Notes under the pieces: model-generated
The model's database searches: none
What the model was told of the DNA's origin: nothing
The model's input: only the letters and a program-made list of their open reading frames with translations
Shown here: in pieces, positions 1 through 33,108 of the stretch
Layout of the letters: each line of letters opens with the position of its first letter
Numbering within the stretch: position 1 is the first letter of the stretch
Assembly: GCA_018303945.1 (NCBI GenBank)
Contig: JAGVXD010000015.1
Location: 1 to 33,108, forward strand
Direction of reading: 5' to 3'
Length of the DNA stretch: 33,108 nt
From: Candidatus Pacearchaeota archaeon
Lineage (GTDB): Archaea; Nanobdellota; Nanobdellia; Pacearchaeales; GW2011-AR1
Made by a program: the position numbers and the translations under genes

Positions 1-104
1 ATATTATCTTAATTCTGCTTTAAACACCCGTAAAACACCTGATAACCCATCGACAACCCAAGATTTACATTAAGATGTAGATTTATAGGGGTAAGGTCAG
101 ATTT

Positions 105-635
105 CTAATCAAAAAATGAGAAGTTATTTTCCCATTTAGAAGACTCATCCAACTTAATTCTGAAACTCCTCATTTGACCAGTTTCATCTATTGGCTTTTT
201 ATGCTCTGCTTCTATCCAATGTTTATTCTCCCACTTACAATATTCCGCAACTTCCTTTGACGGAACGAAGAATATTTTGTATGACTTTTCTTTTTTATCT
301 ACGAAAATAAAACAAAATACTAGAGAATCATCGTTTAATTCTTCATGTTTCTTATTCATAAACCATCTTATGTTTTTACCACCAAATGTTTTTTCATTAA
401 GTATACTTGATGATGTTTTCACCTCAACTCTAAATTGTTTATTATTTTTCGGATTAAATAATAGGATATCGACACCTTTTGTATTTCCTAATGTTAAACT
501 TGCTTCATATCCTTCTAAGAACAATCTGGACATTGCATAAAATTCCCCGACTAGATTTATAGAATTACTATTGCTTCTTATTTTATTATCAATTATATTT
601 TCAACTAATTCGACCACACTAAAACATAATTTCAA
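105..635 (-). CDS. PD-(D/E)XK-like nuclease-fold protein (hypothetical)
   Basis: This 176-aa protein has the layout of a small PD-(D/E)XK nuclease-fold domain. An N-terminal helix carries a conserved-looking Glu (VGEFYAMSRLFLEGYEAS, about residues 29-46). A GVDILLF strand (about 54-60) supplies the Asp, and FRVEVKTSSS (about 68-77) supplies the E-x-K pair. This matches Holliday-resolvase-like and restriction-like endonucleases, and also DUF4365-like proteins; the exact family is not resolved. No signal peptide or membrane segment is seen. A TATA-like CTATAAATC reads toward the gene at about 643-652. That is closer to the ATG than the usual 25 nt, so a GTG at 617 (residue 7) is an alternative start. 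No methylase or helicase neighbour is visible, so a restriction role is only a guess. Confidence 0.6.
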   Translation of the reverse strand: MKLCFSVVELVENIIDNKIRSNSNSINLVGEFYAMSRLFLEGYEASLTLGNTKGVDILLFNPKNNKQFRVEVKTSSSILNEKTFGGKNIRWFMNKKHEELNDDSLVFCFIFVDKKEKSYKIFFVPSKEVAEYCKWENKHWIEAEHKKPIDETGQMRSFRIKLDESSKWENNFSFFD

Positions 636-657
636 ACTATAAAGATTTATAGGTGCT

Positions 658-699
658 TTAGAAAGTTCCTTCTTCTTTCATAATTTCTTCTATGCTCAT
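658..699 (-). other. 13-codon open frame with strong Shine-Dalgarno
   Basis: On the minus strand an ATG at 699 follows GGAGGT by five bases and opens a frame reading MSIEEIMKEEGTF before TAA. It lies 22 nt upstream of the nuclease gene. It could be a leader peptide or the surviving 5' end of a deleted gene; there is no evidence that it is translated. Confidence 0.2.
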
Positions 700-869
700 T
701 TGATTACCTCCTTTCATTGCTAAGATTTAATATGAAGAATATGCAAAATATAAATAATATGGTGAGTCTGAATAATATAACGTTGATAAAAATATATTTG
801 TGTGTTAGTGATGACTTAAAAAAATAATTTAATTATAATTACTTCTTAGTTTTAAATAACGAATTGTAA

Positions 870-1346
870 ATTCCTTCTTATGAGGGCGTAAAGGGTAAAG
901 AATTTGCTGAAAGCGATGCTATTCTTGAAAGAGACCTTAAAGAACATGAAGTTCCAGACCATCAAGTATGGTTGGAATTATTTAGGGGAAATAGAGAGCT
1001 TCTTGGGCAGGTTGCACAGAAAATATTCAAGGCAGGCATGGACGCATATAAACATGATACAATGATGGGAATCTACTTGGCAGGAGAATCAGCAAAACCT
1101 CATGTAAGGGCGGCTATTCCGGATAGGCTTGTGGACGGGTCTCAGCTTGATGGCAGGTACTTTCTCGACAGTGTCTATGGTCGCTTCGTCGGTGTAGCGC
1201 CAGAGGCGCTTAGTGCGCCCGATCAACTTGTAAAACCTTACACTCTTGCAGATTTGGAAGCAGTTGATGGCTCTATCAGAGGGCTTGAAGGATTTGTCAA
1301 AACTGAGCTAATTAGCCCAATTGTTCAGTTAAGAAGCAAGTTGTAA
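870..1346 (+). pseudogene. 5'-truncated gene remnant of unknown function
   Basis: An open frame follows a TAA at 867-869 and runs to the stop at 1346. No ATG or GTG is in frame near its beginning; the first usable start is TTG at 972, giving 124 aa. The residues before that TTG already read like ordinary protein (GKEFAESDAILERDLKEHEV), which suggests the true start was lost. The product is soluble, with an amphipathic helical N-terminal half, and I do not recognise the family. Codons 80-107 of the open frame (1108-1191) recur in degenerate form at 1734-1817. The surrounding DNA carries no other intact gene, consistent with decay, although a functional TTG-initiated protein cannot be excluded. 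Confidence 0.45.
1108..1191 (+). repeat. 84-bp segment duplicated at 1734-1817, copy 1
   Basis: This internal part of the remnant gene aligns without gaps to 1734-1817, with 8 mismatches in 84 positions by eye. Identity is complete over the last 27 bases. Here the frame is open. Confidence 0.8.
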
Positions 1347-1563
1347 TTTTATTCTAATATGGATAACCTCATTGATTGCTGTACACATTAGGAATTATCT
1401 ATCACGGAACTAAGAAAACTTTCAATTTTCGAAGCAATCAAGAATTGAAAATTCTCGAGGATTCTGGACAAATATGCACTATAATCAATAGAATTTGCGA
1501 TAATTGGTATTTTACTCCTTTAAAATATATTAACCAATTATATAATTTACACTGAACGAATAC

Positions 1564-1623
1564 TTTTATACCTTCATCCTGAGTATTTTTTGTCCTAGCT
1601 AACTATGCAACAAGGATGCATAG
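1564..1623 (+). other. TATA-like box followed by a hairpin (possible small RNA start)
   Basis: CTTTTATACC at 1564-1573 resembles an archaeal TATA box. About 30 nt downstream is a perfect 7-bp inverted repeat, CTATGCA (1603-1609) and TGCATAG (1617-1623), around a 7-nt loop. No open frame follows, so a short non-coding transcript is possible but unproven. The rest of 1347-2018 holds only the degenerate 84-bp repeat copy and AT-rich sequence; I see no intact gene there. Confidence 0.2.
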
Positions 1624-1733
1624 GGCAGACTGGGCTACACGTCCTTTCACTAAGGCAATTTATTGCTATAAAATACAGCTTCAACAGAAATGAAGGGGCA
1701 GTGATATATAATTAAGTGAACGGGCTACTCTGG

Positions 1734-1817
1734 GGGCGGCTATTCCGAATAGGCTTGAGAACAGGTCTCAGCTTAATGGCAGGAACAATCTCGACAGTGT
1801 CTATGGTCGCTTCGTCG
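1734..1817 (+). repeat. 84-bp degenerate copy of 1108-1191, copy 2
   Basis: This copy aligns ungapped to 1108-1191 (76 of 84 identical). Most differences are changes to A in the middle part. The frame that is open in copy 1 gains stops just outside the repeat here, so it is a fragment and not a gene. Confidence 0.8.
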
Positions 1818-2018
1818 AATAGCCCTGTCAGCCGTTAGGACTTATATTATGTTATATGAAAAATTATGCTCTTATGAAAATCTTTTCAGCGCTTATCAAA
1901 AAGCAAGACAGGGAAAAACTAGAAAGTTATATATACTAAAATTTGAGAAGGACTATTAAGGGCGTAAAGATAAATCTTGAATTGGGCGTATAAATTGGCT
2001 ATTTAAATTAACAGGTGA

Positions 2019-2261
2019 AAGAAATGGTATAACCTAAAAATGCGTATTAAACTTTCTGAAAACCCAAAACAAGAAGATACAATTTTAGCATGGGTTAATG
2101 GGAGAAAAGTATTGGATAAAAAAAGAAACTTAAGGAAAAAGAAAAGTTACGGGATTAATCAAGTTATGTTCAGTTTGTTTTTTGGCGGTGGGGATGAGAC
2201 TTGGCATACAAAAAAGGATGAAAAGGTTTATTTTAGGAAATTTTTAGTTAAAGGAAACTAG
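2019..2261 (+). pseudogene. C-terminal remnant resembling a polysaccharide-lyase (PL14-like) beta-sandwich
   Basis: The open frame begins after a TGA at 2016-2018. An ATG at 2040 would give 73 aa, but the codons before it (KKWYNLK) fit the same fold, so the gene is probably a 5'-truncated remnant. The pattern is W-Y-N-L-x-M-R-I-K-L, then AWVNGRKVLDK, then GINQVMFSLFFGGGDETW, then a D-E-K-V-Y-F strand. This is how the end of PL14/PL20-like alginate-lyase-type jelly rolls reads: a wVdG strand, an FSTFFGG strand and a final YFDNF strand. The assignment is by remembered pattern only. Nothing upstream supplies the missing catalytic half. Confidence 0.45.
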
Positions 2262-2399
2262 CTCTACTTGTCACGAACCAATCCACCCACTCGAAAATAT
2301 CCTTTGACTCTCGACAATAGCCTTAAATACGCCCCGCCTGAGAGTTTTGAACAAACATAAGGACAAAATACCTCCCATGAAAAACGCATGATAGGGTAA

Positions 2400-2484
2400 C
2401 GCCCGGACCAAGATTTGAACTTGGGAATCGCTTGCGCGAAACAAGGTTAGCAACCTTGCGCCGTAACCGCTGGGCCATCCGGGC
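2400..2484 (-). tRNA. tRNA-Ser(GCU)
   Basis: Read on the minus strand this folds as a type II tRNA. The acceptor stem GCCCGGA pairs with TCCGGGC. The D arm is GCC/GGC. The anticodon stem CAAGG/CCTTG encloses loop TTGCTAA, giving anticodon GCT. A long variable arm (TCGC-GCAA-GCGA) follows, then a T arm CCAAG-TTCAAAT-CTTGG. The discriminator base is G, as usual for serine, and CCA is not encoded. A T-run on the minus strand around 2381-2385 could terminate transcription. Confidence 0.95.
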
Positions 2485-2507
2485 ATGGAAATGACTAAAC
2501 TTATAGG

Positions 2508-2516
2508 GTTTTAAAG
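2508..2516 (-). promoter_or_regulatory. TATA-like box of the tRNA-Ser gene
   Basis: CTTTAAAAC on the minus strand is centred about 28 nt before the tRNA 5' end, the usual place for an archaeal TATA box. The whole upstream stretch 2485-2522 is repeated without change at 3316-3353. Confidence 0.55.
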
Positions 2517-2536
2517 ATTATGTTTAGACGAAAATC

Positions 2537-2908
2537 TTAGCTATTTATACCTGAATTTCTTTTCATAATCTTTATGATTGTGAATTTCTTTTCATAATCT
2601 TTATGATTGAAGTAATCAATTATTACTGCAAGAATCTCAATATTTGATGGTGTTACAACGGAATATACTAATCTCCAAGCATCAGACAAGGGATACCACC
2701 ATAAATTATTTATCTTATATTTTTTAATATATTCTTTAGGTATTCTCTCCTTTTTTATCTGCTCTCCACAAAAAACATTTTCTTTTAAATCTTTAATTGC
2801 TTTTCTTATAGAATTCTTTAATGGGCTATTATCTGCAAGCGATATAAAAGCCAGTTCTAAACCATCTTCTGCAAATGTCACTCCGTCTGCATGTTTTAAA
2901 AATCTCAT
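2537..2908 (-). CDS. RelE/ParE-superfamily toxin of a type II toxin-antitoxin pair
   Basis: This 123-aa protein matches the archaeal RelE-like mRNA interferase pattern. It has a helical hairpin with LKNSIRKAIKDLKENVFCG, then IPKEYIKKYKINNLWWYPL, then the core strands WRLVYSV and EILAVIIDYFNHKDYEKKF. Such toxins cleave mRNA, often at the ribosome, and are held inactive by a cognate antitoxin. The gene starts 3 nt after the stop of the upstream wHTH gene on the same strand, the usual antitoxin-first order. A 29-bp tandem duplication spans the 3' end. Without it the protein would end at EKKFRYK; with it the frame shifts and the tail becomes EKKFTIIKIMKRNSGINS. The fold core is untouched, so activity may persist. 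Confidence 0.8.
   Translation of the reverse strand: MRFLKHADGVTFAEDGLELAFISLADNSPLKNSIRKAIKDLKENVFCGEQIKKERIPKEYIKKYKINNLWWYPLSDAWRLVYSVVTPSNIEILAVIIDYFNHKDYEKKFTIIKIMKRNSGINS
2552..2609. repeat. 29-bp perfect tandem duplication in the toxin 3' end
   Basis: Bases 2552-2580 and 2581-2609 are identical 29-mers, directly adjacent. Because 29 is not a multiple of three, the duplication changes the reading frame of the toxin tail and moves its stop codon. Confidence 0.95.
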
Positions 2909-2911
2909 TAA

Positions 2912-3199
2912 CTAATATATTTTCTTATCCTTAAATATTTTGCCCGCTTCTGGACTCCATATATACATTACATAATCATTTTTATCAATTGCTATTTTAT
3001 TATTGTTCCATAAATATTGTAATATTACATTGAAAGTCCCCCACATCATCTTTTTAGGCAATTTATGAAATAGTTCTGTTTTCTTGAATTGCCCAGAATT
3101 TTCTTTAATAAACTTCTCAACCATTATCACGGTTTCAAGTCTAGGACTTCTGCTTATTATATTTGCAATGTTAAATTTCATTTCTTTTTGTATTTCCAT
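2912..3199 (-). CDS. Winged-helix antitoxin-like protein (partner of RelE-like toxin)
   Basis: This 95-aa protein begins MEIQKEMKF and is predicted mostly helical, followed by a beta hairpin. RSPRLETVIMVEKFIKENS leads into a helix-turn-helix-like FKKTELFHKLPKKMMWGTFN, then VILQYLWNNNKIAIDKNDYVMYIW, which reads as a wing. Small wHTH proteins in front of RelE-like toxins act as antitoxins and autorepressors; that role is inferred from position and fold. An upstream ATG at 3223 is possible, but a TATA-like ATTTATATAG sits at about 3229-3238. A start near 3209 or later fits that box better, so I chose 3199. Confidence 0.65.
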   Translation of the reverse strand: MEIQKEMKFNIANIISRSPRLETVIMVEKFIKENSGQFKKTELFHKLPKKMMWGTFNVILQYLWNNNKIAIDKNDYVMYIWSPEAGKIFKDKKIY

Positions 3200-3277
3200 G
3201 TTATCTACAGATAATATTATCATTTGATACTATATAAATGTTGCGAATTTCAAAATATAGGTCTTAAATAGATAGAA

Positions 3278-3353
3278 TTAGCAATCCCGCACCGTAACCG
3301 CTGGGCCATCCAGGCATGGAAATGACTAAACTTATAGGGTTTTAAAGATTATG
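3278..3353 (-). repeat. Duplicated tRNA-Ser 5' half plus promoter
   Basis: These 76 bases align without gaps to 2447-2522 with 5 mismatches. All five lie in the tRNA-derived part; the 38-bp upstream part with the TATA box is identical. On the minus strand the copy runs from the promoter through the acceptor 5' strand and D arm and stops exactly after the anticodon loop (GCTAA). It points toward the antitoxin-toxin pair. No 3' tRNA half follows. Confidence 0.9.
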
Positions 3354-3369
3354 ATTCGTTGCAATTATG

Positions 3370-3380
3370 TTTTTAAATAT
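3370..3380 (+). promoter_or_regulatory. TATA-like box for the 59-aa gene
   Basis: TTTTTAAATAT is centred 25 nt before the ATG at 3400, the spacing of a leaderless archaeal transcript. This decides the start of the following gene, because an ATG at 3367 would lie upstream of the box. Confidence 0.5.
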
Positions 3381-3399
3381 AAAATGGAGTTTAATTGTC

Positions 3400-3579
3400 A
3401 TGCAAGACTTTGAAGTAGACGGAGAATATATTCATGCAGGAAGATTTGGAGAATTTGTTGGAGTCTTTAGACTTTATGATGATAGAGTAGTTGGAACAGT
3501 AAACGATTCTAGTGCTGATATAATCTTCAATAAGGGAAAAACAAAACTCGTTATTGGCAATAGTTTTTTGGGAGATTGA
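3400..3579 (+). CDS. Small conserved-looking protein of unknown function
   Basis: This 59-aa acidic protein begins MQDFEVDGEYIHAGRFGEFV. It is likely all beta strand, with GVFRLYDDRVVGTVND and a C-terminal KLVIGNSF. I recall similar short archaeal proteins with a GEYIHAGRFGEF-like opening but know no function, and related proteins may be longer, so the C-terminus here may be shortened. The in-frame ATG at 3367 would add FLNIKWSLIV, but that stretch overlaps the apparent TATA box. No membrane segment is present. Confidence 0.55.
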   Translation: MQDFEVDGEYIHAGRFGEFVGVFRLYDDRVVGTVNDSSADIIFNKGKTKLVIGNSFLGD

Positions 3580-3583
3580 AGAT

Positions 3584-3670
3584 ATGTGCGGACAATCTTT
3601 AGATAAATTCAGAAAAGTGCGAGACCAAATAAAAATCTTAGTTGAAGATTTAGTAAAGGAAGTTGGATAA
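3584..3670 (+). CDS. Possible 28-aa protein
   Basis: An ATG four bases after the previous stop opens a short frame, MCGQSLDKFRKVRDQIKILV and eight more residues. It is predicted as one amphipathic helix. No clear ribosome binding site precedes it. It may be a real small protein or the end of a broken gene. Confidence 0.25.
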   Translation: MCGQSLDKFRKVRDQIKILVEDLVKEVG

Positions 3671-3707
3671 AGTCTGTCTTCCCAAGCCCTTAAAAATGTT
3701 AAAAATT

Positions 3708-3965
3708 CTATCTCGCCTGTTGAAGGCAGTCTACTGCAATCATATTAATTGTCTGATTCTCTATGACTAAAGGAACTATCTGGCAAGTTGAAGCAATGGT
3801 GGCTACATCTATAATAGCTTTCTGATATCCAACTACTGCTCCCTGTTGAGTAAGAGTGAACTGTTTCTGTTGCTGAGATGAAATATAATGAGATGTCACA
3901 ATATAAGCCGCTGCAGCTACTAAAAGAACTGCTAATATGATTATCACGGCTGTTTGTTTACTCAT
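3708..3965 (-). CDS. Small membrane-anchored protein, DPANN type
   Basis: This 85-aa protein has one N-terminal hydrophobic segment (about residues 6-27, VIIILAVLLVAAAAYIV) after MSKQT. An outward domain follows with a Gln-rich stretch (SSQQQKQFTLTQQG) and then CQIVPLVIENQTINMIAVDC. Short proteins of this layout, with two Cys around a VPLxxxNQTINxIAV core, recur in DPANN genomes in my recollection; their function is unknown. The two Cys (about 61 and 80) could form a disulfide if exported. A TATA-like AAGTTTAAAAGCC on the minus strand (about 3984-3996) stands about 25 nt upstream. It is transcribed alone. Confidence 0.6.
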   Translation of the reverse strand: MSKQTAVIIILAVLLVAAAAYIVTSHYISSQQQKQFTLTQQGAVVGYQKAIIDVATIASTCQIVPLVIENQTINMIAVDCLQQAR

Positions 3966-4029
3966 TCCGTTTAAAATATGTTCTGGCTTTTAAACTTTTC
4001 TGATTCATGCTATGTAGCAAATTTATCAT

Positions 4030-4202
4030 CCACAACCATTATATCTCTTAGTATTTCTCAGCCATATTAAAAGTCTCAATATACCTAATAACTTTCTGCT
4101 TAGGTTTGCCCCCAAATCTGATTGTCTGCAATGCGATAATATGGATAACTGACCCTCGTTGTCATCTAAGTAATACAGTTCTCTATATCTTCTTATATAG
4201 TC
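4030..4202 (-). other. Possible decayed gene in an otherwise empty gap
   Basis: The gap 3966-4434 has no intact gene. On the minus strand two frames read protein-like: DYIRRYRELYYLDDNEGQLS from about 4202, then GGKPKQKVIRYIETFNMAEK ending about 4050. The second piece recalls the short N-terminal region of some transposases that carry a GKxKQKVIxYIG pattern, but it is too short to assign. It is best read as a remnant. Confidence 0.2.
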
Positions 4203-4400
4203 CTAGGCATTTTATTCAATAGAATCTAAAATAAAGACTGTTTTTTACACATAGCAGATGCAGTTTATTTCAATCTGAATATTCATTCTGTCAAGGAAAT
4301 TGAATAAGACACAATTGCTATTTCCTCTCTTGAATATCGTCTATTCTGCCGTTTAACATCTGCTTAAATTCTTTTTATGTATTTACGCATAAGACCATAA

Positions 4401-4410
4401 AAGTTATAAG
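4401..4410 (+). promoter_or_regulatory. TATA-like box of first surface cluster
   Basis: AAGTTATAAG is centred about 29 nt before the ATG at 4435, fitting an archaeal promoter with a very short leader. Confidence 0.4.
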
Positions 4411-4434
4411 TGGTGTTGACTAGCCAGAGATACT

Positions 4435-6657
4435 ATGAAAAGAGGTAAGGGTGATGGGTTGCATGCAGACCTGAGTATCTTAATTTTACTGCTAGCTTTT
4501 GGTTTTATTCTGCTTGTTTCTTCCGGAGAAGCTTCTCTACTGACTTGCTCATTCAATACAAGCAACACTACATGCTCTGGAGCAGTAGTTTGGTACCAGC
4601 AGAATGACAGCGGAGGATTTCACAATGCACATCTTCAAAATGTCACAAATTCCTCATTTTCTCCCAGATATAATTATACCTTATGCTGCAGTGCGACAGA
4701 TACATTGTCCAATAGTTGTGAGCAGGCCAGTGTTTTAAAAATATCCAATATAACTAACGCTCATGCACAGACATCTAATTTTAGCGGCACAGCTTACTCT
4801 TATGACTTATGCTTAGCTGCAAATCCTGGAAAGGTATTGTGCAAATATGAAGTAAACACTACCGGCAGTACATGTCCTACTGCCGGATACACTTGCCTTG
4901 CAAGCATGGCATCAAGCGAGTCAGGAGATTCTAATCAGACCAATGCTCATGCTGGCCCATGCACCGAATATAGTTTAAAGATATGCTGCACCGTTGATAG
5001 TCCGCCAAGTGTTACTAATGTCGTGTTAAATGCAACTTCAATTACTAACTATACTACTGAAAACTTGACTCTTTCTTATCAAATTAATGATCCTGAAAAC
5101 ATAACTATGACAAATGTTACTGATTGGAGAAAAGAGGGAAAAAGTCTGGCGTTGTTGAATTTAGCTTTCGCTACAAATGTCTCTGATGCAGTGGTTAAAT
5201 CTGTGAGAGATTATAGTACATATGTGAATAATGCCACACTTGGGGGTGGAATTTCTACGGCTGTTCCAAAATGGAATTCAAATGGAAAGATTGGCGGCTC
5301 GTATGATTTCGACGGAGTGAACGACTGGATAAATGTAAGTAGCAACTTGTCTTCTTTTAACTCCCTCCCTATAACTGTTTCGGCTTGGTTTAAAATGAAT
5401 ACTACGAATTCCAATTCGGCTGTTGTAAACAAATATTTATCCGGCTCAAATAATGGATATCATATATTCTTTAATGGGGCGAGGGTTAGCTCGTGGTATT
5501 ATTGCAATTCTACAAGTTTGGTAAGCCCTGGGACTACAGTTACAAACTATTCAGACAATAAATGGCACCATACAGCTTTAATTGTAAACACTAGCGGAGG
5601 ATTTCTATACATGGATGGTTCTCTGGCATTGTCTTCAGCTTGGGGAGCACAGACTCCGTGTGCTACATCTACCAACTTAAGCGTTAGGTTGGGAATTTAT
5701 ACAAGTTATTTTAACGGGAGCATTGATGAAGTAACGATATTCAATGATTCTCTATCTTTCTCGCAATTAAGTACGATTTACAGGGAAGGATTAAACAACC
5801 ACTCAATAAATACGTGGGTTGCCGAAGAAACTACAAAAGGGGAGAATTGGAGTGTAGCTATAACTCCCAGCGATGGATACAACGATGGGGCAACGGTTGT
5901 CAGTAATACATTAAGAATACGCAATAGTCCTCCAAATGTGACTCTAATTTCTCCCCCTAATGCAAACTCCACTACTTCAAGGTCTATCAATTTTACATGG
6001 AGCTCCAGTGATAATGATGGAGACAACATGAGTTATCAGCTCAATATTACAAGATATCCATTTCCTTCCGGAGGAGACAACAGATTAATTTCTACTGCGG
6101 CAACAAGCCATTTGCCCAATCCAGAGCTGGCTTACTTGGCAGATTATAGCAATTATTATTACAATTGGACTGTAAGAGCAAATGATAGTGATGAATACGG
6201 TGCCTGGGCAGGGGAAAGGACCTTAAATATTACTGCATTGATAATGATAAATGCCACAGTAGATTTAGTGCAGTTTGGCTCCATAGACTATCTTGCTTTT
6301 AATGACACAAATGATAACAGTCCGGCTCCGTTTGTCATTCAAAATGATGGCAACACATACCTAAATGTTACTGTTTCCGCTACACAATTATGGAGGTCTG
6401 TAAATCTTCCTTCTAAACATTACAAATTCAAAGCCAACTTTACTGCAAGCGAAGGCGGGGCATTTAAGTGGGCTTCATCTACAACATCATACACTAATAT
6501 GACTTCAAGTGCACAATTGGGAATAGCGATGTTTAACTATACAAATGTAAACGATACGGCAGAATTTGATATATACGTTGAAGTGCCTGCTGGAGAACCT
6601 GCTGGAAACAGGAACTCTACAATAACATTTGATGCATCTTTGGGAGGAGAACCTTAA
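4435..6657 (+). CDS. Exported LamG-domain surface protein
   Basis: This 740-aa exported protein has an N-terminal hydrophobic segment (about residues 13-30, LSILILLLAFGFILLVSS). A Cys-containing Thr/Asn-rich region follows, with two repeats near residues 35-185. A LamG/concanavalin-like domain spans about 237-445, with ALLNLAF, YDFDGVNDWINVSS, WHHTALIV and GSIDEVTIFNDSL as typical strands. A fibronectin/Ig-like domain lies at about 500-600 (SPPNVTLISPPN to YNWTVRANDSDE), then a beta-rich C-terminal region. N-x-S/T sequons are very common. No C-terminal membrane segment is present, so anchoring is by the N-terminal segment or it is released. The LamG module resembles the last LamG of the 1897-aa protein at 27039. 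The stop overlaps the next start (TAATG), which points to coupled translation. LamG domains often bind glycans; the ligand here is unknown. Confidence 0.8.
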   Translation: MKRGKGDGLHADLSILILLLAFGFILLVSSGEASLLTCSFNTSNTTCSGAVVWYQQNDSGGFHNAHLQNVTNSSFSPRYNYTLCCSATDTLSNSCEQASVLKISNITNAHAQTSNFSGTAYSYDLCLAANPGKVLCKYEVNTTGSTCPTAGYTCLASMASSESGDSNQTNAHAGPCTEYSLKICCTVDSPPSVTNVVLNATSITNYTTENLTLSYQINDPENITMTNVTDWRKEGKSLALLNLAFATNVSDAVVKSVRDYSTYVNNATLGGGISTAVPKWNSNGKIGGSYDFDGVNDWINVSSNLSSFNSLPITVSAWFKMNTTNSNSAVVNKYLSGSNNGYHIFFNGARVSSWYYCNSTSLVSPGTTVTNYSDNKWHHTALIVNTSGGFLYMDGSLALSSAWGAQTPCATSTNLSVRLGIYTSYFNGSIDEVTIFNDSLSFSQLSTIYREGLNNHSINTWVAEETTKGENWSVAITPSDGYNDGATVVSNTLRIRNSPPNVTLISPPNANSTTSRSINFTWSSSDNDGDNMSYQLNITRYPFPSGGDNRLISTAATSHLPNPELAYLADYSNYYYNWTVRANDSDEYGAWAGERTLNITALIMINATVDLVQFGSIDYLAFNDTNDNSPAPFVIQNDGNTYLNVTVSATQLWRSVNLPSKHYKFKANFTASEGGAFKWASSTTSYTNMTSSAQLGIAMFNYTNVNDTAEFDIYVEVPAGEPAGNRNSTITFDASLGGEP

Positions 6658-7148
6658 TGAGAGTTTACAATAAAGATATATATTTAGTGGATGTACTTTT
6701 GATAGGGGGAGTTTTATTGAGTGGTGCAATTCTTGTAGGTTATTCTCGCCCTCTAGTCATATCACCAATTGACGAATTAAATACATATGATAAACAGGTA
6801 ATATTCTCTCTGGAAAGAGGGAGTTCAATCCTCATAGATGACAATGCCGATTTCAGCTCTCCTGAAAGAATTTTCTTTGAAGATAATCTATCTATAAATC
6901 TTAAACCTGGAATGTATTATTGGAGAGCTGAAGGAATAATTAATAGTAAGATTTACAAGTTGAAAGTTGATTCATCAGTTAATCTTGAATTAAAAAAAAG
7001 TGAAAATAGCTACGAATTATTTAATGCAGGAAATGTTCCAATCAATGTTACTTTCTTTGATAACGAGTCCATTGTAAGCACAAATATAATCGTAATAGAT
7101 GGAAAAGAAGAAGTAGTGGGCAATGGAATTTTAGGGAGGGAAGAGTAG
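6657..7148 (+). CDS. One-TM exported small protein in surface cluster
   Basis: This 163-aa protein carries one N-terminal membrane segment (about residues 10-29, VDVLLIGGVLLSGAILVGYS). A compact beta-rich outer domain includes VISPIDELNTYDKQVIFSLE, then LKPGMYYWRAEGII, VNLELKK and an Ig-like end with AGNVPINVTFFDNE. The pattern (a short domain with PGxYYW and NAGNVxxNV) is one I associate with DPANN surface clusters; function is unknown. The ATG overlaps the upstream stop by one base. GGAGGG at 7135-7140, inside the 3' end, probably serves the next gene. Confidence 0.65.
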   Translation: MRVYNKDIYLVDVLLIGGVLLSGAILVGYSRPLVISPIDELNTYDKQVIFSLERGSSILIDDNADFSSPERIFFEDNLSINLKPGMYYWRAEGIINSKIYKLKVDSSVNLELKKSENSYELFNAGNVPINVTFFDNESIVSTNIIVIDGKEEVVGNGILGREE

Positions 7149-7149
7149 A

Positions 7150-8352
7150 ATGAAGAATTATAAGATTTTTGCTGTTTTGATTATATCTATTTTTCTAATT
7201 GCTTCTGTAAGCACATTGGGAATAACTCCGGGAAGAGTTAATCAGGATTTTATACCTGGAGTTAAACAAACATTCAAAGTTACAGTGATTAACTCTGAAC
7301 AGAGAGACGTTAATCTGGCTGTGAAAACAAGAGGAGAATTGGCAGGGATTATTGAATTAAGAGAGAATGAGTTTTCCATGAAATCTTCTGAAAGGGAAAG
7401 AGAAATTTCTTTTGATGTAATTTTGCCGGACACTCTGACTCCAGGGCTTCATACTGCCGAGGTTGTTGTATCACAACTTCCTTCTAATTTGCCAAGTTCT
7501 CCCGCAACGGTGGGGTTATCGCTTGCTGTTGCAACACAAATCCATATTTATTCTCCATATCCTGGAAAATATATTGAAGGAAACTTAAAGGTAAGTGGGA
7601 GCGAGAGCCAGAAGAATCTTTATCTTTCTTTGACAAGCAGAGGTAAAGAAAATATAGAAAGAGCAAAAGCAACTATAAATATATTTAACGCCGGAGGCGA
7701 GAGCATCAAACAATTAGAAACACAGAGTGTTTCACTCTCTCCTGGAGAAAGAAAAGAAATTGGGGCTGTCTGGAATGTGGATGCCTCAAGAGGAAGATAT
7801 ACTGCTAAGGCAGTCCTTAATTATGATGGACAAAATGTACTATATGAAGAACAATTTGAAGTTGGAGAGCTTGCCCTTGATATATTGAACTTATTTGTGA
7901 CTGATTTTACACTTGGAGGGATAGCAAAGTTCAATCTACTCATTCACAATAAGTGGAGTGAGCCAATTAATAGTGTGTATGCTCAAATGAGGGTTTTGGA
8001 TAGTTCATTTTCAGAGATTGCAGATGTTAAATCAGCAACTTATGACATACCTTCCGGAGAAAGAACTACTTTAGTATATTATTGGGATACTAAAGATTTA
8101 AGGGAAGGATTATATAACGCCAACATATTGCTCAACTATGCTGATAAGAAGACTCAACAGGATGTAAAGCTTGATGTAAGCAAGGATTCTATTCAAGTAA
8201 TTGGCCTTGGGAGAGTAATTTCAACCGAAGAAAAAGGAACAGGAGGCAATAAAACTATCACTATATTGATAGTGATAATAGGATTCTTAGTTGTTCTAAA
8301 CATACTCTGGTTTGTCGTTCTTAGAAAAAGAAGGATGAGAAACAGCAGATGA
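7150..8352 (+). CDS. COG1470/CARDB-like anchored surface protein
   Basis: This 400-aa protein has an N-terminal signal segment (about 5-24), then tandem Ig/CARDB-like beta domains, and a C-terminal membrane segment (about 371-391) followed by a basic RKRRMRNSR tail. It is anchored with the bulk outside. The opening LGITPGRVNQDFIPG is typical of archaeal COG1470-like proteins. The 373-aa protein at 10083 has the same layout (GVSPAGYSADF, YPGKY, LGELFVNL versus VGELALDI), so the two are paralogues. A Shine-Dalgarno-like GGAGGG lies 9 nt before the ATG. It is probably co-transcribed with 4435 and 6657 as a three-gene unit. Confidence 0.75.
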   Translation: MKNYKIFAVLIISIFLIASVSTLGITPGRVNQDFIPGVKQTFKVTVINSEQRDVNLAVKTRGELAGIIELRENEFSMKSSEREREISFDVILPDTLTPGLHTAEVVVSQLPSNLPSSPATVGLSLAVATQIHIYSPYPGKYIEGNLKVSGSESQKNLYLSLTSRGKENIERAKATINIFNAGGESIKQLETQSVSLSPGERKEIGAVWNVDASRGRYTAKAVLNYDGQNVLYEEQFEVGELALDILNLFVTDFTLGGIAKFNLLIHNKWSEPINSVYAQMRVLDSSFSEIADVKSATYDIPSGERTTLVYYWDTKDLREGLYNANILLNYADKKTQQDVKLDVSKDSIQVIGLGRVISTEEKGTGGNKTITILIVIIGFLVVLNILWFVVLRKRRMRNSR

Positions 8353-8363
8353 GAGCAACGTAA

Positions 8364-8373
8364 TCTTTATAAG
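8364..8373 (+). promoter_or_regulatory. TATA-like box before pseudogene copy 1
   Basis: TCTTTATAAG lies about 40 nt before the ATG at 8409. A second TATA-like CTTATAAG follows at about 8386-8393. Copy 2 has a comparable ATTTATAAGC at 9101-9110. Confidence 0.4.
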
Positions 8374-8408
8374 GGAGTTACACATCTTATAAGAAGTTAA
8401 AAAAGAGC

Positions 8409-9047
8409 ATGGAGCACATACATAAAGTCATAATTGTACTTTTGATATTGGCATTGATATTTGCCGTTGCCGCTGTGACTATGGCTTCTACATTCTTTGA
8501 TTTCAAGACATGGAGCTTTAAGGAATTTATCTGTATACTCATAATGAGTCTCTTCCCGGTTTTCTAGGGCTCACAATTACAGATATTGCCACGGTAAATC
8601 TCACCGTTGAATCAAATTTAGCAATTAATTTCTCTACTGATAACATTAATTGGGGTTCTGGAAGAGTTATTGTTGGAGCCGATAATGCGACTTTGAATAC
8701 TGCTGGAAACAGCACAGGGGGAACACCAGTCTCGCAGAGAAATGGAAACTGGACAAATAATACTGCTGGACTTGTTCTGGAAAATATAGGAAACGCGTTA
8801 ATGAATATTTCAATTAATGTGACTAAAAATAAGCTGCAGAGGATTTTTTCCCGGACTTATTAATGCAACATTCTATGATGTGAATGCAACCTTCATAAAT
8901 GCTACTGGATATAAGATATGCGAGTCTCTTAATTTTTCAGAGAACACAAATTCACTTAGAATTGACGTATTTTTGCAAGTCCCAAGAGATTCTATAACTG
9001 GCTCTCTGTCTGACACAATAACTGCCATAGGCATAGCATCCACTTAA
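8409..9047 (+). pseudogene. Broken surface-protein gene, copy 1 of a tandem pair
   Basis: The first 39 codons (MEHIHKVIIVLLILAL onward) match copy 2 with one base difference in 117. After KE the frame runs into TAG at 8565-8567. The homologous sequence continues in another frame (ESLPGFLGLTITDIATVNL) up to NISINVTKN, then hits TAA, and resumes in a third frame (YDVNATFINATGYKICESLN) to the stop at 9045-9047. Compared with copy 2, the second hydrophobic segment and a 52-nt central piece are missing. It can no longer encode the full protein. The ancestral product would have been an exported, sequon-rich beta protein of the same type as copy 2. Confidence 0.8.
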
Positions 9048-9100
9048 TAGAAATTTCACGGTTCAGAAAATCTGTCCGCTATATAACGAAGAGGCATAAT

Positions 9101-9110
9101 ATTTATAAGC
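9101..9110 (+). promoter_or_regulatory. TATA-like box before pseudogene copy 2
   Basis: ATTTATAAGC lies about 40 nt before the ATG at 9146, a position like that of the box before copy 1. Confidence 0.35.
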
Positions 9111-9145
9111 CCTTCCAACCTGCTAATAGAAATCTTAAAAAGAGC

Positions 9146-9887
9146 ATGGAGCACATACATAAGGTCATAATTGTACTTTTGATATTGGCATTGATATTTG
9201 CCGTTGCCGCTGTGACTATGGCTTCTACATTCTTTGATTTCAAGACATGGAGCTTTAAGGAAAAGCTGTTCTTGTTCTTGCAATTTTCTTGGTGGCAATT
9301 ACGGGCGCAGCTATGATAATAAGTTTTATTTATGCTGCAAGACCAATCTGGTTCACAGGATTTGTAACTGAATTTGCAACAATTAATTTAAGTGTAGAAT
9401 CTTCTCTTGCAATAAATTTCTCCACAGATATAATTAATTGGGGTTCTGGAAGAGTTGTTGTTGGAGCCGATAATGCGACTTTGAATACTGCCGGCGTAAA
9501 TACGGGCGGTTCTAATCCATCGCAGAGAAATGGAAACTGGACAAATAATACTGCTGGACTTGTTCTGGAAAATATAGGAAACGCGTTAATGAATATTTCA
9601 ATTAATGTGACTAAAAATTCGGTGGGACGAATCCAGTTTACAAGCTCAACTTTAGCGAAGCTGAAGCCGGAAGCTGCAGAAAATTTGCTATTGGACTTAC
9701 TAATGGTTCATTCTATGATGTGAATGCAACCTTCATAAATGCTACTGGATATAAGATATGCGAGTCTCTTAATTTTTCAGAAAGTACAAATTCACTGGGA
9801 ATTGACGTATTTTTGCAAGTCCCAAGAGATTCTATAACTGGCTCTCTGTCTGACACAATAACTGCCATAGGCATTGCTACTACTTAA
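9146..9887 (+). pseudogene. Frame-shifted surface-protein gene, copy 2 of a tandem pair
   Basis: Three frames together give one sensible protein of about 247 aa. The first (MEHIHKVIIVLL to SFKEK) shifts after an A-run near 9260-9265 into AVLVLAIFLVAITGAAMIIS. That frame shifts again at a GGG run near 9624 into TNPVYKLNFSEAEAGSCRKF and ends at TAA 9885-9887. One extra base in each homopolymer would restore a continuous frame. The protein would have two N-terminal hydrophobic segments, then an Asn-rich beta domain with the WGSGRVVVGADNATLNTAG core. The middle piece alone is open from about 9289 to 9723. True mutation and sequencing error both remain possible. Confidence 0.75.
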
Positions 9888-9890
9888 TTA

Positions 9891-9933
9891 TATGAAAGGA
9901 AATTAATAATCAGATAAATTCTTTCCTTTCATA
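9891..9933 (+). terminator. 12-bp inverted repeat after the pseudogene pair
   Basis: TATGAAAGGAAA (9891-9902) and TTTCCTTTCATA (9922-9933) form a perfect 12-bp stem around 19 nt, starting three bases after the stop of copy 2. No long T-run follows, so it may be an RNA end, a processing site or a small mobile-element remnant and not a classical terminator. Confidence 0.4.
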
Positions 9934-9965
9934 GATAGGGTAGAAATTAAGATGTTCGAAAATTA

Positions 9966-9998
9966 ATTGCTCCAAATGAGTCTTATACTCTGCAGCTT
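9966..9998 (+). repeat. Intergenic hairpin motif, copy 1
   Basis: This 33-nt element matches 20676-20708 at 27 of 33 positions. Its core GAGT-CTTAT-ACTC forms a 4-bp stem and keeps the CTTAT loop of the other copy. It precedes a T-rich run (10019-10028) and the 10083 promoter. Confidence 0.45.
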
Positions 9999-10050
9999 AC
10001 CGCGAAGCGAACGATGGGATTTTTTATTTCTATCACATAGTTAAGCAGAA

Positions 10051-10060
10051 ACTTATAAAA
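10051..10060 (+). promoter_or_regulatory. TATA-like box of second surface cluster
   Basis: ACTTATAAAA is centred about 27 nt before the ATG at 10083, again implying a near-leaderless transcript. Confidence 0.5.
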
Positions 10061-10082
10061 AGGTAAGAACCTGGAATCAACT

Positions 10083-11204
10083 ATGAGAAAGAGGGTTATT
10101 GTAGTGCTGGCTATTTTGCTAATGCCTCTTATCAGTGCTGCTGTAGGGGTAAGTCCTGCGGGATATTCTGCTGATTTTACTCCAAGTCTTAAAAAATCAT
10201 TCGGTTTCTATTTCACTCTAGATCCAGGAGTTAAGGGGGAAGCTTTTATTGAGGGAGATTTAGCTCAATATGCGACATTAAGCCGTAAATCTTTAGAGGG
10301 TCCAGGGGATGTGGAGGTTATTCTTTCTCTACCCAGAGATATTGAATTGCCCGGAGTTCATACCCTCTTTGTTGGCATTGGACAGCTGCGTGACAGCCGT
10401 CAACAAGGTGTAGCTTTGGTAGGAAATGTTAAAGGAACAATCCGTATACGCGTTCCTTATCCTGGAAAATACGCAGTCGCCTCGCTTGAAGCTAAAGACA
10501 CAAAAGCAGGCGATCCTGTGGAATTTAAAGCACTAATAACTAATCTTGGCAAGGAAGATATAGCGGCTAAATCAGATATTTCAATATATGATGGAAGAAA
10601 CAAGAGCATTAAAAATATTGAGCTTCCAATCACACCTATAGAAAGCACAAAAACCATTGAAATTCCGTATTCTTTTGATACTAAGGAATATGGAGCTGGG
10701 AGATATCTGAGTAAATTAAAAGTTGAATACGGAGGCAAAAACTCTGCTGAAGCAGAAATATCCTTCAGACTTGGAGAGCTCTTTGTAAACTTAATATCTA
10801 CAACAAGAGAATTAACAAGAAATACTATAAATAAATTTGATATAGTCATTGAAAGCAATTGGAATGATCCACTAGAAAATGTATATGCAAATGTAAGAAT
10901 ACCTGAATATAATATTAATTTTCCTACTCCTTCAGTCAATCTTGCCGGTTTTCAAAGTGCAGTTCTTACTGGGTTCTTTGACACAGGCGGAATACCAGAC
11001 AATGTAAAATCTCTGAAAGTCAATGTCCAGATTAATTATGCTGGCAAGACAACTGAAGAAATAGTGACAGTAAAATTCAAACGAGAAAATAATTATCTTA
11101 TTGTTGGGTTAATAATAGGGATAATAGTGCTAGTGGCTATAATTATAGCTCTTGTTTGGTGGATGCGAAAGATATCTAAGAAGGAGAAAAGGAGAAAGGG
11201 CTAA
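10083..11204 (+). CDS. COG1470/CARDB-like anchored surface protein (paralogue of 7150)
   Basis: This 373-aa protein has a cleavable-looking signal (residues 1-19), an opening VGVSPAGYSADFTPSLKKSF, Ig/CARDB-like domains through about residue 330, a C-terminal membrane segment (about 338-360) and a basic RKISKKEKRRKG tail. The N-out topology is inferred. It shares layout and short motifs with the 400-aa protein at 7150 (YPGKY; LGELFVNL), so they form a duplicated pair. The stop overlaps the next start (TAATG), so the following small TM protein is probably translated by coupling. It is the first gene of a four-gene surface run. Confidence 0.75.
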   Translation: MRKRVIVVLAILLMPLISAAVGVSPAGYSADFTPSLKKSFGFYFTLDPGVKGEAFIEGDLAQYATLSRKSLEGPGDVEVILSLPRDIELPGVHTLFVGIGQLRDSRQQGVALVGNVKGTIRIRVPYPGKYAVASLEAKDTKAGDPVEFKALITNLGKEDIAAKSDISIYDGRNKSIKNIELPITPIESTKTIEIPYSFDTKEYGAGRYLSKLKVEYGGKNSAEAEISFRLGELFVNLISTTRELTRNTINKFDIVIESNWNDPLENVYANVRIPEYNINFPTPSVNLAGFQSAVLTGFFDTGGIPDNVKSLKVNVQINYAGKTTEEIVTVKFKRENNYLIVGLIIGIIVLVAIIIALVWWMRKISKKEKRRKG

Positions 11205-11647
11205 TGAGAAAGAAAGAGAATAATAAAAGCATGAATTCATTTGTTCCTATTATTCTCATACTCTCTGTTTTTGTTATAGCAGGAGTTATAATGACTATTA
11301 TCTCTCTTCCGCTGACATGGAAAGAAATTGAAGTGAGATTTATAGTTGGCTCTAACCCAGGTTTAGATATAAACAATAGCGGGCTAATATTTGGGAAGAT
11401 AGTCCCCGGAGGTAGTGCAACCCGCATTATTAACATAGAAAATACATATAATAAGCCGATAATCATCACTTTAGTCGGTGATGAATTTCTCAAACCAATT
11501 TTATCATTAGAACAACCAATTAAATTATCTATTGGAGAGAAAAAGAAAGTCCCAGTAACACTATCTATTCCTAAAAATTATTCATTTGGAAACTATACTG
11601 GCAGTATTGAATTAAGAGTGCGGAGAGCGTATTCGTACTTAAGATAA
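11204..11647 (+). CDS. One-TM exported small protein in surface cluster
   Basis: This 147-aa protein has a basic N-terminus (MRKKENNKS), one membrane segment (about residues 13-34, FVPIILILSVFVIAGVIMTI), then one Ig/ASH-like beta domain with GLIFGKIVPGGSATRIINIE and KKVPVTLSIPKNYSFGNYTG. That pattern (FGxVxPGxSxxRxIxI, then VPVxLxIP) is common in archaeal one-domain surface proteins. It sits between the anchored CARDB protein and the 671-aa protein with overlapping or 1-nt junctions, so the three are likely one operon. The specific role is unknown. Confidence 0.65.
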   Translation: MRKKENNKSMNSFVPIILILSVFVIAGVIMTIISLPLTWKEIEVRFIVGSNPGLDINNSGLIFGKIVPGGSATRIINIENTYNKPIIITLVGDEFLKPILSLEQPIKLSIGEKKKVPVTLSIPKNYSFGNYTGSIELRVRRAYSYLR

Positions 11648-11648
11648 A

Positions 11649-13664
11649 ATGAACAGAAATCAAGTAATAATAGGCATTTCTACATTTCTCATATTCGTAA
11701 GTTTAAGCTCATTGGCACTTTATTCACAATCTGAAGATAACATAGTTACTGGGAGGGTATTGACAAGTGGAGTAACTCTCTTTATAGAGCATGAACCTGT
11801 AAGTGTAACAATACATTATCCTGTAAATGGGACGACTTTCAACTTTAATCCGGGAAGTCAGTATATTCTTGACCTTAACGTCTCCGCTTCTGTAAATACC
11901 AGTGTTTGGTGGTATAAACTAGAAGACCTTAGGCACTTGACAGTTGTAAATCAGAGCGTGGTATTTACTCCAAATACAACCTTTGTCGCGGCTAGATGGA
12001 CTAATAAAATAACAGTGTATGCCAATGATACAAATAATAACACGGGTTCTGCTTACTCAATATTTGAAGTCAATGTTCCAAATACTGCTCCGATTATAGG
12101 CGCCGTTGATTCTCAGATTTATATTTGTGAAGGCACTCAACTGTCTTATGGATTTAATGTTACAGACCCTGATGAAGATGTAGTTCTTGTCAGACTTGTA
12201 AATCCTGGAACATTTGATATCATTCCAGGAGATTTCCACGGATTTACATTTATTCAGACATTCATACGTTCAGGAACATTGACTAAACAACATCTTGGAC
12301 TGCATGAAGAAGAGATATATGCCATTGATGGCGTCAATCAGCAAAACACGTCCGATAACAAGCACGTTAATATAACAGTCATAGAAATTAACAATGCTCC
12401 GTCTATTTCTAACATATCTGGAGTATATACTGTCTGGACTGAAGGAGAAAACAGCAATCTAATAATTCAAGCAGTAATAAACGATTTGGAAAGCGGGTCT
12501 GACTTAAGCTCTTCAAACTTTACCCATAATATGTCTTTCCTTTCCGGAACCCAATTCTTTACCATGAGCCAGAGTGGGAAAGCAGAGATTAATGCTAACT
12601 CAAGTCATGTAGGTGTTTACAATCTAAGCTTCTGTGCAACTGACAACGGATTATCAAATATATCTCCTAATATATCTTTATGCAGTCAAGATGGCACCAA
12701 TATAACTGCATGCACTAATTTCAGTGTAACTATAACCGAAGAAAACCGTGCACCCACAATTACAGATTATGACCCATCAACACTAGTATTCAACACATCA
12801 GGAAGCGATACATTAAGTTTTAATGTAACTTCTTTTGACCCCGATGGAACTGTACCAGATGTATATTGGTATCGTGACGGCAGCACTAGAATACATTATT
12901 CAACAGGCTCTCTTACATCCAATATATCATACTCGTTTGGATGCGGAGTTGAGGGAAATCACACAATAAAAGCTGAAATAACTGATGGTTTGTTGAATGA
13001 TTCTGTGACTTGGAATATATCAGTTGCAAATGTTGCCTGCGCTGCCGGAGGAGGAGCTGTATCTGCTGCTGGTGGCGGAGGAGGCGGTGGCGGTGGGGCA
13101 GGATTATGTCAGACTGCTTGGGCGTGCCAAAACTGGAATGTCTGCCAAAATACTCAAGGCTCTCTCCAGCAAGGATTATTAGGTGGAGATGATTACAGAA
13201 CAATTAAAGATAGATGTGATAGAACTTCACTCGGAGATTCATCATGCGGTTTCCAGCTTCGCAATTGCCAGGACTTTAACCAGTGCAATTCTACATTTAA
13301 ACAGCCTGATGAGATTACTGAATGCCATTATACTGTAAATCCAAGCTGTTCTGATAGCATTAAGAACTGCCATGACGGACTATGTGAGATGTTAATTGAT
13401 TGCGGCGGCCCATGTGGTCCATGCCCAACTTGCTCTGACCGCATTCAAAATCAAGGCGAACAAGGAATAGATTGCGGCTTGCCTTGTCCTAACCAGTGTT
13501 TGGCGAAAGTGCCATTTATTAAAAGAGATAATGTAAGGATTTTCCTTCTAATCCTTAACTTAATACTGCTGATACTTATAATAATACTGATAGCAAGAGT
13601 AATCATAAAATACCTTAGAAAAAGGCTTGACAAATCTGCTGAAATCACTGACGATAGGTTTTAA
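11649..13664 (+). CDS. Ig-like repeat and Cys-rich transmembrane surface protein
   Basis: This 671-aa protein has an N-terminal hydrophobic segment (about 5-26). Three to four Ig/cadherin-like repeats follow, bounded by VPNTAPIIGAV, EINNAPSISNI and EENRAPTITDY (up to about residue 465). A Gly-rich linker (about 470-490) is followed by a Cys-rich region (about 490-622). The Cys-rich part includes CSDSIKNCHDGLCEMLIDCG and CSDRIQNQGEQGIDCGLPC, an archaeal disulfide-rich motif type. A C-terminal membrane segment (about 629-652) and a basic tail end the protein. The Cys spacing suggests an outside, disulfide-bonded stalk or tip domain. It ends 31 nt before the start of the 1364-aa gene. Confidence 0.75.
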   Translation: MNRNQVIIGISTFLIFVSLSSLALYSQSEDNIVTGRVLTSGVTLFIEHEPVSVTIHYPVNGTTFNFNPGSQYILDLNVSASVNTSVWWYKLEDLRHLTVVNQSVVFTPNTTFVAARWTNKITVYANDTNNNTGSAYSIFEVNVPNTAPIIGAVDSQIYICEGTQLSYGFNVTDPDEDVVLVRLVNPGTFDIIPGDFHGFTFIQTFIRSGTLTKQHLGLHEEEIYAIDGVNQQNTSDNKHVNITVIEINNAPSISNISGVYTVWTEGENSNLIIQAVINDLESGSDLSSSNFTHNMSFLSGTQFFTMSQSGKAEINANSSHVGVYNLSFCATDNGLSNISPNISLCSQDGTNITACTNFSVTITEENRAPTITDYDPSTLVFNTSGSDTLSFNVTSFDPDGTVPDVYWYRDGSTRIHYSTGSLTSNISYSFGCGVEGNHTIKAEITDGLLNDSVTWNISVANVACAAGGGAVSAAGGGGGGGGGAGLCQTAWACQNWNVCQNTQGSLQQGLLGGDDYRTIKDRCDRTSLGDSSCGFQLRNCQDFNQCNSTFKQPDEITECHYTVNPSCSDSIKNCHDGLCEMLIDCGGPCGPCPTCSDRIQNQGEQGIDCGLPCPNQCLAKVPFIKRDNVRIFLLILNLILLILIIILIARVIIKYLRKRLDKSAEITDDRF

Positions 13665-13695
13665 TAATCTTCCTGTCCTAATATCTAATAATATC

Positions 13696-16600
13696 ATGAA
13701 AGAAGAGGTGTATGGACTTGCAGGTATAGGATTGGCTGTACTTACAATTATATTTCTTGCTGCGTCGGCAGTGGTAGTAGCAACATCTTCCGGTTCAAGT
13801 CAAAACGCTTCTCTGACAATATTTGATAGCACAGATAGTGAGAACAGGTTCAGCAATATAAATACTATATTCACAGCTAACTATACAAATAGTTCAGGCA
13901 GTCCTCTTAATGCAAGCATTGGCACTGGAAACTGCACTGTGGAATTTAATTTAAGCAGCACCTTCAGCGGCCTCTCCCCAATGGCATTTAACACGAGCAC
14001 TTTGGTTTGGGATTATAACAGAAGTTTTAACGTCAAGGGAAATTTTTTCTTCCGTTCAAATTGCACAAGCACATTCGGGAATGTAACCTTAAGCGATAAT
14101 TTTACTATAAGAAACACCGCTCCCGCCATAAGTCTTGATGAGGGGAATACTTATGTGGATTTCGACGGGAACAAGCTCAATGACGATTACTTTCAGTGTA
14201 CAGAAGACAGCCTATGCAGTTATAACTTCTCGGCAAATGTTACAGACCCAGACAGCAATGACGTTCTTAATTTCAATTATAGCGGAATTACAAACACAAC
14301 CCTTACTAATTTTACCCTTAACTCATCAACCGGGGTATTAACTATCAACATAACCCAAACTTCACTTACCGGCTCCAAGCAGGTAGAGTTAAACGTGAGA
14401 GACAGTGAAAGCCAGAGCGTGGCTGGAATACTGCTTGTAAATGTAAGCAGTGCAAATGACATACCTCAATTCTCCGGCTTGAACAACACTTCTTTCAACA
14501 TCTCAACTTTATTTAATCAAACCTATAACGCAACTGATGAGGAAAACAACGCTCCATTCACATTCAACATAACTTTTGTCTCATGCAGTGTTGAATCTTG
14601 GTCAACCAGAAACTGTTCGACTCCAGAAGGGAGAAGTCTTTTCAATGTATCTAACAGTTCAGAATATTACACTTCCAATACTAGCTTCACAATATCATTT
14701 GTTCCACAAAAAAATGATGTGGGAACATACACTTTAAATATAACTGTGAAAGATTCCTTGAATGCGAGCCGTACTCAAACTGTTAATTTCACTGTGACAA
14801 ACATAAATGGCGCACCTACCTTTTCTTATTTGTGCAACAACGACAGAAACTGGAATGAGTCAAATACAGTTAATTGCTACATAAATGTAAGCGATATAGA
14901 TGAAACCGCGAATCTTACTGTGAGTGCAAATGTCTCATGGTTTACATTTTCAAATAGCACGAACAGAACAACTTTAGAAGTATCCAGCGGGAACGCTTCT
15001 GCTTTGGTTAATATAACTTTGAACGATACGCACGTAGGAAGACATTTTATTAATATAAGCGTACATGATACCGGAGCCCCAATTCAAAGCAACTCACAAA
15101 TTGTGCAATTTAACATAAGCAACATCAATGATTCTGTTGGCATATCTTCCTTGAGCGCTCTTACTGTATATACCACTAATAATTATACGACCTATTTAAA
15201 TGCAAGTGACGATGACTTGTTAATTCCTGACAAAAATCTATACAATGAGACATTGACATTCTCTTCAAATGCGAGTTCATGGGTAAATATAACTTCCACA
15301 AGCATCATAATTAATACAAATATCACAAGCGCAACGCTCACAATAAATCCAGCTGTCGGCGGGACAGGGACACATTATGTAAACATAAGCGTCAGAGACG
15401 CAAACAATTATTCAAGCTCCTCGTTTATATTTGCAATTACTGTATCAAACAACTCTGCTCCGGCATGGAACGTTTCAACTGCAACAAACCTATCCCTGAC
15501 TGAAAATATAAGCTTCTACCTTAACCTTAGCCAGAATGTGACTGATGTTGATAACAATACAATAGTCTTTTCTTTCGCTAATCTCTCTTCATTTGTTTCA
15601 TTTTCACTCAATTATTCTACCGGAGTGATTAACTTTACACCTATTGATGAAGATGTTGGGTATCATTTAGTTGTGATAAATGCAACAGATGGAAATGTCA
15701 ACACTTCTCTAACATTTAATTTCAGTGTGTTAAACATTAATGATGCTCCAACCATAACAACTCCTCTTACAGGAACAAACATCAGCTTCAATCAGACAAA
15801 TTCCAACGGCAATACCAGCGAAGACGCTGTTGTAAGTATTCTTTTATATATAAATGATGATGATTTATTAATTCCAAGCACGCAGAAAAATTATTACAAT
15901 GAAAGTTTCAGCGTAAACACTACTCTTTCAGGACCAAATCCATATTTGTTCAATTTCAGCAGTCCAACTTCTTTCGGAGCCAACAGAACGCAGTATAGTG
16001 CATCGTTCACGCCTAATCGTACTGATTTAGGCAATTACACTGTAACTGTAAATATTACTGACGCTTCAAATTCAAGCACGACTCTAAGTTTTAATATTAC
16101 TTTGTCAAGCATATCCCATGTTCCAAGCATAAGTGCAATAGGAAATCAGACTTCAACTTACAATCGCACTCTTGCAATTGATATAAATGCAAGCGATATT
16201 GAAGACGGCACAGACACAGGAGGAAATACTAATTTTACTTTTTCTTACTCTTTCATCAACGGAACAGACTTCATAAACAATAATAATTCCCGTCTTAACA
16301 TGACAACTGGAATGTTCAACCATACATTCAATGACAGTCAAGATGGAATATACAGAATTAACATAACTGTAAATGATACTTCTGGTTTTGCCGCTTCCAG
16401 AGATTTTTGGCTAAATGTTTACAATAATCCAACTCTAAACACGCCTCCAGCAGGAGTAAACTTTACGTTCAATGAAAACAATTTCACTAATATAACTTTT
16501 ATCGTTCAGCATGCCGTTGGGGACAATTTGACTTATATAATTTATATTGGAAATAATCTTACATATAATCGGAGTTATTATGGAAACGGAACTTCTCTTA

Positions 16601-17790
16601 ACTGGACATTTACGCCCAATTACACTATGGAAACATATGGGGTTTATACAAACCTAACTTTGATAGTCAAAAATCCAACTTACGCGGATGTTCAGTCAAA
16701 CAGAACATGGAACCTTAACATAACTCACGTAAATTCTCCCGTGAACTTCTCATCACAGATACAAAATAGGAGCAAGACAATATTAGAAAATGTCACATAT
16801 ACCCTGACAGATTACTTCTCGGACCTTGACTGGAGCGATGAAAGACGCAATGAAACACCTACTTTCACCGTGAATGTTGTGCAGAATACAACAGGAGGCA
16901 TTAGCTATTCTGTATCTGGCTCTGTAATTACGTTTACTCCTCCGCCAACACCAGGTAATGGAACATTCACTATCACTATAAACGACTCCGGCACCAACTC
17001 TACAAGTAATTCCTTCTTTATAGAATTCAGCGCCACCCCTACTTCAGGAACATCAACTACTGTTACAACGGGCGGGGGTGGAGGGGGTGGAGGAGGAAGT
17101 TCGGGAGGGACAAATCCAATATCTTTGAAGATAATACTTCCCGAGCCTTTGTCGCTTGACAAAAGAGATAAGATACTCTTACCGATTACATTGCAAAATA
17201 ATGGTCAGACTTCTCTCAATGGAATAACACTGACTAGCACTATCGCAAAAGACGGCGTATTAAAAAAAGATATCAAGAGCTCATTTGACAGAACATCCAT
17301 ATTATCCCTCTCCGTTGGTGAGAAACAAGGGGTTACACTTACCATAGAAACTAATACTGAAGAGCTCGGACTCTATGAAATAAGTGTTAATGCAAGTGTG
17401 GCAAATCCAGTTTATAGAGATTGGGGAAAGATATATCTCACAGTAAAGGAAGGTACGACTGTAAGCGAGCGCATATTATTCACTGAAGAATTTATTGTAG
17501 GAAATCCTGAATGTCTTGAGATACGGGAACTTATTGACGAAGCAAAAGTTTCTTTAGGTCAGGGAGACTTCGCAAAAGCAGAAGTTCAGATTGAAGAAGC
17601 GCTTAGCTCATGCAAGAGAGCCATATCTCAAAGACCTCTGCCAAGACTAGCCCGCATTGCGAGAGAGACAAGGATAATAAGTTATGCAGCCATTGCAAGC
17701 ATAATCGCTTTTATAGCGGGCATATTATATTATTCTTACAGAAGATTACAGCTTAAGAGAACGCTTGATATAAATGAGAATTATAGATAA
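13696..17790 (+). CDS. Large cadherin/Ig-like repeat surface protein with C-terminal TM
   Basis: This 1364-aa protein is taken from the ATG at 13696. An earlier in-frame ATG at 13627 overlaps the upstream gene and adds no signal. An N-terminal hydrophobic segment (about 7-28) is followed by about eight to ten Asn/Ser/Thr-rich cadherin/Ig-like repeats of about 100 aa, with borders such as VLNINDAPTITTP, VTNINGAPTFSYL and ISNINDSVGISSL. A poly-Gly/Ser linker (about 1124-1138) joins a CARDB-like domain (about 1145-1260). A helical segment with paired Cys (ECLEIRELIDE, SSCKRAISQ) and a C-terminal membrane segment (about 1333-1350) complete the protein. Sequons are extremely dense, suggesting heavy N-glycosylation. 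It is probably a long extended stalk at the cell surface. Confidence 0.75.
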   Translation: MKEEVYGLAGIGLAVLTIIFLAASAVVVATSSGSSQNASLTIFDSTDSENRFSNINTIFTANYTNSSGSPLNASIGTGNCTVEFNLSSTFSGLSPMAFNTSTLVWDYNRSFNVKGNFFFRSNCTSTFGNVTLSDNFTIRNTAPAISLDEGNTYVDFDGNKLNDDYFQCTEDSLCSYNFSANVTDPDSNDVLNFNYSGITNTTLTNFTLNSSTGVLTINITQTSLTGSKQVELNVRDSESQSVAGILLVNVSSANDIPQFSGLNNTSFNISTLFNQTYNATDEENNAPFTFNITFVSCSVESWSTRNCSTPEGRSLFNVSNSSEYYTSNTSFTISFVPQKNDVGTYTLNITVKDSLNASRTQTVNFTVTNINGAPTFSYLCNNDRNWNESNTVNCYINVSDIDETANLTVSANVSWFTFSNSTNRTTLEVSSGNASALVNITLNDTHVGRHFINISVHDTGAPIQSNSQIVQFNISNINDSVGISSLSALTVYTTNNYTTYLNASDDDLLIPDKNLYNETLTFSSNASSWVNITSTSIIINTNITSATLTINPAVGGTGTHYVNISVRDANNYSSSSFIFAITVSNNSAPAWNVSTATNLSLTENISFYLNLSQNVTDVDNNTIVFSFANLSSFVSFSLNYSTGVINFTPIDEDVGYHLVVINATDGNVNTSLTFNFSVLNINDAPTITTPLTGTNISFNQTNSNGNTSEDAVVSILLYINDDDLLIPSTQKNYYNESFSVNTTLSGPNPYLFNFSSPTSFGANRTQYSASFTPNRTDLGNYTVTVNITDASNSSTTLSFNITLSSISHVPSISAIGNQTSTYNRTLAIDINASDIEDGTDTGGNTNFTFSYSFINGTDFINNNNSRLNMTTGMFNHTFNDSQDGIYRINITVNDTSGFAASRDFWLNVYNNPTLNTPPAGVNFTFNENNFTNITFIVQHAVGDNLTYIIYIGNNLTYNRSYYGNGTSLNWTFTPNYTMETYGVYTNLTLIVKNPTYADVQSNRTWNLNITHVNSPVNFSSQIQNRSKTILENVTYTLTDYFSDLDWSDERRNETPTFTVNVVQNTTGGISYSVSGSVITFTPPPTPGNGTFTITINDSGTNSTSNSFFIEFSATPTSGTSTTVTTGGGGGGGGGSSGGTNPISLKIILPEPLSLDKRDKILLPITLQNNGQTSLNGITLTSTIAKDGVLKKDIKSSFDRTSILSLSVGEKQGVTLTIETNTEELGLYEISVNASVANPVYRDWGKIYLTVKEGTTVSERILFTEEFIVGNPECLEIRELIDEAKVSLGQGDFAKAEVQIEEALSSCKRAISQRPLPRLARIARETRIISYAAIASIIAFIAGILYYSYRRLQLKRTLDINENYR

Positions 17791-17829
17791 TTTTCCATAT
17801 TTGTAAAAAGAAATTAGATGCATAAGAAG

Positions 17830-17839
17830 GTTTAAAAAT
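17830..17839 (+). promoter_or_regulatory. TATA-like box before the MoxR-VWA unit
   Basis: GTTTAAAAAT lies about 37 nt before the ATG at 17872. GAGGTG at 17864-17869 would serve as ribosome binding site, so the MoxR unit may have its own leadered transcript besides read-through from the surface genes. Confidence 0.4.
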
Positions 17840-17871
17840 TAGGAAGTACTCGAAGGATAATAAGAGGTGTT

Positions 17872-18873
17872 ATGAAACAAATAAGTCGCAACCGTGCTTC
17901 TCCAAAGTTAAGCCAGGACAAAGTAAAAGAAGCCGCGGATATGATAAGAGAGGTACGCCAGGAGATAGCTAAAGCAGTTATAGGTCAAGAGGGCGTTGTT
18001 CAGTCTCTTATAGCCTCTCTTCTATGCAATGGCCATGTTCTAATTGAAGGAGTTCCCGGTATCGCAAAGACTCTTGCAATAAAAGCTCTGGCACAGGTTT
18101 GCGGATGCTCGTTTAAGCGTATACAGTTTACAGTAGACCTGCTTCCAAGCGACATTATAGGACTGACAACTTATGACCCTCAAAAAGGATTTGAAGTTGT
18201 CAAGGGGCCAGTTTTTGCGAATTTCGTTATAGCTGATGAAATAAACAGAAGCCCGCCTAAAACCCAATCCGCCCTCATTGAAGCAATGCAGGAAAGACAG
18301 GTGACAATCGGAAGAACTACTTTTGCGCTGCCTGCTCCTTTCTTTGTCATGGCTAACCAAAACCCTATAGAAACAGAAGGAGTTTATTCACTGCCTGAAG
18401 CCCAGGTTGACCGTTTTCTGTTTAAGATAATAATGGGCTATCCTGAAGAAGAGCATGAAGAAAAGATTATGGAGGAAAATGCTACGTTCAAGAATTTTGA
18501 AGATTTTAATTTAAGGCCCATACTATCAGATAAAAAGATACTAGACCTTCAGGCAATTACTCATAAGGTATATCTGGATAGCAAAATAAAAAGATATATT
18601 CTTAATATTGTTACAATGACACGTACGAAATCTTTTGAGAGGGGGCCATACATAGAGCTGGGATGCTCTCCTCGTGCAAGCATAGCTTTATTTATTGCTG
18701 CGAAAGCGTGGGCTCTTACAGAAGGCAGAAACTACGTAATACCTTCCGATGTGAAAGCCGTAGCATTTGCCGTACTTAGGCACAGACTGATATTGTCGTA
18801 TAAGGCAAGAGCGGAAAATATAACTCCTGACCAGATAATTAATGATATACTCTTAAAGGTGAATGCGTCATAA
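17872..18873 (+). CDS. MoxR-family AAA+ ATPase
   Basis: This 333-aa protein is a full-length MoxR ATPase. It has Walker A GVPGIAKT (residues 60-67), the LLPSDIIG strand-loop (about 90-97), Walker B VIADEINR (119-126), then QSALIEAMQERQVTIG, MANQNPIETEGVYSLPEAQ and the arginine-finger part VDRFLFKI. The C-terminal helical lid carries GCSPRASIALF. MoxR proteins act with DUF58 and VWA proteins as chaperone-like machines for assembly or metal loading of target proteins. Two base pairs separate it from the DUF58 gene downstream. The run follows the large surface-protein gene after 81 bp, so its substrate may be among those surface proteins; that link is inference. Confidence 0.93.
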   Translation: MKQISRNRASPKLSQDKVKEAADMIREVRQEIAKAVIGQEGVVQSLIASLLCNGHVLIEGVPGIAKTLAIKALAQVCGCSFKRIQFTVDLLPSDIIGLTTYDPQKGFEVVKGPVFANFVIADEINRSPPKTQSALIEAMQERQVTIGRTTFALPAPFFVMANQNPIETEGVYSLPEAQVDRFLFKIIMGYPEEEHEEKIMEENATFKNFEDFNLRPILSDKKILDLQAITHKVYLDSKIKRYILNIVTMTRTKSFERGPYIELGCSPRASIALFIAAKAWALTEGRNYVIPSDVKAVAFAVLRHRLILSYKARAENITPDQIINDILLKVNAS

Positions 18874-18875
18874 CT

Positions 18876-19754
18876 ATGGAAAGGAAACTTGCAATAGACG
18901 TTGCTAATGCTATAACTTCATTTGAAGCCGCACTGCACTATTTTGAGCTAAAGACAAAACTTTATCACATTATATTCAGAGGCAAGGGACTTGAATTTGA
19001 CCGCTTTAGAGTTTATACTCCGGATGATGATGCTTCTCTTATAGACTGGAAAGCAAGCATGAGGGCGCAAAAGACCTTAGTCAGGCAGTATAAAGAAGAA
19101 AGAGACCAGAAAATAGTCTTTATAATTGATGTTAGCGATAGCATGATTTTTGGCTCTGGCAAGAAGCTTAAATGTGAATATGCTGCGGAGATGGTACTTG
19201 CTTTAGCTCACCTGATAATAACTTCGGGTGACAAAGCGGGCTTGGTAATGTTTGGAAATAATCTTGTTTATGAGGTTAGGCCTCAAGCAGGAATTAAGCA
19301 TTTATCCCTCTTAATAGACACTTTAAGCAAAGCAGAATTTTACGGCGATACTCCTAACCTCAACAAAGCATTAGAATATGTAGCAGATTATCTGCCTGAA
19401 TCTTTATCTGCAGTATTTATCGTCTCTGACTTTCTTCATACCAATAATGACTTTGAGCGCAATATGCAATTAGTTGCTAAGAAATTCGAGACTATTGCAC
19501 TTATGATAAAAGACCCTCGGGACATGCAGCTTCCTGATACGGCTCTTGAAGTAACTATATCCGACCCTGTAAGCGGCAGGCAATTAGTTGTAAATCCCAA
19601 GGTCGCTAAACAGCACTATGAATATTTAGCCAAAAAATATGAGCATAAAGTTTTGCAACAGTTTCAACGTGTGGGAGTTGATACACTTAAAATAATGACT
19701 GATGAGGAATTTGCTTTTCCCCTTGCAAGATTCCTAAAGGAGAGAGTTTCTTAA
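18876..19754 (+). CDS. DUF58 protein with VWA-like fold
   Basis: This 292-aa protein has the DUF58 signature RVYTPDDDASLIDWKASMRA (about 46-65), followed by LVRQYKEERDQ and a VWA-like strand VFIIDVSDSM with the metal-site pattern DxSxS (85-89). No membrane segment is visible, so it probably acts at the inner face of the membrane. In MoxR clusters this protein is the partner of the ATPase and of the VWA protein encoded next. Spacing to the following gene is one base, so co-translation is likely. Confidence 0.9.
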   Translation: MERKLAIDVANAITSFEAALHYFELKTKLYHIIFRGKGLEFDRFRVYTPDDDASLIDWKASMRAQKTLVRQYKEERDQKIVFIIDVSDSMIFGSGKKLKCEYAAEMVLALAHLIITSGDKAGLVMFGNNLVYEVRPQAGIKHLSLLIDTLSKAEFYGDTPNLNKALEYVADYLPESLSAVFIVSDFLHTNNDFERNMQLVAKKFETIALMIKDPRDMQLPDTALEVTISDPVSGRQLVVNPKVAKQHYEYLAKKYEHKVLQQFQRVGVDTLKIMTDEEFAFPLARFLKERVS

Positions 19755-19755
19755 T

Positions 19756-20676
19756 ATGGAGATATTTTTTGCCAGACCGACCTACTTGTATTTCCTTTTT
19801 CTCATACCTATAATCATTCTCTTTCATTTTTTGTCTTTATATTTGCATAGAAAGAGAGCTTTAACATTCGCCAATTTTGAAGCAATTGCTAGAGTTAAGG
19901 GAATAGACTTATATTCAAAAAATTTAGTTAACCTTGTAATAACTATTCTCATAATAATCTCTTTAGTTTGCGCTTTGGCAGGGCCCAATACAACCCGCCA
20001 AGTATCTACAAGCACTTCTTCTTTTGTCATAGCAGTGGACGTTTCAAGAAGCATGGAAGCAAACGACATCCCCCCAAGCAGAATAGACAGGGCCCGTTCT
20101 TCAGCCATAGAATTTGTAGAATCATTGCCCAGCGGAACAAAAAGCGGAGTAATCTCTTTTTCTGGAAATTCTTATATTCATCAGGACCTTACTACTGACC
20201 GTGCTCTGGTAAAACAAGCTTTAAGCTCTCTAGAGATAAGCGAAATTGGAGGAACAGATATATACGAAGCGATAATAACTGCGACAAATATCCTAGATAG
20301 GGAAGATTATAAGGTAGTTATATTGTTAAGCGACGGCCAGTCAAATGTCGGCTCTCTGGGCGATGCTATAGAGTATGCTAGAAAAAGCAGCGTCATAGTA
20401 TATACTATAGGATTAGGAACTGAAACCGGGGGAGAGACATTTTTTGGGCTTTCTAAAATAGATGAGGATTCTTTGAAGGCGATTGCATATGAGACAAGGG
20501 GGCAATATTATCGCGTACAGAATTCTGAAGATTTAGATAAGTCCTTCAAATCAATTGTAACCCTCGGAGAGAGATCAGTTAATTACGATTTAACTTATTG
20601 GTTCGTTATGGCTGCTCTTGTATTAATAGTTATCTCTTATGTCGTCATAACTCCAAGATATCTTCCTTTCCCTTGA
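19756..20676 (+). CDS. Membrane VWA-domain protein (BatA-like)
   Basis: This 306-aa protein has two N-terminal membrane segments (about 9-30 and 57-76), a VWA domain with the MIDAS motif DVSRS (95-99), the later GGTDIYEAI threonine and LLSDGQSNVG aspartate, and a C-terminal membrane segment (about 280-298). The layout is that of BatA/BatB proteins. The VWA domain likely binds a divalent ion and a protein ligand, on a side of the membrane that cannot be read from sequence alone. It is the last gene of the MoxR-DUF58-VWA run, and its stop codon overlaps the start of the 33-nt intergenic repeat. Confidence 0.9.
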   Translation: MEIFFARPTYLYFLFLIPIIILFHFLSLYLHRKRALTFANFEAIARVKGIDLYSKNLVNLVITILIIISLVCALAGPNTTRQVSTSTSSFVIAVDVSRSMEANDIPPSRIDRARSSAIEFVESLPSGTKSGVISFSGNSYIHQDLTTDRALVKQALSSLEISEIGGTDIYEAIITATNILDREDYKVVILLSDGQSNVGSLGDAIEYARKSSVIVYTIGLGTETGGETFFGLSKIDEDSLKAIAYETRGQYYRVQNSEDLDKSFKSIVTLGERSVNYDLTYWFVMAALVLIVISYVVITPRYLPFP

Positions 20677-20708
20677 TTGTTCCAAATGGGTCTTATACCC
20701 CATAGCTT
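20676..20708 (+). repeat. Intergenic hairpin motif, copy 2
   Basis: This 33-nt element matches 9966-9998 at 27 of 33 positions. Its core GGGT-CTTAT-ACCC differs from copy 1 by a paired change (A-T to G-C) that keeps the stem. A T-rich run (20721-20730) follows, so it may mark the end of the VWA transcript. Confidence 0.45.
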
Positions 20709-20750
20709 GATGCAAAAGGACTTTTTATTTATGAGTGATTAACAACATAA

Positions 20751-20760
20751 ATATTTATAA
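20751..20760 (+). promoter_or_regulatory. TATA-like box before the GNAT-like remnant
   Basis: ATATTTATAA is centred about 27 nt before the ATG at 20783; the promoter looks intact although the gene is broken. Confidence 0.4.
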
Positions 20761-20782
20761 GTAAAAAAATATTCTAAAAGAT

Positions 20783-21041
20783 ATGAAAGTAGTAAATTTG
20801 CCAGAGTTAGAAGATGAAAAATCAGAAAAAATGAGAGGTTTAGTCGAATATTAGTATAGTAAGGAAAGTACCTTTCCCACATAGATTATTTTCTAATAAT
20901 CCATGGCCTGGTTTTGAAACAGCAGGTAATTTTTACAGGGATTCTTCTGGAAGGTCTTTGAATGTTGGCGAAAGAGATGGAAGTGTAATTACAGTAAAGC
21001 CGGAATATAGAAGTCAAGGAGAGAGATATGCTGAACTATAG
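20783..21041 (+). pseudogene. Frame-broken remnant resembling a GNAT acetyltransferase
   Basis: The first frame reads MKVVNLPELEDEKSEKMRGL and ends at TAG 20852-20854. A second frame, shifted by one, continues ISIVRKVPFPHRLFSNNPWP and ends with SVITVKPEYRSQGERYAEL before TAG 21039-21041. The VKPEYRSQGE part resembles motif A of GNAT N-acetyltransferases (VxPEYRGQGIG), where acetyl-CoA pyrophosphate binds. The rest of the domain after it is missing. The call rests on that one motif. Both a frameshift and a 3' truncation are seen. Confidence 0.4.
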
Positions 21042-21189
21042 CAAATAACTTTAATTTCCGGAATTTTTTGTTATCTGCTAGATAGGAAATCACGGAAGAG
21101 AGTACGATTATTAAAGTGATTTTCTATATATGAAAACTTTGAATTTTATGAAATGAATTAGGACTTCACAAATTTTCTCAATTCGTTAG

Positions 21190-21200
21190 TTATATAAACC
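21190..21200 (+). promoter_or_regulatory. TATA-like box for the 157-aa gene
   Basis: TTATATAAACC is centred 25 nt before the ATG at 21220, indicating a leaderless mRNA. The interval 21042-21189 shows no gene. Confidence 0.6.
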
Positions 21201-21219
21201 TAGCCTGCTTTTTTTACTT

Positions 21220-21693
21220 ATGACATTTGATTTAAATCACTTCAGAGAACAATATGATTTATTAGCTAAACAGTACAAGATTCCAAGCTTTAAGGTTATT
21301 CATGATGATTTTGAACTTGAGAAAATAAATCAGGAAAGTCTTGCGGTATTGAGGGTCGTACGAAAGACTATGATGGATAAGGTCATAAACACTTTATCAT
21401 TCTTGGATTTACTTCTTCATCCGGTAAACGCTCCCAGAGTTTATTTGCCATTCATTAAAGTAATGACTAGTGCTGATAAGCAGTTAATTGATTCCGTATA
21501 TAGCTCCCTTGGACAAGTAAGCCTGCGCTCTCTTCCTTTGGAAATTGACTATTCAGAGAAAAATGAAGCAATAATGATACGAGAGATTTATGAAACATGG
21601 GAAGAAGTTAAACCCCAACTTCGTCAATTACTTAATGAGATTGCTTCTCCCGTAGAATCTTCAAGCAAGCGTGAAAGAAGCTATTATGGTTAA
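21220..21693 (+). CDS. Conserved helical protein of unknown function
   Basis: This 157-aa protein starts MTFDLNHFREQYDLLAKQYK and is predicted almost all alpha-helical and soluble. Features include a central VVRKTMMDKVINTLSFLDLL, then a NAPRVYLPFIK motif, and a charged C-terminus (EVKPQLRQLLNEI) ending in a disordered-looking SSSKRERSYYG. I recall similar hypothetical proteins in DPANN archaea but know no assigned function. It is transcribed alone and converges with pheT, whose stop lies two bases beyond its own. Confidence 0.65.
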   Translation: MTFDLNHFREQYDLLAKQYKIPSFKVIHDDFELEKINQESLAVLRVVRKTMMDKVINTLSFLDLLLHPVNAPRVYLPFIKVMTSADKQLIDSVYSSLGQVSLRSLPLEIDYSEKNEAIMIREIYETWEEVKPQLRQLLNEIASPVESSSKRERSYYG

Positions 21694-21695
21694 TT

Positions 21696-23327
21696 TTACC
21701 TCAAGAGCTCATCAGTATTTATCTCAATTATTGCCAGAGGCATTTTTATGTTCCATGAACGGAGCGTCTCCGGATGAATTTCTCCCATTAAGCCAATTTC
21801 TTTATCTTTGCATTTAATAGATGCTGTGCGTCCTTCTATCAAGAATGGATGCGTGTTTTCTTTCAAGGAGAATGAAACTCCAAGCATACTGCCAAGATAT
21901 TCAATTATTTGCTTTATCTCGGTAAAATTGCTAGGAGAGCAGGCAATTAGCAGATTGTTGCTTTCGGATATTCCAGTTTCACTCTTTCCTGAAATGTCCT
22001 TCTTAAATACTGTGCCAATTTCAAAGAGCTTTTGAGGGTATTCATTGTCCCTGTTTTCTGAAAATATGCGGAGGGCAGGAATGAGCAAGTTAGGTCTCAA
22101 GATTTTATATTCTGTTTTTGAATTCTCTAATTCTATTTTTTGGTCGTCTTTTAATTTTGCTATTGAGTTTTCTTCTTCTTTAATCAGATGGTAAGTTGAT
22201 ATTTCCAGCAACCCCAACCCCACAAGAATCTGTGATATCTTGGATTGTAAATTGCCCACAAGAGATTCTTCTGCTATATTTGCCACTTGAGAAATTTTAT
22301 ATTCAAAATTATCATATCCATAAGCTATTGCAACATCTTCTATTATATCTATTTCGTGCAAAATATCTGTCCTCCATGCCGGTATGGAAACTCGGCCGTT
22401 GGAGTAATCATAGCCCATTTTAGGCAGAAGTTTTTGCATATCTCTTTCTTTTAATTTAAGCCCAAGCAGGGAATTTACATTATTCAGAGAAATTTTCATT
22501 TTTTCAGGAGATAAATCCGGCATTATTTCCTTTCTGCCATAATCAACTTCTATGGCAAATATCTTTCCACCCATGTCTGCCAAGGTTGTTACGATGATAT
22601 TAAGAGTTTTTTTTAAAGACTCAAGATTAAATCCCGAACATTCTATGAATACGTCTTTCGTTTCTGAAGTGATTTTGCCTGTTTCATGGCTGTTGATGAT
22701 AGGAGGCATGGAGAGAATTTTGTCCTTGGCATCCGTGAAAACAGGGTATTTATTCAGCCCTTCCAAGAGACCGGCATAGGCTTTTCCTGCCGGATGTTTT
22801 TGTAATATCTCTTGTCCAGTTAGTTCGCGATTCATTTCAAGGGGAATAAATTTTATATCCTGAGGTTTGCGAGCTTCAAATTTTATAGGCAGGCTTATTT
22901 TTTCTAGAGGGTAAATTCCAATTGCAATCTTTTTCCTATTTCTACCTATGGTTGTATGCAGTTTTTCCTGCAATTCAATAATTTCTTTTATTTTATTATC
23001 ATCAAATTTTAGATTCTTTACTATTGCACAGGCAGTGTGCGGCCTTATGTCTTTTAATGAAGATTCTACTTTTACTTTATAATTCTTTTCCGGAGGATTG
23101 ATTTTGTATTTTTTTAGGCCAGGTTCTTTTCCAGTGTATGCTCTTAAGACTCTTAAGAAACCTTGGACAGAGAGAACATCAGGCCTGTTAGGCAAGACTT
23201 CTATCTCTACTTCTTCAGAATTCTCGCTTTCTACAGGAATGCCCATCAAACTTATTTTCTCGGCTAAGTCAGGTGTCAATTTAATGTACTGTGCAATTAA
23301 TTTTTTAGGTATTTTTACGGTAGCCAT
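21696..23327 (-). CDS. pheT: Phenylalanyl-tRNA synthetase beta subunit, archaeal type
   Basis: This 543-aa protein is of archaeal/eukaryal length and lacks the bacterial N-terminal tRNA-binding extension. It has a start region MATVKIPKKLIAQYIKL, a B3/B4 region (about 80-260, with HTACAIVKNLKF and PPIINSHETGKI), a B5 domain (about 270-345, ISLNNVNSLLGLKLKERDMQ) and a catalytic-like core (about 350-543, with DIIEDVAIAYGYDNFEY and LMGEIHPETL). B3/B4 normally edits mischarged Tyr-tRNA(Phe), and B5 contacts the alpha subunit. The ATG follows the pheS stop after one base, so the two subunits are made from one message, as needed for the (alpha-beta)2 enzyme. Confidence 0.96.
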   Translation of the reverse strand: MATVKIPKKLIAQYIKLTPDLAEKISLMGIPVESENSEEVEIEVLPNRPDVLSVQGFLRVLRAYTGKEPGLKKYKINPPEKNYKVKVESSLKDIRPHTACAIVKNLKFDDNKIKEIIELQEKLHTTIGRNRKKIAIGIYPLEKISLPIKFEARKPQDIKFIPLEMNRELTGQEILQKHPAGKAYAGLLEGLNKYPVFTDAKDKILSMPPIINSHETGKITSETKDVFIECSGFNLESLKKTLNIIVTTLADMGGKIFAIEVDYGRKEIMPDLSPEKMKISLNNVNSLLGLKLKERDMQKLLPKMGYDYSNGRVSIPAWRTDILHEIDIIEDVAIAYGYDNFEYKISQVANIAEESLVGNLQSKISQILVGLGLLEISTYHLIKEEENSIAKLKDDQKIELENSKTEYKILRPNLLIPALRIFSENRDNEYPQKLFEIGTVFKKDISGKSETGISESNNLLIACSPSNFTEIKQIIEYLGSMLGVSFSLKENTHPFLIEGRTASIKCKDKEIGLMGEIHPETLRSWNIKMPLAIIEINTDELLR

Positions 23328-23328
23328 G

Positions 23329-24846
23329 TTACTTACTCCAAAGCGGGATATCCCTTAATTTTTTAATATCATTAGAATATAATTCTCTCAAGTCTTTTAT
23401 TTCATAAGCCATCATCATTAGACGGTCAAAACCAGGTCCCCAGGCAAGAACAGGGATAGATTCGCCTAATAATGGAACTGTGACCTCTGGCCTGAATATT
23501 CCCGCTGCAAAGACTTCAATCCATTCTTTTTTGCTTTCGTTCCATACAAGCCCTTCAACGCTTGGCTCTGTGTAAGGAAAGAAAGAAGGCTGGAATCTTA
23601 TTTTGTCAAATCCCATTTTCTTGGAAAACTCTGACAAATATCCTAAAAGATCGGATAAGTTAGCTTTAGGGTCTATGACTATTCCTTCTGTCTGATTGAA
23701 TTCAAAGCCGTGTTTCCAGTCTACAGTTTCATTTCTAAAGCATTTACCGATTGCAAAATATTTTGCAGGCAAGTCTTCTTTTTTCAGTTTTGCAAGCGTC
23801 TGTGATGATAGCACAGTAGTATGAGTTCTCAAGAGGACTTTCTTTGCTTCTTCTTCATTCCAGAGATATTTCCATCCCTTGCTTCCTGAAACACCAGATT
23901 CATGAGCTTCTTTGACTCTTTTTACTATTTCTTTATCAGGGAGATTTCCCTTTATATCTTTAATAAAAAATGTATCATGCATTTCTCTTACAGGATGGTC
24001 TTGGGCTGTGAATAAAGCGTCAAAATTCCAAAAGGAAGTTACCACTTTTTTACCTGTCATTTCTTTGAATCCCATATCAAGCCATATTCTCTTTCCGTAA
24101 TTAATGGCTTGATTAACGAAATGCCTTTTGCCGCCGGATATGTGCGGTACACGAGCCTGAATGTCATATTTCCTAAATTTATTTCCCTTTGTCCAGTTTT
24201 TGATTAATTCAGGAGTTACTTCTTCCAACAGATTTGATTCTATGTTCATTCCTGCAATTGACTCTCCTAAATCGGTTAATGAGAATGATATATCTTTTTC
24301 TTTTCTCAACTCAATTATATCTTTACGGACTTTGAGATTTTCAAAAGCGTGAAGCATTTCAGGAGGAAGAGTTTCATATTCTCTCGGAAGCGTCTCAAGA
24401 AATTGTTCTTCAAACGATTTTTTCATAAGCTCATCTTTTGAAGCATTCAGAGAGATTCTACCCTTATTTATTGTAATTAAAGCTTTGTCTTTCAGAACAC
24501 CAAGGGAGACTTTAAACTCATTATCGGAGAGTTTTGCGGTCTTTTGAGCTTCTTCAATTGGCAGGTGATTGTTTTTATCCAATACCAGAAGAAGTGTGCG
24601 TTCAGGCAAGTGGTTCTTTTTGTAATAAATTCCGTTGGTTCCCAAATCTACTATATTTCTTTCTTTCTGAGAAATTTTTAAAATTCCCTTTAATTCAAGA
24701 AATCGCAGAGCTCTAATCAAGGAAGTTTCGTCTAGAGAAGATTTTTTCTTAATCTCATGAAATGAACTCTTTAGATGTGGTATGACTGACCTTTCAATAG
24801 GTGAGAGTCTTTCAATAATCTCTTCAATTTTTTTATTATCTGTCAT
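23329..24846 (-). CDS. pheS: Phenylalanyl-tRNA synthetase alpha subunit
   Basis: This 505-aa archaeal-type alpha subunit charges tRNA(Phe) with phenylalanine. The N-terminal third is winged-helix-like, as in archaeal and eukaryotic enzymes (LSPIERSVIPHLKSSFHEI onward). The class II core begins near residue 240. It has motif 1 around INYGKRIWLDMGFKEM, motif 2 with FAIGKCFRNETVDWKHGFEF, and motif 3 with LAWGPGFDRLMMMAYEI near the C-terminus. The start is 22 nt after the rpp30 stop, and pheT follows at once, placing it in a pyrH-rpp30-pheS-pheT run. Confidence 0.97.
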   Translation of the reverse strand: MTDNKKIEEIIERLSPIERSVIPHLKSSFHEIKKKSSLDETSLIRALRFLELKGILKISQKERNIVDLGTNGIYYKKNHLPERTLLLVLDKNNHLPIEEAQKTAKLSDNEFKVSLGVLKDKALITINKGRISLNASKDELMKKSFEEQFLETLPREYETLPPEMLHAFENLKVRKDIIELRKEKDISFSLTDLGESIAGMNIESNLLEEVTPELIKNWTKGNKFRKYDIQARVPHISGGKRHFVNQAINYGKRIWLDMGFKEMTGKKVVTSFWNFDALFTAQDHPVREMHDTFFIKDIKGNLPDKEIVKRVKEAHESGVSGSKGWKYLWNEEEAKKVLLRTHTTVLSSQTLAKLKKEDLPAKYFAIGKCFRNETVDWKHGFEFNQTEGIVIDPKANLSDLLGYLSEFSKKMGFDKIRFQPSFFPYTEPSVEGLVWNESKKEWIEVFAAGIFRPEVTVPLLGESIPVLAWGPGFDRLMMMAYEIKDLRELYSNDIKKLRDIPLWSK

Positions 24847-24868
24847 GTTTATTGTAAGGGCAAAGGGC

Positions 24869-25330
24869 TTAAAAATCTAGTGTTCTAGATGCATGGCTGC
24901 TTGAGGCTCCCAATATTCTTAAGAGGCTCAATGCGTTTCTTCTATCTCTTAAGTTTATTAGGGATATCAATGCCCCATATTTTTGAGTCAGCATTATAAG
25001 AGTTCTAATCTTTGCAAGAGCCACAGGGATTTGCTGATTATTCATATTCCTTAATTCAGAGAGATCAATACAAAATGATATCTTTCTTTTTGCCGCTATT
25101 TTAATGCCTACATGATTGATATTAATTCCAGAGCTTCTTCTTAGATTCTTTTTTTTATTCGATAAATCAATAAGAATAGCCCTGAACATTCCATATTCAA
25201 GAATTTTTCTATTAAACTCCGTAGTTTTTGATCTTATCAGAATATTGCCGGATTTTGAATTCCTGATTAGTTTTCTTGCTTCTTCTAAATCATCCTTATC
25301 TATAATTTCAGTCTTTAATTCTTGTTCCAT
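24869..25330 (-). CDS. rnp3: RNase P protein component 3 (Rpp30)
   Basis: This protein is 153 aa from the ATG at 25330. A TTG at 25348 could add six residues but is less likely. It matches the archaeal/eukaryal Rpp30 family, a PHP-like TIM-barrel subunit that helps RNase P RNA cut the 5' leader from pre-tRNA. Recognisable pieces are GININHVGIKIAAKRKISFC, IDLSELRN, and the ending RIRTL-like helix with LINLRDRRNALSLLRILGAS. The length is short for the family (often about 200 aa), a common DPANN reduction. The 5' end overlaps pyrH by 23 bp in another frame. Confidence 0.85.
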   Translation of the reverse strand: MEQELKTEIIDKDDLEEARKLIRNSKSGNILIRSKTTEFNRKILEYGMFRAILIDLSNKKKNLRRSSGININHVGIKIAAKRKISFCIDLSELRNMNNQQIPVALAKIRTLIMLTQKYGALISLINLRDRRNALSLLRILGASSSHASRTLDF

Positions 25331-25997
25331 GAAAATTTTTACCTTCAATTACTTTTCTTAAATCAGATATCCTGCTGTTTATTATATATGTTTTTATCCT
25401 GTTTTTTCTTATTATTATTGCAGATTTTTGATCAAGCACAAAATGCTGACCATTCTTATATTTTATCTTAACGGCCTTATTTTCAAAATCTCTCCAGGAA
25501 ATAAAAGATATTAATTTTGCATCAGAGTTTGCTAAAGGGTTTGAAGTATATAGTCCGTCTACATTTGTTATGTTTATGAAAGGAGCTTTAAGTTGTTTAG
25601 CAATGCGGGCCGCGTTTGTGTCAGATGTAGAGTTTTTAGTGAATCTTAGAGCCCCGCATATAACTACGTTGTTTTTCAGAAGATTGTTTTTAACCTGATG
25701 TATTGTTTTAGGCAATTTATCGTTTGCTTCTTTTCCGAATAGTCGCATCACGAACTCGGCATTGGCTCTTGTAGCAAGTATTCCAGCTTTTGACAACTCA
25801 TTTTCAGATTTATGCTCACGAGATAGGATATTTATGTAGTGTCTTGCAATATCTCCTCCTCCGCAGACAATTACAAACCTATATTTACTATAATATTTTT
25901 CCAGAGTGTCCTTAAACTTGCCTAAAAAATTTATTTTTCCTTCTTTGGAAGATATTATGGAGCCGCCCAAACTTATTACCCATACACTCCTTTTCAT
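25308..25997 (-). CDS. pyrH: Uridylate (UMP) kinase, archaeal type
   Basis: This 229-aa amino-acid-kinase-fold enzyme phosphorylates UMP to UDP with ATP for pyrimidine nucleotide supply. It begins WVISLGGSIISS (phosphate-binding loop, about 6-17), has VIVCGGGDIARHYI (42-55), then STSDTNAARIAKQLKAPFIN and ITNVDGLYTSNP, which are typical of archaeal PyrH, and ends near GKNFHGTRI. The length equals the archaeal norm. It is the first gene of the minus-strand run, diverges from the zinc-ribbon gene, and its 3' end overlaps the rpp30 start. Confidence 0.88.
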   Translation of the reverse strand: MKRSVWVISLGGSIISSKEGKINFLGKFKDTLEKYYSKYRFVIVCGGGDIARHYINILSREHKSENELSKAGILATRANAEFVMRLFGKEANDKLPKTIHQVKNNLLKNNVVICGALRFTKNSTSDTNAARIAKQLKAPFINITNVDGLYTSNPLANSDAKLISFISWRDFENKAVKIKYKNGQHFVLDQKSAIIIRKNRIKTYIINSRISDLRKVIEGKNFHGTRIKD

Positions 25998-26078
25998 GAA
26001 ATATTGTAAATTTCAACCTTAAAATACCTTTTTACCCTCTTTTTAGGTGGTAAATTGCCTGTTTTTTGCAGGGCAATA

Positions 26079-26089
26079 CTTTATAAACC
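26079..26089 (+). promoter_or_regulatory. TATA-like box of the zinc-ribbon gene
   Basis: CTTTATAAACC lies about 63 nt before the ATG at 26147, so this message has a leader, unlike several neighbours. A 10-bp palindrome, GTGTATACAC (26121-26130), sits between box and start and could be an operator. Confidence 0.55.
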
Positions 26090-26132
26090 CAATATTCTTG
26101 CTTTCGATAGCACCTAAGACGTGTATACACCA

Positions 26133-26140
26133 GGGAGGAA
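26133..26140 (+). promoter_or_regulatory. Strong Shine-Dalgarno site
   Basis: GGGAGGAA ends six bases before the ATG at 26147. It is one of the strongest ribosome binding sites in the window and fixes the start. Confidence 0.7.
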
Positions 26141-26146
26141 AAAAAT

Positions 26147-26335
26147 ATGGGCAGATTCGGAGACGGCGGAAGCGGATTTAGACGAAGAGATAATTTTCGT
26201 ACGAATTCAGGACCGCGCGTAATGCATAAGGCTGTTTGCGCTGATTGCAAGCAAGATTGTGAAGTTCCATTTGAACCACGCGAAGGCAGACCAGTATACT
26301 GCAAAGAATGTTATCCTAAACACAGGAAATTCTAA
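26147..26335 (+). CDS. Small zinc-ribbon protein (CxxC-x(17)-CxxC)
   Basis: This 62-aa protein has a Gly/Arg-rich basic N-terminus (MGRFGDGGSGFRRRDNFRTN) and a zinc ribbon. Cys31 and Cys34, with a further Cys38, pair with Cys52 and Cys55, in the pattern CADCKQDCEVPFEPREGRPV then YCKECYPKHR. This CEVPFxPxxGRPVYC family is frequent in archaea and in some CPR bacteria; its role is unknown. The RGG-like tail and ribbon suggest binding to RNA or nucleic acid, which is inference. The strong ribosome binding site, leadered promoter and T-run at the 3' end suggest a well-expressed single gene. Confidence 0.85.
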   Translation: MGRFGDGGSGFRRRDNFRTNSGPRVMHKAVCADCKQDCEVPFEPREGRPVYCKECYPKHRKF

Positions 26336-26347
26336 GCATAATTAAAC

Positions 26348-26360
26348 TTTTTATTTTTTT
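26348..26360 (+). terminator. T-rich transcription end between convergent genes
   Basis: T5-A-T7 lies between the zinc-ribbon stop and the stop of the convergent ogg gene. T-runs like this end archaeal transcripts without a hairpin. Confidence 0.5.
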
Positions 26361-26970
26361 ATTTAAATATTTTCCCAGTTTCATTGCTCCAAAAGAGGAG
26401 ATCCAATTCATCTATTGGTATGTTTATTGATTCTGAAAATTTGAGAAATTTCTGCTCTATTTTCCAATAATCTTGTTTTTTTGATATATTTGCCTCTTCA
26501 GGAAGTATTACTTCTAAATCTACAAGGTTTCGCAGTATATGACGGTCAAGAACGGCAATCTTATTGTCAGATTTTCCTATGTTTCGCAGGAAGTGACCTG
26601 CTTCTTTTAATCCATATCCTTTTATGTTTTCTGCAAGCCAGTTCCTTATTTCTACTTTATCGCTTCTGTCCAGACTTTTCTTTATTTCCGCCCAATTTTT
26701 AATTCCCCCCATGACATATCTTGCCTTGTTGTTATGAAATCTTGTTCTCTTTTTTAATACATCAGTTATTGCTTCAATAGAGGGATTTTCTATATTTCTT
26801 AGTTGTTCTACAGCTTCCCAGCACTTCTTGGCATTGCTTTGCGGCGTCAGGAGGCAAAAAATTAATTCTTCACGATACTTATCAGGAGACAATTCTCTGA
26901 ATGATTCAAGCCTTTTTTTAATTTCTCTCTCTTTCTCGTTATACAATTTGTGGAGTAACTCTCTTTTCAT
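26359..26970 (-). CDS. ogg: 8-oxoguanine DNA glycosylase/AP lyase, Ogg2 type
   Basis: This 203-aa protein is an HhH-GPD base-excision enzyme of the archaeal Ogg2 family, which removes 8-oxoguanine and nicks the abasic site. The hairpin GYGLKEAGHFLRNIG (118-132) carries the catalytic Lys (about K122). AVLDRHILRNL carries the catalytic Asp (about D142). It ends in LDLLFWSNETGKIFK, like the family's C-terminus, whose final lysine is known to help recognise the damaged base. The length fits the family norm of about 205 aa. It is divergent from the 1897-aa surface gene and shares its AT-rich promoter region. Confidence 0.92.
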   Translation of the reverse strand: MKRELLHKLYNEKEREIKKRLESFRELSPDKYREELIFCLLTPQSNAKKCWEAVEQLRNIENPSIEAITDVLKKRTRFHNNKARYVMGGIKNWAEIKKSLDRSDKVEIRNWLAENIKGYGLKEAGHFLRNIGKSDNKIAVLDRHILRNLVDLEVILPEEANISKKQDYWKIEQKFLKFSESINIPIDELDLLFWSNETGKIFK

Positions 26971-26990
26971 GACTTATTATGTAGAATAAC

Positions 26991-27000
26991 CTTTAAATAT
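26991..27000. promoter_or_regulatory. Shared TATA-like element between ogg and the giant surface gene
   Basis: CTTTAAATAT reads as a TATA-like box on both strands. It is centred about 25 nt before the ogg ATG on the minus strand and about 43 nt before the ATG at 27039 on the plus strand. Confidence 0.4.
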
Positions 27001-27038
27001 TCTCAGTTGTTACAAATATCAGTAAAAAGAGTTGATAA

Positions 27039-30000
27039 ATGGTCTATAAGAAGTATATTCTAAAGAATGGCAAGCTTCACGGTCCTTATTACTATGAGTC
27101 TTACAGAGAAGGAAACGCAGTAAAGAAACGTTATCTAGGTTCATCTGCTCATTCAATTCCAAGTCTGGACAGGTCTTTTATTATTCCATTAGTTCTTATA
27201 GCTCTGGCTTCCATGCTTTTAATCTTCTTTAGTTACAAAAGTATAACTGGGTATTCTGTTGGAGATGCAAATAGCGAAGTTCCGGCATCTTCTCCAGATA
27301 TACAGGATACAACAGAAAATACGGAGATATCAACCGAAAGTCCTTCTTTAATAGAAAATGTGCCCTTTGTTGAAATCTCTCCCGGACCATCCTCCGATAG
27401 CAGAGAGAATACTGAAATACCAGAGGACAATTCCCAAGAATCCGGGCTTATAATTGAAAACGGAGAAGAAGAAACATTAAATGACAGCCAAGAAGATTCA
27501 AACATTTCAGACAATTTAAATGAGAGTTTACTTCAAGAGCAGAATAATGTGAGTGAAGAAACAAATGAAACTATAGCTCCAAGAATTCCGGACACAAACT
27601 TCTCAACAGAAAATAATTCCTCTATAAACAACACATTAATTATTCCTCCAGAAAATATTACAGAAGAAGATAATAAAACTATTCAAATTCCTTCTGAAAT
27701 AATAGAAAATAATAATATATCTAATCAGACCAATTATGCAGAGATGCTTAATTTTACAGAAACCAATGAAACTTTAAAAAATATTACTAATTCAACTCCA
27801 AATATAGTAAATATTCACTCTTTAGAGCTGTTAAAAGATTTCCCAACACTAAGGATACCCAGAAATGGAGAATTATTAATTAACCTTTCTGAATATTTTA
27901 AAGGTGCCGAATCTTATGAAATATTAATTCCTAACATAGTGCCATTTATAGAAGGAGATACTTTGTCTCTAAAAGCCGAACAAGGTTTTTCCGGGGCTAA
28001 AAAAGGCAGTATTATCGCAAATGCCGGAAATGAGAGCTTGGAAAGCAATCAATTTACAATTTTAGTTTCCGGGGGGGCAGTTACTATCACAACTAAAAGA
28101 GAGAAGATAAAAGCAGGAGAGCCAGTTCGCTGGACGAAAAATATATCATTAGATAATCCCGAGAATATCACTCTTGAGCTCCCGGCAGGAGCGGAGAATA
28201 TAAGTGTAAAGAAACTATCTGAAGATTTTCAGACATCTTTAATTACTGCAAATGTAATTTCTGACGGCAGTGCAGGATATTCTGTTTGGCTTAAGCTTAA
28301 ATCTTTACTTGGAAAGATTTTTAGCTCATTTACAGGCAGAGCAATACAATATGAAGTAGCTATTGTTCAAGATAAAAACGATGTTTCAAATCAAACCAGT
28401 ATTCAAGTTATTTTAAATGCAAGCGCATCAGATTATATAATTGAATATTATACCGATGGTCCTGAAATACACGAGAGTGAGATATCTTCAGGAAAGCAAG
28501 TAACTATATCTGCTCCAGACGAGTTTAATTATACAGATATAATAGCTTATTCAAACGTAAGCTCCATTTTAGGATTTTCTGAGCTTAAAACATTAAAGAT
28601 TTACTGGTATAATTACGAGTCAGGCAACATATTTGTAAATATAAGCAAGAGAGTTGAAGATTTAGAAGATAACACGCTGATTGAATTTGTTGGTGATGAA
28701 ATCAGCGAAGATTCTGAAAACACAAGTTTGATTACTTCTGATTCATCATATGAGAACTCCACTTTATCAATAGAGAGCAATTTGTTTTCAGATTATAATG
28801 ATTCTTTATTGACCGGAGCAGTTATAAGTTCTGATGAGATTATTTCCGAAAGCAATCAATCAGAAGTAAATTATTTACTCCAAGAGATTCCTTATGATGC
28901 ATACGACTTGGATGAGGATGGATATATTGATTACGTTGAGTGGGTTGTTCCTCATCTTTCAAATCAGACTTATCAGCTAGTCACATCTAATAGGGATTTT
29001 GCAGTATCTTCAAATATAACTTTGGAAGACCAGTTTTCTCATTTAAGCATAAATGTTGCAAATGCACCTTATAATTCTTTAATAGGATATTTACCTTTTG
29101 ATGCTGATAATGTAAGCATGGGGCACGATTATTCTTCTTCCAGAAATGATTTTACATACTCAAATGGGGCGGTTCCTACAGACAATTGCATATATGAGAG
29201 TTGCGTGCAACTTGATGGAGTTAATGATGCAGTTATTGCACCAACAGGAGTTTACAATTTCTCCATTAATGATTCTTTTACCTTAATGGCTTGGATATAT
29301 CCTTTTGTAAAAGGCAATGAAAACGCTGAAAGAGGAATAATGGGAAGGTATACTGGTGCTGTTGGAAGTGGGTATTACTACTTTACTATTGACGGCACAG
29401 ATGGAGGAGGAGCGACTGACAAATTAGAGTTTAGAATGTCGGGGAACAATAATACTGTATTAATCAATCAGAATGCAAACACAACAATTACAAATGAACA
29501 ATGGACTCATGTTGCTGTAACCTATAATGGGAGCCAAGTAATACTTTACAAAGATGGGTCTATAGAGTCTGGAGGCAATATAGCTACAAACGCCGTCAAC
29601 ATTAACAGTTCTACCGCATTTCAGGTTGGAGCTGCAGGAAGTTCAGCTTTTGTATTTAATGGCACAATAGACGAGGCAATGGTTTTCAACACTTCCTTAA
29701 CGCAAACTCAGATACAGTCAATTATGAATAATCAGAGCTCAAGATTTGTTTATACTGGAGATGTGGAAACAAGGAATATAAATGTCTCTTTATTAAATGA
29801 AAACATACTCAATATATCTATTCCAGACGCAGAGAGAGAATTGGGAACTAATATCTCACTTAGACTCGGAGAATGGGATATTTCGCTTGGATATAACAAT
29901 AGCGATGTAAATTCGGCTATTCCAGGATTGGTTTCTTACTGGCATCTTGATAATAATTCTGCTATAGGAGAAAATGATACTTTTGTTGTGGACTCAATGG

Positions 30001-32732
30001 GGAGGAATAACGGCACAGCAAACCACACAGTAATAAATAACTGGGGAGTATTTGAAAAGAGCCACAAGTTTGATGATAATAGCTCTCATGTTATTCAAGT
30101 AGCAGATTCTTCTTCGCTGAATATAACCACAGCTTTGACTATATCTGGGTGGATATATAGAAACAGGGGCGGACAAGCTGGAGACGTTATACTTGAACAT
30201 CAGCCAGCAAATGGATTTTATGCTTTGTTTTTTGAAGGTAATCAAATACGATTCAGGCTTGCTTTTGCTAACAGCACTACAGTGACTGTTTCTCCAACTA
30301 AACTTGTCACAAAAGGACAATGGCATCATGTCGTCGGTACATGGAATGGTACGCGCGCGAAAGTATATTTAGATGGAGTCAATCTTGGGAGTGAGCAAAA
30401 CTTTTTCGGATCACTTGCTGGAAAATCTGGCATAGTGCAGATTGGGCGCATAACAAGCGGAAGCCCCCGCACTAATGGCTCTCTTGATGAAATTATGATA
30501 TTCAATCGTTCTCTTACAGATAATGAAGTCCAGGAATTATATGTTCGCGGAAGAGCGCTTTGGAGCTATGGTTCTTATGTGAATTTAAGTGATTCTACAA
30601 GGAGATATGATTATTCTTCTGATTGTTTAAACGGGCTTTTAATGGTTTTTGATAATGATGAAAATGATATATGCGGTTTATTCCAAGCAAACTTAAATTC
30701 TCCAGGCAACTGGACAAATTCAAATAGAGGTTCTCTGGGAAATGCCACTTTAGGTATACCTTCTTCAACTGCCGGAATGTATTTGACAAACGATTCACAA
30801 CTTGCACATCTAAATAACTCATTTACACTTGGCACTTGGGTATTGGCGCCTTATTTCGGAGCTAATTCAGAAGCTATAATAAAGATTCAAGATGACTCTA
30901 CAAAGAACTTTACTCAGATTGATATTACGAGCAGTAATACATTAAGAGCACTTTTCGATACGAGCAACAGAAGCAGTTATGCAGTGACTTTAAGCAGTGC
31001 TTCTGTGACTGATGGAAGATGGCATTATCTTGCTTTAGCTTATAGTGCAAATACTAAGAAAGCAGTGTTATCTGTTGATGGTTTTAGGTATAATGCCAGC
31101 AGTTTGGTAGACGGGTATCTGCAGTTTAAGAGCGCAAACATTACCATAGGGGGAAGAAAGGGATGGTATTTGGATGATATAAGCATATGGAATAGAAGTT
31201 TAGATGAAGAAGAAATTATTGATATTTATTCAAAGACAAAGCACACGCGCAAAGAAGCCAGTTTCTCAATTACGAGTGATACCACAAATGTTCTTCCAAG
31301 CTGGAGATTAGTAACTGGGCCAAATAACTTTTACAGCCCTAATGTTGGGGGATTATTAAGAGCAACTTACGACTTTCAAGCGGCAGTAGATTTAACTCCT
31401 ACTGTAAGCTCGGTTGTACTTGATTCCAGCTCCGGTACAGACACAATCAATGAAAACATAAGCGTTACTTTTTCTCAAAGCGGAGCGGGAAATATAAATA
31501 ATATAACTGATTGGAGATTGCAAAACAAGAGCATTGCAGTGCTTAATATGCCATTTGAATCTAACTTAAGTTCTACTGTGAAGAAAATAATGAGAGATTA
31601 TTCAACTTATAATCAAAACGGAACTCTTGGAGGAGGAGCAAGTTCATTTGTACCAGTGTGGAATGCAAGCGGAAGAGTCGGAGGAGCTTATGAATTTGAC
31701 GGAGCAAATGACTATATTAATATAAGCGGGGGTAATCTAAGTTTAATTGAAGGCTTTAGCATAAGCTCATGGGTTTACTTAAAAGCAAAACCAGGCACTG
31801 CAGGGCATTGGTCAAGCATAGTTACTAGAGGAATTGACGGTGAAGGTTCAACACAAAATCATAATTATCTTTTAGGTTTTGCAAACACAGTATTTGGGGG
31901 AACTGGATTTGATTTTACTATTGAGAACTCTGTAGGCACTAACTGCGACGCCAATACTTTAGACGATGAACCGACAAACAAATGGTATCTTCTTACAGGA
32001 GTGTTTGATTCTACGGCACAAAGACTTTTGTTATATGTAAATGGGACTCTACAGTCAAATGTCTCTTGCACAATAACTCCAAATACTCCTGCTCTTGATG
32101 TTAGAATAGGTGATGACGAGCATTCTACAGGAGATTCTTTCAATGGAACAATTGATGAGGTTCTCATAATCAATCGCACGATAAGCCGGGAAATGATTAA
32201 CTTCATGTATGTAGAGGGTTTAGCCGGGCGCTCTATTAAAACTATTTTAAGTCAGGAAATATCCGCAGGCCAAAACTGGAGCGTTGCTGTTACACCTAAT
32301 AATAATTCTAAAGAAGGAACTACAGTTTTAAGCAACAGCCTAAACATTGTTTCTTCTTCTACAAGCGGGACAACTTGCAGTTCAACTTCAAAGTGCTTCT
32401 TTATCCGTGATGGAAATACAAACGTCACTATAATAGATTCTCTAGGCAATGTAGATCTTAAAGGCAGCATTACTGAAAGCAGTGTTGGCTCTCCAGATGG
32501 AAATGACTTTATTGTTAGAAACAAGAGCAATAACAATGTAGCGGCTTGGATTGACAAATCAAGCGGTAACTTGCGTCTTCGTGGAACAGCTTCAGAGAAT
32601 CAAGGTGGAACTTGCACTCCTCCTACAAAGAGCTTTATTGTCAAGAATTCAACAGGGAGTTGCATACTCTATATAGATTCAAACGGAAATCTCTGGTCAA
32701 GGGGGAGTATAACTCAAAATGCAGTCATATAA
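27039..32732 (+). CDS. Giant LamG-repeat membrane-anchored surface protein
   Basis: This 1897-aa protein begins with a cytoplasmic-type segment (MVYKKYILKNGKLHGPYYYE, with KKRYLG near residue 35) and one membrane segment (about 48-66). A long acidic Ser/Glu/Asn linker (about 72-260) follows. Beta domains span about 265-620, including AVTITTKREKIKAGEPVRW. A Ca-binding-like YDLDEDGYIDYVEWVVPHLS lies at about 626-645. LamG-like domains follow at about 680-899, 962-1170, 1189-1400 and 1498-1729, each closing with a GTIDE/GSLDE/DDIS-type strand. The end (about 1784-1897) has three repeats of F-I/V-x-R/K-N, then A/I-x-I-D-x-S/N-G-N-L, then RGS/KGS. Sequons are dense. It is a likely type II-like anchored cell-surface protein with carbohydrate-binding modules. 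Confidence 0.8.
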   Translation: MVYKKYILKNGKLHGPYYYESYREGNAVKKRYLGSSAHSIPSLDRSFIIPLVLIALASMLLIFFSYKSITGYSVGDANSEVPASSPDIQDTTENTEISTESPSLIENVPFVEISPGPSSDSRENTEIPEDNSQESGLIIENGEEETLNDSQEDSNISDNLNESLLQEQNNVSEETNETIAPRIPDTNFSTENNSSINNTLIIPPENITEEDNKTIQIPSEIIENNNISNQTNYAEMLNFTETNETLKNITNSTPNIVNIHSLELLKDFPTLRIPRNGELLINLSEYFKGAESYEILIPNIVPFIEGDTLSLKAEQGFSGAKKGSIIANAGNESLESNQFTILVSGGAVTITTKREKIKAGEPVRWTKNISLDNPENITLELPAGAENISVKKLSEDFQTSLITANVISDGSAGYSVWLKLKSLLGKIFSSFTGRAIQYEVAIVQDKNDVSNQTSIQVILNASASDYIIEYYTDGPEIHESEISSGKQVTISAPDEFNYTDIIAYSNVSSILGFSELKTLKIYWYNYESGNIFVNISKRVEDLEDNTLIEFVGDEISEDSENTSLITSDSSYENSTLSIESNLFSDYNDSLLTGAVISSDEIISESNQSEVNYLLQEIPYDAYDLDEDGYIDYVEWVVPHLSNQTYQLVTSNRDFAVSSNITLEDQFSHLSINVANAPYNSLIGYLPFDADNVSMGHDYSSSRNDFTYSNGAVPTDNCIYESCVQLDGVNDAVIAPTGVYNFSINDSFTLMAWIYPFVKGNENAERGIMGRYTGAVGSGYYYFTIDGTDGGGATDKLEFRMSGNNNTVLINQNANTTITNEQWTHVAVTYNGSQVILYKDGSIESGGNIATNAVNINSSTAFQVGAAGSSAFVFNGTIDEAMVFNTSLTQTQIQSIMNNQSSRFVYTGDVETRNINVSLLNENILNISIPDAERELGTNISLRLGEWDISLGYNNSDVNSAIPGLVSYWHLDNNSAIGENDTFVVDSMGRNNGTANHTVINNWGVFEKSHKFDDNSSHVIQVADSSSLNITTALTISGWIYRNRGGQAGDVILEHQPANGFYALFFEGNQIRFRLAFANSTTVTVSPTKLVTKGQWHHVVGTWNGTRAKVYLDGVNLGSEQNFFGSLAGKSGIVQIGRITSGSPRTNGSLDEIMIFNRSLTDNEVQELYVRGRALWSYGSYVNLSDSTRRYDYSSDCLNGLLMVFDNDENDICGLFQANLNSPGNWTNSNRGSLGNATLGIPSSTAGMYLTNDSQLAHLNNSFTLGTWVLAPYFGANSEAIIKIQDDSTKNFTQIDITSSNTLRALFDTSNRSSYAVTLSSASVTDGRWHYLALAYSANTKKAVLSVDGFRYNASSLVDGYLQFKSANITIGGRKGWYLDDISIWNRSLDEEEIIDIYSKTKHTRKEASFSITSDTTNVLPSWRLVTGPNNFYSPNVGGLLRATYDFQAAVDLTPTVSSVVLDSSSGTDTINENISVTFSQSGAGNINNITDWRLQNKSIAVLNMPFESNLSSTVKKIMRDYSTYNQNGTLGGGASSFVPVWNASGRVGGAYEFDGANDYINISGGNLSLIEGFSISSWVYLKAKPGTAGHWSSIVTRGIDGEGSTQNHNYLLGFANTVFGGTGFDFTIENSVGTNCDANTLDDEPTNKWYLLTGVFDSTAQRLLLYVNGTLQSNVSCTITPNTPALDVRIGDDEHSTGDSFNGTIDEVLIINRTISREMINFMYVEGLAGRSIKTILSQEISAGQNWSVAVTPNNNSKEGTTVLSNSLNIVSSSTSGTTCSSTSKCFFIRDGNTNVTIIDSLGNVDLKGSITESSVGSPDGNDFIVRNKSNNNVAAWIDKSSGNLRLRGTASENQGGTCTPPTKSFIVKNSTGSCILYIDSNGNLWSRGSITQNAVI

Positions 32733-32775
32733 AAGAAGAAATAATTATTTAAATGAGCAAATAGAGATATATAGC

Positions 32776-33108
32776 ATGGGAAGTAAGAGGCGGTTGTACA
32801 TATTTGTAGTTTTCTTTGCAATTTTGTTTATTGGAGGAGTAGCAAGTGCAGCAGATCCAGGACATGGTGCAGATGTCGTTGCTGCAGGCACATTTGAGTC
32901 AGGCAATTATATATTTCCTTCAAACTTAAACGTAACCACTAATTTTAGCATTGGGTCTTTTTTTGTAATAAATCCAAGTTTGAGCAGAGTTGGAATTGGC
33001 ACTTTAGTGCCAAGACAAGCATTGACAGTCGCAGGAAATATATCTGCAAGCGACACGATAAACGCAACTAAACTCTGTATTGGAACTGACTGCAAGTCTG
33101 CATGGAGT
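32776..33108 (+). CDS. Exported surface protein, 5' part (runs off window)
   Basis: The first 111 codons are present; the gene continues past the end. A signal peptide (residues 1-25, MGSKRRLYIFVVFFAILFIG then GVASA) has a cleavage-like ASA/AD. The mature part reads FESGNYIFPSNLNVTTNFS, then RVGIGTLVPRQALTVAGNIS and INATKLCIGTDCKSAWS. The VGIGT-x-P-x-x-L-x-V-x-G-N pattern with a following CIGTDC is typical of tail-fibre-like beta repeats found in archaeal and bacterial surface proteins. The same style is seen at the C-terminus of the preceding 1897-aa protein, so the two may act together. The ATG follows the previous stop by 43 nt. Confidence 0.75.
   Translation, partial: MGSKRRLYIFVVFFAILFIGGVASAADPGHGADVVAAGTFESGNYIFPSNLNVTTNFSIGSFFVINPSLSRVGIGTLVPRQALTVAGNISASDTINATKLCIGTDCKSAWS

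What the first reader, a model, noticed from the sequence alone, without database searches (positions are those of the whole stretch)
8409..9887. Two tandem surface-protein genes, both broken, with a mosaic identity pattern
The first 117 nt of the two copies differ at one base and the 3' ends are nearly identical, but the middle has diverged. Copy 1 lost the second hydrophobic segment and a 52-nt block. Copy 2 needs just one extra base in an A-run and one in a G-run to be intact. This suggests gene conversion of the ends, and possibly phase variation or antigenic switching by homopolymer slippage.
Basis: partly seen in the sequence, partly recalled or inferred. Interest (0 to 1): 0.6.

Follow-up and report, generated by a model that had tools for sequence, protein, structure and literature searches.

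The report
Two decayed tandem archaeal surface-gene pairs
Two neighbouring copies of a small archaeal cell-surface gene pair, intact in every related genome examined, have been partly made alike by gene conversion and both broken by multi-base deletions, so they look like ordinary decaying duplicates and not a one-base on/off switch.

Summary
The two tandem copies, their identical blocks and their broken frames are real, and the identity pattern is far beyond chance. The first 117 nt is not the start of the surface protein. It is the 5' half of a separate upstream gene ("MINI", about 65 aa, one membrane helix), which precedes 42 of 55 homologous surface-protein genes ("FAM") in related genomes. 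MINI and FAM usually overlap by 4 nt, so FAM normally lies in another frame. The second lesion is about 13 nt short of the family spacing in copy 2 and about 65 nt short in copy 1. It is not one base in a G-run, and the runs are only AAAA and GGG. All 55 full-length FAM frames examined in relatives are open, and no intact FAM was found elsewhere in this genome (87% complete). Best reading: two decayed MINI-FAM modules in a conserved surface-gene cluster, homogenised by gene conversion whose tracts end at indels. Mis-assembly is the main rival. Slippage-based phase variation is not supported.

The parts
7150..8352 (+). X1: conserved flanking gene (400 aa, secreted and C-terminally anchored, Ig-like/FxLYD-like); upstream neighbour of the MINI-FAM module in relatives
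8366..8373 (+). TATA-like box TTTATAAG, 43 nt before the MINI-1 start codon
   Evidence: direct reading; promoter role inferred
8409..8567 (+). MINI-1 remnant: ORF of 52 aa; 8409-8525 matches the MINI profile (positions 4-34 of 65); C-terminal linker and strand missing
8526..8560 (+). Copy 1 junction lesion: MINI 3' half, FAM start codon and most of the FAM membrane helix missing
8561..9047 (+). FAM-1 remnant: one frame 8561-8830 (profile 36-116), another frame from 8831 (profile 149-203 at 8862-9038); about 65 nt deleted at 8830/8831 against the family
8732..8830 (+). Identity tract shared exactly with 9520-9618 (99 of 99 nt), ending at the indel
9102..9109 (+). TATA-like box TTTATAAG, 44 nt before the MINI-2 start codon
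   Evidence: direct reading; promoter role inferred
9146..9316 (+). MINI-2 remnant: ORF of 56 aa; 9146-9262 is the MINI part, the rest reads FAM helix DNA out of frame
9262..9887 (+). FAM-2 remnant: frame 9262-9624 (profile 5-119, start codon missing) and frame 9618-9887 (profile 122-203 at 9618-9878); about 13 nt short at 9618
10083..11204 (+). X2: conserved downstream flanking gene, distant paralogue of X1
4435..6657 (+). LamG surface protein of the same cluster; its C-terminus carries a FAM-like half-domain (6316-6636)

Best explanation
The locus holds two tandem copies of a two-gene module, MINI (about 65 aa single-helix protein) followed by FAM (about 200 aa single-helix surface beta-domain protein), between X1 and X2 in a conserved surface-gene cluster of a small archaeon. 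The copies diverged while FAM still coded for protein. Patches were then copied between them by gene conversion, with the near-identical tracts ending where the copies differ by indels. Both modules later decayed through multi-base deletions at the MINI/FAM boundary and in the middle of FAM, leaving neither able to make an intact product. Shown: two modules, MINI and FAM homology, mosaic identity, multi-base shortfalls against the family, open frames in relatives. Inferred: conversion as the mechanism, the order of events, and that the deletions exist in living cells.
For: MINI precedes 42 of 55 FAM genes, most often with a 4-nt overlap (17 of 41). Block A fits the MINI profile (E 5e-10 and 1e-9) far better than FAM (E 0.03). 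FAM-2 spans profile 5-119 and 122-203 in two frames with a 13-nt shortfall; FAM-1 spans 36-116 and 149-203. All full-length FAM ORFs in relatives are open. Same cluster order in relatives. Identity runs beyond shuffles. Differences in the diverged middle favour codon position 3, p = 0.0024. Intact mosaic pairs in G085 and G056. The long neighbouring ORFs of the window are open, so random indel error is unlikely.
Against: Both copies are hit at the same two sites, which is unusual for independent decay. FAM genes lie near contig ends more often than expected in related assemblies (11 of 50 within 400 nt against 3.0 expected), so this locus is hard to assemble. No sister genome of the same species or genus was available.
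Confidence: 0.65

Rival explanations
1. Assembly artefact: the population carries several MINI-FAM alleles or copy numbers, and the assembler built a collapsed or chimeric consensus that dropped segments where alleles differ.
For: FAM genes lie near contig ends more often than expected in 50 related assemblies; G028 is split inside FAM across two contig ends; lesions sit exactly at the ends of identical tracts in both copies.
Against: Frame bookkeeping: MINI to FAM is out of frame by the same amount in both copies, and both middle junctions are out of frame, so no in-register swap between the two assembled copies gives an intact FAM. Third alleles would be needed. The long neighbouring ORFs are open.
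Confidence: 0.25
2. Silent cassettes for antigenic variation: the broken copies are stores that are copied into an intact expression copy elsewhere.
For: Conserved ends with a divergent interior, and conversion tracts.
Against: No intact FAM in the genome; both copies keep a TATA-like box 43-44 nt upstream; in relatives tandem copies are intact genes. The genome is only 87% complete.
Confidence: 0.05
3. Homopolymer-slippage phase variation.
For: A change of one base would mechanically join the two FAM-2 frames at 9618.
Against: Tracts are AAAA and GGG only; the first site is a gene boundary; the second is about 13 nt short of conserved spacing; no broken homologue seen in relatives apart from those cut by contig ends.
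Confidence: 0.02
4. Programmed frameshifting joins the frames into one two-helix protein.
For: The MINI-to-FAM step is the same in both copies (frame -1).
Against: In relatives these are two separate overlapping genes with their own starts and the same relative frame as the common 4-nt overlap; the second steps differ between the copies (+1 and -1).
Confidence: 0.03

Closest known systems
Tandem paralogues under concerted evolution by gene conversion
   Same: Sharp near-identical tracts next to diverged segments; the pattern recurs between intact tandem pairs in G085 and G056.
   Different: Here both copies are also broken, and tracts end at deletions.
Pseudogene pairs from tandem duplication
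   Same: Multi-base deletions break frames that are conserved in relatives; no intact copy found.
   Different: Near-identical patches persist between the decayed copies; native status is not proven without reads.
Contingency (phase-variable) loci with homopolymer tracts
   Same: Surface-protein gene out of frame.
   Different: No long tract, multi-base lesions, homologues uniformly in frame.
Archaeal threads, CanA-type cannulae and chaperone-usher pilins (donor-strand filament subunits)
   Same: Weak fold resemblance of an intact FAM relative (7pnb, 9h8b, 9bab, FimG/PapE); the segment before the beta-domain is unstructured in the single-chain model.
   Different: No Foldseek E below 1e-3, no sequence match in the PDB; not a membership.

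Membership tests
FAM (uncharacterised single-helix surface protein of this archaeal family, defined here) | Full-length match to the 205-position profile in one frame | tested here: not met
   Both copies match only in pieces in different frames: remnants of the family, not intact members
FAM (uncharacterised single-helix surface protein of this archaeal family, defined here) | Location between X1 and X2, preceded by MINI | tested here: met
MINI (about 65 aa helix plus one strand, defined here) | N-terminal helix motif | tested here: met
   E 5e-10 and 1e-9, positions 4-34
MINI (about 65 aa helix plus one strand, defined here) | C-terminal linker and GNVxLxIE strand | tested here: not met
   No match beyond position 34 in either copy
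Homopolymer phase-variable locus | Long slippage-prone tract at the frame break | tested here: not met
   AAAA and GGG only
Homopolymer phase-variable locus | Run-length variation among reads or strains | not testable with these tools
   No reads held; no sister genome found
Gene conversion between tandem paralogues | Identity tracts longer than chance with sharp ends | tested here: met
   0 of 10,000 shuffles
Silent-cassette antigenic variation | An intact expression copy | tested here: inconclusive
   None found, genome 87% complete
Pseudogene | Disrupting lesions where relatives are intact | tested here: met
   the lesions themselves need read confirmation
Donor-strand filament subunit | Significant fold match | tested here: not met
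   Best E 5e-3, TM 0.36; 9bab TM 0.45 at E 0.25

The most novel reading that the evidence does not exclude
MINI is a paralogue of FAM cut after its first beta strand (membrane helix, linker, one strand), made in translational coupling with FAM. It could be a membrane-held strand donor that caps or anchors FAM subunits, as in donor-strand filaments, in an undescribed surface-structure cluster of small archaea. In this genome both MINI copies have lost the strand and both FAM copies are broken, so the structure would be lost or remodelled.
Probability: 0.1. Interest if true: 0.6.

Novelty: new member of a known kind. Interest (0 to 1): 0.3.

Why it matters
The broken pair itself is an ordinary kind of decay. 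The comparison uncovered a conserved, overlapping MINI-FAM gene pair, with no Pfam match for FAM, inside a conserved surface cluster of archaea. It also gives a caution: FAM sits near contig ends more often than expected, so frame breaks there in metagenome assemblies need read-level checks.

Tried and rejected
Homopolymer slippage was rejected on tract length and family spacing. A single two-helix protein was rejected: no relative examined has one, and the first helix belongs to MINI. My own earlier reading, a double FAM N-terminus made by fusion (note), was dropped once MINI was found. Simple swapping between the two assembled copies cannot restore a frame (frames). Viral contigs held no relative, and the genome-contig scan gave only one short hit that I judge spurious. 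Pfam and NCBIfam gave nothing useful for FAM. PDB sequence search gave nothing and the fold search nothing significant. Literature searches found no description of this cluster.

Full report
Setting. The window is the whole of contig C22 of an 803,700-base genome in 22 contigs, 87% complete. Archaeal-type PheT, PheS and PyrH models match genes in the window. That it is a DPANN archaeon is inference from the archaeal genes and small genome. The finding lies inside a cluster: LamG protein (4435), a 163-aa protein (6657), X1 (7150), the two copies, X2 (10083), a 147-aa protein (11204), further surface proteins, then MoxR, DUF58 and VWA genes. The same order recurs across the taxonomic family.

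The observation. The two copies, their near-identical first 117 nt, the 52-nt block missing from copy 1 and the alternation of identical and diverged segments are all there. Identity runs of 109, 99 and 76 columns were not reached in 10,000 shuffles (the 109 joins two stretches across a gap). In the diverged middle, 24 of 41 differences fall at codon position 3 of the FAM frame (p = 0.0024), so FAM was under coding constraint while the copies diverged.

What the gene is. A profile from 43 relatives (A2) found FAM in genomes of the same family; 60 of 181 have a match, some of them only the related half-domain at the end of very large proteins. FAM is about 200 aa: one N-terminal helix, then a beta-domain with two invariant cysteines. 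All stand-alone homologues listed have no stop inside, and 55 distinct ones span both ends of the profile in one open frame (56 rows, one gene listed twice). The own genome has only the broken pieces plus the half-domain of the LamG protein and one weak partial hit.

The correction. Looking between X1 and FAM in relatives showed a second small gene, MINI: about 65 aa, M-x-x-x-K-[IV]-[IV]-V-x-L-L-x-x-A-I, a linker, then G-N-V-x-L-x-I-E and stop. It directly precedes 42 of 55 FAM genes; several of the others lie at contig edges. In 17 of 41 cases with a defined start the two genes overlap by 4 nt, and in 24 of 41 FAM is in the frame relation seen in the window. MINI aligns with FAM's first 54 residues (probability 95%, E 3.7e-8), so it is a paralogue of FAM's helix and first strand. 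The window's first 117 nt match MINI (E 5e-10 and 1e-9) and barely FAM (E 0.03). In relatives with tandem copies the repeated unit can be the whole pair (G085: two MINI, two FAM).

The lesions. In both copies MINI stops matching at position 34 of 65, and FAM's start codon is gone; in copy 1 most of FAM's helix is gone too. In the middle of FAM, copy 2 is about 13 nt short of the family's nearly constant spacing and copy 1 lacks a further 52 nt. The local runs are AAAA and GGG. Multi-base deletions fit; slippage does not. The ends of the identical tracts coincide with the indels, which is what is expected if conversion tracts stop at heterology (inference).

Is it the genome or the assembly? 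The long neighbouring ORFs of the window are open, so random indel error is unlikely. Swapping segments in register between the two copies cannot make an open FAM, because out-of-frame steps occur at both places in both copies. On the other hand, FAM lies within 400 nt of a contig end in 11 of 50 related genomes against 3.0 expected (P about 1e-4, using rounded contig counts, a hand-compiled list and incomplete contig lengths), and a ribosomal-protein control lies near contig starts less often (Fisher p = 0.007). So this locus is hard to assemble and reads are needed. I put real decay at 0.65 and artefact at 0.25.

How it most likely works. Intact relatives: MINI and FAM are made together from one transcript by coupled translation and held at the membrane by their helices with the beta-domain outside (inference from anatomy). 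The model of an intact relative has mean pLDDT 88 with residues 36-48, between helix and domain, unstructured. Its weak fold neighbours include archaeal threads (the thread filament is described in PMC9715654, of which I saw the abstract only), cannulae and chaperone-usher pilins, none with E below 1e-3. A filament role with MINI as strand donor is therefore a lead only. In this genome neither copy should give a full product.

Verdict. An ordinary kind of event, a decayed tandem pair with gene-conversion patches, in an undescribed but conserved surface module. The switch idea fails.

Noticed in passing
window 1094-1840: Diversity-generating-retroelement signature: an RT-16 RNA match (RF03019, 1594-1733) is followed by a template-like repeat (1734-1817) whose partner at 1108-1191 lies in ORF 972-1346; all 8 mismatches in the 84 nt are at template adenines.
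   Followed up: partly
G000 C21:50456-51551 (L128, L131) and C17:6335-6973 (L130): An 81% identical copy of window 1588-1900 lies directly before a reverse-transcriptase gene on C21; another reverse transcriptase is on C17; none was found in the window, so the window's repeat pair may be served in trans.
   Followed up: partly
window 2447-2525 and 3278-3356: A 79-nt direct repeat, 92% identical; the first copy overlaps the 5' part of the tRNA-Ser gene (2399-2485, - strand), so the second may be a tRNA fragment or an integration scar.
   Followed up: no
window 9891-9933: Inverted repeat just after the FAM-2 stop, predicted to fold (-11.8 kcal/mol); possible transcription-end hairpin.
   Followed up: no
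relatives, e.g. G144:C1, G191:C13, G138:C4: The C-terminal half of the FAM domain recurs in very large surface proteins (open frames up to about 9,000 aa) and in the LamG protein of this window (6316-6636).
   Followed up: partly
G028:C4 and C25; G140:C2; G203:C19; G007:C29 and others: Assemblies of related genomes break near FAM more often than expected, which suggests copy-number or allele variation in populations.
   Followed up: partly
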